Assembly (NCBI GenBank): GCA_025526915.1
Contig: JAHLKH010000075.1
Span: forward strand, 54,470 to 118,469
Direction: 5' to 3'
Source: Entophlyctis helioformis
Lineage: Eukaryota; Chytridiomycota; Chytridiomycetes; Chytridiales; Chytriomycetaceae
DNA length: 64,000 bases
Shown: positions 1 to 64,000 of the stretch, in pieces
Numbering within the stretch: the stretch's first letter is position 1
Layout: every line of letters begins with the position of its first letter
The notes under the pieces: model-generated
Seen by the model: only the letters and a program-made list of their open reading frames with translations
Databases searched by the model: none
Told to the model about the DNA's origin: nothing
Position numbers and translations under genes: made by a program

Positions 1-1384
1 GGAAGCGCGGCTGCGGCTTTCGATCGACGGGCACATTGAGACGGTGCGGTTTGTCATGTCCAAGCACGCCGGCCCGCGGTGCATCCAGTTCTTCAAACGC
101 ATTGCCTCGTCTGTCCGCGACAAGGCGATGGCGGCAAAGATGCAGCTTGCGTCGCTCTCCATGCTGCTTCCTGACGGCACGCTGCCGTCGTCTCAGCTGT
201 TCCGCAACCAGCAGCAGCAACAGCAGCAACAGCAACAGATGTCTGGAGAGCAGGGGTCGCTCAATCCAACGCTGGTCACGGTGACCATGGAGCCGCGATC
301 CGTGTTCCAGTTGCCCAAGTTCGAAGGCGTCGTCGAGCTCACGACTCGCATTCGCGTCGACAGCTGCTTCGGCACCACCGCGCGCAACAATTTCCGCGAC
401 CCAGACTGCGCGCAGGTTTCGCTCACACGCCTCGAGATCTCGCTCACCGAAGTCCCTGTGCACATCGAGACGCTTGCCGAGAAGACGATCTTTGCGTTTG
501 AGCGGCTTGCCATCAAAAAGTCGTCGCTCAAGGCCGTGTCGCAGGCCGAGGAGCGTATGTGGACCTCGTCGCAGTGGCTGACGTTCCTCAACGCGTCGGC
601 TGGGTCAGACGTTGTGCAGTTCCCGCGCGTTGTCATGGACCTGAGCTCGCAGTCGGATCTGCTGCGGCACCAAGCCGAGTACAGCTTCCGCACGGATTTC
701 GGCGGCCGCGTGTACGTTGCGCTCAACATTGGCCTGTACAAGTACCTGCTGGATCTGGTCAAGAGCTACATCAAGGCCGTGTCGAATCTGGAACAGGACG
801 GCGAGGCGGTCGATGCGGCACAACAGCAGCTGCTCAAAAGCGGCGGGCCGCCTGGTGCGACTGCTGTTGCGACCGCAGCGCCAAGATCCTTCTCGCCAGA
901 CATTGCGCATGCGTCTGGGTCCCCGACTCTGAGCATCGGCGGTGCAGGTGGAACTGGCAGTGGCGGCCCGTCCGCCTGGTCGAGCCCGCCGTCCAGCCCG
1001 ACCGTTCCGCGTCCATCAGCCCAGCGGCGGTCGTCCATTGTGCGTGTCACGCCGCGTCCCAAAGTCATGCTCCTGCGCACAGGCGAGCTGCGGTTCGAGC
1101 CGCAACTGCAGGTCACGGGCGATGCAACTCCGACGGAGCTTGTCGAGTCCCTTGGGCTCCACAAGGACAATATCCCCAGCATGCTGTACACGTATGTCAC
1201 TGTCGGGCTCTCGGACTTTGCGCACCAGACAGGCAAGGTGTACCGGATATTTGCCATCAGGGCTTCCGAGGACGGGTTCGTGTCGCCCATGGAGAGTCTG
1301 CCGGATGGCTTCGACTCGCATGGACACGCCGACGGCGACGACGACGAGGATGGCGTGCACATGGTCATGGCTCCGTATGAATAA
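1..1384 (+). CDS. CSF1: C-terminal part of a Csf1/BLTP1-like bridge lipid-transfer protein (partial)
   Basis: The frame is open from the left edge (base 2) to the stop at 1382-1384, giving about 461 residues, so the gene starts outside the window. After a poly-Gln run comes a conserved-looking stretch, ending in FRTDFGGRVYVALNIGLYKY and later FEPQLQVTGDATPTELVE...LG...NIPSMLYTYVT. That last block has the form of the extreme C-terminus of Csf1/KIAA1109 (BLTP1) proteins, where a FEP-L-V-GDATP motif is followed by a helix and a short tail. These proteins are very large rods that move lipids between membranes at ER contact sites. Between the blocks is a Ser/Pro/Gly-rich linker, and the tail is acidic (DGDDDEDG). 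The assignment rests on remembered family motifs, so another VPS13-like relative is possible. Confidence 0.55.
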   Translation, partial: EARLRLSIDGHIETVRFVMSKHAGPRCIQFFKRIASSVRDKAMAAKMQLASLSMLLPDGTLPSSQLFRNQQQQQQQQQQMSGEQGSLNPTLVTVTMEPRSVFQLPKFEGVVELTTRIRVDSCFGTTARNNFRDPDCAQVSLTRLEISLTEVPVHIETLAEKTIFAFERLAIKKSSLKAVSQAEERMWTSSQWLTFLNASAGSDVVQFPRVVMDLSSQSDLLRHQAEYSFRTDFGGRVYVALNIGLYKYLLDLVKSYIKAVSNLEQDGEAVDAAQQQLLKSGGPPGATAVATAAPRSFSPDIAHASGSPTLSIGGAGGTGSGGPSAWSSPPSSPTVPRPSAQRRSSIVRVTPRPKVMLLRTGELRFEPQLQVTGDATPTELVESLGLHKDNIPSMLYTYVTVGLSDFAHQTGKVYRIFAIRASEDGFVSPMESLPDGFDSHGHADGDDDEDGVHMVMAPYE

Positions 1385-1516
1385 ACCAGCCATCGCATTG
1401 CGACGTGCACAATGGAGCGCGACGAGATGAGTGCGATGAGATAGGATGGAATGGAATGCAGTTCATTCGGCGGTGTGCACGAGGCAGCTTGGACAAGAGA
1501 TCTAGCAATTACTTGG

Positions 1517-3092
1517 TTAGCCGTACCACCGGCCATCGTTTGCCTGGGCGACAGACTGCCGAGTCGCGATGATGGGGTCGGTGATCTGGTACGCCTTGAT
1601 GATATCCTCCCACATGTCCATGTCCAAGTGCAGGATCTGCTGCACATTGACAATGCCTCTCTGTGCATCCTCCTCCGTCGGTGGCTCGTCCGTCGCTAAG
1701 AATGCCATTCACAAGCCGCATGAGCCAAACAACAACACTATAGGGGCAGGCAGATGAGCATGCAAAACCAGACAAACGCACTCAGCATCAGGTCGCCTTC
1801 CTTGTCGACAACGGATACGCGGCCATCGCGGACCAGGAACGACAGATGGAACAGGTTCTCGACCGACTGCGAGAACGACTGGGGGTTGACGAAAAAGGCA
1901 AACAGCGACACCGGCTCGACCTCGACGAGCGACGCGTAGATGTTCTGCACGCTCGTCGACGTCTCGTGCTCCTGCTGCACAATATCGCTCTCGTTGAGCT
2001 CCTCGGGCTTGCGCAGCTTGGCCACGTCCTTGACGAGCTTGTGCGTGCGCTTGACACGCTCGCGTTGCTTGGGCTCTGCTGCGATGGCGCCGTACCTGCG
2101 CATCCATACACGCGAGCGTCAGCTGCCTGTTGCAGACGACTGGCCAAGTCACCAACGACGCGGCATGCTACTTGCATGAACCCAGAGACCGGTGCTCGCG
2201 CAGATAAGCGGATTACAGACGGCTCGAGCAGTGTCCAGTCCATCTTGCGTCGCTTGCCACCGGCATCTTGTTCAGCGTCCAGCTCGGCGTCTTGCTCGGC
2301 GTCTGCATCTTGGGCATCGTCGCCATATTGCCGAGGCTGGGCAGCTCGTGGTGCTCGCCCGCTCAGCTTATCGGCCAGCTTGCTGACAAAGTCGTCCAGA
2401 TCAAACGATCCACCGTCCAGCTTGAGACGCTGGATCTTTTGGGCAGACAGCTCAGCGAGATGCAGCAGGGCTTTGGAGTCCAGAGCGGCATCCTGTGTTG
2501 TCTTGACTGTTGTCGGGGGACGTGGATCAGACACAGTCGGACACCGATGGCTGCGTGGCTGCGTGGGACATACCTCTGATGAACAGGTCGTTGACTTGCT
2601 TGAGCTGCGCAGTGAGGTCCACCGACTGATCGCCGCTCATCATGTGCTGCCGCTGCTCTGTGGTACCGCCGGCCACGCCGAGCCCGTCAGTTCAAGCATG
2701 TCCGAACCAGGTACGCTGCAGCCATCGAGAGCAGCGGGCAGGCGGCGGAGGCCGCCAGAAGTGCACTTGCCTTCGGTCTCGGTGATGATGCTGCGGTACT
2801 GTGCCCGCAGCTGCCGCCGCTCCTCCAGGCTCTGCAGACCCTCTGGGTCGTCGTCGTCATCGTAGTCGTTGTTGTTGCTGTTGCTCATGCTCGCTCGTTT
2901 GGACGATTGGTGCTGCTGCTGCCTGCTCTGGTGGTCGCTCTGGCGTCGGCGGTTCTCCTTGTCCGCCTCGTGTGCATCCGTCTCGTCGTCGTCGTGGCCG
3001 TTGGCAAGATGCTCGCGCTGCTGCTGCTGGTGCTGCTGGTAGTGCTGGTTGTGGTTGTGTTGGCTTGTGGACCCAGACGACGACTGCCGCAT
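1517..3092 (-). CDS. NSE4: NSE4, kleisin-like subunit of the Smc5-Smc6 complex
   Basis: Five exons fit one frame of 409 residues: 3092-2771, 2657-2574, 2506-2176, 2095-1782 and 1695-1517. NSE4 bridges the Smc5 and Smc6 heads in the nuclear DNA-repair complex. The N-terminal 80 residues are Gln/Asn/Asp-rich. Next come the RRQLRAQYRSIITETE helix, NDLFIRVKTTQDAALDS (the Nse4 Smc-binding helix), a GGSFDLDDFVSKL block, DWTLLEP and RAPVSGFM. The C-terminal domain has FFVNPQSFSQSVENLFHLSF, LVRDGRV and MWEDIIKAYQITDPII, matching human NSMCE4 in order. Introns 1 and 3 only keep the frame and the family residues if the donor is GCAAGT (GC-AG). Introns are 67-113 nt. The 131-nt gap to the convergent upstream gene contains no other gene. 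Confidence 0.88.
2096..2175 (-). other. GC-AG intron 3 of NSE4
   Basis: The donor is TTCAT|GCAAGT and the acceptor GCGCAG|GTACGG. The splice gives APVSGFM joined to YGAIAAE, which matches the FMLG-type block of Nse4. The nearest GT donor (CAA|GTAGCA) shifts the frame. Confidence 0.7.
2658..2770 (-). other. GC-AG intron 1 of NSE4
   Basis: The donor reads GAAG|GCAAGT and the acceptor CCACAG|AG. Using this pair joins TETE to EQRQHMM in frame and gives the expected Nse4 spacing before NDLF. No GT donor nearby gives an open frame. Confidence 0.7.
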
Positions 3093-3181
3093 CGTCGTTC
3101 TGCAGGTTTTCGGACAAGGAGCAGTTCATTCAAACGCAACCTCTGATACGATAAGAAAACGGACGGCTGGGACGGCGACGG

Positions 3182-4602
3182 TCACTCTTGCGGGGTCCAC
3201 AGCGATCCCATCGGATTCAAGAACTTGACCTCGCCCTTCTCGTACTCCCAGTTCTGGATACCGCCCAGCCATGCAAGCGTTGCAAGTCGCGCTTCTGTCA
3301 TCTGCTCCATGTCCCGCAGCGCGTGGTCGTCCAGATCCTTGTATGCCCTGCCGGGCCCAACAGGAAAGTCGCCATCGACTGTTGCGGTGATGAGCCCGTC
3401 TGCCAGTGCGCGCTGGCTGGCCTGTCCGATCGCCTTGTCGATGTTCTCCATGATCACGCGCAGGCCAGACGGAACCTTGCTGCAAGTCGATCGCAGTCAT
3501 TCCTACTGTGAGTGCGCCAGTTCAAGGCATCCTTGCAGCAAGACCTGCGTTGGATTCCAGATTGACACTCACCGACGAGCCTCCTTCTGCTCGGGTCCGT
3601 CTCCTTGGAGCGACTGCTTGAGCTCAAGCACGATCTGCGCGCGGCTTCGCCAGTACCAGGCCTCGGCCTTGTTGACCGTTGCCTCAAACTCTTCCTTGGA
3701 CACGAGATGGCTCTCCTTGGATCCCTCGCCAGACGTAAAGTACTGTCACGCCAAGCCATGCGCACAGCGTCAGACGGTTCCCTCTGACGACCCTCAGATC
3801 CATGTTCACAGCGACAGATGCGATCGGCCAAGGACGCACCTCGACAAACATGTCGATGGTGTTGGGGAACGCAGGGATGATGGCGGTGGCCTGGTACAGC
3901 TGCTCGTGCGGGAAGGTGTCGGGATACTCTGGGATGTCCTTGATGATGCGCAGGGCCCACACGAGCATGCCAAACGACTCCCAGCGGCTCTGGACGGGCA
4001 CGATGTCGGTCGACACATCCCATTCACGGAACGGCTTGGCCAGCAGCAGCTTCTCCTGCAAACAGCGGGCCCATGTGCACGGTGGTCAGCGACGTCGTCT
4101 GTGCGACACGGCAGCCACCAGCACGACAGCGACCAGCACACCCGCTCCGTCATGTGCTCTGCGGCACCGGTCTTGTCCAAGGCTTCCTGCAGAGCCTGGT
4201 GGGCAGCCTGTGCACGGTCTGTGCAGCGACATGGCCGTCAGTGGCTGGCAGACATGCAGACATGCAGACACTGGCACTGGCACTGGCAGCAAGGGAATGC
4301 GTACCCAGGGCAGCAGGGTCTGTGTTGGACAGCGCAGCCGCCTCGAGCGCCCAGCGGGTGAGCAGCAGCTGTGTGGAGCACGCCCGCAGAGCAATCTCCC
4401 GCGACGTGCGCTTGAGAGCGCCGTGCAGCTCGGTGACCGTTGCCAGCGACCGATGCTGTTGCGGCTGTGGCAGCCATGCACGACGGGCGGCAAAGGGTGC
4501 AGCCAGAGCACGGGGGGCAGCTGCCCACAGCCGCGAGGCTGCAAGTGCCGAAACAGTTGCAGATGCAGATGCAGATGCAGCCGGTGCAAGGCGACGCAGC
4601 AT
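3182..4602 (-). CDS. Mitochondrial DUF4272-family protein
   Basis: Five exons (4602-4305, 4218-4142, 4055-3840, 3742-3573, 3479-3182) give 352 residues. The first 50 residues are rich in Arg, Ala, Ser and Leu with no acids (MLRRLAPAASASASATVSAL), as in a mitochondrial presequence. The body has a RWESFGMLVWALRIIKDIP block, a LVSKEEFEATVNKAEAWYWRSR block and a C-terminal EARLATLAWLGGIQNWE block. Their order and spacing fit DUF4272: a W-E-L-WAL core, then a YWR helix, then an AL-WL-x-x-WE end. The molecular function of that family is not known to me. The gene lies 89 bp from NSE4 and 92 bp from RPC19, all on the same strand. All introns have GT-AG ends. Confidence 0.6.
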
Positions 4603-4694
4603 GCCGACGATGAATGTGAGGAGAAGGTCAAGTCTTTATTGGCCCACCAAGCCGATCGCACCCGAGCAAGATCCTGGAAGACGCCTTGGCACGA

Positions 4695-5342
4695 TCACTC
4701 TGCGTTGATGTCCACGCCCTCGCCCGTCGGGTATCCGCCCTCGCGCACCTTGTCGTGGAAGGTGTCCTTGATGTGCGTTGTCAGATCCACCAGGTCGTCG
4801 ATGCCCTTGTGTAGTGCGTCGACGGCCGAGATGGATCCGTCGGTTTGGATGCGCAGGTTGATCTGGTACTCGGACGGATGCGGGATCGTGTATCCGCAGA
4901 ATGTGACGGCCGGGCTGTCGAGGCATCCAGCACGCCGAGGCATCCAGCGGGATCTGTCAGCATGCCGTCCTGTGCAGCCACGCCACGGTATGCCATGCAA
5001 GGCCGACGGCCGCTGCAACTCACTTCTTCATAATCACGTATCGCAGCGCATTGCCGAGCGTGTGGTCTTCGTTGAGGATGCAGAATGTCGCAGACCCAGA
5101 GTCTTGGCTGTCGGATGCAAGCTGTAGGGCGGCAGGTCATGCATGCCAAGCCGTCCATGTCATGTCATGCCAGGCCGTCCATGTTAGGTTGGCCAGCGAA
5201 AGCGTCAGCTGGAATGCCTGACCGACCGACTGGCTGTCCAACAGTGTCCAACAGAGGCGGCACTTGCCACTCGAATCTTGGGGCCCTCGCTGAACGGCAC
5301 ACCCGTGGTGCCGTTCTCCGTCGACGGTTCTACCATGGCCAT
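4695..5342 (-). CDS. RPC19: RPC19 (AC19), shared subunit of RNA polymerases I and III
   Basis: Three exons (5342-5268, 5121-5024, 4914-4695) encode 130 residues, close to yeast RPC19 (about 142). The protein contains NEDHTLGNALRYVIMKNP, TFCGYTIPHPSEYQINLRIQ and SAVDALHKGIDDLVDL, the alpha-like dimerisation motifs of AC19, which pairs with AC40 in the polymerase I and III core. The ATG at 5342 has a good context (A at -3, G at +4). An upstream in-frame extension has no ATG. Intron 1 is best read as GC-AG: donor GAGTG|GCAAGT, acceptor CTACAG. Only this gives PKIRVLASDSQDSGSATF with the same length as the yeast sequence. The neighbour Kintoun diverges from 120 bp away, so the two probably share a promoter. 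Confidence 0.9.
5122..5267 (-). other. GC-AG intron 1 of RPC19
   Basis: Donor GAGTG|GCAAGT, acceptor CCCTACAG|CTTGCA, 146 nt. The alternative GT donor three bases upstream (CGA|GTGGCA) would also keep frame but drops one residue that the family has and has a poor consensus. Confidence 0.6.
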
Positions 5343-5462
5343 GTTGACGCTGTTGACGCTGTTGGTGCTGCTGACGCTGTTGCTTGCGGTGTGGTCGGCG
5401 GGCTGGCTTCGATGCTCTGGCCGGAGTTGCGGTTGTCGAGACAAAGAAAATCCAAGGCCGCG

Positions 5463-8091
5463 ATGGGCGACAAACTAGACTTGACCCCGCAGGTGCGTTC
5501 GCTGTTGCCGTAGCCCAACAGCCCGGCAGACCACTGCTGCCACTACCACCACCACTGGCGCACGCACTGACCATGGCCCTGCAGGAGCTTGAGCGCATCA
5601 AAGAGTCGTTCAAGAACCAGGAGTTCCGCAAGCTGTTCTTCGACTACGTCCAGGAGATATCCGATCCACAGAACAGAGAGGTGTGCAGCATGGTCGCCTA
5701 CTGGCAATGCAGACCTGCGCACATACGCATATGTGCCTGCCTGCCTGCCTGCCTGCTTGCTTGCTTGCTTGCTGACGCCATGCCATACCATAGCTGTACG
5801 AGCGTGAGATTGCCCAGCTCGAGGCCGAAAAGGGCATCGATGTGCGCTACATCAAGCCCGAGCCGTCCTATGTGCTCAAGACATTCACACTTCCGGCAGC
5901 CGCCAGCACCAGCACCAGCACCAGCACCAGCACGACCACGGCAGATCCCGCCAAGGTCTTTGTCAACATCTGCTCGTCCAAGGAGGTCGAGCCTGCCACT
6001 CTCTCCAAGCAGAAGCCTCCGCACAATGCCAGCGGCAAGACTGGCCAAAACTGGTCGGTGCCGTACAGTCTGGGCACGCCACGAGACGACGTCGACAACG
6101 GTTTGTCTATGCGCTTCCGGCAGTGTGGCAGGCATGCGCTGACGCAATGCTCCGTGCGGCAGCCAAGAAGCCTTGCCAGGTGTATGACTGTGTGTTCCAT
6201 CCAGACACGCTCCGGATGGGCTCCACCAACCTGGCCTTTTCCAACATGCTTGCCATGACGGCTTTCGAAGGCATCGAGGCGCAGTTCAAGGTTGCCCTTG
6301 ACAAAGGTACGCTGCCCATGCCTAGCACATACCCTGGTCTGGCATAGTCTCGTCTTGCCTGGCCTGGTTGAACGCGTCAGACGCGTCTTGTCGTGTCGCG
6401 TTGTTGACGCGTTTTGCATGGATGGTATCGGCATCGACATGGCTCGACCAGCCAACTTTATCAGACTGGGCAAGATGAAGGCCAAGGGCACGCCTGCAAC
6501 AACCATGATCCGCACAAAGATGGACAAGCCCGCCAAGGAAGCAAAGGAAGAAACTAGCCTGCAGTACATTGAGCGCATACAAAAGGAACAGCAGCACCAG
6601 CAGCAGCAGCAGAAGCAGTCATCCAGCTCGGGAAGAAGTACACAGCCTGCTCCCGCAAAGTCCTCTTTAATCACCGAGATTGCAAAGGATCCCAAGAGCA
6701 GTGCAACTGGCGCGAAGGCGGCTACCGACGGTCCTCGCACGCCGCAATTTTCGATTGTTTACCAGGATCTTAGAGTCGATTTCCAGCGGTACACGTCCGA
6801 GCGCGAGCGTGACAATGGCGCTCGTCCGGACGCTCTCAAGATTTCCATCTCACTGCCAGGCGTTGTAAGTGATCACCAGCAGCCACATCCAACGGCTGCC
6901 TGGCCTTGTTCCCATTCTCACACTACTGCACCAGCGTTCCGCAGGAGAGGCCGAGCTGGATGTGGGTGCGCTCACGCTGGACCTCAAAGTATCGACCACG
7001 TACCTGCTGCATATCGATTTGCCGTTCCCAGTGTTCCCAGACAAGGGCACCGCGAAGTTCGACAAGTCAAAGAGCGAGCTTGTCATCACAGTCCCAGTCG
7101 TCCCTGCGCCGCCTGCACCCAAGTCTGTCGACTCAATCTCTGTTGCAAAGGCTGCAGAGGCTGGCATGGACGATACCGCCACGACCGATGCGGACGGGAT
7201 CGAGGATGACACAGCTAGGGCTGCTGCGGATGCATCGCCTTTGATCACTGTCCTGGAGACCCCAGCTGAAGTCGCCGAAGCCCGCAGGGACGCTGCTGCT
7301 CAGCCTCAGCCGCAAGACCGCACCAACCTGGACGATCAGTGCCTGAGTGATCTGGTCAACGAGCAGCTCAACATCGCGGATGCGGATCATGAATGGCATG
7401 TGCCGCCGTTCCATACCTCTCAGGGCACTAGCCATGTCACCATCATTGTCGATGTCGCCAACATTGATGCTGCATCCATCAAGACTTCTCTGTCGCCGTT
7501 GCAGGTAACTGCCACCATGACTGCTGTCCGCCGCCCTGCTCCTGCTCACACCGTATGCTACTCCAGGCAAACATTTCATTCAAAGACGCGGACAGCAAGT
7601 ACTGGCGATTAACTCTCGGGTTCGAATCGCCAGTCAGCAGCCAGGCATCATCTGCATTCAACACTTCGTCGCGCAACGGTGTCCTTGTACTCGAAAAGGC
7701 TGCCAAGGGCTTCTGGAACAAGATGACGGTTGTGGCTGCAGATGACACCGAGACGGCCCACGCGATGCTGGACAGTGTTGCATCCGTTCTGAAGTCCAAG
7801 AAGTCGGATGATGATGCCGACAAGGAAGAGAAGGTGGCTGATGTTGAGGCAGTGTCAGTACGCCGCCGTGGCGACGAGGTTGTTGTCAGTGTTACGCAAG
7901 CTGCACCAACCGACGCGCCAGAAGCAGCTGAGACGGCCAAGACGCCTGCATCCATCCCCGCCAAGCAGCAGGAACAGCCTGCAGCCGCACCAAGCGAGGC
8001 TGATGCTCCAACAGCCGCGCCAGTTGTCGCGCCAAAGCCAGCACCGCCCCCCGTCACGCTCAGCAGCAAGCTCCTCTACACACTCGACTAG
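5463..8091 (+). CDS. DNAAF2: Kintoun/DNAAF2, PIH-domain factor for axonemal dynein assembly
   Basis: Seven exons (5463-5492, 5585-5680, 5794-6100, 6163-6306, 6452-6864, 6935-7504, 7567-8091) give 694 residues. Kintoun is a cytoplasmic HSP90 co-chaperone that pre-assembles outer and inner dynein arms for cilia and flagella. The start LDLTPQELERIKESFKNQEF and FRKLFFDYVQEISDPQNRE are typical. The PIH1 core follows (VFVNICSSKEVEPA, WSVPYSLGTPRDD, VYDCVFHPDTL, NMLAMTAFEGIEAQF, KMKAKGTPATTMIRT). Residues of about 330-420 form a CS-like domain with RSAGEAELDVGA and LPFPVFPDKGTAKFDK. The C-terminal third is Ala/Pro/Glu-rich. The first exon is only 10 codons. The intron at 5681-5793 holds a CTGC/CTTG microsatellite. 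Its presence indicates a motile flagellated stage. Confidence 0.9.
5739..5772 (+). repeat. CTGC/CTTG tetranucleotide microsatellite
   Basis: Three or so copies of CTGC are followed by about five copies of CTTG inside Kintoun intron 2. It has no coding role. Confidence 0.9.
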
Positions 8092-8149
8092 CACGCACAG
8101 TCTCCCAACATATCCCTTTTCAATCCCTACTTTAATGAATCTCCAGCTC

Positions 8150-11100
8150 TCACGGCACACTGGTCATGGCAAACACACGATCAACAGCAAGCACCGTATC
8201 AGCCAGCAGATCGGCCCAGATCTCGTCTTCCACGAACCGTCTCGCGCGCGCTTCATGGGTATCCAGGTCGCTCCACAGACGCTCATCGTCCTTGACCTGG
8301 CGGATGAGCAGAGCGTCCAGGTTCTCGCCGTGCGTGTCAGAGTATCCCGCCCACTCGCGCACGAGGTCTGCAAGACGGGACTCGAGTGTTTGGCGGGAGA
8401 GCGGCCGCGGAGGCAGGGGCTGGCGTTGGCGGTATGGACGCAGGGGATCGGCGTAGGCGGTGTGCTGCTCAAAGATCTTGTCCATGGCCTCGTTGGTTGC
8501 TTCGAGAAGGACGTGGTGCATGTCACGGACGACTGATGCCTGCGATGAAAGTGTTGTCGGATCGGATGCCTGCAGGTTGGCGAGAATGGAGAGTGGGATG
8601 TACGGCGGCGACGTGTACCCTGAAGCACCCGCAGGTGGGTCTGGAATAAACGCCATGAGTTGGTGCATGGACTTTTCCATGGCTGGCCACGATGTTGGCT
8701 CGGGCGGCACTTCTGTTTTGAGCTGCACCTTCTCTGCTGCTGGTGTTGCCTCTACTGCTGGTGCTGGGGTTGCTACCTCGGCATCACTTGCCGGAGCTGC
8801 CTGGTCCTGCTTGACAGCATCTGCCGCATCTGCAATGCCGGCCGTACCTTCGACAGGACGCGACTCTTGAACTGCAGCCAGAGAAGACGCCAGCAGATCA
8901 GCAAAGATCAAGGCGGTGATCTCATCGACAGTCTCGTCAGAGTACTGTGCATTATGTTCCGTGATAGCAGTGTCTGCCGTCTGCTCGACAGCAGCAAGAG
9001 GCTCTGGTGTCGCGTTCTGCCGCGGTGTTTCGATCTGCACAATAACCTCGGCTGGGGGCAGCTGGTCGCCGGCGTGCTCAGATATGACAAGCGGCTGGGC
9101 AGGAGGTGCGATCGCAACTTGCTCGACGTGAGTTTGTGTCTCGACTTGCTTGGCGGCGTCTACCGGTTTGGCGGCCTTGGCACTCGTGGCACTCGTCTCG
9201 TCCTCAAACTCGTCCTCGATGATGGATTCGTCAATGATCTCGTCAACAATATCAGGTGTGTCTGGCTTGACTGCAACTGGCTTGGCGACGTCAATCTTGT
9301 CCGTCTTGGTCTCGGAAGCAGATGGAGCATCAACTGCGGGATTCGTCTTGACCTCTGCGTCGACAGCACTCTCGGTAACAGGAACTGCAACTGCCTCGGC
9401 CGTCACAGGAGTTGGCAGAGATGCTGGGCACGCAGCTGGCTCAAGAGCTCGAAGAACAGTATCATCGACGTCGGCAAATGAATCGCTGTCGTATGCGTCG
9501 ACAGCACTCGGCACATTGGCTGTGATTGCTTGAATGACAGGCTCGGACTTGGTGGCACTGTCAACAACTGGCGTTGCATGATATCCGCCGCCAATGCTGC
9601 TGATACTGCTAAGCTCATCTGGCAAGTCTTCCGAGATGGCATCCGAGACGACGTCCTTGACTGATGCAGTTGGTGCAGTTGGTGCGGCCGGTGCGGTTGG
9701 TGGCGTCGGTGAAGCCGGCTTGACATCCACAATCGTCTTCGGCGTTGTCGTTTCAGCCTTAGCCGCGGCCACCTCCTCTACAGCAGCTACGGCTGGTTTG
9801 GCAGCGTTCAGATCAGAAGCCACCGCGGTAGAAGCAAGGGCAGCGGGAGAAGCCTGTGGGCTGGGAGACGCGTCGCGACTTGACGATGGATGGATATCGT
9901 GGTGGCTGCCACTGACGCTGTGATCGTCGTCCATGTCAAATGGAATGTCTTCCTCAATGTCCGAGGCTGCGTCGGTCTTGGTTGGCGGCTGCATAACGGC
10001 TGGCGAAACGGCTGTCTTGGTCTCGGGCAGGGTCGATGCAGGCGGTGCAACTGTTGTGGCCGCAATCGGAGCAGATTCGGCAACAGGAACAGACGTGGCA
10101 GTTACGGCAGATTGAGGCGGCTGCGCGTCCACAGTCTCCTTGACAGAAAACTCCGAGAACGAATCGTCATACTCGTACTCGACCGCCTCCTCGATCTCAT
10201 CATGGGCAGTCACTGCTGGCGCGGCTGGCGCAGGCTTGACGGCCTGTGGAGCTGGCGCGACTGGTGCAGGCAATGAAGGCTTGACAACGGGCGACAAAGG
10301 CGGCTTGGCAGCAACGCCAGCAACGCCATCGTGACGCAGCACAGCAGGCTGGTCAACACTGACGGTGGAGGCTGCCACCTTTGGCGACGACACCAGGCTG
10401 ATTGCAGACTTGGAAACCCCAAGATCCGGTGGCAGTACTGCGACGTCCAATGCCAACTGCTGGGTCTTTTCAATGTCCATCTCGACCTCGACGGCCATGG
10501 TATCCAACGCCTACGTCCAATGACAGTTGTCAGCTCCACAGCCCGTCCGGTTCACAGAGACAACACACGTACCTCGAGCTGCTGCTTGAGACGAGCCTCA
10601 GTCTCTCGCAGCTTGACCACCTGCAGCTCCTGTCGCCTCTGTGCGAGTTGCTTGACAGCCTCGCGTCGAGACTGGATCTGTTTCTTGAGCTCATCGATAC
10701 GCGCTTGCAGCGCCAGAGCTTCTTGGTTGGCAGCGACGACTCCAAGAGAGCCCGATTCCTGGCTCAGTGTGTCGTGGTGCACTCCAGCCGCGAGTCGCAC
10801 GAGCTGTCCACTCGAGTGCTTGCTCAGAGACTCGAATGACTCGTACCCATAGCTGAGAGACGTCTCCTGGTTGTCGTCCTTGCGGCTGACAGCCGATGGT
10901 GCCTGCGGTTTCAGCTGTGGCGACACCGAGGCACGGCCAGAGCCGGCAACAGCCGCATCAGCGAACTCGTCGACAACGGCATCAGCAATGCTGGAGATAT
11001 CATCATGGTGCAAGATCGACTCGGGTATCGACATGTCCGACGCGCGACTGCCGCCGCGGTAGCTGTCGTGGATGCTTTCGGCAACAGACCCCGCGCTGTC

Positions 11101-14100
11101 ACCCTTGCCGGCACGACGATCGGCGGCATGCTGTCCCATGATGCCCTCGGTCGCTTGTTCGGGAATCGACTCGCGGATAGACTCATGCAGGCTCGCGCCT
11201 TGAGCACCTGCCAGATCCTCGCTGATGCTGTCGAAATCATACTTGTAGGCTTGTCCCTGATCAGGCGACTTCTTGGCGCTGACAGCGGTGGCAGCAGAAA
11301 CAGGAGCCTTTGGTGTCGACGCCGAAAGCATTGCAGCAGATGCCTTGGGAGTCCTGCTTGGCGAAACCTGCTGGCTGGCAGCTCTTACAGGCGATCCCTG
11401 AATAGGCGTCTTGGTTGCTCGGGCAATGCTTTCGTGCTTCCTGTCCTCGCGACTCTGGTGCAGAATATCGTCCATTATCTCAGAGAGAAGGTTTTTCTCA
11501 ATGAGGTATTCTTGATTCAACTCATGGCGTTCCTTCTGGCGCAACACAAGCTCCTTGACCTCGTTGCTCATGTCTTGCAAAACCTTGCGTTTGCGCTCGA
11601 GTTCCGATACGTCGGCGGCGCGTTGAGCCAGCAGCAGCTTCTGGTGCAATTCCTTGATGCTCGCGTCAGAGGAGGATGCAACAGACTGAGGCGTTGGTGT
11701 TGGTGCGTCCGAGTGCGATGCTGCGCGACTATCCCGTCCGCGCTGCATGCCCTCCAAGGCTGCGTCGTCATCAAAGTCCGAGTTGTAGTCGTCGTGGGCA
11801 ATGTCATGGTGGTCGGATGTCTGCGCCAGCAGCTCGGAGATGGACGGCTCGGACCGGATGGATCCTGACTGCAAATCAATATCCTCAGAAATGGACATGC
11901 TGCCACTGCTGCTCTCCTCGACAATGGACTCGCCAATAGCATCCGAGACGCTGCCATCGATAGAGACATCGCCGATGGAATCTGGAATGTCGTATTCGTA
12001 GTCAGAGTCAACCGCAAGTGGAGCACTGTGCTTCTTGCGTGCAGGCGACAGCCCAGTCGCAGGCGTTGGTGACTTGCCTCGATCGCCGCGATGCTGGTGC
12101 TTCTTGGGCGGCGGTGAGTGCTGCCGACGCTGCTTCTCGCGTTTCCCAGCTCCACGATCTTGCCCGCCAGCCGATCGTCTGCGATGCTGCTGATCCTCGG
12201 CCTCGTGCCGCTGTGCCACAGAGCGGTTGAGTTGCCGGAGTCGCTCAATCTCGCGCTGGTCTTCCTTGAACTTGTTCAAGATTGCACGCTCGAGCACGGC
12301 ACTCCACGACTCGGCGTTGGATCCGTCGGGTCGCCCACTGCTGCGAGGGCTGACCTTGGCCAGATTGACATGTTGACGAATGAGCGCAATGTTACTGCGA
12401 GCTGCCGTTGAAATGTCACGCTCGCGTCTCTCAAGATGCTCAATGGAGACGTCTGGGTCCTCTAGGATGCTTGCCTCTCGCGATGGTGTCCTAAATGACT
12501 CGTCGATTTCCTCGCCAATCTCATCGGTCGGATCCAAGTGTGGTTGGGGCAGAATCTCGCTGATGGAATCGCCGTTCAGACTACGAGCATCAATGAGTGG
12601 CGCACGGTCAGCTGTTCCTGGATGCGACGCGCCTTGATCAAGAACAGCGTCGACTGTCTCATGGTGTGCCTGCATGCCAATACCGATCGAGGACACCGAG
12701 TCAAAGTCGTCTTGGGTGTAGATTGCATCGACGCCAGTGGGATGCCCTTCGCCGGGCGTCGCCGCATATCCAGTGCCAACATCCGCTTCAACAGCCGCAG
12801 TCTCTGGCTTCATCGAAGACGCGAGCAGGACGGTGGCAGCCGAAGCTGCAGCCAGAGCAGTCAGTCGCGCCTGTGTGGCTATTTCCAGCTCTCGGTCGTG
12901 CTGCCTTTGCCGTTCGGCCAGAACCTGCGCAAGTGCAATCGCCTCATGCTGCGCAATAGCGACCGAGCGGTTCTTTTCCATTTCCACCACCTGCACGTGT
13001 GAGTCTTGAATGGCGACCAGCAACTGGACCTCGGCTTCGAACTTGCGCGACAGAGAGTTTGGCGTCAGTCGGCCAGCACCGCTGTCGTCCATGAGCGATG
13101 CTTTGGTGTCACGTGTACGCCGGACGAATCGCCTGCCTCGATGGACGGCGTGTTGCAAACTGCTGGAAGAGTCGCTGGCATCTGCGTCTGCCTGGGTCTG
13201 CACTTCAATGCCGCGGGCTTGGCCATTTGACGCGGATTCGCGCGGTGGCGGCACCGGCAGTAATGGCGGAGCAGCAGTCGCATGGGTCGCAGTCGGCAGT
13301 GGCAGTAACGATGGCAACGCTGGTACAGTCCCTGGCTGGACCCCGCCATCGCCGCCCTCGAACGAGTCAGAGTACGCAATCTCGCTGATTGACTCTTGCA
13401 CGGACCTCACTTGTCCAAGTGGCCGATGAGAACCAACCTCGTGCAAGGACGAACCGACCGAGTAGAACATGTCTTCTTCGACGACGCCGCTGGTATCTGA
13501 GCCGTCCAGGTGAACATTTTGGACAATCTCTGCACGGTCCAGCGGCAGTGCAGCAGAGGCGTCGCGCGATGCGGCTGGCCGGTCCGTGATGAAGCCAGAA
13601 GACGTGTCGGACGCCGAACGGTCTTCAGGAATGTTGCCCAGCTGTGACGATCGCTGCGCAGTCTGGACAGGCGTTTGATCGGCAACACGGACATCAGGCT
13701 CTGGAGCCAGCAGTGGCGATGCAGTGGGTTGCGCATCTTGTAGTTCAAGTGTCGGCACCGCAGGTGCTTGCGAAAGAGAACCCCCTGCCGTTGATCCAGA
13801 AGCGTCGAACACGTGGCCCTGCATCTTGCGGACAAAAGTGTTGATCATGCTGTACTCGTCAACAGGCGGCGCAGCCTGTGAACGAAGTAGTCGCATCAGT
13901 GGATCCTCCTGTCCGTCCATGTCCCTCTGGAAATGCTGGGTTGCAGCTGACTTGTTCGCCGGTTGATCGGCAGCAACGGCGGGAATGCCGACAGGGACAG
14001 GGGCCGATAGAGTTGCCGCAGCCGCTGCAGCTGGACCAGCACGAGCAGTGTCGACAGTCGCAGCTACGGGTTGACCATCACCGGTCGGAATAACAACCGT

Positions 14101-16851
14101 TGGACGCCGGCCGGCCGTGGTCGCTGGCTCGCCAGACACACGCGTCTGTCCCGCTGGCCGCACGCGTGGCCCGACGTACCGTCTAAAGAACGTCTGAATC
14201 GCATGCGCAGCATTGTCCCGACGCGCTCTTTGCCGACTGTGCTGAGAAAACGATGCCAGGCTATCGACTCCAATATCATCGCCAGTCTCTAGACGTGAAT
14301 CGGCAGCCTGTCGCTCAGAGACTCTGGATTCGGAGTGCGACGAGCTGCGTGTCGTTGATGGCCGTTGACCCGCACTGTCGTTGACAAGCACGTCAGGCAA
14401 CACGGGCCGACTGAGGCGCTGTGGTTGATGCTCTGGCTCCAAGATCGACGACATGGACGTTGACATGGACATGGGCCCGTCATCCGAGAACGAGTCGCCG
14501 GCTGTCAGAGTCTCGAGCCGCGTTTGATGGGTGCGAATGTCGATACGCTCCTTTAGACTCACGGTCTGTGCAAGAAGATTCTCGAGTCGCGCGGCGTACA
14601 ATGGAGCATCAGGCAGTGGCGCGTTTGTTTGCTGCTGAGCCACTTGCTGCGTTGCGATCGGTGTTGGCAGCGGCATTTGGTTTGTTGGCACAGCGATCGA
14701 TCCATGAGAAGGAGCAGCAATAGCCACACTTGCAGCAGACGTGGCCGCATCGGCAGTAGCATCTTGCACGCCATGCAGAGTTGAAGTAACGGTTTCTGTG
14801 CGAGACACCTGTTGGTCAAGAGTCGGAGTACGCTCGACAGCACCAATGGCCAATGGCGCTGTGGCCGGAGGGGTGGTCGATGTTGACGCCATGGCAGCCA
14901 GAACCGACGCGACTGTGACGGGCTCAAGGTTTGCAGGCATCGGAACCGCGTCTCCCTGTCCCTGGCTGTTCTGCGGCTGCTCGGCTCTAGGCTCAGCAGA
15001 ACCGCCTGCCGTTCTCAGCGACGGGGTTTCCGGAATGGTCGCAGGCAGTGCTGATTCACTCTTGGCCGTCGATGAGGGTTGGACAGCAGCTGCGCCAGGC
15101 TGAGCAACGCGCGTCCCCGTCGTCTCGCGCTGCTTTCGTCTCAAGTCCACGATCTTCTTGAGCTCACTCGAGATTTTATCCTGCTTGGCTGCTTTCTGGC
15201 GCTGCGCGGCAGCCTCCTGGAGCTTCTGGCGACGCTTTTTCTCCCTCATGTACTTTTGCAGCTCCTCGGACCGCTTGTCCTCCTGCTCTCTGGCCATTCT
15301 CTGAGCTTCGGACGCAAGTGCCTGTGCCATGCTTTTTTTGGGTGATGTGCGCTGCTGGCGAATCGTATCATTTGCAGTAATGCCCGGGTCACTGTTTTCG
15401 CCAAAGTCGAGACTGTAGTCATACTTGGAGGCGAGCGATGGCTCGGTCTTGGGCCGCTTTGTCGAGGACTGCTGGTCGACGTGGGCATCTGAGAGCGTGG
15501 AGCGGACAGCTGCCGAGCGAGGCAAGGTGTGCATGCGTTGCTGCTGAACCTGCTGGTCGCGCAGCAGAGATGCCAGCTTCTCCACTTTAGCAGGGTCCGG
15601 TTTCGTCAGCAGTGGCTCGGCAGCACTTGGGCCGAAACTCGCCCCCGATGCACGCATTGCCGGTCGAGCAGGTGCAACAGACGCAGAAGCTTGAGCCGTA
15701 GCAGACGACCGAAGCGGCGGGTGGTCATCCATTTTGAGATCAACTGCACCAGGCGAGGCTTGGCGTATGTTTGTCGATCGAAGACGCGATGCCGAAGCCG
15801 CCTGTGCAGACGTGTGCAGTAAATGCTCGCGATACTCTGGTGGCGGAGCAAGCACGGCAACTTTACGAGTTTTGCGACGATGATGACCTGCATTGGCTCC
15901 GAGTGAGTGTGGATCAGCAGTGGATGGTGCGGTTGCAGCGAGATTGGTAGGCAAAGCACTGCGACGTATAAGAGTGTTTGAAACGCGGATGGACGTGTCG
16001 TCGTGCTGGATTGGGCTAGGGGTTGAAGCGACGCCTTGGCCATGAACGCGTGCGAGCAGAGTTGACGGCACAGATGCTTGTGCTGGCGTTGTTGTTGCTG
16101 GCGTTGTTGTTGTTGCAACAAGCGCGTGTTTGTGAATGAGCAAACGATGGCGGTCGGCAGACACAGCCTGCGAGGTCTGCGAATACGTGTACGCCTTGAT
16201 GCTGCGAGACTGCAACTGGGGCTGTTGAATAGTCGTGGCACCATGACTGTTTGCGATAGGAGCAACAATCCGTGGCTGCTGCTGCTGCTGCTGAAGGCCA
16301 AGATGGCTTTCTTGGAATGCACGCAGAGCACCTGGCTCTGGCGCGGGAGCTCGCTTGGCAGGGGTCACTCTCCTCTCACGGTGACCGGCACTCGTGTCAA
16401 CGGCGTGCATGCTACTTGCCATGGCGTTGCCTGCTGGCGATGGCTGCAGCGGAGACCTTGTCTGGAGGGCCTGCATGTGGCTCAGATGGTTGAATTGCAC
16501 GAGAGGGCTGACGAGGCCTTGCATCGGACGGACTGACATGGACGTGCCAGGCATGGGCAGTGCGTACAACAACGGCTGGCCGGCGGATACAACAGCAGAG
16601 CGGCTTTCGGCAGGAAAGCAGTCGGTAAGCGTGTGGAATGCAGCAGATATGCAGCATCGGCTGTGCATGAGAGCGTACCTAACAAGCACAGCGGGTGTGG
16701 CATGCTGGGCTGCTGGGCTAATCCTCGTGTTGTTGCTGGTGTTGTTGCTACGGTTGTTGATGCCCCCCGCGAGAGCCTGTATCGACGCCATCACTCCGAC
16801 AGATGAGCAGTTGAACGCGAACCTGCGCCACCACAACACAAACGAGATCAT
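8150..16851 (-). CDS. CEP350-like centrosomal/centriolar protein
   Basis: Two exons (16851-10573 and 10510-8150, intron 62 nt) encode up to 2,879 residues. The clearest match is VEMEKNRSVAIAQHEAIALAQ followed by LAERQRQHDRELEIA, close to the conserved CEP350 helix (ERTRGIxIAQQExVSLAQIL). Other CEP350-like traits are a charged coiled coil (LQKYMREKKRRQKLQEAA), a possible IQ motif (AAHAIQTFFRRYVG), many acidic SIxEE/DSI repeats (for example ISEDLAG, SIGDVSIDGSVSDAIGES) and a C-terminal helix VEDEIWADLLADTVLAVD like the end of that family. I see no CAP-Gly domain. CEP350 binds FOP and microtubules at the centriole and basal body. The first 60-110 residues are low-complexity, so the true start may be a later ATG (for example near 16792). 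Kintoun is convergent 58 bp away. Confidence 0.65.
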
Positions 16852-16866
16852 CGTGTTGACCAGCCC

Positions 16867-17819
16867 ATGTCAGTGGACTACTCGGACGACTTTGAGTGCG
16901 AGGACGGGGGTGATGACTACGACGACTGCTCGTTTGAGAGCTTTGGCAGCCAAGGCGGCGGCTCGGCAGAGGACCAGCAAACAGCACCGCCAGCTCATCC
17001 GTATGACGATGTTGCTACGGTTCTCTTGGCGAAACTGCGCCGCAACGAGCCTCAACACGAGCCACCACTCAAACAGCATGCAGGTTCGACAGCAAGATCC
17101 GGCCGCCAGCCAAACTGTATGTGCAGGCATCCCTGGCTATGCTTCATCTGCCACATGAGCAGCCAACTCCAGGCCACTGACACCAGCAGCTCGCCCAAAC
17201 AGGTCTCGTTGTCCGTAGTCTGATGTGCAAGCTGGCCCGTGCAGAGGCGAATCGCCTGCGTGCTCAACAAGCAGCCGCGATGAAAGCCAAAGCCAACGCA
17301 GACGCTGCCAAGGCCACGCGGCTGTCACCAACAACCCCAGCGCCTCTGCCGCCCCAAGATCATCTGCAGACGATCGTGTCTCGGCTCAGGTTCCGCACGT
17401 TGCTGGTCTCGATGGAGGTCTGTCCTTGCATGCGCTTGCATATCTGCCTCTATGCAACCTCTGACGATCAGCTTGGCATGGCAGCAGCCTAAACTGCACG
17501 AGTACGATGCAGTGCTTGAGAATGCGCCAAAGGAACGGTGAGAGTGGCCATGCTGCATGGCGCTGAGTTTCCAACCAGCCTCCTTACGCGGGCGTGTCTG
17601 TGAACGGACAGGGCCAAGCATCAGGTCAATGTCGCCCGCCAATACGTTGCATCGCGAGCATTGCACCTTCGAAACGCATCTGCAGCCGTTGTGTCTGATT
17701 CCGCTGCTCTTCCAGCAGGCGGCCGTGATCACATTGCGGCCATTGGCGACATCCTGGCCCGACGCCCATCCTGCGAGCAGGGAGTCCAGGCAGTCTGGGA
17801 CGCTTTTCTCCATCACTAG
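16867..17819 (+). CDS. Small acidic orphan protein sharing a promoter with the CEP350-like gene
   Basis: I do not recognise this protein. Four exons (16867-17116, 17203-17417, 17485-17537, 17612-17819) fit 241 residues with all phases agreeing. The N-terminus is very acidic (MSVDYSDDFECEDGGDDYDD) and includes a YSDDFE motif of the kind seen repeatedly in centrosomal and ciliary proteins. A helical Arg/Ala-rich stretch follows (LARAEANRLRAQQAAAMKAK), then HQVNVARQYVASRALHLRN and a final WDAFLHH. Its ATG is only 15 bp from the furthest upstream ATG of the CEP350-like gene on the other strand. That may mean co-expression in basal-body or flagellar biology, which is inference only. The exon 2 and 3 junctions are the least certain. 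Confidence 0.55.
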
Positions 17820-18070
17820 TCAAACAAATGGACCGTGGATTGCTTTGTTTTTTCACATCCATCCTGTCGTGCATACCCCTTTTCAAGACTGGCATAGACC
17901 GTTGCGTTGTGGAGCTTGATTGTAGGCCGCATATCTCGTCTCCACATCGGACAACGCGTGGAGATCCGTTATATTTATTGGTGCGGCCGTGAAACAAAAG
18001 AGACAAATTTATTGGCCCATTTCGCCGAAATTGCCTGATCCAACTTGCCACACTCATACACATAGACACC

Positions 18071-21000
18071 ATGACAACCATCGTGCTCAAGCCGTCGAGT
18101 GCCAGTGCATCTGCTGGCCAGATCAGTCGCAACGCATACTCGTTCGTCACCTTCTCATGGCTGACACCCGTCTTCCGCCGTGGCTTCGGCAGGCCGCTGC
18201 AGCAAGAAGTACGTTGAATGTCCTTGTGCACCAGCCGCCATTGCCACTGACATTTGTTGAAAGGACCTGCCCGACCTGAGCGACAACGATAAGTCTGTTT
18301 CCGTCCAGCACATCATGGACGGCTTCTGGTCGTCGTTCTATGCTCATGCCGCCGATCCCTCCCACTCCAGCCGGCCGTCGCTGGCCAGAGCACTCGTCCC
18401 GCATTTCCTGCCGTACTAGTACGTCCTTGGCCTTGAGAATTTGCACCGAGCCATCCATCTGACTCCTGTGCTCAGCCTTCTAGACTTTGTGCTGCAAGCG
18501 ATCCCGGTTGCCTCGAGCATTGGTCTGCCGCTGCTTGTCCCACAGATTCTGCAGATCCTAGACAAGGGACCCGACTCGCCCGGCCTGCTCGTCAAGAGCG
18601 TGTACGGCTTGATCGCCCTCTACTTTTGTGCCCAGTTCGTCATGTACATTGCTCGGTACTCGTCCAATGCGCTGGAGCTCAACCTCAAAATGCACATCCG
18701 ATCGGTCATCACCAACGCCGTCTACACCAAAGCCATGCGTCTCTCGCCCAAGGCTCGCAAGACGTTCACGGCCGGCAAGGTCACCTCGCTGCTTGGATCC
18801 GACACCGACGCCATCATCGACATTGGCGAGATGGTCATCTCGTTCACCATGAGCGCCGTTCAGATTTCTCTCTCGCTCTATATCCTCGCCAGCACGCTCG
18901 GTATGGCGACGTGGATCACAGCCGGCGTATATCTGAGCCTCATGCTCTTCCAGTTTGCGCTTGGGCCGATCATGTCTCGCGCGTACAAGGTCATTCTCGC
19001 TGGTCTTGACAAGCGCACGCAGTGTCTTCGCGAGTTCCTCTATGGCATCAAGATTGTCAAGTACCAAGCGGCAGAGGAAACCTTCCACAAGTCTATCAGC
19101 GATGCGCGCGCCGACCAGATTGTTGGTCTGCGGCGGATCCTGATCACCATGAGTCTGTTCTTTGGTGAGTTGGCTGGCGCCGGTCTGTCTCGTTGCCGTG
19201 GTTTGGTTGCTGACGTCCATCTTGCACATTCAGCGTCGCTCGCCATCCAGCAGGCCAGCATGCCCGCCATCACGTTCATTGCATACACATCATTCGGTGG
19301 ATCAATGACGGACGGATCGCCATTCTTGATCATGGGTCTCATCGAGGCACTCATCGTCCCGTCATGCTTGATTGGCGATCGCTTCAGTCGTATTCTCGAG
19401 TTCCGCGTGTCGTACAAACGCATTTGCCAGCTCATGCTGGCCGACGAGGCTCGTCTTGAAGAAGCTACGATCCAGCGTCAGGTTGACGAGTCCAAGGACG
19501 GATGCGCCATCAAGATGGACGGCGCGTCGTTTACCTGGGAGCAGGTCGCACCAGGTACTAAAAAGTCCAAGAAGACAAGCGCCGCCAAGAAGAGCAAGAG
19601 GAGCAAGAAGGATAGCAAGGACGCGTCTGCCGAGACTATTGTTGTGTCGCAAGGCTCAGAGGAGCAGGAGCCATTCAAGCTCGAGGACATCAGCCTTTCC
19701 ATCCCGCGTGGCTCGCTCGTTGCTGTCGTCGGTTCTGTTGGATCTGGCAAGTCGTCGTTCCTGTCTGCTCTCATTGGCGGCATGCGCAAGACGGCCGGCT
19801 CGTCGTCCGTCTACGGATCCATCGCCTACTGCACTCAGGAGCCGTGGATCCTGACCGGCACCATCGAGGAGAACATTGTGTTCAGCGACGAGTCTGTGCG
19901 GCCCAACATCGCCAAGGCCGTGTCTGCCTCGTGCCTCGAGCACGATCTCGAGATCCTCCCCAACGGTCTCGGCACGCAGATTGGCGAGAAGGGCATCAAC
20001 CTGTCTGGCGGCCAGAAGGCTCGTGTTGCACTCGCTCGTGCCATTGCTCGCGACGCCGACATCTACCTGCTCGACGATCCCATTGCCGCCCTTGATGCGC
20101 ACGTTGGCAAGAAGGTGTTTGACGAGGCCATCTGCGGCACGCTCAAGAGCAAGACGGTCGTGCTTGTCACGCACCAGCTGCACCTACTCCCCAAGGTCGA
20201 CATGGTTGTCGTGCTCGATGACGGCCGTGTTGCCGAGACGGGCACGTTCGAGGATCTCATGGCTGTCCCCGAGAGTGCACTGTCTACTTTGATGATGGAT
20301 CACCACTTTGACCAAGACACCAAAACAAGCGATCGCGACTCGGACACCGATACGCTGATTGATGGCAAGGAGTCTGAGGAGGACCTCGACCACATTCACG
20401 ACTTTGAAGTCGAGGAGGTCATTGCCGAAGATCGCGCCACGGTAAGAATCATGCCCTTTCGAGTGATGTGCTATCTGATGGGCGACACCGCTTACATTCG
20501 TCTACTGCAGGGTACGGTGTCGCTCGAAACCATTCGCTCCTTCTTTCTTGCGGCAGGATACCCGTTCCTTGGGCTTGTTCTCAGCCTGGTGGCCATTGTG
20601 ACGTCAATGGCAACTCTTGTGCGCATCACTATTGCTGTCTGGGCAGACAACAAGTGGGGCTGGACATTTGAACAGTACCGCTCCTTCTTTATCGGCATCG
20701 GTGTTAGTGACACTTTCTTTACTCGTACGTCCCGCATTAATCATTGGTTTGGTGTGGCCATGCACTGACGCACGATGGCCCCACGACAGTTGCACTGAGC
20801 GCGCTCATCTTCATTGGCACCTACGCCTCCAGCAATACGCTGCACGACCGCGCTCTGGCTGGCCTGATCCACGCACCCATGTCGTTCTTTGACAGCCAGC
20901 CCATCGGCCGCATCATCAACCGCATGACAGCTGACGTCCGCATCCTGGATATGAACATGAGCATGATGCTGGTGAACCTTTCCGACGATACAACAGCGCT

Positions 21001-22414
21001 CATCTGCGCCATTGCTGTCGTGGTTTACGCGTCTCCTCTCCTCATCAGTAAGTCTCGTCTGGATGCGACTGTCATTGCTGCCATTCTAACAGCCTGCCTC
21101 CGTCAACAGTTCAGTTCGCGGTGATTGCCGTCATGGCTATTGCCATCTTCCGCTTCTACATCCGCTCGTACCGCGAGATGAAGCGTCTGTCGTCCATTAT
21201 GGCGTCGCCGCTCGTGTCGCACCTCTCCGAGACACTCAACGGCATCCCCACGATCGCTGCACACGGCGCACAGTCCAACTTTGTTCGTGGCCAGCATGCC
21301 AAGATGGATCTGTCCAACAAGTCGACTCTCATTCTGGCGAGCTCGCAGTTTTGGCTCGGCCTGCGACTGCAACTGCTCTCGCAGACGATCATGTTTGTGA
21401 TTCTCTTAATGGCGGCCAATGGGCTCGTTACTGGTGGAGCTCTTGGTCTCGCTCTCAACGGCATCCTGTCGATCGGCGGCGGTCTCAATTCAGTTCTTCA
21501 AGACTACAGTATTGTCGAGGCTGCCTTCAACTCGGTCGAGCGTCTCAACCACTACGCCAACGAGCTTCCGTCCGAGGCACCTCGCAAGATGCCCAACGAC
21601 CCTGCGACCAAGGACGAGTGGCCGACTGCCGGTGCACTTGCCATCCGCGACCTGCAGATCTGCTACGACTCGCGTCCCGACCACGCCGTCATCAAGAACC
21701 TGTCGCTCGACATCCGTCCTGGCGAAAAGGTCGGCATCGTCGGCCGCACCGGCTCGGGCAAGAGCACGCTCATGACGGCCCTGTTCCGCATCATGGAGGC
21801 ATCCAAGGGATCCATCACCATCGACGGCCGCGACATTGCGACGCTCGGTCTCAAGACCCTGCGCTCTCGCCTGCAGATCATCCCGCAGGAGCCCGTGCTG
21901 TTCAAGGGAACCGTGCGGTCCAACCTCGACATGCTGCAGACGGGATACAGCGACGACCAGCTGTGGGAGTCGCTGTCGCTCGTGGGTCTCAAGGACTACG
22001 TGGCTGCGCAGACGGACAAGCTGGATGCGGCCATCGAGGAGAACGGCTCCAACCTGTCGATGGGCCAGCGCCAGCTGCTGTGTCTTGCCAAGGCCATTCT
22101 CGCGCGGCCCAAGGTGCTCATCATGGACGAGGCGACGGCGTCGGTGGATGCCGAGGCCGACAAGCGCATCCAAGAGTCGATCCGGTCGCAGTTTGCAACA
22201 CGACGGTGCTGAGCATTGCGCACCGTCTCAACACGATGCGGCGTTTGACCGCGTGCTTGTGCTTGACCAGGGCGAGATTGCCGAGTTTGATGCGCCGCAT
22301 GTGCTGCTCGGCCGGGCAGGCTCTGTGTTTGGCGAGCTTGTGGATGCGACTGGTGCTGCCAACGCCGCCGTCATTCGCGAGATTGCCAGCGACCTTTGCA
22401 ATGCGACACAATGA
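18071..22414 (+). CDS. ABCC (MRP-type) full ABC transporter, two single-base frame breaks near the 3' end
   Basis: Seven exons (18071-18208, 18264-18418, 18476-19164, 19234-20441, 20511-20724, 20790-21047, 21110-22414) give about 1,322 residues. The order is TMD1-NBD1-TMD2-NBD2 without a TMD0, as in short MRPs that export glutathione or other conjugates. NBD1 has Walker A GSVGSGKSS, signature LSGGQKAR and Walker B DIYLLDDPIAALD. A basic KKSKKTSAAKKSKRSKK insert precedes NBD1. NBD2 has GRTGSGKST, LSMGQRQL and VLIMDEATASVD. After QESIRSQF the frame breaks near 22197 and again near 22238. With one base restored at each, the sequence continues through the H-loop (SIAHRLNT) to FDRVLVLDQGEIAEFDAPH and a stop at 22412. 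Without them the protein would end at 22212 and lose the H-loop. Sequencing error is likelier than decay. Confidence 0.85.
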
Positions 22415-22661
22415 AAGATATCCGCCAAGGTTCTACAACGCTTCAGGCTGCCTGCTCTGTGAGCGTCTGCCGTTGATCGTGCGTCTTGGTTGGCCACGTA
22501 GATGCATCTGTCGTGGCTGGCTAGTCGTCTCGAACAACCGCATGAGTTGGACCAGCGGAACCAGTTGGTTCTGTTGTGATTGTTGCAATCATTGGTTTGC
22601 TCTTGCCAGTGCAGATAGGGTATATAATGGCTCTGCAGTCTGAAAACGCAAGAAGTGCCAA

Positions 22662-22733
22662 TCCTCGATGGTCCAGTGGTTAGGATTCCACGCTCTCACC
22701 GTGGCGGCCGGGGTTCGATTCCCCGTCGGGGAG
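22662..22733 (+). tRNA. tRNA-Glu (anticodon CTC)
   Basis: The 72-nt sequence folds as a cloverleaf. The 7-bp acceptor stem pairs TCCTCGA with TCGGGGA, with one T-G wobble. The D-loop contains GTGGTTAGG. The anticodon stem is CCACG/CGTGG around a CTCTCAC loop, giving anticodon CTC for GAG codons. The T-arm is GGGG-TTCGATT-CCCC. No intron is present. An A/T-rich TATATAATGG lies about 40 bases upstream, and a TTTT tract 7-8 bases downstream can end RNA polymerase III transcription. Confidence 0.95.
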
Positions 22734-22997
22734 CTTCACTTTTGCACATGGCGCATCTGTTTTGCACAGCCACAACCAGCTACCGCATGCTGTTCTGTTG
22801 TCGGCGGTCTGCTGGCACTGCCCTTGCTTTTTGGACACGCCAGCCACTCTGCTGCTGATCGCTGCTGTTTTGGGGGTGTCAACGCAGACGGCATTTGGTA
22901 ATTGTGGGTCTTCGCATAGCTTTAGCTTTAATGAATGTAACATTTATGGATCTGAGACTTCTACGGAATGAGCATTGGCATCGACTACAGGGGACAA

Positions 22998-25266
22998 TCA
23001 AGCAAGGGTGACCTCGATGGCCGTGGCAGTGTACTTGGCAGAGGCACCAGCAAAGCCGGCGACAGTGACCTTGTCAAACTTGCCAGCAACCTTCTTGGCC
23101 GACAGGACGCGAACCACGTCGCCAGCCTTGGCAGCAGCAGCAACCTTGACAACAAGCTCGCCGCCGAGGAGAGTGGCAGCGCCAGACACGGCGATGGTGC
23201 TCGCCTTTGCAACCTCAACGACCGTGTTGGCCGAAACGGTAAAGTCGCCGCCAATGGCAAGGGCGGTGGCCGATGCGACGGCAACGCGGCCAGCAGAGAG
23301 ACAGACAGAGCCAGTGCCGAAAGCCGAGGGAGACGCAGCAATGAGAGCACCGCCGGTGACGATCGAGCCGCCGGTGTAGGTGTTCTTGCCGCCAAGAGTG
23401 AGAGCGCCAGAGCCGGCCTTGGTGAAACGGCCAGTGCCCGAAATGTCGTTTCTCCAAGCATCAGCGGCGGCGAAGCTGTCCTGGGCAGCGTCCATGGTGA
23501 CGATCACATCGCCGTTGAACGCGCCAAAGCCGTCGGCGGCAGCAAAGAGGTTGATGCGGCCCCAGCCCTCGGCATCGTCGGTGACGGGGAAGCCCGAGGG
23601 AAGCGCGGTGGTCTTGAGGACGACACGGCGCTGGTCGGCGGAGAGGTAGGGGAAGCGCGTCTCGAGGAGCACCTCGGCACCCTTGGGCACGACGGCGGGG
23701 AGGTTGGTGGCGCGGGTGGCCGGGAAGTCGAAAGTCAGGAGAGGCATGACGCGAGGCTTGATGGTGTCGTAGTCGAAGCGATCGCCGCCCGACTTGGCAA
23801 CAGCAAGGAGCTCAGCAAACGTGGTGGTGTTGGTGGCAGCCATGAGCACCTTCTGGGCCTGGGCGTAGGCAGCAGGGCCAAGACCCTTGTTGCCACCCGC
23901 GGCGATCGAGGCCGTGGCAACGGCAGTGGCGTGCATGCGGCCACCGATAATGTCAAAGGCGTTGTGCATGCCAGCGACAGCGCGGCTCTCGCCGAGCTCG
24001 AGTGCGCGGTACATGAGCTCCTGGAACCGCTGGGGAACGAGGTAGGCCATGGCGATGGCGCGGCGGACACCCTCGGCTGAGTGGCCCGAAATGAAGCCAC
24101 CATCGGTGCCGGCGGCAGCGGCCTTGGCAGGCTCGAGGGTGGGGAGCACCTTGACGTCCTTGGTCCAGCGGTAGGGACGGGCGTACTTGTAGAAGCGCTT
24201 GGCCGGCTCGGTGGAGCCGTTCTCACCAATGCGACCAACAAAGTCGACCGCGAGACCAAAGAGAGGGTTCTTGTCAGATCCAACGCCGACATCGTTGCCG
24301 GCGTCGTCGTACTTCTTGGTGGTGGCGTCGGCAGGGATGTCGACAATGGTGGTGTTCTGCTGGGCAGCCGCGCGCCAGGCAGCAGTGAGAGGGCCAAAGG
24401 CGTCGCTGACACTGTAGGCCTTGTTGCGGCGATCGTCAAAGTAGGCAAGGTTGCCGCGCTCGACGGTGCGGTTGTTGGTCACAGCAATGACGTAGCCCAG
24501 GTTGTGGTCGTGCAGGTTCTTGTTGAGGACGGTGCCGTCGGTGGCGTCGCCAGGAATGCCAGTCCAGGGAGACGCGACGACAGCCGGGCACGAGCCCTTG
24601 GCAGGCAGAGTCACACCGGCATCGACGATCAGAGAGCTAGGCTTCCAGATGTCGAGGAAGCCGGCCACGACGCGGACACCGGCGTTGGTGTCAAGGGTGA
24701 CAAGGCAGGCGTCGTTGCGCTGGTTGGTGGCGGACGTGTCGACAAAGGCGAGAGCGTTGGCGTTGGGAGCGGCAGTGTCAACAAAGGCGGGGGCGGCCGG
24801 GCAGGCGGGGGCGACGACGGGCTCGGGGATGGCAGAGGCAGTGGCGGTGGGTGCAGCAGTTCCAGCGACGGTGGTGGATGCAATCTTCGCGTCGGGGCCG
24901 TAAACGCCAGTCGGGACAGGCGTGGCGGAAGGCGTGGCAGTCGGCTTGTTGGCAGGCTTGCCGTAGACGTACGATCCATCGTCGGCGGCGGCGGCGTGGC
25001 GGCAGGCTTGTCAGCGGGCTTGCCAGCGGGCTTGCCGTAGCCGTACGATCCATCGTCGGCGGGCGTGGCGGCGGGCGTAGCGGCAGGCTTGCCAGCGGGG
25101 TTGTTGTAGCCGTACGATCCGTCAACGGCGGGCGTGGCGGCGGGCGTAGCGGCAGGGTCTCAGCGGGCGAGCGGACGTGGCACTTTGCCTTCTGGCCGGT
25201 GGGGGCAGCGATGGCGGCGCCAGAAACAGCAAGAGCAAAGAGAAGCGCGCGAGCTGTGACGAGCAT
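22998..25266 (-). CDS. Secreted PAP2-type acid phosphatase with autotransporter-like beta-helix tail (bacterial-type, probable HGT)
   Basis: The single exon gives about 756 residues if two single-base losses (near 25156 and 24990) are allowed for. It starts with a signal peptide (MLVTARALLFALAVSGAAIA|AP) and a tandem DGSYGYGKPAGKPADKPAATP linker. The PAP2/vanadium-haloperoxidase core follows: motif 1 KRFYKYARP, motif 2 GGFISGHS (Ile replaces the usual Pro of PSGH) and motif 3 SRAVAGMHNAFD. GWGRINLFAAADGFGAF and ISGTGRFTKAGSGALTLGG, NTYTGGSIVTGGAL then match the PATR/autotransporter-associated strand repeat. The tail is Ala/Val-rich and shows no outer-membrane barrel. This PAP2-plus-PATR layout is known from secreted bacterial phosphatases. 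It probably hydrolyses phosphomonoesters outside the cell. Intronless form, unlike most neighbours, supports transfer. Confidence 0.8.
24925..25150 (-). repeat. Tandem Gly-Tyr/Lys-Pro-Ala repeat coding the linker of the PAP2 protein
   Basis: Three to four copies of a 69-75 bp unit encode DGSYGYNNPAGKPAATPAA, DGSYGYGKPAGKPADKPAA and DGSYVYGKPANKPTATPSA. The unit lies between the signal peptide and the phosphatase core and looks like a flexible wall-spanning or glycosylated stalk. The two frame breaks of the gene fall in the GC-rich repeats. Confidence 0.8.
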
Positions 25267-25605
25267 CTGTTCAAGTGCACCGAGAGAGAGGTTAATCGAG
25301 GGCCCCTGCAGGCTGACACCATGGCAAGCGGCGTGTACCTTGAACGTGTGTGTGCAACGGATGACGGCAGAACGAGGGGATGCGGCCCCCCATTTAAAGG
25401 CTGTAGCACATGCAGACGCTTTGGCCAATGAGACGCATCCAAGCTGAACGTGCCTCGCTCGTGCACCGTCGCGCAATCTGAATGGCCAACGCCGTCAGAC
25501 CCCAACAACGAACGTGACAACACAACAAAGTTACGCAAAAATTTTCAATGGCTGTATTGCGGAAGAACAAAGCAGACATCGGCGGCGAAAGTGTAGACGC
25601 CGCAT
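25267..25605. promoter_or_regulatory. Upstream region of the PAP2 gene, no coding signal
   Basis: This 339-bp gap lies between the PAP2 start (minus strand) and the CK2 beta stop. It should hold the PAP2 promoter. A CTTTAAAT box read on the minus strand lies near 25393-25400, about 130 bp upstream of the ATG. I see no conserved frame here. Confidence 0.4.
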
Positions 25606-26370
25606 CTACTGCTCATACTCTTGGATCCTCCGCGCCATGTCTTCCCGGACGCGCTCCTGCTTCCGCTGCTCCTCGGCGGACTGGTGCACACGGAAACCAA
25701 AGATGCGCGGCACGTACCGCTCGTGCGTCTTGAGCGGCGAAATGGCGGGGTACATTTGCACGAGCAGGTGCGGGAGACTGGTGCCAAAGTATGCGCCGTC
25801 AATGACAGCGTGCTTGCGCGACGACGGCGTGTACACGTCCTCGCACCGCAGGCAGTACAGCTTGAGCCCTTGGTTGTATGGGATGTCCGAGAGGCCAACA
25901 GGCAGAACGGCCTGGTTGTGGCAAAAGACGCGCGGACACCGGCCAAACTCGGCCTGCTTGAGCTTCTCAAGCATCTTGGACAGTCCGCGGTTGGTGATGA
26001 CAAAGCGCGCGTGGATGAGGCCGTACAGGTGCCGTGCCGAGCGCTCCACCTCGTCCCACATGTGCGGCTGCAACTCTTCCTCGAGCGAGTCTGTGACCAG
26101 CGCGAGTGCGAGCGCGTAGTGCTGCACCTCTGCGTTGAGTCCTGCCAGGTTGAAGCGGTCCAGAATGTACTCTTCGTCGACCTCGCAGAAGAACTCGTTG
26201 CCGCGCAGAGCAAGGAACCACTCCACCCAAGTCGAGTTGGATGCCTCGGAGCCCTCTGGCGATACAGAGTGCTGCTGCTGTTGCTGCTGATTCAAGATCT
26301 GCTGGCCATACTGCTGGGGCTGCAGTAGGGACTGTGCCTGTCGAACGGAGCGATGCGTCGTGTCAGCCAT
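25606..26370 (-). CDS. CKB1: Casein kinase II regulatory subunit beta
   Basis: One exon from the ATG at 26370 encodes 254 residues. CK2 beta dimers tether two catalytic alpha subunits. The family core is clear: WVEWFLALRGNEFFCEVDEE, YILDRFNLAGL, LYGLIHARFVITNRGLSKML, and the zinc-binding fold CPRVFC...YCLRC, where most homologues have YCPKC. DGAYFGTSLPHLL and YVPRIFGFRVH follow. The N-terminus is Gln-rich. An alternative ATG at 26481 lies in frame but adds a Cys-rich stretch with no likeness to the family and an embedded GTACGT donor, so it is probably 5' UTR or an unrecognised short intron. The tail ends QEYEQ. Confidence 0.93.
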   Translation of the reverse strand: MADTTHRSVRQAQSLLQPQQYGQQILNQQQQQQHSVSPEGSEASNSTWVEWFLALRGNEFFCEVDEEYILDRFNLAGLNAEVQHYALALALVTDSLEEELQPHMWDEVERSARHLYGLIHARFVITNRGLSKMLEKLKQAEFGRCPRVFCHNQAVLPVGLSDIPYNQGLKLYCLRCEDVYTPSSRKHAVIDGAYFGTSLPHLLVQMYPAISPLKTHERYVPRIFGFRVHQSAEEQRKQERVREDMARRIQEYEQ

Positions 26371-26481
26371 GGAAGCGACTCGCTTGTTGCATTTACAGGC
26401 AACGCTCTGCAACGCCCGAGAATTTGCACAAACAGAAGAAAAAAAAGTGTCGGACATTGCGAGACGTACGTTTGCAAACAT

Positions 26482-27288
26482 GGTGGTGGTGCGGAGCGGC
26501 GGGAGGTGTCCAGAAGTCTGTGGGGGCGGGACGCAGAGACGGCCGGCCGACAGAGGCTACTGGGCGGTGGGGCTACCGGTGGTAGTGGCGGGGTGGTTGT
26601 GGTGGGGGCGGTGGTGGGGGCGGCCGATGGCTGAAGGCGCTGGCTGCCAAGTTGGGGCTTGGACCGATTAGCGAATAGTGTCGATGGGGTCCTGCCGACG
26701 GTGTGCTTCTGCCACGGGTGCTTCCTGCTGTTCCAGACGGCCAAGGGTCAGTCAAAGTGCGGTGTGCGAGTGTGTGTGCGAGTGTGCAAGTGTGCGGCTG
26801 TGCGAGTGTGTGCGTGCTGCACAGTGCTGGCCAAAAGGCCCCAGTCGCTCGCTGCTGCCACTGCCGCTGCTGCTGCTGCTGCTGTCGCTGTCGCCGCCCA
26901 GCCTGTGCGCTGTCCGTTGCCCGACTCACCGGCTCCTCAATAATTTTGGAAAGTTGGACTTTTGAATTTTGCAATTGACGTGGCAGTCGGCCGACACCGC
27001 TTGCTGTGGGGTCTCTGGCCTGGGAGCGGACGCCGATAGGGGGCCCCAAGCCGCCAGACCATGGCCTCTGTGCCTGCCTGCCTGCATGCCTGCGCTGCAA
27101 GGAGGCTGCAGGGCGAGATGCGAGCAGGACGAGCATCCAGTGCGTCCATCCAATCCACTGCGATGGCGTCATGGCTGCCGTGCGGAGGATCTCTCGTTGG
27201 ATATGCAATTTTTGACGCCACCTTCCAACGCCGCCCACAAGACCCGTGAGAGCCGGCCGGCTGCCCTTGCCCCCCCAAAAACAAAGTC
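26482..27288. promoter_or_regulatory. Divergent intergenic region between CK2 beta and the seven-helix protein
   Basis: This 807-bp stretch has no convincing gene. It includes a G-rich block (about 26560-26632, repeated GGTGG/GGGGG runs, quadruplex-prone on the plus strand) and a GTGTGCGA-type tract (about 26758-26818). CTG/CTGC runs occur near 26860-26890. It probably serves as the promoter region of both flanking genes. Confidence 0.5.
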
Positions 27289-28549
27289 ATGCCGGGCCGT
27301 GTCGAGTCGCTCGAGCTGCCAATCGAATACGCAGCCCTGGTGCTCACCGTCGTCAGTCTGGTGCTCGCCTTGGCAACACTCGCCTGGCTTGTGCACTCCC
27401 GCCTCAACAAGCCGACAACCTCCGTCCGTCGCCCGTCCAAGTTCTTCTGGGGGCTGGTCGCCGGCAATGTGCTCATCATCCTCATCGCCGTATGGATGCT
27501 CTTGGTCAACCACGTCGACAGCTCCCGTGCGCTCGGCACCATGCTGCTCGTCTTTATCGCCTTCATGCCCTTCCTCTTCATCCTCGTCTCGGTCGAGTTC
27601 CTCAAGGCCTTTGTGCTCACTGGGCATATTTCGTCCCGCACGATCAAGCTCATCCGCATAGGCATCATAGTGGTGCACATCGGGCTTGCCACTCCGCTCT
27701 ACCTGCGGGCCATCCTCTACTTCAACTCCAAGGCCGACATTTGGGCTGCAGCGGTGAGTCGCCTGTTGTGCTCGCATCCGCCTTCCCAGCCTTCCTTCAG
27801 GCTGCTCCCTGCTGTGTCAATCGTGATTGGCAATCTGCCCTCGTGATCCGTGTCTGTTGAATTGTTTTGCATGTGACGAGGCTCATCGTTTCTGCCGACA
27901 GTGGTACCGCGCAACAGCCGGCCCGTGGTTCCTCTCCGCAGTGATCTACGACTTTCTCCAGTGCGCATGGGTCGCCCGCACGCTGTGGCGCCACCTCAAG
28001 GAAATGCAGTCGCTGCAGATCCACAACCTGCGCCAGTTCAACATCTCCACCAAACCCGACTCAACTGCAAACAACACGAGTGCTGTCGCTGTGCTGCCGC
28101 CCAACGACGGTGCCAACGCTCCTGTGCCCGACAGTGACTCGTCCAGCGTGTCGTCGCACCTCTCGCAGCTCGACAGCTCCGATCCCCGCGTGCGGTTGTA
28201 CAAGGCCTACCGCATCGCCATCGTCAGCCTGGGCATCTTCTTTGCCTTTGATGTCATCTCCGTCGTGCTCTTCCAGCTCTCGGGCACATACGAGGCACCG
28301 GCCGGCACAACCAGTCAGCGCATCTCCATCGCGCTCAGCACTATTGCCTCGGCCAACTTCTGCTTCCACTTTGTGGCCGCCATCTTCTACTTTGACAACT
28401 TGAGACGCATGATGACAGCGCGTGATGCGTCTGCTGCCTATGCAACAGGCACTACTACGACATTTAGCGCCGATTCAAAGTCGGCTCACGCCACGCAGAG
28501 CCTCTCGGCCTCTGCTGCTCCTCGACCTGACGCCGCATCCATGGCGTGA
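27289..28549 (+). CDS. Seven-helix membrane protein of unknown function
   Basis: Two exons (27289-27753, 27902-28549) give 370 residues. Seven hydrophobic segments are visible, near residues 12-36, 48-70, 85-108, 115-138, about 163-183, 238-262 and 275-300. A 50-residue Ser/Asn-rich loop lies between helices 5 and 6, and a Ser/Ala-rich tail follows helix 7. The count and the hydrophilic tail resemble a GPCR-like or TMEM-type topology. I see no DRY, NPxxY or retinal-lysine motif, so I do not assign a receptor class. It could equally be an orphan fungal membrane protein. Confidence 0.7.
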
Positions 28550-28754
28550 TCATGTCCTATTCCCTCCATTCTTGTCAAACAATTGAACATTTACAGTCCA
28601 CTAAAGCAGCCACCCTTAAACTCCGACAAGTGCACTTCCAACTCCGCAAGTGGCCCGCTCCTGTGGTGTCCGTCCTGAACGCCTTGCTCTGCCGTGCTTG
28701 CACCGACGCGGCCAGTCTTGCCAACGGCCACTTTACTCCAAACTCCTCGACGAA

Positions 28755-29627
28755 ATGCACAGCAACGGCAACAGCAGCAACTCTCGCATCAACAGCAGCA
28801 GGAGCAGCAGCAGTAACAGCGCGACAAAGACCAAGCTCGGCAATGCAGCTGTCGCGCTTGCTTTCGCTGCATCTGCGATACTCGCCTTGCACTCGCCTGC
28901 GGCCGTTGGCGCTCAAAAGGCCTTCACCGTCGTATCTGGCACGGTTCAGGAAGTCACGTTCGCCGGCCCGCAACGCACAGCTGGCTCGCCGGTCCTCGTC
29001 ACAGTCGCTGACCAGGCTTCTGACGGCGCTGCCCCCACCACTCTGCCGGCTGCGGCCGAGCCTTCGCGTGTCCCAGCGAATGCACCCACGGGCCCGCCGC
29101 CTGCGGGAGGTGGCCAGACCGTTGTCGTAACTGGCCCGGCTGGTGGCGTCCTTCCCAGCCCGAATGCACCCGCTCGCACCGCGCCGGTCGGAGTTTCTCC
29201 TCCAGCCATCCCTGCTCCTGTCCCAGTCGCAGTCCCAGCCCAGCCTGCAGCCCAGCCTCCAGCTCCCGCTTCACCTCCCGTATCTGCACCTCCCGTGTCT
29301 GCACCTCCCGTGTCTGCACCTGGTCCTGGCCCCGTCGCGCCTGCCGACCCGATCGCTCCTGCAAGCACGTCCGTTGCCAGATCCAGCCCAACGCCAGTCG
29401 GCAACGCCAACGGCAACGCGGCACCCCGCCCAACAGCACCGCCTGCCTCTGCATTCACGCCCCCTCCTGGCGGCGCTGTCATCACGCAGGCACCCACGCC
29501 GATCGGTGCACCAGCACGCACCACGGCCTCTGCGTCTGGCTCGACGACCGATCGCAGCGGTGGCATCTGGCCGTCTGTTGCGCTCGCAGCGGCCGTCCAA
29601 GCACTCACAGCGCTGCTGTTCCTCTGA
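28755..29627 (+). CDS. Proline-rich, probably GPI-anchored surface protein
   Basis: A single exon of 290 residues. After a 27-residue Ser/Asn-rich start comes a hydrophobic segment (LGNAAVALAFAASAILALH) ending ...AVGAQ, a likely signal sequence. The middle is a Pro/Ala/Val-rich stalk that includes three near copies of PPVSAP. The C-terminus is GGIWPSVALAAAVQALTALL after a small-residue stretch (SASGS), the form of a GPI attachment signal. It has no enzymatic domain and is likely a cell-wall or surface protein. No specific family is recognised. Confidence 0.65.
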   Translation: MHSNGNSSNSRINSSRSSSSNSATKTKLGNAAVALAFAASAILALHSPAAVGAQKAFTVVSGTVQEVTFAGPQRTAGSPVLVTVADQASDGAAPTTLPAAAEPSRVPANAPTGPPPAGGGQTVVVTGPAGGVLPSPNAPARTAPVGVSPPAIPAPVPVAVPAQPAAQPPAPASPPVSAPPVSAPPVSAPGPGPVAPADPIAPASTSVARSSPTPVGNANGNAAPRPTAPPASAFTPPPGGAVITQAPTPIGAPARTTASASGSTTDRSGGIWPSVALAAAVQALTALLFL

Positions 29628-29768
29628 GCACTCTCTTACCCGACTGCCCCTGCCTGAATATCCTGCCACTCTACCGTTATCTACTGCTACACGTCTGCTG
29701 TGCTTCTGCATCCCTTTATGTGCTCGCTCCAATAAATCCTGGCTTGCCATCGCACACGTCAACGTCCA

Positions 29769-32419
29769 ATGAGCAGCCAAGGAGCCACCAGCGCATCTCC
29801 GAATGTGCCGGCCATCATCAGCAACCCGGCCGGCGACCCGTCCCGCCCCGTCAACGACTCCCGCACGCTTGCCTACAACGTGCGGCTGTTCAACGCCATC
29901 GCACCCAACATCTCGTACCTCGTCTGGCGCAAGGCGCTCGCCAAGCTGGGCTCCAAGGGCGGCGCCAACAGCATCAATCTGTGGAACAGCCAGGTCCGAA
30001 AGAACCCCAAGAAGACGGCGCTGGTCTTTACCGGCACCGGCCAGGAGTTTACCTTTGAGGAGCTCAATGCTGGTGCGTGCGTGCGTGTGTCTGTCCGTCT
30101 GTCCATCTGTGCATCCGCCTGTCCATCTGCCTCCCTGGCATCGTCGTCTGCCTGTGCATCTGTCTGCCTGTGCATCTGTCTGTCTGTCGGGCATCATCTT
30201 CCGCTCGCCTGCTGCCCCGTCTGGCCGCATCACTGCCGCTGCTTTGTCTGCAGAGCATCGACGGGGCATCGACGGGCATCGACAGCGCACCAACGGGGCA
30301 GTTGCCAGACATCCACACACACACCTGCCTGCGGGCACCCTCTCACCGACATGTTGCGCACGGTGCACGTGTCCCGTAACACCTTCCGAATTGTTGCACC
30401 GCGTCCATCTGGCTGTGCCACTTGGCCCACGCAAACTCGTGCACAGTGCCAAGCATTCACACGATTCACACCCCTCAACACCACTGACATGCCTTTGCCG
30501 TCCGCCGCACACAGAGGTCAACCGTCTTGCCAAGTACTTCCTGAGCCTGGGCGTCCGGCCGCGCGACAGCGTTGCCATGATCCTCGAGAACTCGCCCGAG
30601 TTCATCATCACCTGGTTTGCACTCCTCAAGATCGGTGCTGCAGCCGCCTTCATCAACACTGGGCTGCGAAACGCCGGCCTGCACCACGTGCTCAAGATCT
30701 CAAAAGCCCGCATCCTCGTCTTCCACGCCCAGTCCGCCACGCAAGAGTTTCTCGCGTCCCTCGAGTCCATGCCGGAGCTCGGCGGCTGGCGTCTGCTCTC
30801 GTTTGGCGGGCCCGTCAAGTCATCACTGTCGGTCCTGCCTGTGGACACGAGCCACTTTTCTGCGACCGAGCCGCCCGCTATTTTCCGCGATGCCGTGGGG
30901 ATCGACGACACGGCCATGCTCATCTACACGTCGGGCACAACCGGTCTGCCCAAGGCCGCCATCATCGTGCACAGCCGTCTCATGTTTGCCATGTCCATGT
31001 TCTCGGGCTTCGCGGCGACCACGGCCAACGACCGCATGTACACGCCTCTGCCTCTGTACCACTCGTCCGCCGCCATGATTGGTCTCAGCGGCACGTTTGT
31101 GCACGGCGCGACGCTCATCCTGGCCCCCAAGTTCTCGGCGTCCAAGTTCATCCCAGAGTGTCGCCAGCACGGCGCGACCATTGCCCAGTACATTGGCGAA
31201 ACGTGCCGCTTCCTCTTGTCGACGCCGCCATCGCCAGGCGACCGCGACCACAAGCTGCACACCCTGTTGGGCAACGGCCTGCGTCCCGACATCTGGCTCA
31301 AGGTCAAGGAGCGATTTGGTATCCGCACCATCTGCGAGTTCTACGCCAGTACCGAGGGCAATGCCGGTCTGTTCAACGCGCAGACGGACAACTCCCAGGG
31401 TGTTGGCTCCATCGGACACATGGGCCCGCTGTTCCGTGCCGTGTCGGATTTCCAGATCGTCAGGGTCGATCCCGTCACCGAAGAGCCGCTCCGCGACGCC
31501 AAGGGCCATCTCATCCGCGTAAGTTGTTGTCGCCCTCCACAGCGTGAACCGCACTCCCGTCATTCTGTTACCGAGTGTCTGCCATGGCCATTGCGACTGA
31601 CGCTGCACACACACACACACACATACACTGACGCTAAACACACTCAAATGATCGCGCTGATGGTTCAGTGCGAGCTCGGTGAGCCGGGCGAGCTGGTCGC
31701 CAAGATCAAGGACGGCATGCCCACGACCGAGTTCAAGGGCTACCAAGGCAACCCCGAGGGCACCAAAAAGAAGATTGTCGAGTCGGCCTTTGTGCCGGGC
31801 GACCGCTGGTTCCGCACGGGCGACATTCTCTACCGCGACGCGCAGCACAACTTTTACTTCAAGGACCGCGTCGGCGACACGTTCCGCTGGAAGGGCGAGA
31901 ATGTGTCGACGACCGAGGTGGCCGAGAGCCTGTCGGCGTACCCGGGCGTGGCCCAGGTCAATGTGTTTGGCGTCGAGGTGCCTGGCGCGGATGGCCGTGC
32001 CGGCATGGCCGCGCTCGTGCTGAGCACCACGGACGACGCGCCCGTGTTTGATGTGCGTGGGCTGGCACAGTACGCCAAGGAGCGGCTGCCTGCGTATGCC
32101 GTGCCGCTCTTTATCCGAATCATGCCCGAGTAAGTGGCGGTGGCGTGGTGTAGTGTGGTATGGCGTGGCGTGGTGTACACACGCTCAGTGCAGTGCGTGT
32201 CAGGCAACGTGGCCGACTCAGAGACTGACGCGATGGTGTGAATGCAGGATGCAGATGACGGGCACGCACAAGCAGGTCAAGTACGACCTCCGTAACCAGG
32301 GCTGCAACCCCAGCAAGGTCAAGGACCCGCTGTTCTGGCTCGCTCCCGGCGCCACCGAGTACACGCCATTCACGGCCGAGGATTACAACAAGCTCGGTGC
32401 TGGACGTGCCCGTCTCTGA
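29769..32419 (+). CDS. FAT1: Very-long-chain acyl-CoA synthetase / fatty acid transport protein (FAT1/SLC27 type)
   Basis: Four exons (29769-30072, 30515-31518, 31669-32129, 32248-32419) encode 646 residues, the usual length. The AMP-binding motif is YTSGTTGLPKAAI at about residue 255. The FATP signature appears as WFRTGDILYRDAQHNFYFKD, DRVGDTFRWKGENVSTTEVA, and the end has KQVKYDLRNQGCNP. FATPs sit in the ER, lipid-droplet or plasma membrane and activate long or very long fatty acids to CoA esters during uptake. The first intron is unusually long for this locus (442 nt) and full of TG, TC and CTGC-type simple sequence. Intron 2 contains a short CA tract. The start MSSQGATSAS lies 142 bp after the previous stop. 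Confidence 0.92.
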
Positions 32420-32699
32420 TCTACTCTTCTCCTCCCTTTCCTTCTGCTCTCGCAAGGCACATGGCTGCCACTCGCTCTTGACATGAATGCAAATCGTCGT
32501 ACGTCTCCAGAACCAAAAGCAGCAGCAGGTTTCATTCAGGGTGTCATTGGGTTGGGTATCTGAGATTGGTGGCAAACAATAACAAGCTGAAAGTCGGCAT
32601 GCCAGAGAGAAGCGTATCAAACAGGGCATCAAAGAAAGTAATATGTGCACAAAACGTTTGCTGGGGGTGGGGGGTTGAATGGGTTTTGGACGCGCCGAC

Positions 32700-35600
32700 T
32701 CAGGTCGGATTGGCTTGCGCTTGGGAGTTGCCATGGTAGTGGTGGTGGTGGTGGTGGTGGTGATGGTGGTGGCCGTGGTGGTGATGGCCATGGTGATGCG
32801 GCTTGTCCTGCTCAAACGAGCCACGCTCAGAGCTAGCCTCGGCTTCTTGGCGCTGCTTCAGCGCAAGCCGCTGCCTCTGCTGCAGTTGGCGGTGATGATG
32901 GCGTTGCTCCATGACGAGGGAGCGGTACTTTTCAATCATCTTCTGGTTGACACCGCCGAGACTGAGCGTGAATGCGTGGCCATGGCTGGCAGTCGGGCTG
33001 GCGACGGACATAATGGGTCGGCTGTCGCGCGATGTGGTCGAGCCGTTTGGAGAGGGCGATGGTGCACGGTTTGGAAGTGGGCTCATTCGACCACTCTTGG
33101 CGTCGCTTGTTGAAGCGCCGTGTTTGGAGGGATGCGCGTAGGCGAGATGGGGCGGGTGAAGTGGCTGTACATGCTGGACATGGTCGCGTGATGGCGACAG
33201 GGGGGTCGGTGACGAGAGCAAAGGCGCTGACGCACGTGGCATCGATTGCTCGTGTCTGGCTGGTGAGCGGAACGATGTGCGCGAGAAGAAAAAGTCAAGC
33301 AGAGGCGAGTCTGAGCGAGGCGGCTGTTGTGCTGGAGAGCAGGCTGAGGAGGAGGCATCGTCACGGAAACGACTGGCGCGCTGGACTGCGCTCTGGCTTG
33401 GGAAACGGCTTCTTCCACTGGAGTTGCGGGCGAGAGGCTGAGAGGAGACGAGGGGACGCCATGTGGAAAGCGCGTCAGGCGAGGAGAGGACGGGCGGCTG
33501 CCGGATCCAAAAGGGTTGATGACGACTCGAGGCTTGAAGCAGTTTTTCATAAACTCTTCGCAGTCAATTGTGTCCTTGGGCAGATCCTGCAGTCGGCCAA
33601 GCAGACTCCGGTGATCAGCATGGCTGCCCTTACAGACATCCAACAGGGCTGACGCTTACCCGCAGCATGTTCCATGCGTCTGAAAAGTCGCTGCATACAA
33701 TGAGCTTGTCTTCGTGCATCGACAAGAGCGTAAGCACGACCCTAAACAGAATCTTTTCGCCCTGGTAGAAGAAGCAGTCCCAGATACGCAGCACAGTCTA
33801 ACCGTCCGGCGAGCCAAGTCAGTCAGGTGGGCAGAGCACAAGGCAACATGTCCGGATCAGCCACGCACCTCGGTGGGCATGGTGTTAACGAACAGAGCCA
33901 TGAACCACGGCGTAGTGACCATGCTGAGCACAGGCGCACGCGACGCAGCAGTCTGCACAAGCATCTCCAGATCGCCCATGGACGAGTCCGTCTGGCGCGC
34001 ATATGCAGCACGTCTTGCATCGGGGCTGTCTGACGACAGCTGGTCGAGCCACTTTGAGCACGCCTCGAGCCCAAACTTGGCGCCCTTCTTGCGCAGAATC
34101 CAGCTCCACAGAATCTCCTGCTGGATCTGGGATCCCTCAAGGGTGTTGCCGTAGGTCTCGGGTGGCAGCAGACACTCGACAATGGCAACGAGCATCCAGA
34201 ACACGCGGGTCTCGACGTCCATGCGTGCGTCTTGGTCGTCAGACTCAAAGGCAGTGCGGAGCGACGGATCGGCGTCAACAAAGACGAGCAGCAGCAGGCC
34301 GACGATAAAGTTGAGCGACTGGCAGTAGCCCACGTTGTATGAGCAAGTGCGCGATGGGGCACGCGACTCGTCCGGGTGTGGCCAAGAGTAGTACGCAAAG
34401 CATACAAGCACGCGACGGAGGGCCAGCAGGTACGGATTGCATTCAAGGGCAATCGAAGGCAGCCCAATGCTCTCGCGAGGAAGGGTGCTGGCCCTTGCAT
34501 CAGCATTGTCCACGTCGCTTCCAGCGCATCGCTCGGCCGAGAAGATGTGCCCAGCGCCAGCAAGGCTGAATTCAGAACGGCCGTTTGCAGGCGCAGGACA
34601 TGCGCGCTGAGGCGACTGGGGAGCCGAGCCTACGGGCGACGAGGACGACGAGGACGCAACCGACGAGCAAGACGACGCGCTGCCATCCGAAGAGAATGAC
34701 GATATGCCGTCCGAGTCTGCGCTGCTGGTGCTGGTCCTGGCATCTGGGGCATCGCTTCCTGCACTGGTTGAGCTGCTGGAGCCGCTTGAACTGCCGGATG
34801 CGTCGCTTGCTCGACTGCTGGTGTTGCTGCCCAGGGACGTGTTGGACGACAGCCCCTCGAACAGACGCATGCCAAGAGAGGCAGCCGCAGCAGCAGCCGA
34901 AGCCATGAATGCCGACGCCGAGGAGCCTCGCCTGCGGTCCAGGTAGTCCGAGAGCATGTCGGACTGGCTCTGCTTGTCGCTGTCATCCTGGGGCTGCTGC
35001 GCGTGCGATTCTCGTGACGGCATGCACTGCGTGTCGGGCTGGCTGTGCTGGGATGCCGAGCGAGATACGATCGGCGGCTGTGGCTGTCTGGCGGGAGTCT
35101 GGCGGGCGACGAAGCGCTCATTGTTTGGAAAGGTGCGGTACAGATCTGTCCGGTGTGTCCAAGGCACACGTGAGGGCTGTCAGCACGGCGCACACGCAGC
35201 ATGGAATGGCGTGTGTGGATGCCACGCGAGAGGGCCGACCTCTGTCAATGACCTCGACAAACTCGAGAATGGGGTTGGTGGTCTTGTCGTAGCCGTGCCG
35301 CACGTCCTGGGCCTCGCGGAAGCAGAGCATGGTGTACAGGCCCGGCTCCTGCAGCGAGAGGGCCTCGGCGCCGCTGTATCTGAACCAGCACTGCGGCCGC
35401 ATGCTCATGGGGATTCCCTTGCGCACGAGCCTCTTGACTGCAGGTGATTCCCAGACAGCGTCGTTGATGCGGTGCCCAGCAGTGTTGCGATTCAGTGTTG
35501 CGATTCAGTGTTGCGATTCAGGGTCCCCGATCAGATGCAGCGCCACACCGCACCGCACAGCACAGCATTGCGACCGCACAGCACGCGCCGCACCGCACGC

Positions 35601-35865
35601 CGCACGAGTCGGAGTTTGGCCGAGATGTGCGGCATGAGCAGCAGCACCGGCCGGCAGCACGAGGCGTGGGCCGGGAGCGGGGGCCAGGCCAGTCAGCAGC
35701 AATGGTTGCAGCAATGGACGCAGCCATGGACGCAGCAATGGTTGTGTTGGTGCGGGCCAGGACAGGAAGCAACAGAGACGGAAAGCATGTCGTCAGCAAG
35801 CAGGCGGTGACGACGAGTGACGAGTGACGAGTGACGAATGCGACGAGTGTGATGGGCACGGGCGG

Positions 35866-35907
<42 letters not shown>

Positions 35908-36481
35908 ATGGGCACGGCGACGCACCTTTGTCAGAGCGAGGCGGCGGCGGACGGCGGCCTGCTGCCAAGCCTGCCGGATGCAGCGACGGCAGCGACTGCA
36001 CGCTGCTCGTGCTGGCTCTGGTGGTTGTGCTGGTTGTGCTGCTCGTGCTGGCTCTGGCGACTGCGGCGTGGGCAGCAGATACAGCAGATGCAGCCGATGC
36101 AGCCGATGCAGACACTCTGGATGCAGGCGACAGGGACGGCGACAGGGACGGCGTCAGGGACCGTGACAGCGCGCCGGGCGTGTGCGGCATCGAGTCCCAC
36201 TTGGCGATGCGCCGGAGGCTGGTGTCGCTGTAGGCGCTGTGGAAGGCGAGCCAGGACACGGTCTGGTGGCGGGGCACTTTGAAGCCGAGCGGGTCACTGC
36301 CACGCACGGGGCCAAGCGGGCAGCAGGGTCAGCAGAGGCGGCAGCACGGAGGGCAGCGAGCAGCGGGCAGCGGGCAGCAAGCAGCAAGCAGCAAGCAGCA
36401 AGCAGCAAGCAGCGCAGCCCCCGTCGATCCGTGCATCGATCCGTGCATCCACGCTCACATCTGCAACGGGTCCGCCGCCAT
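32700..36481 (-). CDS. TBC-domain Rab GTPase-activating protein with long Ser-rich insert and poly-His tail
   Basis: Six exons (36481-36459, 36296-35926, 35437-35240, 35145-33869, 33797-33660, 33586-32700) give about 964 residues with one missing base near 33345. It begins MAADPLQIDPLGFKVPR. The TBC domain has RKGIPMSMRPQCWFRYSGA, the arginine-finger motif EVIDRDLYRTFP and the glutamine-finger NVGYCQSLNFIVGLLL, so both catalytic fingers are intact. TTPWFMALFVNTMP and VLRIWDCFFYQGEKILFRV follow. A Ser/Gln-rich insert of roughly 220 residues separates the two fingers. The C-terminus is Ser/Pro-rich and ends in a His tract (about 15 His within HHGHHHHGHHHH and beyond). Introns carry CCAG and GCAGCAA repeats. 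The exact Rab is unknown. Confidence 0.8.
35868..35908. repeat. (CCAG)n microsatellite in the TBC gene
   Basis: About ten copies of the tetranucleotide lie in the intron between exons 2 and 3 of the TBC gene, just after the exon 2 donor. A separate (GCAGCAA)-type run lies in intron 1 at about 36374-36415. Confidence 0.9.
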
Positions 36482-36675
36482 TGCTGCACTCGTTCCGCTC
36501 GTTCTCGCTAATTGGCAGAAACCAAAAATCTTGGCATTCGCGGCATTCGCGGCATTTGAGGTGCCACCCGGACATTTTTGCTCTGCACAAGCCGTTTGTG
36601 TGACGGAGCGTTCCGCTTGGTGCACCAGGCGGTCGCCTGAGCCTCGTTGGTTTTCCACAGGCCGCGAAACAACAC

Positions 36676-39290
36676 ATGCAGCGGCAGCCCGACCTTGCAC
36701 GGAGGCAGGCACCTGCGTCTGCCTCCGAGCCTGCCAGCACCAGTGCACCAGCGCCAGCACAAGCACCAGCACAGGCACCAGCACCACGTCGTGCACCACA
36801 GGCACCAGGACAGCCGCAGCCGCAGCAGCCAGAGCGAGCGCCACGGCCTGAACGCTCGCCCAGACCCGACCGTCCTGGCCGTCCTGGCCGTCCTGACCGT
36901 CCTGAGCAGCCAGGCAAGACAAGGCCATCACTGCCAGCGCCAACAAGCCTGCCCGTTCAACCCTCGGCCAGTCCTGTGCCCGATCCAGGCGCGGGGCAGG
37001 GCCAGCCGCCGCTTGCTCCTCTCGAGCGGACGCTTGCACCTGCCACGCCTGCCTCTGCAACAGCCGTACCGCCCAGGCCGTCGATGCCGCCGCCCAGCCG
37101 GCCCGCAAGCGTCGCAGAAATAGAGCCACACGCCAAAAATGTCGGCGAGCAGCTGGGCGCGCCGGTGGGTGCGCAGGAAACCATTCTGCCCAACGGCGAG
37201 GCCACGACCGTCGTCGTGCCCAAGGACTCGACGTCCTCCACGCTGCGGCCCGTCGCAGCCGCAATCGCCCCCGCCTTTGCCCTGCTGCTCATCGTGGGCT
37301 GCCTCGTCCTGCTGCACGTCCGCCGCTTCTTCCACCCCGCTGACGACCAGAAGAAGGCCGCCGCTGCCAAGAAGCGGGCTGCTGCCGCTGCCGCCAAGAA
37401 GCGGAAGGGCGGCCCGCCGTCGCCGCGTGCGCCTCGCGCCAACCGCTCGCCCGTCCCGCTGCTGCACAACCGCTCGACTGACGCAGACGCCGCCAGCCCC
37501 GCCAACCTCGGCAACCACAACAGCCCCTTGGCGCACCAGCGACACGCAGCCATGCAGCCATCGCAGCCTGCGGTGCCACTGACGCACATGCACGCCAACC
37601 TGATCAGCTATGCCACGCCACCTGTGCACTCGCCGTCGCCGCAAAGGCAGCTGCTGCAATCGCCCCCTCTTGCACAGCAACTACCACAGCAGCAACTACC
37701 ACAGCAGCAGCAACTACATCAGCAGCAGCAACACATCGTGTCTTGCCTGCACCACTGAATGCTCACATCAAGGCGGCCACGGCGGCAGCTGCTGGAAACA
37801 ATATCAACAGCGCCAGCAACTTGATCCCGCCGCGCTCGGCATCACACAACTCGCCGCTGGTCAACATGGCCAGCTTCCCCATCTTTGCACAGTCTCCCCG
37901 CCATACCAACACCCCAGAGCCCAGCCACGGCGGCATGAACTCGCCCTCCTCAGCGCGTCCACGCTCGCCACCGCCGCCAAAGATCGTCGAGACGGCCATG
38001 CCGCCGCCGCCGTTCATGCCCGCCGTCCCCAACATATTCGTCCAGCCAGCATCAACCGCCACACACTCGATCACAACGAGCAGCAACAGCGCGTTGGCCA
38101 GCACGACGTTTGGTGCTGCTACTGCCTCAGCCGCCACAACAACAGTCATGGCAGCCGGTCCTGCACAGGCTGGAGGACGGACACGCGAGGGATCAGAAGA
38201 CTTTGACCCCGAGTCGTCCGTGTTCAGCATTGCCGCATACATGCCAGAGACCGCAGCCAGCGAGCAACAACAACAAACGCCGTTTTCTCAACAAGAGCAG
38301 CAGCAGCAGCAGCAGCAACCATCTGTACATCGCCCTATCCCTATCCGGCCATCGCCGCAACCGGCACTTGCAACAGCACCGACCCCTGCGCCAACACCCG
38401 CTGCACCCCGCCCCTTCCAATCCAGCCCCACAGACTCGATCCCAGAGTACTCGGAGTGGCTCGAGTCTGTGCACGGGTCAACCGTCGCGTCTGGACACGA
38501 GCCCGAGGCTGACTACGGCGTCCCTTACAACAATGTCCGTACCGCCGGCGCCATACGCACATCGCGTCGCATGTCCAACAACCGCGGATCCCGCCGCCTC
38601 AGCCACGTTGGCCACACCAGTGGTGGCTACGGTCCCGGCGGCGGCACGCAGACAGCGTTTGCCAACATGGCCAATCTCGGTCCTGCACACGGCCAACGCC
38701 GCCGCTCAAGCGTCCGCACATCCATCACGTCGTCGCAGATGCAGAAGATGTACGAGCAGCAGATGTTCCAGGTGCGCATGCAACGCCAGCAGCAACAGCA
38801 GCAGCAGCAGCTCGAGCTCCAGCAGCAGCGCCAGTACAACGAAATGATGGAGGCGCGCATGCGCGAGCAGCAGCAGGCGGCCATCAAGGCGCTCGTGTCG
38901 TCGCAGTACGCCACCCCGTCAGGCACCATCTTTGGCTCGATGCCAGCCTCAAAGGCCACGTGGAAGCTTGGCGGCCTCAAGTACCTCACGCGCGACGAGG
39001 CGCGGCGCCAGCGTGCCCAGCGCAAGGCAGACGAGCAGCTGAGCCGCTACCAGGCGAACCACATGCAGCAGCGAGAGAGCCTTGCGTCGCGCATTTCGTC
39101 GGCTGTGCGGGGACGCCGTGATCACACGGGTGTGGCCAGCGGCAACCACACTGGCAGCTTCTTCAACCAGCGGCGTAGATCGTCGCGCAAGAGCACGCTG
39201 TCGTCGGTCACGGGCAATGGCAAGTCGGTGACGGGCGAGCAGTCTGTCGGTGTCACGTCTTCTGTCTATGATACGTTCAACGTTTGGTAG
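36676..39290 (+). CDS. Single-pass membrane protein, Pro-rich outside and Gln-rich inside
   Basis: I do not recognise a family. Read with one missing base near 37743 it has 871 residues. Residues 1-195 are Pro/Ala/Gln-rich. One helix (VAAAIAPAFALLLIVGCLVL, about 197-220) is followed by a basic stop-transfer patch (HVRR, then AKKRAAAAAAKKRK). The long second part has poly-Gln tracts, SIPEYSEWLESVHG, and a conserved-looking end with WKLGGLKYLTRDEARRQRAQ. A Pro/Ser-rich ectodomain with one helix and a large cytosolic tail resembles wall-stress sensors, but no signal peptide or WSC domain is seen. A splice-acceptor-like TTTTCCACAG just before the ATG hints at a missing first exon. A 70-nt intron near 37738 is an alternative to the frame break. 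Confidence 0.6.
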
Positions 39291-39507
39291 TTTATAAACC
39301 TTTTTATGTATAGTGCCACAAGCATAAGAGCTGGGCGAGGCATTTTGACGCATGCAAGGCGGGGAGTGCGCTGGGGACACCAGTCGTGAGGCCTTGATAG
39401 TGCCGATCGCCTCTGTCTTTGCACTCGCTGCTTGGCCACTTGGCTACTCGCCACTTGGCTTGTTCGAAACAACATTTCAATTTCGATGCTGTTCGCCCAA
39501 CGGAAAC

Positions 39508-40061
39508 ATGCAACGACAGGCGAGCGTTGATGTGCCCAACGGCATGCCGCACCAACGACGGCCACCGCAGCCCCCACAACAACAGCAGCAGGAGCAGCAG
39601 CAGATGGATGCCAATGCCATAGCAGCCAACGCAACGAATGCCGTCTTTGTGGCGCTGTCCGAAGCGCAGCGCCGGTCGACCGCCTCGCCGCTGGCTTCAC
39701 CAGCCCTGTCGACATCAACGTCGCTCGCAGCCGTGGATCAGCCGTTGACATCGTCCAGCGCCTCGTCCAAGGGCCGCACGTCTCCACCCACTGCGCTCAC
39801 CGCACAGGGCGCTGCCCGTGGTGGACCTGGCGGCCGCTCGGGGCCTGCTGGTGCCGGTGCCGGTGCCGGTGCTGATGGTGCGGCACAGGGCCAGGCGGCT
39901 GGCGGCAAGCAGACCATGTACGAGTGGCTGCAGACGCTGTCCAAGTTTATCGGCCCGGGATACCTGGTTGCCATTGGCTACTTTGATCCTGGCAACTGGG
40001 CGACCGACCTTGCTGGTACGTCTGTTGGTGTGTGTGTGTGGTGTGTGGTTGTGTGGTGTGT

Positions 40062-40102
<41 letters not shown>

Positions 40103-41920
40103 TGTATGTGTGTCTGTATGTGGGCACCTGCGGGTGCGAATGCCTTCCACCGCCGTCCATAACCTTGGCTTGCGGCCGCCAATGCCACGTGATCGCCCAT
40201 GCTTACCAACTGACCGTTCACCCCACAGCCGGCTCCGAGTTTGGCTACCGCCTGCTGTTCATCATCCTGCTGTCCAACATCATGGCCGTCGTGCTGCAGA
40301 GCTTATGTGTCAAGCTCGGCGTCGTCACGGGCCTGGACCTGGCGTCGGCATGCCGCAAATACTGTCCGCCGTGGCTCAACTGGATCCTGTACATCTTTTG
40401 CGAGATTGCCATCATGGCTTGCGATCTGGCCGGTGCGTTTCTCTCGCTTCCGTGCTTCTGTGCTTCCTGTATCCTCCATCTCCATCGTGTGGCCTCTCTC
40501 TCTCTCTCTGTGTCGCTCCCACGCTCCCACGCGTTGGTTGCCCCGCTTTGATGATGATTCGCCCATGCCCACTCCGATCCACGCGTTCCACGTTGAACGC
40601 CACGATCGCACGTCAATCACTCACTCACTCACTAACTCGCTCATTCCAACAGAGGTCATTGGCTCTGCAATCGCCCTAAACTTGCTGTTTGGACTCCCGC
40701 TCTTTGCAGGCGTCCTCATCACAGCGCTGGATGTCATGATCATCCTCATGGGCTGGAACGCCAAGCACATCAAGTTCTACGAGTTTGCCATCATCGGTCT
40801 TGTGCTCGCTGTCGGCGGCTGCTTCGCCATCCTCATCTCAAAGTCCAACCCCGTCTGGAGCCAAGTGTTTCTCGGCTTCGTGCCCTCGCCGGCCATCTTT
40901 ACCGAGCGCAGCAGTCTGTACATTGCCGTCGGCATTATTGGTGCGACCGTCATGCCGCACAACCTGTACCTGCACTCGGCGATCGTGCGGTACAGAAACT
41001 CGAGCCAGGCGCAAGAGATTGGCGAGATCAACGAGGTGGATTTCACCGACGACGACCGCCTGTCGGTGGTGTCCGAGGACCGCCAGCCGCTCCGCCGCAA
41101 GCAGTTTCTGCCCACGAGCGTGCGCATGGCGACCATCGATACCGTCATTGCCCTCACGTTTGCGCTGCTGGTCAACTCGTCCATTCTGATTGTCGCCTCG
41201 GCCAATTTCCACGCCATTGGCCGCACAGACGTGGCCGACATTGCAGACGCACACGCTCTCATGCGCGACCTGCTCGGCCCGGCTGCCGGCGTGCTGTTTG
41301 CCGTGGCGCTGCTCATCTCGGGACAGAGCTCGACCGTCACGGGCACGCTTGCCGGGCAGTTTGTGATGGAGGGATTCCTTGGATCCAAGTTCCGCGTTCC
41401 GGCATGGGCACGCCGGCTTGTCACGCGACTGCTCGCGATCGTGCCGGCACTGGTGGTCATTTTCGTGTTTGGCGACAAGGCGCTCAACGACCTGCTTGTG
41501 TTTTCGCAAATCATCCTGTCGCTGCAGCTGCCGTTTGCGCTGTGGCCGCTCATCTGGTTCACATGCTCGACGACGGTCATGACGGTCAAGTTCCATGGCA
41601 GCGCGCCGCCACGCACGTCGATTGCCGAGGGGCTTGCCAGCGGCGATGTGCTGGGCGCCGAGGCAGTTCGGCTTGCATCAGCAGCCGGCGTTGAGCAGCA
41701 GCTGGCAGCCGAGCAGACTCCATTGTCAAACGATGCGGGCGACGGGCGGGACTCGTGTGGCGACTCGGACGCGGCGACGATCACGGTCGAGACGATGCCC
41801 TCTGAGCAGTCGTTTGTCAATGGCTGGCTGCTGACGATTGTCGTGGTGACCATTGGGCTGATTGTGACGACACTCAACATTGTGCTGCTGGTGCAGATTG
41901 CGACTGGCACCACGGCGTGA
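39508..41920 (+). CDS. NRAMP-family divalent metal transporter
   Basis: Three exons (39508-40015, 40229-40432, 40653-41920) give 659 residues. NRAMP proteins move Mn2+/Fe2+ with protons. Helix 1 carries YFDPGNWATDLAAGSEFGYR with the metal-binding DPGN motif. Helix 6 has VMPHNLYLHSAIVR, the conserved MPHN motif with its metal-binding Met. SGQSSTVTGTLAGQFVMEGF and SQIILSLQLPFALWPLIW follow. The roughly 140-residue N-terminus is Gln/Ser/Ala-rich. An upstream ATG at 39352 extends the frame by 52 residues, but the region includes a hydrophobic stretch not seen in the family, so I chose 39508. Intron 1 contains a TG microsatellite. Plasma membrane or vacuolar location cannot be told from the sequence. 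Confidence 0.92.
40030..40098. repeat. (TG)n microsatellite in NRAMP intron 1
   Basis: Almost pure TG/GTGG tract of about 70 nt directly after the 5' splice site. Confidence 0.95.
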
Positions 41921-42043
41921 TCGCATCAGCGTGTGTGGTCGTACCGATGCACGGTCGACACAAGGGACACTGCTGGCAGGCACCATGGCATGTTGGCTCT
42001 ACACGCACTCTGGCAATGAACTTTTTATAGGATCTGGAGGGTC

Positions 42044-42132
42044 TCAACGTGGCCGCTTGGAAGCCGGACGGGCCGTGGAGGACTTGAAGCGCTTTACTTG
42101 CGATGCATCCGACGCCTCTGCCTGGCGCTTGA

Positions 42133-42163
<31 letters not shown>

Positions 42164-43064
42164 TTGTTGTTGCTGTATGAGCTGCTGTTGCTGCATGAGC
42201 TGCTGTTGCTGTTGTTGCTGTAGCTGGGTCTGCTGGTCCTTGAGCCTGGTCTGCAGCAGCCGGATGAACGCATGGTCTGCGCTGGACGTAATGACCTGCT
42301 TTGGCTGCGTGAGCGCATCGCGGGGAGCAACGTACGTCCGAGGCGGTGCCGTCTGGCGGTCGAGCAAGCGAGTGAGTGGATGTGTGCGTGGCAGTATCAG
42401 CAGCAGCAGGCAGGCAGGCGAGCGAGCGCACCTGGACGGCGATGAGCGTGGGCGACGGCCGCGCAGCCACGGGCAGGCACGGCAGGTCGCGCAGGTACGG
42501 GCCGGCCATCTCGCTGTCGTGGCCGGGCCGTGGCGGTCGGTCGGTCCGTCGGTCGTCGGTCGTCGGTCAATCGGGAAAGACGGCGACGAGATGCTCGGCG
42601 TGGTCGTCGGCGTGCACAACGAGAGCCAGCGGATCGACCGCCTCGAGCACGCCGTAGTCGTACACAAACACCCGGCCGATGCGCCAGTCGCCTGCTGCGT
42701 CGCTCGCCACGTCGCCCAGCCACTCCAGCAGCCGCTCCAGCGCGCAGCCGCCGGCGCGGTCCACCAGCACCACGGCGTCCACGGGCTGCAGGCCGGGCTG
42801 TGCGCCGCGCGTCGTCCATCCGGCAGCGTCAACGACCGCCTCGAGCGAGTGCACCCATATCGACGACTCGGCCAGCAGCGTGCGTCGCAGGCTGCGCTTG
42901 ACCCGCACCAGCCTCTTCGACGGCACAGACTTTAAGTGGCAGTACACGCACGTCTGGCTGAGCGGCGGTGGCAGCAGCGGCAGGCGCTCTGCCGGTGCAC
43001 GCCTCGGCCGGTAGCGATCGGCGCTGGCGTCGGGCAGCTGCCACACTCTCGGCGATTCGGACAT
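42044..43064 (-). CDS. Poly-Gln orphan protein
   Basis: I do not recognise the family. Exon 1 starts at 43064 and runs to about 42583. Exon 2 is about 42509-42432 and exon 3 is 42352-42044. The first exon encodes TCVYCHLKSVPSKRLVRVKR, SLRRTLLAESSIWVHSLEAV and VFVYDYGVLEAVDPLALVVH, which reads like a folded domain of about 160 residues. Exon 2 adds MAGPYLRDLPCLP. Exon 3 has DHAFIRLLQTRLKDQQTQLQ, a poly-Gln tract broken by single Leu and Met, and a basic end (QVKRFKSS), suggesting a nuclear protein. The first splice junction is not settled: the only good acceptor (ACAG|CGAG) has a phase no GT donor matches. Confidence 0.5.
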
Positions 43065-43091
43065 TCAGCGCATCTGGACAAGCCCCTTCCT

Positions 43092-43997
43092 TTATTCCAC
43101 ATCCATCGACACCACATCGTCGTTGCCGTCACCATCGTCGTTGCCGTTGCCGTTGTTGTCTGTGGTGGCAGCAGCGGCACAGAGACTCCACCCGGCAGAC
43201 ACGAGCGCCGACGCCGAGGCAGACGACGTGACAGACGACGCGACGGACGACGTGATGGACGGTGTCCACAGCACCATCTGTCCGTGGCCCGGCGCGTCCT
43301 CGCACGAGCGGCCAGCGCTCATCAGCCGCATCTCGTTGTACAGGCCCGATGCCATGGACGGCGTGGCGATCGCATCCACGTCGTAGTTGCAGACCAGGCC
43401 GGGCGACTCGAGCGATCCGGGCGACTCGAGCGATCCGGCCGACCCGAGCGAGCCGCTGTATGAAGCGTGTGGGATCGCCAGCACCGGTGGCCGTGCTCCC
43501 AGTGACGGCGGAGTGAACCGCACGAGTGCATTCGACGGCGGTTGCTGCTGTGGTTGTGGTGGTGGTTGCTGGGGTGTTGTTGCTGCTGCTGTTGCTGCGA
43601 TGAGATGGCCGGCAGCGGTGTGGATGGGCAGGGACAGGGACGGCGGCACGCCCATCGGCATGCTGTCGTAGCGAGCCCGTTTGGCATGCCCGCCGCCCGT
43701 GCCATCGTGCATCCGTTTGTGGTGCTGGCCTTGCGGCTGCGGTTGGTGCTGCTGCTGCTGGTCAGCCCGAATGCCCATCTCGCTGATGCCCATGCGAGAC
43801 CGCTTGGACAGTGGTGGCGACACCGGCGATGACGATGCCGCCATGACGATGTCGCTGGTGGCAGTTCCGGCGTCGTCGGCCCACGGCCGTTTCCCTAGTT
43901 TCGCTGTCGCTGCCGCTGCTATCATGCTTGCTCCTGCGCCAGTCCCACCGCCTGCAGCTGGCTCTGTGCCTTGCATCGTCATGGCTGTTGTGGTCAT
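43092..43997 (-). CDS. Low-complexity, probably nuclear orphan protein
   Basis: A single exon of 301 residues with no recognised domain. It contains Ala, Gln/Pro and Ser/Gly tracts and several short basic clusters (KLGKRPW, LSKRSRMG, HHKRMHDG, HAKRARYD) that could act in nuclear import. A SLESPGSLESPG duplication and an Asn/Asp-rich end (DNNGNGNDDGDGNDDV) are visible. It lies tandem with the poly-Gln orphan, 27 bp between stop and start. Confidence 0.5.
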   Translation of the reverse strand: MTTTAMTMQGTEPAAGGGTGAGASMIAAAATAKLGKRPWADDAGTATSDIVMAASSSPVSPPLSKRSRMGISEMGIRADQQQQHQPQPQGQHHKRMHDGTGGGHAKRARYDSMPMGVPPSLSLPIHTAAGHLIAATAAATTPQQPPPQPQQQPPSNALVRFTPPSLGARPPVLAIPHASYSGSLGSAGSLESPGSLESPGLVCNYDVDAIATPSMASGLYNEMRLMSAGRSCEDAPGHGQMVLWTPSITSSVASSVTSSASASALVSAGWSLCAAAATTDNNGNGNDDGDGNDDVVSMDVE

Positions 43998-44079
43998 GCC
44001 AGATCAACTCGTTGCATCACAACGAGGGAAAGTGTCGGAAACCCCACGGAACCGTCGCGAACCCTCGCGTTCATTCACA

Positions 44080-44116
<37 letters not shown>
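44080..44116. repeat. (CA)n microsatellite
   Basis: About 17 CA units in the spacer between the low-complexity orphan and the 3' end of the homeobox gene. Confidence 0.95.
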
Positions 44117-44130
44117 GATGCTGCAAGCCA

Positions 44131-46590
44131 TCACGAGTGGATCGACAGCAGCAGCTGGGCCGCCTCGGCCATCTGCGAGTCCGGCGCCCCCTGATCGCTG
44201 CCTCCGCCTTGTGCAGCTCCCATGTCACTCTTCTTGCCTCGCTTGCGTGCACTCCCGCTGCTCCCAGCACTTCTCGCTCGCTGGCGCGGTGGTCGTTGGC
44301 GCTTTCCGCCCGTGTGCTGGTCGTCCGCATGCTCAGCGACCGCCAGCAGCGACGACGGTGGCGGCAGTGTGGACCGGCCGCTGCGGTACACTGGATCTTG
44401 GGCAGGGTACTGCGAGGCAGAACCCACCACCGATGAGCCGTAGTACAGGTGTGGGGGTGCCATATGAGTGGCTGCTAGATCGCTGTCGACGCGCGGCTGA
44501 ATGGGCGAATAGCCTTGTGAGTGGTAGTGGCCAGCCGACAGGATCTGTTGCTGTTGCTGTTGCTGATCCTGCGGGTAGTGAGGGTAGTGCTGGTAGTGCT
44601 GCGGGGGAGGATACTGGTACAGCTGGTGATGGCCATCAGGTCTCGGTGTGTTGGACTGATAGTGGCCAGGATACGGACCAGCTGACGCCGGAGCGGCTCT
44701 GAATCTCTTGTGCGGATCGTAGGGCGGCTCGTGCGCTGCTGTGGAGATGGGCCACAGCGGTGGCTGGGAGTTGGCGGCGGCGCCGAGGGCTGGCGGTTGG
44801 GCGGGCGATGACATCGTAGGTGTGCGCAGGGACATTGCGGGCGACGGATCCATGTCCGACGCGTGAGCAGCGGACAGTCGGCGGTTGAACGCGGCGTCGC
44901 TGTGTTGGCCAGATGGCTCTCCTGCCGATGGCGGCAATGGCGACACGGATCCAGGTGGAGCCCACACAGACGGATCCAGGTGGTGGTGCGGCGTGCTGCG
45001 GCTCCTGCGATGAGCGCCGCGTCTGAACTGCGGCTGTGCATTCATCGGCGCCGGCATCATCGCCGGCTGCTGCTGCAATGGTGGGTGCTGCATATGTGCA
45101 CCGGCAGACGGCTGCGACACAGACTGCCGCACATTGAACGCTGCCGATCCTTGAGAAGCGTGGCCAGCCAGCGACGAAAAGGGTGGCAAAGTGGACGAGA
45201 ATGGTGCCGTCAGCATTCTTGGAAACGCAGTCGCAGGCGGCCCGCTTGGCGTATCCGGAAGAGCAAACGACTCGAGCGAAGAGGACGCGCTTGTGGCGAT
45301 ATCCTGTCGCCGATCCGCTGAGCGATCTACGGGCATGTGGCGCAGTGGGGTTGTTGACATTCGCGCAAAGGCCGAGGTCGGACCAGAGTCGAATCCGATA
45401 GAGGATGCGCTGTAGACTGACGAGCTGGCGCTTGGCAGACTGATGCCAATCGACGGCAGCGACTTACGGATCGTTGCCAGTGCACGGCGAATCGGGCTGA
45501 GCGGTGCGCCAATGCTTGCACGGCGAGACCGAACACCGCCAGCAGATGCTTGCGTCGTTTGCACGCTGAGCGGAGTTGGCTGGTGGAGTTGCTGCTGAGA
45601 CGTGGCGGCACTGGACGCGATGCTGGTGCTGGCATTGGCCACGTCCGACGCGGCAGAAACCGTGCCGTGGTCAGCAGACAACGAAACCGAGACCGAGGCA
45701 GATCGACGGCCACTGCGGCGGCCACTCGCGTGGGCAGCATCGGCACGACTACCTGCACGACTCATCGCAGCGGCCGACGCCAGCAGATCGTTGCGTATCC
45801 GCTCGGTATCCCGTTTCGACAGCAGCCGCGAGGCGTATGGCTGCACATCGCCTGCAACAGCGCCGCGGCGCTCTTTGGCGCGGCGGTTCTGGAACCACAC
45901 TTGGATCTCGCGGTTGGTCATGCCGAGCCGCTCGGCAAGCTGCTGGCGAGTCTCCCATGACGGGCGGTCGTCGATGCGATACTGGCGCTGGAGAACGAGG
46001 AGACTGTCGTTGTGGATGCGGCGGCGATGCTGGCCCGACGGCGTTGGTGTGAAGCTGGGCGGGTTGATATGCCAGTGCGTTGCGGCCGGTGGCGCGGTGG
46101 ACGATACAAGCGCAATGTCGCTTGGCCGGGCAGACATTGAGATGGATCGGTGGCGGCCGGCAGCACGAGTGGCAGGCAGTGCAGGAGCTGGTGGAGTCAC
46201 GGTCGCAGGCATGAGCGGGGGTGTGTCGCCGACGAGCTGGGATGCAGCAGCAGCAGCAGGCGCTGGTTTGTTGGTGCCCGTGCTCGCCTTGCCGTGTGTG
46301 GATGGAATTGCTGCTGCTGCTGCTGCGTCGTCGGTGTCTGCAGCCTTCCATAGGACATGGTGCCAGCGATCATGGCGCACGGGCTTGGCGGCCTGCTTGG
46401 CAGGCGACGCAGCAGAAGCGGCAGAAGCAGCAGACGAGGAGGCGACGTCGGCCGTGGCCGAGGGTGCCGGCAGCTCGCGGGCAGCAGGCGATGCCGCCGG
46501 CGCATTCGAAGCAGGCGGCGCAGCAGAGTCCAAGACGGCGGGCGATGAATCCATTGCAGACAGCGGCGGGCCAGGCGGGTATGTTGCCAT
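44131..46590 (-). CDS. Homeodomain transcription factor
   Basis: A single exon of 819 residues from ATG 46590 (MATYPPGPPLSAMDSS). Upstream in-frame codons to 46809 run through Arg/Thr/His simple sequence and are probably 5' UTR. The homeodomain lies at about residues 185-245: RIHNDSLLVLQRQYRIDDRP, then LAERLGMTNREIQVWFQNRR ending RAKERRG. It carries the helix-3 WFQNRR signature and no three-residue TALE insertion between helices 1 and 2. The rest is Ser/Pro/Gln-rich with short hydrophobic patches. The C-terminus has a basic cluster (KRQRPPRQRARS, ARKRGKKSD) and a final AEAAQLLLSIHS. It probably acts as a DNA-binding regulator; its targets are unknown. Confidence 0.9.
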   Translation of the reverse strand: MATYPPGPPLSAMDSSPAVLDSAAPPASNAPAASPAARELPAPSATADVASSSAASAASAASPAKQAAKPVRHDRWHHVLWKAADTDDAAAAAAIPSTHGKASTGTNKPAPAAAAASQLVGDTPPLMPATVTPPAPALPATRAAGRHRSISMSARPSDIALVSSTAPPAATHWHINPPSFTPTPSGQHRRRIHNDSLLVLQRQYRIDDRPSWETRQQLAERLGMTNREIQVWFQNRRAKERRGAVAGDVQPYASRLLSKRDTERIRNDLLASAAAMSRAGSRADAAHASGRRSGRRSASVSVSLSADHGTVSAASDVANASTSIASSAATSQQQLHQPTPLSVQTTQASAGGVRSRRASIGAPLSPIRRALATIRKSLPSIGISLPSASSSVYSASSIGFDSGPTSAFARMSTTPLRHMPVDRSADRRQDIATSASSSLESFALPDTPSGPPATAFPRMLTAPFSSTLPPFSSLAGHASQGSAAFNVRQSVSQPSAGAHMQHPPLQQQPAMMPAPMNAQPQFRRGAHRRSRSTPHHHLDPSVWAPPGSVSPLPPSAGEPSGQHSDAAFNRRLSAAHASDMDPSPAMSLRTPTMSSPAQPPALGAAANSQPPLWPISTAAHEPPYDPHKRFRAAPASAGPYPGHYQSNTPRPDGHHQLYQYPPPQHYQHYPHYPQDQQQQQQQILSAGHYHSQGYSPIQPRVDSDLAATHMAPPHLYYGSSVVGSASQYPAQDPVYRSGRSTLPPPSSLLAVAEHADDQHTGGKRQRPPRQRARSAGSSGSARKRGKKSDMGAAQGGGSDQGAPDSQMAEAAQLLLSIHS

Positions 46591-47031
46591 CGAGGAAAGC
46601 CCGGAAGCGAGGGCGATGACGCGGCGACGGCGGGGGAGAGCAAGCCGCGCGGGATGGAGACGGCGACGTCGGGGGTGGATGCCAGGCGATGGGGCGGGCG
46701 GGCGAGTGCTTGCGGGCGTGTGCTTGCGTGCGTGCGTGCGTGCGTGTGAAAGTGTGCGCGTGCTGCCAAGCGTCGTTTTTTCGTTGTGTGGCGTGGCACG
46801 CAAGGCCACGCGCCGCCTGTGGCATGTGCCAGGGCGGGTGTCTGCGTGTGTCTGCGTGTGTCTGCGTGTGTATCAGCCTGCCTGCGTGTGTCTACACTTG
46901 TGTCTGCATCTGTGTCGGCCTGCCTCTAGCGGCCGCTGCCGTCCCAAGCAGGCGTCTGCGGCTAAACGCGCCGCCCGCTTTGTGTGTGTGTGCACACGCT
47001 CGATCTGGCTTTCCCCAAAACTCGGCCACCA
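46591..47031. promoter_or_regulatory. Shared upstream region of the homeobox and HSP78 genes
   Basis: The 441-bp divergent gap contains TGCG-rich simple repeats (46720-46770) and TGTGTCTGCG repeats (about 46840-46915). No gene is seen. I see no perfect heat-shock element (three or more alternating nGAAn units), though HSP78 genes are heat-inducible in yeast. Confidence 0.45.
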
Positions 47032-49859
47032 ATGAGAGTTTCACGGTTCGTCGCTCGCATCGCACAGGCTCGCGGACACACGGGGCTGCTGCAGAGACCG
47101 TCTGCAGCATGGCCGCTCTCGTCTGCCCTTGTGCATCAGCACTCGGTGCTCCAACAGCCTGTCGCTGTGCCCTCGGCATGCAGCAGCCGTCTGCTGCATT
47201 CGTCGCATCAAAGCCTCGCCAACATCGGCGGTCCAGGCGGCCCTGGCGGCCAAGGCTTCCCCGGCTTCCGCATGCACCAGCCAGAGGACCATGAGCCCAA
47301 GCCAGGCGACGCCCTCAAAAAGTACGGCGTCGACCTCACGGCCCTGGCCGAGGAGGGCAAGCTGGACCCCGTCATTGGCCGTGACGACGAGATTCGTCGT
47401 GCATTGCAAGTGTGAGTCATGAGAACCGCGTCGAACCTTCTGGGCATGCCGAGAGCCACCTCGCAGACTCACTTCAACAATCACCACGCATGACATGGCA
47501 TCGCATGGCATCGCATGACATGCGGCTGCAGACTGTCGAGAAGAACAAAGAACAATCCCGTGCTCATCGGAAAGGCTGGTGTCGGAAAGACGGCCATCGC
47601 AGAGGGGCTGGCGCAGCGCATCGTCAATGACGAGGTCCCCGAGAGCATGCGCAAGAAGCGCGTTGTGTCGCTCGACCTTGGCGTATGTTGGCGGCTGCAA
47701 CAATGGGACGATGGTGCCAGTCAGAGACAGCAAGGCTGACACGCTCTCCATCGAATGGCAGGCTCTGGTCGCCGGCAGCAAGTACCGCGGCGAGTTTGAG
47801 GAGCGGCTCAAGGCTGTGCTCAAGGACGTCGAAGCAGAAGAGGGCAACATGATCCTGTTCATCGATGGTAACATGGCGCTCATCTTCACTGGCCACTTGC
47901 ACAGATGCATCCATCCATGGCGTGGCTGACTCGAGTGGCAACCACGGCTAGAGCTGCACATGATCTTTGGCCTTGGCAAGGGCGAAGGGGGCATGGACGC
48001 GAGCAACATGCTCAAGCCTGCCCTGGCACGTGGCACGCTTCGATGCTGTGGCGCAACAACCATCGACGAGTACCGCAAGTACATTGAAAAGGTGGGCCAT
48101 CACAGATCGCTCTGGTCGAGAGAATGACGTCCGCTGAATGTCTGCTGTGACAGGATCCCGCACTTGCACGTCGGTTCCAGGCTGTGCTTGTTGACGAGCC
48201 GTCCGTCGAGGCCACAATCTCCATCCTGCGAGGTCTCAAGGAGCGCTACGAAGTCCATCACGGTGTACGCATCAGCGATGCAGCGCTTGTCGCAGCGGCA
48301 CAGTACTCGGCGCGCTACATCACAGACCGATTTCTTCCCGACAAGGCCATCGATCTCGTCGACGAAGCCTGCTCGAAACTGCGTCTCGCACAAGAGAGCA
48401 AGCCCGACGTCCTCGAGAAGCTCGAGCGGTCGATTCTGACGCTCAAGATCGAGCTCGAGTCGCTCAAAAAGGAAAAGGACTTGATGACGCGGCAGAGACG
48501 TGAAGCGCTCCTACAGGATCTGAGCGAGAAGGAGAAGGAAGCCAATTCGCTGACGGCTGTGTGGCGCGAGGAGAGAGGCAAGCTTGACCGCATCAAGCAG
48601 ATCAAGGAGGAGCTCGAGCAGGCGCGTATCGAGTCTGAACTGGCGCAGCGGCATGCGCAGCTGCTACGTGCATCCGAGCTCATGTACGACAAGATTCCCA
48701 AGCTGGAGAAGCAGCTGGCAGAAGACGAGAGGTGGGTGGATGAACCGTTTGTGACTCGTGCGGCCATTGTGCGATCAACGCTCACACCGCGCGGCTCAGC
48801 AGCAGTGACTCGCGCGGAACTCTTGTCCACGAGCGCGTTACGGTCGATGACATTGCACTGGTCGTGTCTCAAGCAACGGGTATCCCTGTCTCGTCGCTGA
48901 TGAAGGGCGACCGTGAAAAGCTGCTGCACCTCGAAGACGAGCTCAAGAAGAACGTCGTGGGCCAAGACGAAGCCATCCAGGCTGTTGCCGAGGCAGTGCG
49001 TCTCAGCCGCGCCGGTCTCCAGTCGTCTCAGCGGCCCATTGCATCGTTCCTCTTCATGGGCCCCACCGGCGTGGGCAAGACCGAGCTGTGCAAGACCCTT
49101 GCGCGGTTCCTGTTTGACACCGAGCAGGCGATTGTCCGCATCGACATGAGCGAATACCAAGAAAAGTTCTCAACGTCGCGTCTTGTGGGTGCACCTCCCG
49201 GATATGTTGGATACGACGAGGGCGGCCAGCTCGCCGAAGCCGTGCGCCGCAAGCCGTACTCGATCGTGCTGCTTGACGAGATCGAAAAGGCGCATCGCGA
49301 CGTAACCAATATCCTGCTTCAGGTGCTTGACGACGGATTCCTCACCGACTCGCAGGGCCGCAAGGTTGATTTCCGCAACACGATCATCATCATGACGTCC
49401 AACCTTGGCGCCGACGTGCTTGTTGCGGATGCATCCAGCACCAGCGGACGTATCAGCGCCGAGACCGAAGCGAAGGTGTACCAGTCCGTGCGATCTCATT
49501 TCTCGCCCGAGTTCATCAACCGCATTGACGAGCTTGTCGTGTTCAACCGTTTGTCCAAGTCGGCCCTGCGCGATATTGTCAATGTGCGGCTGCGTGAAGT
49601 GCAGACGCGCGTGTTTGACCAGCACCAGCTGACGCTGCGGGTATCGGATGCTGCCCGCGAGTGGCTTGCCGATGCGGGATACGATCCCGTGTATGGCGCT
49701 CGGCCGCTTAACCGGGTCATCCTGAAGCGCGTTCTGAACCCGCTGGCGCAGGCTGTGATTGAGGGATCCGTGCGGGAGGGCGAGACGGTCGATGTGATTG
49801 TCGGCGAGACGTCTGGCGAGCTCGAGGTGGTGCGCAACCATGATCCAGAGATTGCGTGA
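47032..49859 (+). CDS. HSP78: HSP78, mitochondrial ClpB-type disaggregase
   Basis: Six exons (47032-47411, 47532-47682, 47762-47867, 47952-48091, 48154-48731, 48800-49859) encode 804 residues. A basic presequence ([15 protein letters not shown]) leads to [20 protein letters not shown], so the bacterial ClpB N-domain is absent, as in yeast Hsp78. NBD1 has Walker [10 protein letters not shown] (most homologues read GEPGVGKTA), pore region [12 protein letters not shown] and FIDELHMIFG. A roughly 130-residue charged coiled coil follows. NBD2 has [20 protein letters not shown], the pore loop [13 protein letters not shown], Walker [11 protein letters not shown] and RPLNRVI near the end. It works with mitochondrial Hsp70 to dissolve aggregates in the matrix. 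Confidence 0.95.
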
Positions 49860-49987
49860 TGGCGTTGTTTGTTTGTGTGGCGCACCAGTCTCGCCCGGTT
49901 ACGTTTCGAGTCCGAAAAACTTGCCATAAAAACGGTCGTGTGACACTTTCCTCTACATCCAACAACAACACCTCATTGACATCAACG

Positions 49988-50845
49988 ATGCTTGTTTCTG
50001 CTGGCTACGCTGGTCTCGCTGCCCTCTACAACATCTTCCTCATTGCCGAGGTTGTTGCCCTCCGCTTCAAGCTCAACGTAAGCCGCTCTCCTGCCGCCTT
50101 GTCCAGTCGCCGCTTGTGCACATCCGCTGAATGCCGCTTTCCCGCCCGTCTCCACGCCACAACAGATTGCTCTCGGCGATGGAACCCGCGAGCAAGTCAT
50201 TGAGCTCCTTGGCAAGTTCAAGGAGAACCCAGACATCATCCACGACAGCAAGGCAGGCAAGTACCTGGCTCGCTCGCTCGCTCGACGGTGCAGCTGCCCC
50301 ATGCATTTGTACTGACGCATGGCGCTACCCGACCATTTCCGACAACGGCGGCCGACCATCATTTGGCGGCCGACACAACCTGGCTCATGGCGGCCGATCG
50401 TGGCGGCCGCACCTGGTTCGTGGCGGCCGACAATACCCGACCGACTATGGCGTGTTTGACGATCCACAGTGGCGCCGTTCGAGTCCAGGAACTACAGACT
50501 CACGCGCGCAGTCCGTGCGCACGGCAACTACCTCGAGTCCGCACCCATGGTATGCTTCCACTCGCTCTCCCACGCATCAAACCATCATGCACTCACGCCA
50601 TCTGCAACAAGCTCGTGATCCTCGTCGCGCTTGCCGAGCTCAACGGCATGGCGCTCTGGGCCGTCCACACCATCTTCATTGTCTTCTTTGCCACACGCCT
50701 CATGCACCGTCACGCTCTCCGCTCAGACGCCGTTGCCGCCGGTCCGTTCCGCAAGATTGGAACCGCCTCATTCCTGCTCCTTGTCGTCGTACTTTCGCTC
50801 TGGAACGTCTACGGCGGCTTCATCCAGCCCCTTATTTCCAAGTAG
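49988..50845 (+). CDS. MAPEG-family membrane protein, copy A
   Basis: Four exons (49988-50077, 50166-50256, 50470-50549, 50612-50845) give 164 residues. The MAPEG hallmark RAVRAHGNYLESAP lies before helix 2, where glutathione binds in microsomal glutathione transferases and MGST3-like enzymes. Four hydrophobic segments are visible. The gene has the same exon structure as copy B downstream (identical intron positions and phases), so the two are a tandem duplication. Intron 2 uses GCAAGT as donor where copy B uses GTGCGT at the same site. The last acceptor reads AACAAG rather than CAG. The substrate cannot be assigned. Confidence 0.8.
50257..50469 (+). other. GC-AG intron 2 of MAPEG copy A with GGCGGCCGA repeats
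   Basis: Donor GGCAG|GCAAGT, acceptor GATCCACAG|TGGCG. Phase and position match the GT-AG intron of copy B. The intron (213 nt) contains five copies of GGCGGCCG(A) spaced 14-24 nt apart between about 50347 and 50429. Confidence 0.8.
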
Positions 50846-51102
50846 TCGCCTCGCATTGCATCTCCATCCATCCTTACTATCGTTTCTTTTGCAACTCGCC
50901 ATACAATGAAGTGCCTCGTCTAGTCCAACGCTCGTCCATCGCGTGTTCAGTGGTAACACCTGGCATGCTCGATGATCGTCAACCACGCAGGGCAGGCATG
51001 CACATGCATCGCTGGCTCTGTCTCCTTGCATGACCAGCCGCGACTTCCTCCCGAGCCGATCCGTTCCGCACTTTCTCTCCGTTAATGTTTTACGAGCACC
51101 AC

Positions 51103-51912
51103 ATGCTTGCCACTGCAGGATACGCTGGTCTCGCCGCTCTCTACGGCATCTCGCTGACACTCGACGTTGTGCGTCTGCGCAACAAGCTGCAGGTATGCCC
51201 ACCGTAACCCCGCCTGCCCCACCCGCACTCTGCCTGCACCCCCCTGCTCTGCTTCGGTAAACAAAGGCGCTGACGGACGGACGGCCGGCTCGGAACAAAC
51301 GCCTTGTGTGCCCTGGACAGGTCTCGCTCGGCGACGGCACCCGCGAGCAGGTGCTGGAGCTCCTGACCAAGTACCGCCAGGACCCAGCCATTCTCGACGA
51401 CGCCAAGCAAGGTGCGTCTGCCTGCCTTCCTGCCTGCCTGCCAGCCTGTCCGTCTGTTTCTGTCGGCTGACCAACACACAACTGACCATGCGCCACCAGT
51501 GTCGCCGTTTGGCTCCAAGTACTACCGCCTGACCCGAGCTGTCCGCATTCACGGCAACTACATGGAGGTCGCTCCCATCGTACGTCTGGGCTCCACACAG
51601 CCACCGCCATGACGGCTGTCCCAGCGCATGCACACTAACTCTAAGTGACAGACACTCCTCCTCGTCGGATTAGCCGAGTACAACGGCATGGACACGCTGG
51701 CGGTTCATGGCATCATGCTCACCTTCCTCGTCACGCGTGTGCTCCACCGCCGTGCCCTCCGCGACGATGCCACCGCTGCCGGCCGCAACAGACTCTATGG
51801 CACGTCAGCGTATCTGCTGCTCACGATCGGTATCGCGTCGTGGAACGTGTGGAAGGTCATTGCCGAGCCTGCTGTCCGTGCGGCATGGTCGGCCATCCAG
51901 TCGTCGTTCTAA
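51103..51912 (+). CDS. MAPEG-family membrane protein, copy B
   Basis: Four exons (51103-51192, 51321-51411, 51500-51579, 51652-51912) give 173 residues. It aligns with copy A from the first residues (MLATAGYAGLAALYGIS against MLVSAGYAGLAALYNIF), through VSLGDGTREQVLELLTKY, to RAVRIHGNYMEVAP and LLVGLAEYNGMDTL. I took the ATG at 51103 because copy A starts at the same point; an in-frame ATG at 51085 adds six residues. All introns are GT-AG. It probably works in glutathione-dependent lipid or peroxide metabolism at the ER, by family analogy. Confidence 0.82.
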
Positions 51913-52149
51913 TGCCAATCTAGCGACGAGCATGATCATCATCCACGCACACGCTCGCCGTTCTGCTATTAAAAAGCACGTTTGGGTGGACTCGTTGGCT
52001 GGGATCGGCGCTTGTTGCGGTTGGGATATGGGTCGGTGGTTTCATTCCAAGATATCAGAAAAGGAGCGGAAACGGGAGCCAGAGAGTCACGGAGAGTAGC
52101 GAGGAGGGAAAGGCAAGGTGTCCGATTGTGCTCGTGTGTAGGTGTGCGA

Positions 52150-53457
52150 TCAAACGAGGAGGAGGATCGAGAGACACTGGGCAGCAGCCAGAACAAAGAG
52201 GTACAGCACGCGCCGCTTGCGACCGTCGCGGCCAACCACGTTGTTGGTGCTCTGGTCAGGAACCACCAAGTACCGGAGCGTGCGAAGCTGCATTTCCAGC
52301 ACAGCATCAGAGCCAGGCATCCGTCAGAGATCCATCCAGCATGGGCCACAGCCAAGTCACACGCACCGTAAAGAATCCATAGGATAACACGATATAGAGC
52401 GCGGGCACGAGGAGCCACCACGCCAATTCGGCCAGAGCCAGCCCAGCAATAAACTTTCCAGCCACGAGTGCGTTGATCCTGTCGACAGAAGGCCGCATGT
52501 GAGCAGCACAATCGGCCTGGGTCAATACCATCGAGCCACACACTTACGTAACAAACTTGTAGCCGCAGTATGCAATAAGGTCGATAAACCCAGCATCGTT
52601 CGTGACGTTGAGCAGGTAGAACCCAGACTTGAGAAACAGAACCTCGAACATGATAATAAAGAACGCGCCGGTGGCCGTCTTTCCAAGCACGTCCGGCGTG
52701 AACCTGTCCCCCATGCATCAGTCCGGGATTCCCACGCAATACAGGCCAGCAGGCGCCGGCAGTCAACTCACTTGATGCCATTGTTGCTCGCGCCGAGCGT
52801 GAGGCCGACAAGAAGGACGTAGGTCACATACGACATGACAGGCAGGTATAGGTCGGGGGCATTCAGATCTTCGCGCGGCGGCGCGTATCCTTCCGCCTGG
52901 CCGCTCTGCTCGGACCGACGCACCAGCCGCGACCACGACTTGTGGCGGAAGGGGAACAGCAGCAATCGCAGCTTGGACAGCACGTATGGAGTGCTCACGT
53001 TGAAGTAGTACCGCAGCTGGACCACATTCACATACCGGTTGATCTGGGGCAGACATACACACAGACACACAGAGTGAGCAAGGCAGCCGTGAATGTTGCG
53101 GGCTTGCAAGGCAGTCTTACGTTCTGGTTGACGTTTTGCTGCACTTGGGCAAAGGCTTGGGTGCCGAGTTGCATGCCGATCTGGCCGGCCGCGCTGCCCT
53201 GGAAGTCGCTGATAAAGTTGGGCGTGCCCTGGGCAGTACCAAACAGACTGGGCCCGCCAGCTGCAGCCGTGGCTGCTGCGCCCGTCTGTCCTTGAGCCTG
53301 GACGCCCGATGTGCCGACTGATCCAGCCGATGCACCAAAGAAAGGCGATCTGCCGGCAGGCTGCTGCTGAGGTTGTTGCTGGGCCAAGTACGGGTTGGAG
53401 TACCCGGACGCACCACCACCGGCAGCGCCAGCCGCAGCAAGTCCTGCTCCGTACATG

Positions 53458-53504
<47 letters not shown>

Positions 53505-53915
53505 GGCAGACGCGGACGGCGTGTAACCGCCGCCAGCGCCGACGCCGCCAGACGAGGCGTAGTAGCCGGCACTTGCACCGGCAGCACCAGCGGGGGTAGG
53601 TTGCTGGCCGTACATGTACGGCTGGTACGAGCCTGCCGCCGGTGCGGCTGGCTGAGAAGGAGCACCGCCCATGGACTGCTGCTGGCCGTACCCGTATCCG
53701 AAGCCTGCACCAGCGCCAGCATAACCACCGCCACCCTGCGCCTGCTGTTGGTCCTGCTGGCCCGTCAGGATCCTGTGGCTCGAGTACTGTGGCACGGGCG
53801 CCTGCAGCGGCGGTGGAGAGCGGGTCGGGGGTCGGCCCTGCTGCTGCTGCTGCTGTTGCTGCTGCTGGCCATACCCTTGCTGTGGCTGGCCATAACCTTG
53901 TCCGCCTTGGTACAT
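52150..53915 (-). CDS. YIF1: YIF1, Golgi/ER Yip1-interacting factor
   Basis: Five exons (53915-53121, 53043-52772, 52703-52548, 52478-52367, 52287-52150) give 490 residues. YIF1 works with YIP1 in COPII vesicle traffic between ER and Golgi. The first 265 residues are Gln/Gly/Tyr/Ala-rich, longer than the usual fungal N-terminus. The domain itself is clear: INRYVNVVQLRYYFNVSTPY, LFPFRHKSW, NAPDLYLPVMSYVTYVLLVG, FTPDVLGKTATGAFF, LIAYCGYKFV and the last helices ending RRVLYLFVLAAAQ. Five hydrophobic segments match the family topology. The mobile element starts a few hundred bases upstream of this gene. Confidence 0.9.
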
Positions 53916-54113
53916 GTCTACGTCTGTCTGACCCACAGGGTTGAGTGCGACGTGGCTGGAAGATCTGGGCCCGATATTGATACAATTACCAAGGATTTTG
54001 GAGTTAAATTCGACCCAAGAGGCGTCGAGAAGAAGCCCACATATCACGTGATTGAAGGTTCGAGTCAGCAAAGACATGCGACGACAGGTGGGCGAGGCAC
54101 ATCCAACAGCATC
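53916..54113. promoter_or_regulatory. YIF1 upstream region next to the mobile element
   Basis: This short gap holds no gene. A CACGTG box occurs near 54046. The left boundary of the mobile element probably falls near 54100-54114, but no target-site duplication can be recognised from one end only. Confidence 0.35.
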
Positions 54114-54162
54114 TCACCTTCTATTGAAGTGACCCGTTAGGTCGATCGGGAGGTTCCCCGAT
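54114..54162 (-). ncRNA. Candidate Fanzor guide-RNA scaffold (hairpins after the stop codon)
   Basis: Read on the minus strand directly after the Fanzor TGA are three hairpins: ATCGGG-GAACCT-CCCGAT (54162-54145), GACC-TAACG-GGTC (54143-54131) and TCACTTC-AATA-GAAgGTGA (54132-54114). The second and third share two bases, so they may alternate. In known TnpB and Fanzor loci the omega/f-RNA overlaps or follows the 3' end of the nuclease gene and ends at the element boundary, with the guide taken from the flank. Position and structure fit that, but no expression evidence is available. Confidence 0.45.
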
Positions 54163-57100
54163 TCAAAGTGTTGTTGTTGGCAGACATGGCAGCATGATCT
54201 GATCCCATGAGGCCACATGCGACTTGAAGGGAAGCAGATCGGGTGACGGAGGCTGCTGGACGACAGGCTGATCAGGCGGTGTCACGAGCAGCATGATGTG
54301 ATGTTGTGCACGCCACTGGATGTCATGATGAGTTGCCTTGATGTCTGCCAGGTACTCTGGCGTGGCTGGATTGCTGTCAGGTGGCGTGTGCGTCAAGTAG
54401 AGCGGTCGTTGTCCATAGAGCAGATGCCACAGTGCGACCATCCCGATGTTGGTGGCTCCAAGCACGTCTCGGTGGTAGACAGTCGTGCATGGTATGCACT
54501 CGTAGCGTCGCAGGTTGGTGCGGTTCTCGTATGGGATCCGCTGCTTGCACTGCGGGCACATCTGGCTGGTCAGGTTCTCATTGCAGCGGTAGATCTGTGT
54601 GTGTGAGTGCATGATCGTGTGGTCAGTTGGTGCACAGATGGATGGATGGACAGCGTGGCATCAGACGCACATAGGCATATCCAGACGACCGCAGATGCCT
54701 GATGAGAAACTTCTCAAACACAGCGTGCCGGCCACCTTGGCCTGTAAAGTCAATGCCAAATGCCCACACAACGGGAATGTCCTTCTCTGGGTTGCTGACA
54801 GGGAGGCCTTGAGATGCAGCTGATGCGCGCTTGCCAGTGGTCGATCCTGCCAGCTTCATGATGCCCTCAAGGGCGTTTCCGCGATCAGACGTGCGGCTGC
54901 TGCGCATGGTGAACCGCTTGGCTTGACCTTCTGTGGAATGCCATGTCATGCCATGCCATCCAGTGCAATCAGCAGGCGATCAAGCAGCATGGCGACCGTG
55001 TCAATGGGCATCCAGAATCAGAGAAACGTACCCGTGCATTCAGGAATGGCGAGCAGTACGCATGGCAGCGCAGATCCCAAAAGGCTCTCTCGCCAGGCTT
55101 GACGTTTGGATTGGCATGCTTTGCTGTCTTGAATGCAATGGCTGCCTGGACGTCGGTCGCCTTGGCATATCGATTGTTGAGCCTGACACAAGAGGCAGGC
55201 ACTGTGAGTTGATCTGGTCAAGAGTGCGCGTGGCAGAGTCATTGCATGCATACCACCGCTGAAGGCTGTGCTCGGCTCGTGCCATGCCAGAGGAGAGCAC
55301 GTAGTTGGACTCGAGGGTATAGGTGAAGGTTGCCAGATCCACCAGCATGCTGGACGCGCCATACATGTACCGCTCGCCCCAATCAATGCCAACAATCCGC
55401 ACAAACCGGTAGCCCTTGTTGGTGAACAACTTGTTGGCTTTGACAATGTTGAGCAATCGCTGCGAGGCGTAGAAGCTGAGCTTGCCCTGTCATGCCATGA
55501 CATGAGTGAGGAATGTGCAATGCATGTGCACCAATGCGCGAGGTTGGCATGCAAGTGACTTACAGGATTGGGCGTGTATGGCTTGGTGGCTGTGGATGGC
55601 ATGTCAGTTGCTGCTGGTGCAAGTGTGCGTCATAATGGCACAGCAACTCACATGTGCCATCCAAGTGATCATGCCCATCATGCCCATCATGCCCATCGTC
55701 ATCGTCATCGTCATCATCAGGCATGCCATCAGCAAGCCGGGCTGCTCGCCTAAAGATGCCATGTTGGAGCATGCAGATCAAGGCGGCAGTCAGAACCAAT
55801 GTGTGCACCAAAGCATTCAAGCACGCCACATACTGCGTGGCGACTCTGGACGGTCTGTGCGATAGTCCAGCGCCAGCTGAAAGATGCTGTATCCGTCCGT
55901 CCGGAAGCTGCCCACCGCGGTCGGTTTGCTTGGAATTGCAGGAGGAAGACCATCGATCACGGCGTCTATAAACTCCTGGCACTCCTTGCCAACCAGACCC
56001 TCGTGCTCAGCCAGTTGCATCGCATCAGCAATGACTGCGTCATTTGCTTGGACCTGCTCAAACACCTCCTTGTCGGCCTCGTCTGGCGTCTGATAGCGGC
56101 CTTTCTTGGGCCGGAGGCCGGGAAGGAGTATGTTGAGGATACAGAGCTCCTTGCCATTGCTGAACGCCTTCTTGATCGTCGTGTTGGATGACGCGAGGCC
56201 CAAGCTGGCTTTTTGGTAGTCTTGGATAAAAGTGGAGTGTCAGCATCATATCATGTAGACATGGCATAAACAAGTGCGACCTACTGAGTACAGCAAGGAG
56301 CTGCAGTCGCAAGTATGCCAAAGCAGCACTCTGCTCGCCACGGATGCGATCACCCCTACTCCCCATCACCGCCCAAAAGAGCGTCGTCTCGGTGATGAGG
56401 ATGAAGGGATCGCGGCTGGCTGCTTGCGGGCACAGCTTGTTTGTCGTGCCAGCAAGCTTGGACAGCTCGTAAAAGATCACGATCTCTGACCGAGACACAT
56501 CAGGCACCAGCGTCTTGAGCTCGTGCAGCTCTTGCGGGATGTATCAATACCGCTGTCCTCAGTGGCCGAGGAAGAGCTGGATGCCGCGTCCTTGGTGGTG
56601 GCTGCCTTCCTGCCCCGTCGCTTCTTGGGCCTGCCGCCCTTGTTGGCTGACGAAGAGGTGGACCGGCCCCGCTTGAGACTTGAGGTGGGAGGAGCAGTGT
56701 CCAAAGTGGCCAGCGGTGTGGCGTCCTCGATCGCTGGTGGTGTAGCGTCCTTGGCAGCCTTGGCAGCAGCAGCCTTGGCGGCCTTGGCAGCCTTGGCGGT
56801 CTTGAAAAGTGCCGCAATCCACACTCTCACGTCCTCAATGGATGCACTGGGCATCATCTTGAGGGCCGCAGTGACGGCCAGCTCAGACTGGCTAGAGATG
56901 TAGTGCCGCGCGAGCATGCCACACACATCCCTGGCCAGATTGCTGTAAATGTCACTCCTTGCATCCGCGCAAAGGCTGCTATCAAGCCTGTAGGGCAAGA
57001 CAGCCTCCATAGTGCCCGCGTGCACAGCGTCTGCCGTCTGCGCACTTGTGTGCATCAAGGCCGACAGCTCTGCATCTGCCTGCACCACGGCTGACAGGAT

Positions 57101-57313
57101 CGCGTCGGCCTGGATTGTCACCGTCTGCTGCGTCGCGTCCATCATGTCGACATCCATCATGGCTGCTCGCATCGTGTCCATCTGTGCCATGTCCATCATG
57201 GCTGCTTGCCGCGCGTCTTTCTGGAACGTGTCGCTGTGTGCCGTGGCCGCCTGCTGCATTGCATCAATCAGTGACATGTCCATCAGCATTGTGCACGTCT
57301 GCATCATGTCCAT
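54163..57313 (-). CDS. Fanzor, eukaryotic TnpB-like RNA-guided nuclease
   Basis: Seven exons (57313-56285, 56220-55834, 55589-55564, 55486-55254, 55182-55032, 54930-54671, 54594-54163) give about 839 residues if one base is restored near 56538 and one near 55032. RuvC-I is FVRIVGIDWGERYMYGA. Next is VVWAFGIDFTGQGGRHAVFE (the Fanzor VxxxG block), then CNENLTSQMCPQCKQR with the zinc-ribbon CPQC...CIPC, and RuvC-III VYHRDVLGATNIGM. The Glu of NENLTSQ sits where Fanzors carry their relocated catalytic Glu. The N-terminal 280 residues are unusual: Met/Asp/Ala-rich, then an AKAAKAAKAA histone-H1-like run and GRPKKRRGRK, a likely nuclear signal. Known Fanzors cut DNA with an RNA guide. Whether this copy is intact depends on the frame breaks. 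Confidence 0.8.
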
Positions 57314-57323
57314 CCGTACCGTG

Positions 57324-60300
57324 TCATCCTTCAGCTTGGCTGTGTTGGTTTGCAGCACCCTCCGCGTCCAGGTGCGATGGATCCATTTGCATGACTGTTA
57401 CGATCCAGGAGTGGATGGCATGCTTTGTTGCTTGTGGCTGCACCATCATGCTGTCCGCCAGGACATAGCCAAGATGGCGCAGCAGCATGTCCACAGCACC
57501 GCCTCCACCTGATATACTGCTGGTGAGGGCCGTAAGCAGCTCATTTGCTGATGGAACTGCTGCTGCTGCTGCTGGTGGTGGCGGCTGGACGGCTGAAGAT
57601 GAAGCGCCGGTGCTGCTGGCTGCTGTCGGCTGATTGTGCACATCATGCTCGTCCTGGATGCATGGGTCGTCAGGCTGCACAGGCAGCTCGTGCTCATCGT
57701 GCTCGTCGTGCTCGTCGTGCTCGTCTGCTCGTCCTGCTCGTCCTGCTCGTCCTGATCGTCGTGCTCGTCCTGCTCGTCCTGCTCGTCGTGCTCGTCGTGC
57801 TCGTCCTGCTCGTCCTGATCATTGTGGTCCTTGTGCTCGTCGAGGTCGCCATGCATGTTGGGTTGCTTGGCAATCTTGGCAGTATCAAAGGCGCAGATCT
57901 TGAGAGCCGTGTCACTCTCAAGAGTCACCAAGCTGCCATAGCGAGGGATCTTTGTGTCGCTGCTGTGCGGGCCGGTGCCGTACATGCGCCAAACAATGAT
58001 GCCCTGCTTGTGAACGCATCCACCTGACAAGAGCGTCGCACTCTCGTCCTCGTCAAAGTCCTTGGGGTTGACATAGTAATACTGCGTCAGCTTGCCTTGG
58101 CTTGCCTCCAGGACACAGTACTCCAGAGGCAGTGGCGCGTCTGCATTCAGCTTGACCAGATCCGCGACCATGGCGCCGATCAAGGCAAGGGCAGCACGCC
58201 ACAAGCCGGCCGTGAAATAGTTGACTGTGAGGGTGGTGTCGTGGCTGATTGAACTGGGTGTCTGCTCGGCGAGTGGTGTCTTGGTTTGGGGCCCAAAAAA
58301 CTTGGTGTTTGCGAGATCGCATGACTGCATCTCCTGCATACCACACAAGTCAGCATACACAAAGCCAAGCAAACAGAGCAGCATGGCGATCAAACCCCAT
58401 ACCGCCATTTCGACAATCTGCTCAGGGCGGCTGTGTGCATTGCCTTTAGGTCTTGGCTGTCCTTTGGGATGGGTGGCCGCGGCAAGTGTCATGACTGGCA
58501 TCGCAATCATGCGGCCGAGCTTTGCAAGCTTCTGACGAGTTGCCACTCGACTGCCAGCAACCCATCTGTGGCATGACACACGTGTCAGCAAGCACATTCA
58601 AGGCACATGACATGCCATATGTCGCGTACGCCTGCTTCTTGCCAACAGTTCCAGCCTTGCGAGCACACAGCCCTGACTTCTTCTTGTTCTCTCTGATGAT
58701 CTCCTGTAGTGTGGCCTTCTCTTTTTTCTTGGCACGCTCCTTTGTGTGCGCAGCCCGCTTGGCTGCCGTGAATTGGAATGGCGCCTGTGACGGTTGGATG
58801 CAGCATCAGGCGGCCATTCCAAGTGCACCAAACACAGCCACGATTGCCAATGGTGCGCCAAACTCACCGTCGTCTCAGTGTCGGCAAGATCGCCAATGGG
58901 AAAGGTCTTGGAGCATGCCAGTGCTGCGAAAATGTTGTTGGACAACTGTGGTGGCTTGGGCGGCGGTGGAGGAGGGCCAACCTGTGGAGTGGGATGGTGA
59001 GCAATCGCGCCAAATCATTCCATGCACATGCAGTCAGTGGAAGTCGAGACGCACTGCACTTTGCTCAATGATGGACTGCAGCAGAGCGACGACCTTTTGG
59101 CGCTGATTGATGAGTGTCGGCGGTTTGGCGTTTTCTGGATGTGGACCTATGGGGTGCTCCAGGAAATACAGCCAGGCTGACGCCTTGTCGTGGATAGCAG
59201 CGACAATGGATCGCGGTGCAACTCGCGTGGTCATCCTGCCGTGGTACTCGACTTTCTGCGTCTCTGTGTCCAGTACTATGCATTCAACACAAATGGATCT
59301 GTGAGTGGATGCTGTTGAATCATTTCAATGCAATCAACACCTACTGGGAGTGGATGTATGCCGGTGGGATGCGCATGGCGGATTGGCAATCTTGTCGAGC
59401 TGCGTCTGCATTCTCATTGCTGCGTTCTGTCCAGAAGCAATGGATCAAGTCAGCCGCATTCAAAATCAGTAAATGCGCATGGTGCAAGAGCAACAGCATG
59501 CATTCAAGCCATGCAAACATACCAATGCGCGATAGATTGGCTCATCTGCTGGGAGGAGCTTAAAAATGCCATCTGCTCCAAGAAACTGCTCGCTGGCAAT
59601 CTGCAGCAGCTGGGCACTTGCTGCTTTGCAGATGGCCGCGAGGATGTCGCGACGCGTAACAGCATCGTAGCTGCTCGCAAGGCGGTTGACTGTGCACTTG
59701 ATGATGGTGTCGAGTGCCACATGGCAACCCTTCACCTCAATGAAGGCAGCATCCAACCGCCTGCTGCCAACAGTGCTGCTGACAAGCTGCTCGACCCTGC
59801 CACGTGTCAGGTGGACAAGCTGGACGCCGTTCTCAGCCTGCTGCTGCTGCTGCGCAGTATGGCTCAAGCAGCATCCATCCATCAAGCACCTGCACAATAA
59901 CAAGATCGCAGCATCAGAAACAGAAACTCAGTGTCAGTTTTGCCAGAAACGCCACAGATTCCATGCATTCATACTTCATTCCAACAGATGGAGTCGTGTT
60001 GACATCCATGTGGTTGGTGTGGTCGGCTTGAGGCTCAGATCTGTGCAAGGCATTCAATCGCGTCAATGCCATCATGTCCATGACATCCTTCAAGAATAAA
60101 CATACCTCGCGACGATCGGCGCTGTGATTGCACCAGCAGAGGCCCCAACATCATTCCGGTTGACAAAGACTTCAAATGCGTTCTTGAATGCCTGGACAAG
60201 GCTCTCATCACCATTCTTGACCAGCTCCTCGATGTACGCGTCCCTGACGCCGTCCATGAACGCCTTGGCCTTGTTAGGAGTCTCGAGGATTGCGCAGAGG

Positions 60301-61160
60301 TCAGCCGCCTTGATGTTGAGCTCTTCGACCTTGGCATCAAACCGCGCATTGACAAACTTGACCGCGGCGGCGATTCCTGGCAGGGAATGCAAGCAGAATC
60401 GCGCATGTAGACAAAGAATGGCATGTGAGTGATGGCAGATACTACAAAACAGGCGCGGCAACTCACCATGGTCATTGCGGCCAAAAAAGTCTGTATGAGA
60501 AAGCACAGCCACAGCCAGGCATGCACCGCGAAAATCCCGCACACCCAATGCAGACGCGGTTGAGGCGATACCGCCATGGTTGTATGAGCGAATCTGCCCA
60601 ACCCGCCCATGCTGCAGGTGTGTCAAAACAACACCGCAGTGCCCAGCACAAAGTGCCACCAGATCAGAGTCATTGGCAATGACTATGATCGGCTTGGCAC
60701 TGTCACAGAATACAGACTGTGAGCCATCAGTCACGGCCGAATGATCCAAGGCAATGTTACCTTGGCTCGCGAACATGGCGGGCGATGCAACAGTCTGCTT
60801 CATAATCACACCAGCAGACTGTGCATCCCTTCTTTTTGCCAGCCAGCTCACTGAGGGCCGCAGCAATGTCCTCCTTGTCGCTCTGCGTCAACGTGTAGAA
60901 CCTGTTGAGGGCATACATCTCGTCCCTGATGGCAAGCAGCAGAAGATAGTCAGCATGGCAGCCACACAGTACAGAGTAGCAAACTTACTTTGAAAGTGAT
61001 CCCGTCTGCTTGCATTCTTGGCGGCGGAACGCATACCGCAGGACCTTGACCGCCGCATGCAGCATCTTGTGGGCGCGGCTGTGGTGCACGATCTTGATTC
61101 CCGCGTCTCCGCGGAGGGGGGGTAATTCGGCGTGGGCCCATCCGACAAATGTCGGCTGAC
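57324..61160 (-). CDS. XPG/FEN1-like structure-specific nuclease of the element
   Basis: Ten well-phased exons (60925-60761, 60699-60467, 60376-60106, 59889-59523, 59426-59341, 59298-59055, 58981-58868, 58784-58630, 58565-58403, 58333-57324) plus a first exon ending at 60989 give about 940-990 residues. The XPG-I core reads CTVCWCDYEADCCIARHVRE, then IIVIANDSDLVALCAGHCGV and SHTDFFGRNDHGGIAAAVKF. These resemble the EAD, DSDL and G-D-Y/G-I-G-x-x-x-A blocks of flap endonucleases. The exact start is unclear; a run of seven C bases at about 61115 blurs the first frame. After the nuclease come a basic helix (ERAKKKEKATLQEI), a Asp/Glu/Gln/His repeat (frame break near 57725) and a helical end. It may be fused to Fanzor downstream. 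Confidence 0.6.
57675..57850. repeat. 9-bp tandem repeat coding DEH/DEQ
   Basis: About 15-18 imperfect copies of GACGAGCA(G/C), read on the minus strand, encode DEHDEQDEQDEH-type acidic sequence inside the XPG-like gene. The unit and lack of spacers exclude a CRISPR array. One copy lacks a base near 57725. Confidence 0.85.
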
Positions 61161-61223
61161 ACTTTATAAGACCAATTTGAGAATGAACAAAATTACAAAC
61201 TTTGCTTGACTTGAGAAAACTTC
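61161..61223. promoter_or_regulatory. Bidirectional promoter of the mobile element
   Basis: Only 63 bp separate the XPG-like reading frame from the transposase ATG. An A/T-rich box (CTTTATAAG, about 61161-61169, nearly palindromic) could serve as TATA element on either strand. The sequence around it is A/T-rich compared with the coding flanks. Confidence 0.4.
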
Positions 61224-64000
61224 ATGGCACGTCCAACACAACAGCCAGTGCACCCCGCACCTCCAGCCGCCACCGACCAGCCACCGTCGGGTCAAGCAGA
61301 CTCAACGAACGCTTGCACCGGAGCGAAGACTCTGAACTACGGCTTGGGCTTCCACCGCGAAGACGGTTCATTCGAAAGCATGACACTGGTGGACGGCAAG
61401 GGAGGAAAGGAAGACCTGCTGCCGCTCGTCAAGATCACAGATGGCCCGCATAAAGGCGTCATCTGCGTCCAGCCGTCTCGCCTCCCCTTGGTTCTGAAGA
61501 GCTTCGTGCCAAGTCGACTTAACAACAACGTCCCTGCTTTTGCCATCAAGGCGAACCTTGGCGGCCGTGAAGTATGGGTGGTGCCTCTTGACAGCATCAA
61601 CAAGCTTCGTGGCAGACTCTGGCGCCTCCAAGATCGCAGCAATCCCGGCATCGTGATGCATGGCGACGTGTCTCGGATCACTTCGGCGTTCAAGGACAGC
61701 GTCTACCAACTCCTTGATCACTATGCAAAGTACCGCGATCATCACGAAGTAAGTCTGATCACCCACGACACACAATAAGCAGTGCAATCGCTCACAATCT
61801 TCTGAACCTTGCACAATAGGTCGCCGAGACGAGTGTCTTTGCAGCTGCCAACGCGCATGATGGAGATGACTTGGATTCGGAGCGCCGAGTCATTGCATTC
61901 CGATGTCCACAACCAGCGACCACGCCCACCAAACCTGCCAGCATACCAGCAAATGCGCAAAACCGCCGCTTGGACAGACCTAGCCTAATCCGAAAGGCTC
62001 AAGAGCTGCAGGACGAAGTCAAGACGTTATCCTTAGCCAACAAGGAGCAGAAGTTAAAACTGCGCAAAGCGAAAGAGGACATCGTCAAGCTCACCAATCA
62101 ACTCAACTCCCTCAAGAAACACAAGGATGTGCTTCGCATTGTCGAGGTCTGGGATGGCCGCTCGGAGTACGATCGCAACCTTATCATGGCGCTGGTTGAG
62201 AATCTCTGTTCCAAGGAGCGTCGCGTCAGTCCCATCGCGTTGCAGTTCATCAAAATGTTGCTCCGTGCACATCGAGGACGTGGGCGTCAACCCAAAGGCG
62301 TTTACACGGAAGAGATCGAGCGATTCCATACGTACTTGAATTTGCTTCCTGGCGGCCGTCGGATCCTGGCTTTTCTTGGCGCCAACTTCGTCATGCCCAG
62401 CCCGAAAACCATCAAGAACTGGACCGCCGGGATGGAGGGCCAATCGGTCGAGCCCACAGTAGCAACGCTGCAAGCTATTGCGGCTCAGATCCAGGACACG
62501 CAAAAACGGCAGGGGCTCGAGTCGGTCCAAGTACCGTATACCTTGGCGCTTGATGAGGTGCACGTCAACACGTGGCGATGGGTAGAGTCGCAAATCGTGG
62601 GAGACCGTGTGCAGGTGTTGTACGCTGCAAACAACAACTACGACGTGTTGACGGGCGAAGGCACTGTCCAACAGACTGAAAGGGTAAGTGCATTCTTAGA
62701 CTGTGCATGTTGGCTGTGGAAAATGCACCAGTCACTGACTTTCAATCCCAGCTACTCACAGAGAAGCTGAAGGTCAGAGATTCCATCATCACGGCGCTCA
62801 TGCGTCCTACAGAAGAGCCAGGTGCAAATGGTAATGTCAATGACAAGCCTAGATATCAACCAGCAATGTTAATGGCATGCCAATACTCACACAAATCTGC
62901 CACAGCTGGCCACATGACCAGTGGTTTGCGGACGCTGCTTGAGCCCCTGCAAGGAAAAATGGATCAGCTTGCCGCCACCATCAAGTCGCACAAGGAGAAA
63001 CGCGACAAACTGTGGGAGGATGTCCACAAGGGAAGGCCCAACAAAGCGAAAGGCAAGCGCGTTCCGACCGCCACAGCTGGGTCCGTGAGCACGGAGGATT
63101 CCGAGACAGCGGCATCCACCGTCACTATGGAAGATGCAGTAAGGGCGGCAAGTCCCACGGACACGGCGCCGTACGTCCGCTTAAAGATGCAGCAGTTTGC
63201 GTCTCTGGAAAGCCGCATCGCTGTCCTTGAAGATCTTGCCAATCTTGCCAACAGTTTGGTGGTGTCCATCAAGGATCTGGTGCACACTGCTGGACAAGGA
63301 GATGCAGCGTCAGCGACAGCAAAAGCAGCAGCAGTAGGTTTGGTGCGGCAGCTGTTTGATGTGCTGCGCCATGTCGTGACTGCCTGCATGGAGCCGGCTA
63401 CCTCGATCCAGGCGTTTGTTCTTTCTGACCAGTGCGGCCAAAAGCAGTGGTTCCTTGGAGCCGTCCCCATCACGGCAGCAAATGCCAAAGCTACGCGGCA
63501 CGTGTCCAATGGCATCGTGGATGTCCTGAAAGGGGCAGGCATTCATGTGTCAGTCGTAGCGTGCGACGGCGGTTCGTTATCGGCTTTGGAGGACCTTCGT
63601 GGCGATGAGATCTTCACCTCGCTCCGCGCTGTTATCCGCTCTGTCGACATGTCCAAATTCTTGAGCCCTGATGCTGGCAAGAGAGGGGCAGCGCAGTACT
63701 TTGCTGATAAGGCTTGTGGCCAGATTGCCGAGGTGGTGCAGATTGCTGCAGACAAAGTCCGCGCGGAAAATGTCAATGGCGGTCTTGCCGGCATTCCTCA
63801 CCTATATCGCGATCTGGAAATTGCTCTCAAGGTTGTGGTTGACAAGGTAAGAAAGTGGCCAAGACGATCAACAATGGAAAGCATTCTGCAAATGAGGCAT
63901 GGGCTTACACATCCGATGCCTTCAAGTGCAAAGAATGGCTGGCCAACAAGAGTGGCGTCAATCTGGAACAGTCGAGCATGTTGGGAGCAGCCATCAGTCT
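61224..64000 (+). CDS. P-element/THAP9-like DDE transposase (partial, runs off the right edge)
   Basis: Exons 61224-61748, 61820-62683, 62752-62830 and 62906 onward are in phase for more than 800 residues. The first about 175 residues are an unknown domain, with no THAP zinc finger seen. A coiled coil follows (AQELQDEVKTLSLANKEQKL), then SPIALQFIKMLLRAHRG and ILAFLGANFVMPSPKTIKNW, which resemble the helix-turn-helix and LPS-TLxxW block before the RNase H domain of P transposases. YTLALDEVHVNTWRW supplies a first catalytic Asp candidate. After an insert, FVLSDQCGQKQWFLGAVPIT and AGIHVSVVACDGGSLSALED supply the second. At 63847 an apparent GTAAGA donor is better read as a lost A, because VVDKVKKVAKTINNGKHSAN continues to the edge. 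Confidence 0.6.

Follow-up and report, generated by a model that had tools for sequence, protein, structure and literature searches.

A Fanzor gene and a probable XPG/FEN-superfamily nuclease gene carried by a multi-copy element of Entophlyctis helioformis, in a copy probably interrupted by a second transposon

The window, a 64,000-nucleotide stretch of DNA, forms the right end of contig C75 in the Entophlyctis helioformis genome (29.57 Mb), and the contig stops at window position 64000. As shown in Table 1, a Fanzor gene lies on the minus strand toward this end, an XPG-like gene lies upstream of it on the same strand, and a divergent gene on the plus strand follows. Protein searches with the Fanzor and XPG models matched annotated E. 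helioformis proteins in every case (3 of 3 and 6 of 6 matches, respectively). To the left of these genes are two open reading frames, in the region 52771-53001 and at 53031-53915, which we infer to be a single YIF1-family host gene; the first ATG of this gene is 52 bp from the end of the Fanzor/XPG element at 53968.

Table 1. Features at the right end of the window (window positions).
Feature	Position	Strand	Basis
Host gene, YIF1 family	52771..53915	-	PF03878, E 5e-31 on 52771-53001; 295-aa ORF 53031-53915
Fanzor-side terminus GGCCCGATATTGATACAATTACCAAG	53968..53993	.	sharp homology boundary; flanks of other copies differ
Candidate omegaRNA/reRNA scaffold, Fanzor stop to terminus	53968..54169	-	conservation; structure weakly supported
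Fanzor gene, core exons	54163..56507	-	PF07282 and splice-site reading
Fanzor exons	56285 and upstream; 56220-55834; 55589-55564; 55486-55254; 55182-55032; 54930-54671; 54594-54163	-	splice-site reading
Ealt glutamate, zinc ribbon, RuvC-III (NENLTSQMCPQC...CIPC...HRDVLGA)	54440..54594	-	profile match and motif reading
RuvC-I exon (VGIDWGERYMYGAS)	55254..55486	-	motif reading and splice sites
XPG/FEN-superfamily nuclease gene (cut within the first coding exon)	60090..61113	-	homology to P0004-P0009; sub-cut-off PF12813; fold; continuation in other copies
Second transposon, apparently nested; left terminus GAGGGGGGGTAATT	61114..64000	+	terminus like that of the C61 element; runs off contig end
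Transposase-like gene	61224..63846, continuing past contig end	+	ORFs, splice sites, relatives at C172 and C76
Transposase-like gene exons	61224-61748, 61820-62683, 62752-62821, 62906-63846	+	ORFs and splice sites

The presence of a Fanzor, which an earlier note on this DNA had stated, was confirmed on the minus strand. The zinc ribbon matched PF07282 in Pfam (E 3e-9; score 37.3 bits, cut-off 26.3 bits), and RuvC-I (VGIDWG), a TS-x-x-C4 ribbon and RD were all read. The Fanzor1 motif given in the main text of Bao and Jurka (2013, PMC3627910), namely D...[TS][TS]xx, a C4 zinc finger and then RD, was found as GID...LTSQMC..C...C..C...RD in the window and in other copies. Yoon (2023, PMC10711439) described as a Fanzor fingerprint an Ealt glutamate placed shortly before the zinc finger, together with a RuvC-I motif that is near exclusively DPG. 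The glutamate is present (NENLTSQMCPQC); RuvC-I instead reads DWG in all 21 loci read (GIDWG in 16 and SFDWG in 5, where the GIDWG pattern was restricted to GIDxG and L002 and L048 are one place). In the exon map, splice-site reading places a 71-nt intron at 55253-55183, and a 20-nt intron was rejected. Compared with L005, L032, L035 and L041, the window lacks one base near position 54921, and L037 carries an extra one (a comparison limited to the six loci that showed the pattern); by the splice-read exon map, the Fanzor frame of the window looks broken at this point. The protein model used for the Pfam, PDB, protein and locus searches contained 17 intron-derived residues and bridged the frame break; with this model, no PDB sequence, and hence no solved Fanzor, was matched at E≤1.

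The earlier note had also placed an XPG/FEN1-like nuclease beside the Fanzor, and the motifs and a low-confidence fold agree with this assignment, with Pfam agreeing below its curated cut-off. The spliced XPG model of the window matched no Pfam family at E≤1, and all five annotated relatives (5 of 5) matched PF12813 (XPG_I_2) under that cut-off, at a best E of 0.0047. A first structure model was unusable (mean pLDDT 37.7). When a low-confidence model was used in fold comparison, 5'-nucleases were top-ranked; when the XPG profile was compared with PDB sequences, ribosomal and other chance matches were returned and no 5'-nuclease. The set of acidic active-site residues was found in the motifs VDxLS, FHVDG, EAD and NDSDL, and these residues presumably correspond to those of FEN1. 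The first two acidic motifs are retained in nine copies that are just 38-53% identical, and the last two are retained in L016 and L020. These motifs, the sub-threshold Pfam matches and the low-confidence fold support the identification of the minus-strand gene as an XPG/FEN-superfamily nuclease. In P0007 and L018 (L018:6-203), the FHVDG motif has N for D, suggesting that these two may be decayed or inactive copies. At position 61114, the XPG coding exon continues uninterrupted in 10 of the 10 fetched copies that reach that point (L032-L038 and L045-L047, among which L035-L037 have one flank in common), and the window switches to GAGGGGGGGTAATT.

On the Fanzor side, homology to other copies begins at about 53968, and the flanks beyond are mostly unrelated, the exception being the flank common to L035, L036 and L037. 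When the genome was searched with the 23-bp core of this terminus, allowing up to 3 mismatches, 104 and 87 occurrences (191 in total) were found, compared with 0 for the reversed control. Of the 191, 100 were listed. Among these, 65 had a zinc ribbon from the list on the opposite strand, lying 150-1000 bp inward, and none had one on the same strand within 1 kb; the other 35 had no zinc ribbon among the matches listed. A complete element of this outer type is present on contig C24. It is 8,965 bp long, has imperfect inverted ends that start with GGCCCG, and is flanked by an 8-bp target-site duplication (TSD), CGGCTTTG (8/8). To its right, the flank contains an SNF2-type helicase gene. A tblastn search found no relative of the window's plus-strand gene in the C24 element. 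On C35 there is a 989-bp deletion copy of the same type (TSD 7/8). The left part of the window is of the type that does not have the outer GAGGGGTGGG end. The outer sequence, from 53968, is probably one member of a multi-copy family of Entophlyctis elements with a Fanzor and an XPG/FEN-superfamily nuclease as cargo.

The neighbourhoods of these elements were also inspected. At 24 flank loci looked at, 13 flanks were scanned for ORFs, and in 5 of these 13 the Fanzor-side end lay 4-52 bp upstream of a recognisable host-gene start codon. The genes concerned are of YIF1, gamma-tubulin complex, Myb, semialdehyde dehydrogenase and class-V aminotransferase type (window and left flanks of L004, L007, L043 and L044); further flanks have a nearby ATG, with no Pfam match above the cut-off. 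A gene also starts in the right flank of the C24 element, and an orientation bias is therefore not claimed. In L035 (C36), L036 (C60) and L037 (C122), the elements have one left flank in common and lie 24 bp before the same ATG, which suggests a duplicated locus, haplotypes or one site used repeatedly.

Between the Fanzor stop and the terminus, mean column identity was 85% over 23 copies of two types. If this region encodes a guide RNA, the guide would come from the flank, as the complement of about 53948-53967. Two predicted hairpins pair in about 99% of cells, with most pairs invariant; 2 of 48 predicted pairs are compensatory, and the named structure has one compensatory cell, a number also reached by slid controls. 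A third hairpin is mismatched in most copies, and the folding energy of the window's candidate RNA was not unusual (z-score -0.97). The conservation of the region is clear, and a structured RNA is weakly supported by these predictions.

The divergent gene that the earlier note had observed begins, on the plus strand, beside a transposon terminus. This terminus recurs on C61 in an independent 2,013-bp element, which starts with GAGGGG...TAATT, ends with AATTACC...TC and has a 9-bp TSD, CTTTCCGCC (9/9). Because the contig stops at 64000, the window allows neither the right end of the inner element nor its TSD to be read. A pattern search for inverted termini gave 4 and 1 occurrences forward and 0 reverse, and the far ends differ in sequence. 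The note's assignment of the gene to a P/THAP9-like transposase was not upheld by the searches: no transposase family, THAP domain or P-type RNase H domain was found in Pfam at E≤10, nothing relevant was found among PDB sequences at E≤10, and the protein search gave no match at E≤1. We call the gene transposase-like because of its transposon setting and of features known from P elements. Transposons of the P superfamily generate TSDs of 8 bp. Here, TSDs of 8 bp were found for the outer type (C24 and C35, as above) and a 9-bp TSD was found at C61 for the type of element that bears the plus-strand gene; a 9-bp TSD by itself does not make the GAGGGG-type element a MuDR element. The long body of the gene was found elsewhere in the genome at C172 and C76 only. 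At C172:1316-8041 (L012 and L051), another copy of the transposase-like gene contains an LTR retrotransposon, Ty3/gypsy-like by eye, whose LTR stretches are 99.6% identical and which is probably a recent insertion. C76 was considered as the other haplotype of the window and rejected, given that no second full match to the left flank of the window was found. C172:1, considered as the sequence that follows C75, was likewise rejected; the LTR retrotransposon interrupts its copy, and an XPG start is absent beside it among the matches listed.

The earlier note had the three genes in one element, and the genome was searched for other copies in which they occur together. A genome scan with PF07282 gave at least 150 places, from 205 candidates, and these served as the Fanzor list for the linkage counts; 150 of 200 XPG matches were listed and merged into 78 loci. 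A Fanzor zinc ribbon was found 3-12 kb downstream on the same strand at no fewer than 42 of these 78 XPG loci, in 37 cases at 5.28-6.07 kb, compared with 1 on the opposite strand and 0 upstream. The other 36 had no Fanzor at 3-12 kb among the matches listed and include the window itself and loci close to contig ends; some of them are accounted for by Fanzors outside the matches listed. For exon 1 of the plus-strand gene, the best 40 of 61 matches were tallied (the 21 weaker ones are mostly second pieces, and also include C168 and C25:144048). In 15, a Fanzor among the matches listed lay 7.4-14.5 kb upstream, on the opposite strand; 10, the window included, had a listed XPG match within 3 kb. 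When 16 such loci were fetched (L015-L030), an XPG start was found divergently upstream in 11, an AATTACC right end in 11 and a GAGGGG...TAATT left end in 4. Far left ends were fetched for six; in four, a GGCCCG-type terminus followed a run of fixed bases, three of these reading through all 48 fixed bases to GAGGGGTGGG, and in two the fetched pieces missed the terminus.

These loci reveal GAGGGG-ended elements of about 10 kb that contain a minus-strand Fanzor, a minus-strand XPG gene and a divergent gene. Three were read at both ends: C38 (10,049 bp; TSD 9/9, with the tenth base also agreeing), C331 (10,336 bp; 7 of the 8 TSD bases in hand agreeing) and C2 (10,270 bp; no TSD match), and a clear 9-bp TSD is present in one of the three. 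The divergent gene of this type resembles the window's gene through exon 1 and into the beginning of exon 2, and scans of pieces of it revealed no transposase domain. In L016, L019 and L020, a GAGGGG terminus is also present upstream of the exon-1 gene; the sequences are homologous on both sides and therefore represent one junction. In L016 and L020, this terminus separates XPG from the exon-1 gene, at a distance of about 0.7-0.8 kb from the XPG match. A further arrangement was seen with relatives of exon 2 (30-48% identity, 39 places): XPG lies 1.6-2.0 kb downstream on the same strand in 10, and Fanzor 7.7-8.4 kb downstream in 9. (These are 39 of 45 rows; the window itself, C172, C169, C145 and two second pieces were left out.) Fanzor and XPG thus stay paired in no fewer than three element architectures. 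Mosaics were observed as well. L038 (C140) and L041 (C293) join an outer GAGGGG-type left end to Fanzor/XPG sequence of the GGCCCG type; in another mosaic type (C78, C236, C23, C25, C52 and C151), the region upstream of XPG is 93-94% common with loci that bear a 42-45%-identical exon-1 gene.

The window is probably best explained by two transposons, of which the inner (from 61114) landed in the first coding exon of XPG in the outer (from 53968). All ten comparable copies run on in XPG coding sequence where the window does not, and the C61 element ends in the same terminus; therefore, the plus-strand gene starts at the end of another element, inside XPG. The inner element would be a DNA transposon in its own right, having GAGGGG...TAATT ends and carrying the transposase-like gene, and the outer element may have been moved by a transposase acting from elsewhere. 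An early reading of simple nested insertion with no link between the genes was revised, as XPG, Fanzor and the divergent gene occur together elsewhere. Because XPG lies divergently beside exon-1 genes in 11 of the 16 fetched loci, an internal deletion in a three-gene element would leave a similar junction, with the GAGGGG sequence marking where the deletion closed between XPG, now without its start, and the divergent gene. The roughly 10-kb elements have the same gene orientation as the window, and the GAGGGG terminus between XPG and the exon-1 gene in L016 and L020 makes the two-transposon reading slightly less firm. Nevertheless, we consider such a deletion unlikely: the left part of the window is of the type without the outer end of the 10-kb elements, none of the 61 exon-1 matches lies beside another fetched copy of that type, and the junction coincides exactly with a terminus at which a true element ends on C61. 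That this copy is one intact composite element, in which Fanzor, XPG and a P-type transposase move together, was the proposal of the earlier note and is very improbable, despite the adjacency of the three genes and the related arrangements elsewhere. Independent boundaries around the Fanzor/XPG pair and the transposase, which the note had named as evidence against a single element, are present in this copy at 53968 and, inside the XPG exon, at 61114, leaving XPG without its first coding part; moreover, the Fanzor frame looks broken and the P family is unconfirmed. The single-element proposal does hold for the 10-kb relatives, in which a gene sharing exon 1 accompanies the pair; it does not hold for the copy in the window. 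Terminal repeats and TSDs, which the note had expected to delimit the element, were found on C24 (inverted GGCCCG ends, 8-bp TSD) and a TSD on C38 (9/9), but none on C2. In this copy both nucleases look broken, the Fanzor by a frame shift and XPG by the interruption, and the copy is probably an inactive relic.

As for function, the conserved candidate RNA downstream of the Fanzor, extended into the flank, could guide the Fanzor to cut the unoccupied site, and the XPG enzyme could trim flaps or gaps while repair copies the element or retains it. On this basis we tentatively suggest, with rather less than even confidence, that the two genes may form a two-nuclease RNA-guided homing cassette, in which the Fanzor would cut empty sites and the flap-type nuclease would help to process the ends, and which would have been captured repeatedly by different transposons of this species. 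If so, the window would show the cassette with a second transposon inserted into it, and the 10-kb type would be the cassette nested in a GAGGGG-ended element; in the latter, 48 fixed bases separate the end of the RNA scaffold from the flank, and therefore the RNA boundary would have moved or the guide would be fixed. It is about equally conceivable, whichever structural reading is adopted, that XPG and Fanzor are old passengers with no joint role, co-copied as the element amplified. Linkage can be inherited by copying, stops occur in some zinc-ribbon matches and in many XPG and exon-1 matches (introns explain part of these), and the FHVDG substitution is present in two XPG copies. What speaks against purely passive linkage is the retention of the first two XPG acidic motifs in nine divergent copies, and of the last two in L016 and L020, together with the persistence of the pair across architectures.

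Taken together, these data describe a chytrid with a large family that recurrently pairs a Fanzor with a FEN-type nuclease in several transposon architectures. The family offers a natural system in which Fanzor-driven homing and the role of end processing can be tested. It also provides a Fanzor lineage whose RuvC-I (DWG) departs from the standard, as well as two end types with which a shift of the guide RNA boundary can be tested. In the literature searched, outside of which most subscription journals fall, no report of a Fanzor-XPG pairing was found, nor any of a Fanzor with Entophlyctis; Fanzor with a chytrid appeared in Saito 2023 only, and Fanzor with a flap endonuclease gave just titles unrelated to the pairing. 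The term XPG is absent from the main text of Bao and Jurka (2013, PMC3627910).

Among known systems, the main text of Bao and Jurka (2013, PMC3627910) describes the MuDR-type Fanzor1 elements ROr-4, PBl-3 and MCi-4 in mucoromycete fungi, which resemble the present case in having a Fanzor in elements that have terminal inverted repeats and 9-bp TSDs and that lack a MuDR transposase of their own. In contrast, the outer element of the window bears GGCCCG ends, and 8-bp TSDs are seen at two copies of its type. Spu-1, with SpuFz1, of Spizellomyces punctatus is likewise a multi-copy chytrid Fanzor element with a conserved RNA region and inverted repeats (Saito 2023, PMC10432273; PMC3627910). It differs in being about 2.1 kb long, with one gene and putative TA TSDs (PMC3627910), and Saito 2023 (PMC10432273) reports no transposase within its inverted repeats. 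The Entophlyctis nuclease shares with the XPG/FEN/EXO1 5'-nuclease superfamily (PF12813) its acidic motifs and, in a low-confidence model, a similar fold, but it falls under the Pfam cut-off and is borne by a transposon. The Mariner element PGv-1, in the main text of PMC3627910, also combines a transposase, a second endonuclease (GIY-YIG) and a Fanzor in one element; its transposase and its nuclease fold are other than those of the Entophlyctis elements.
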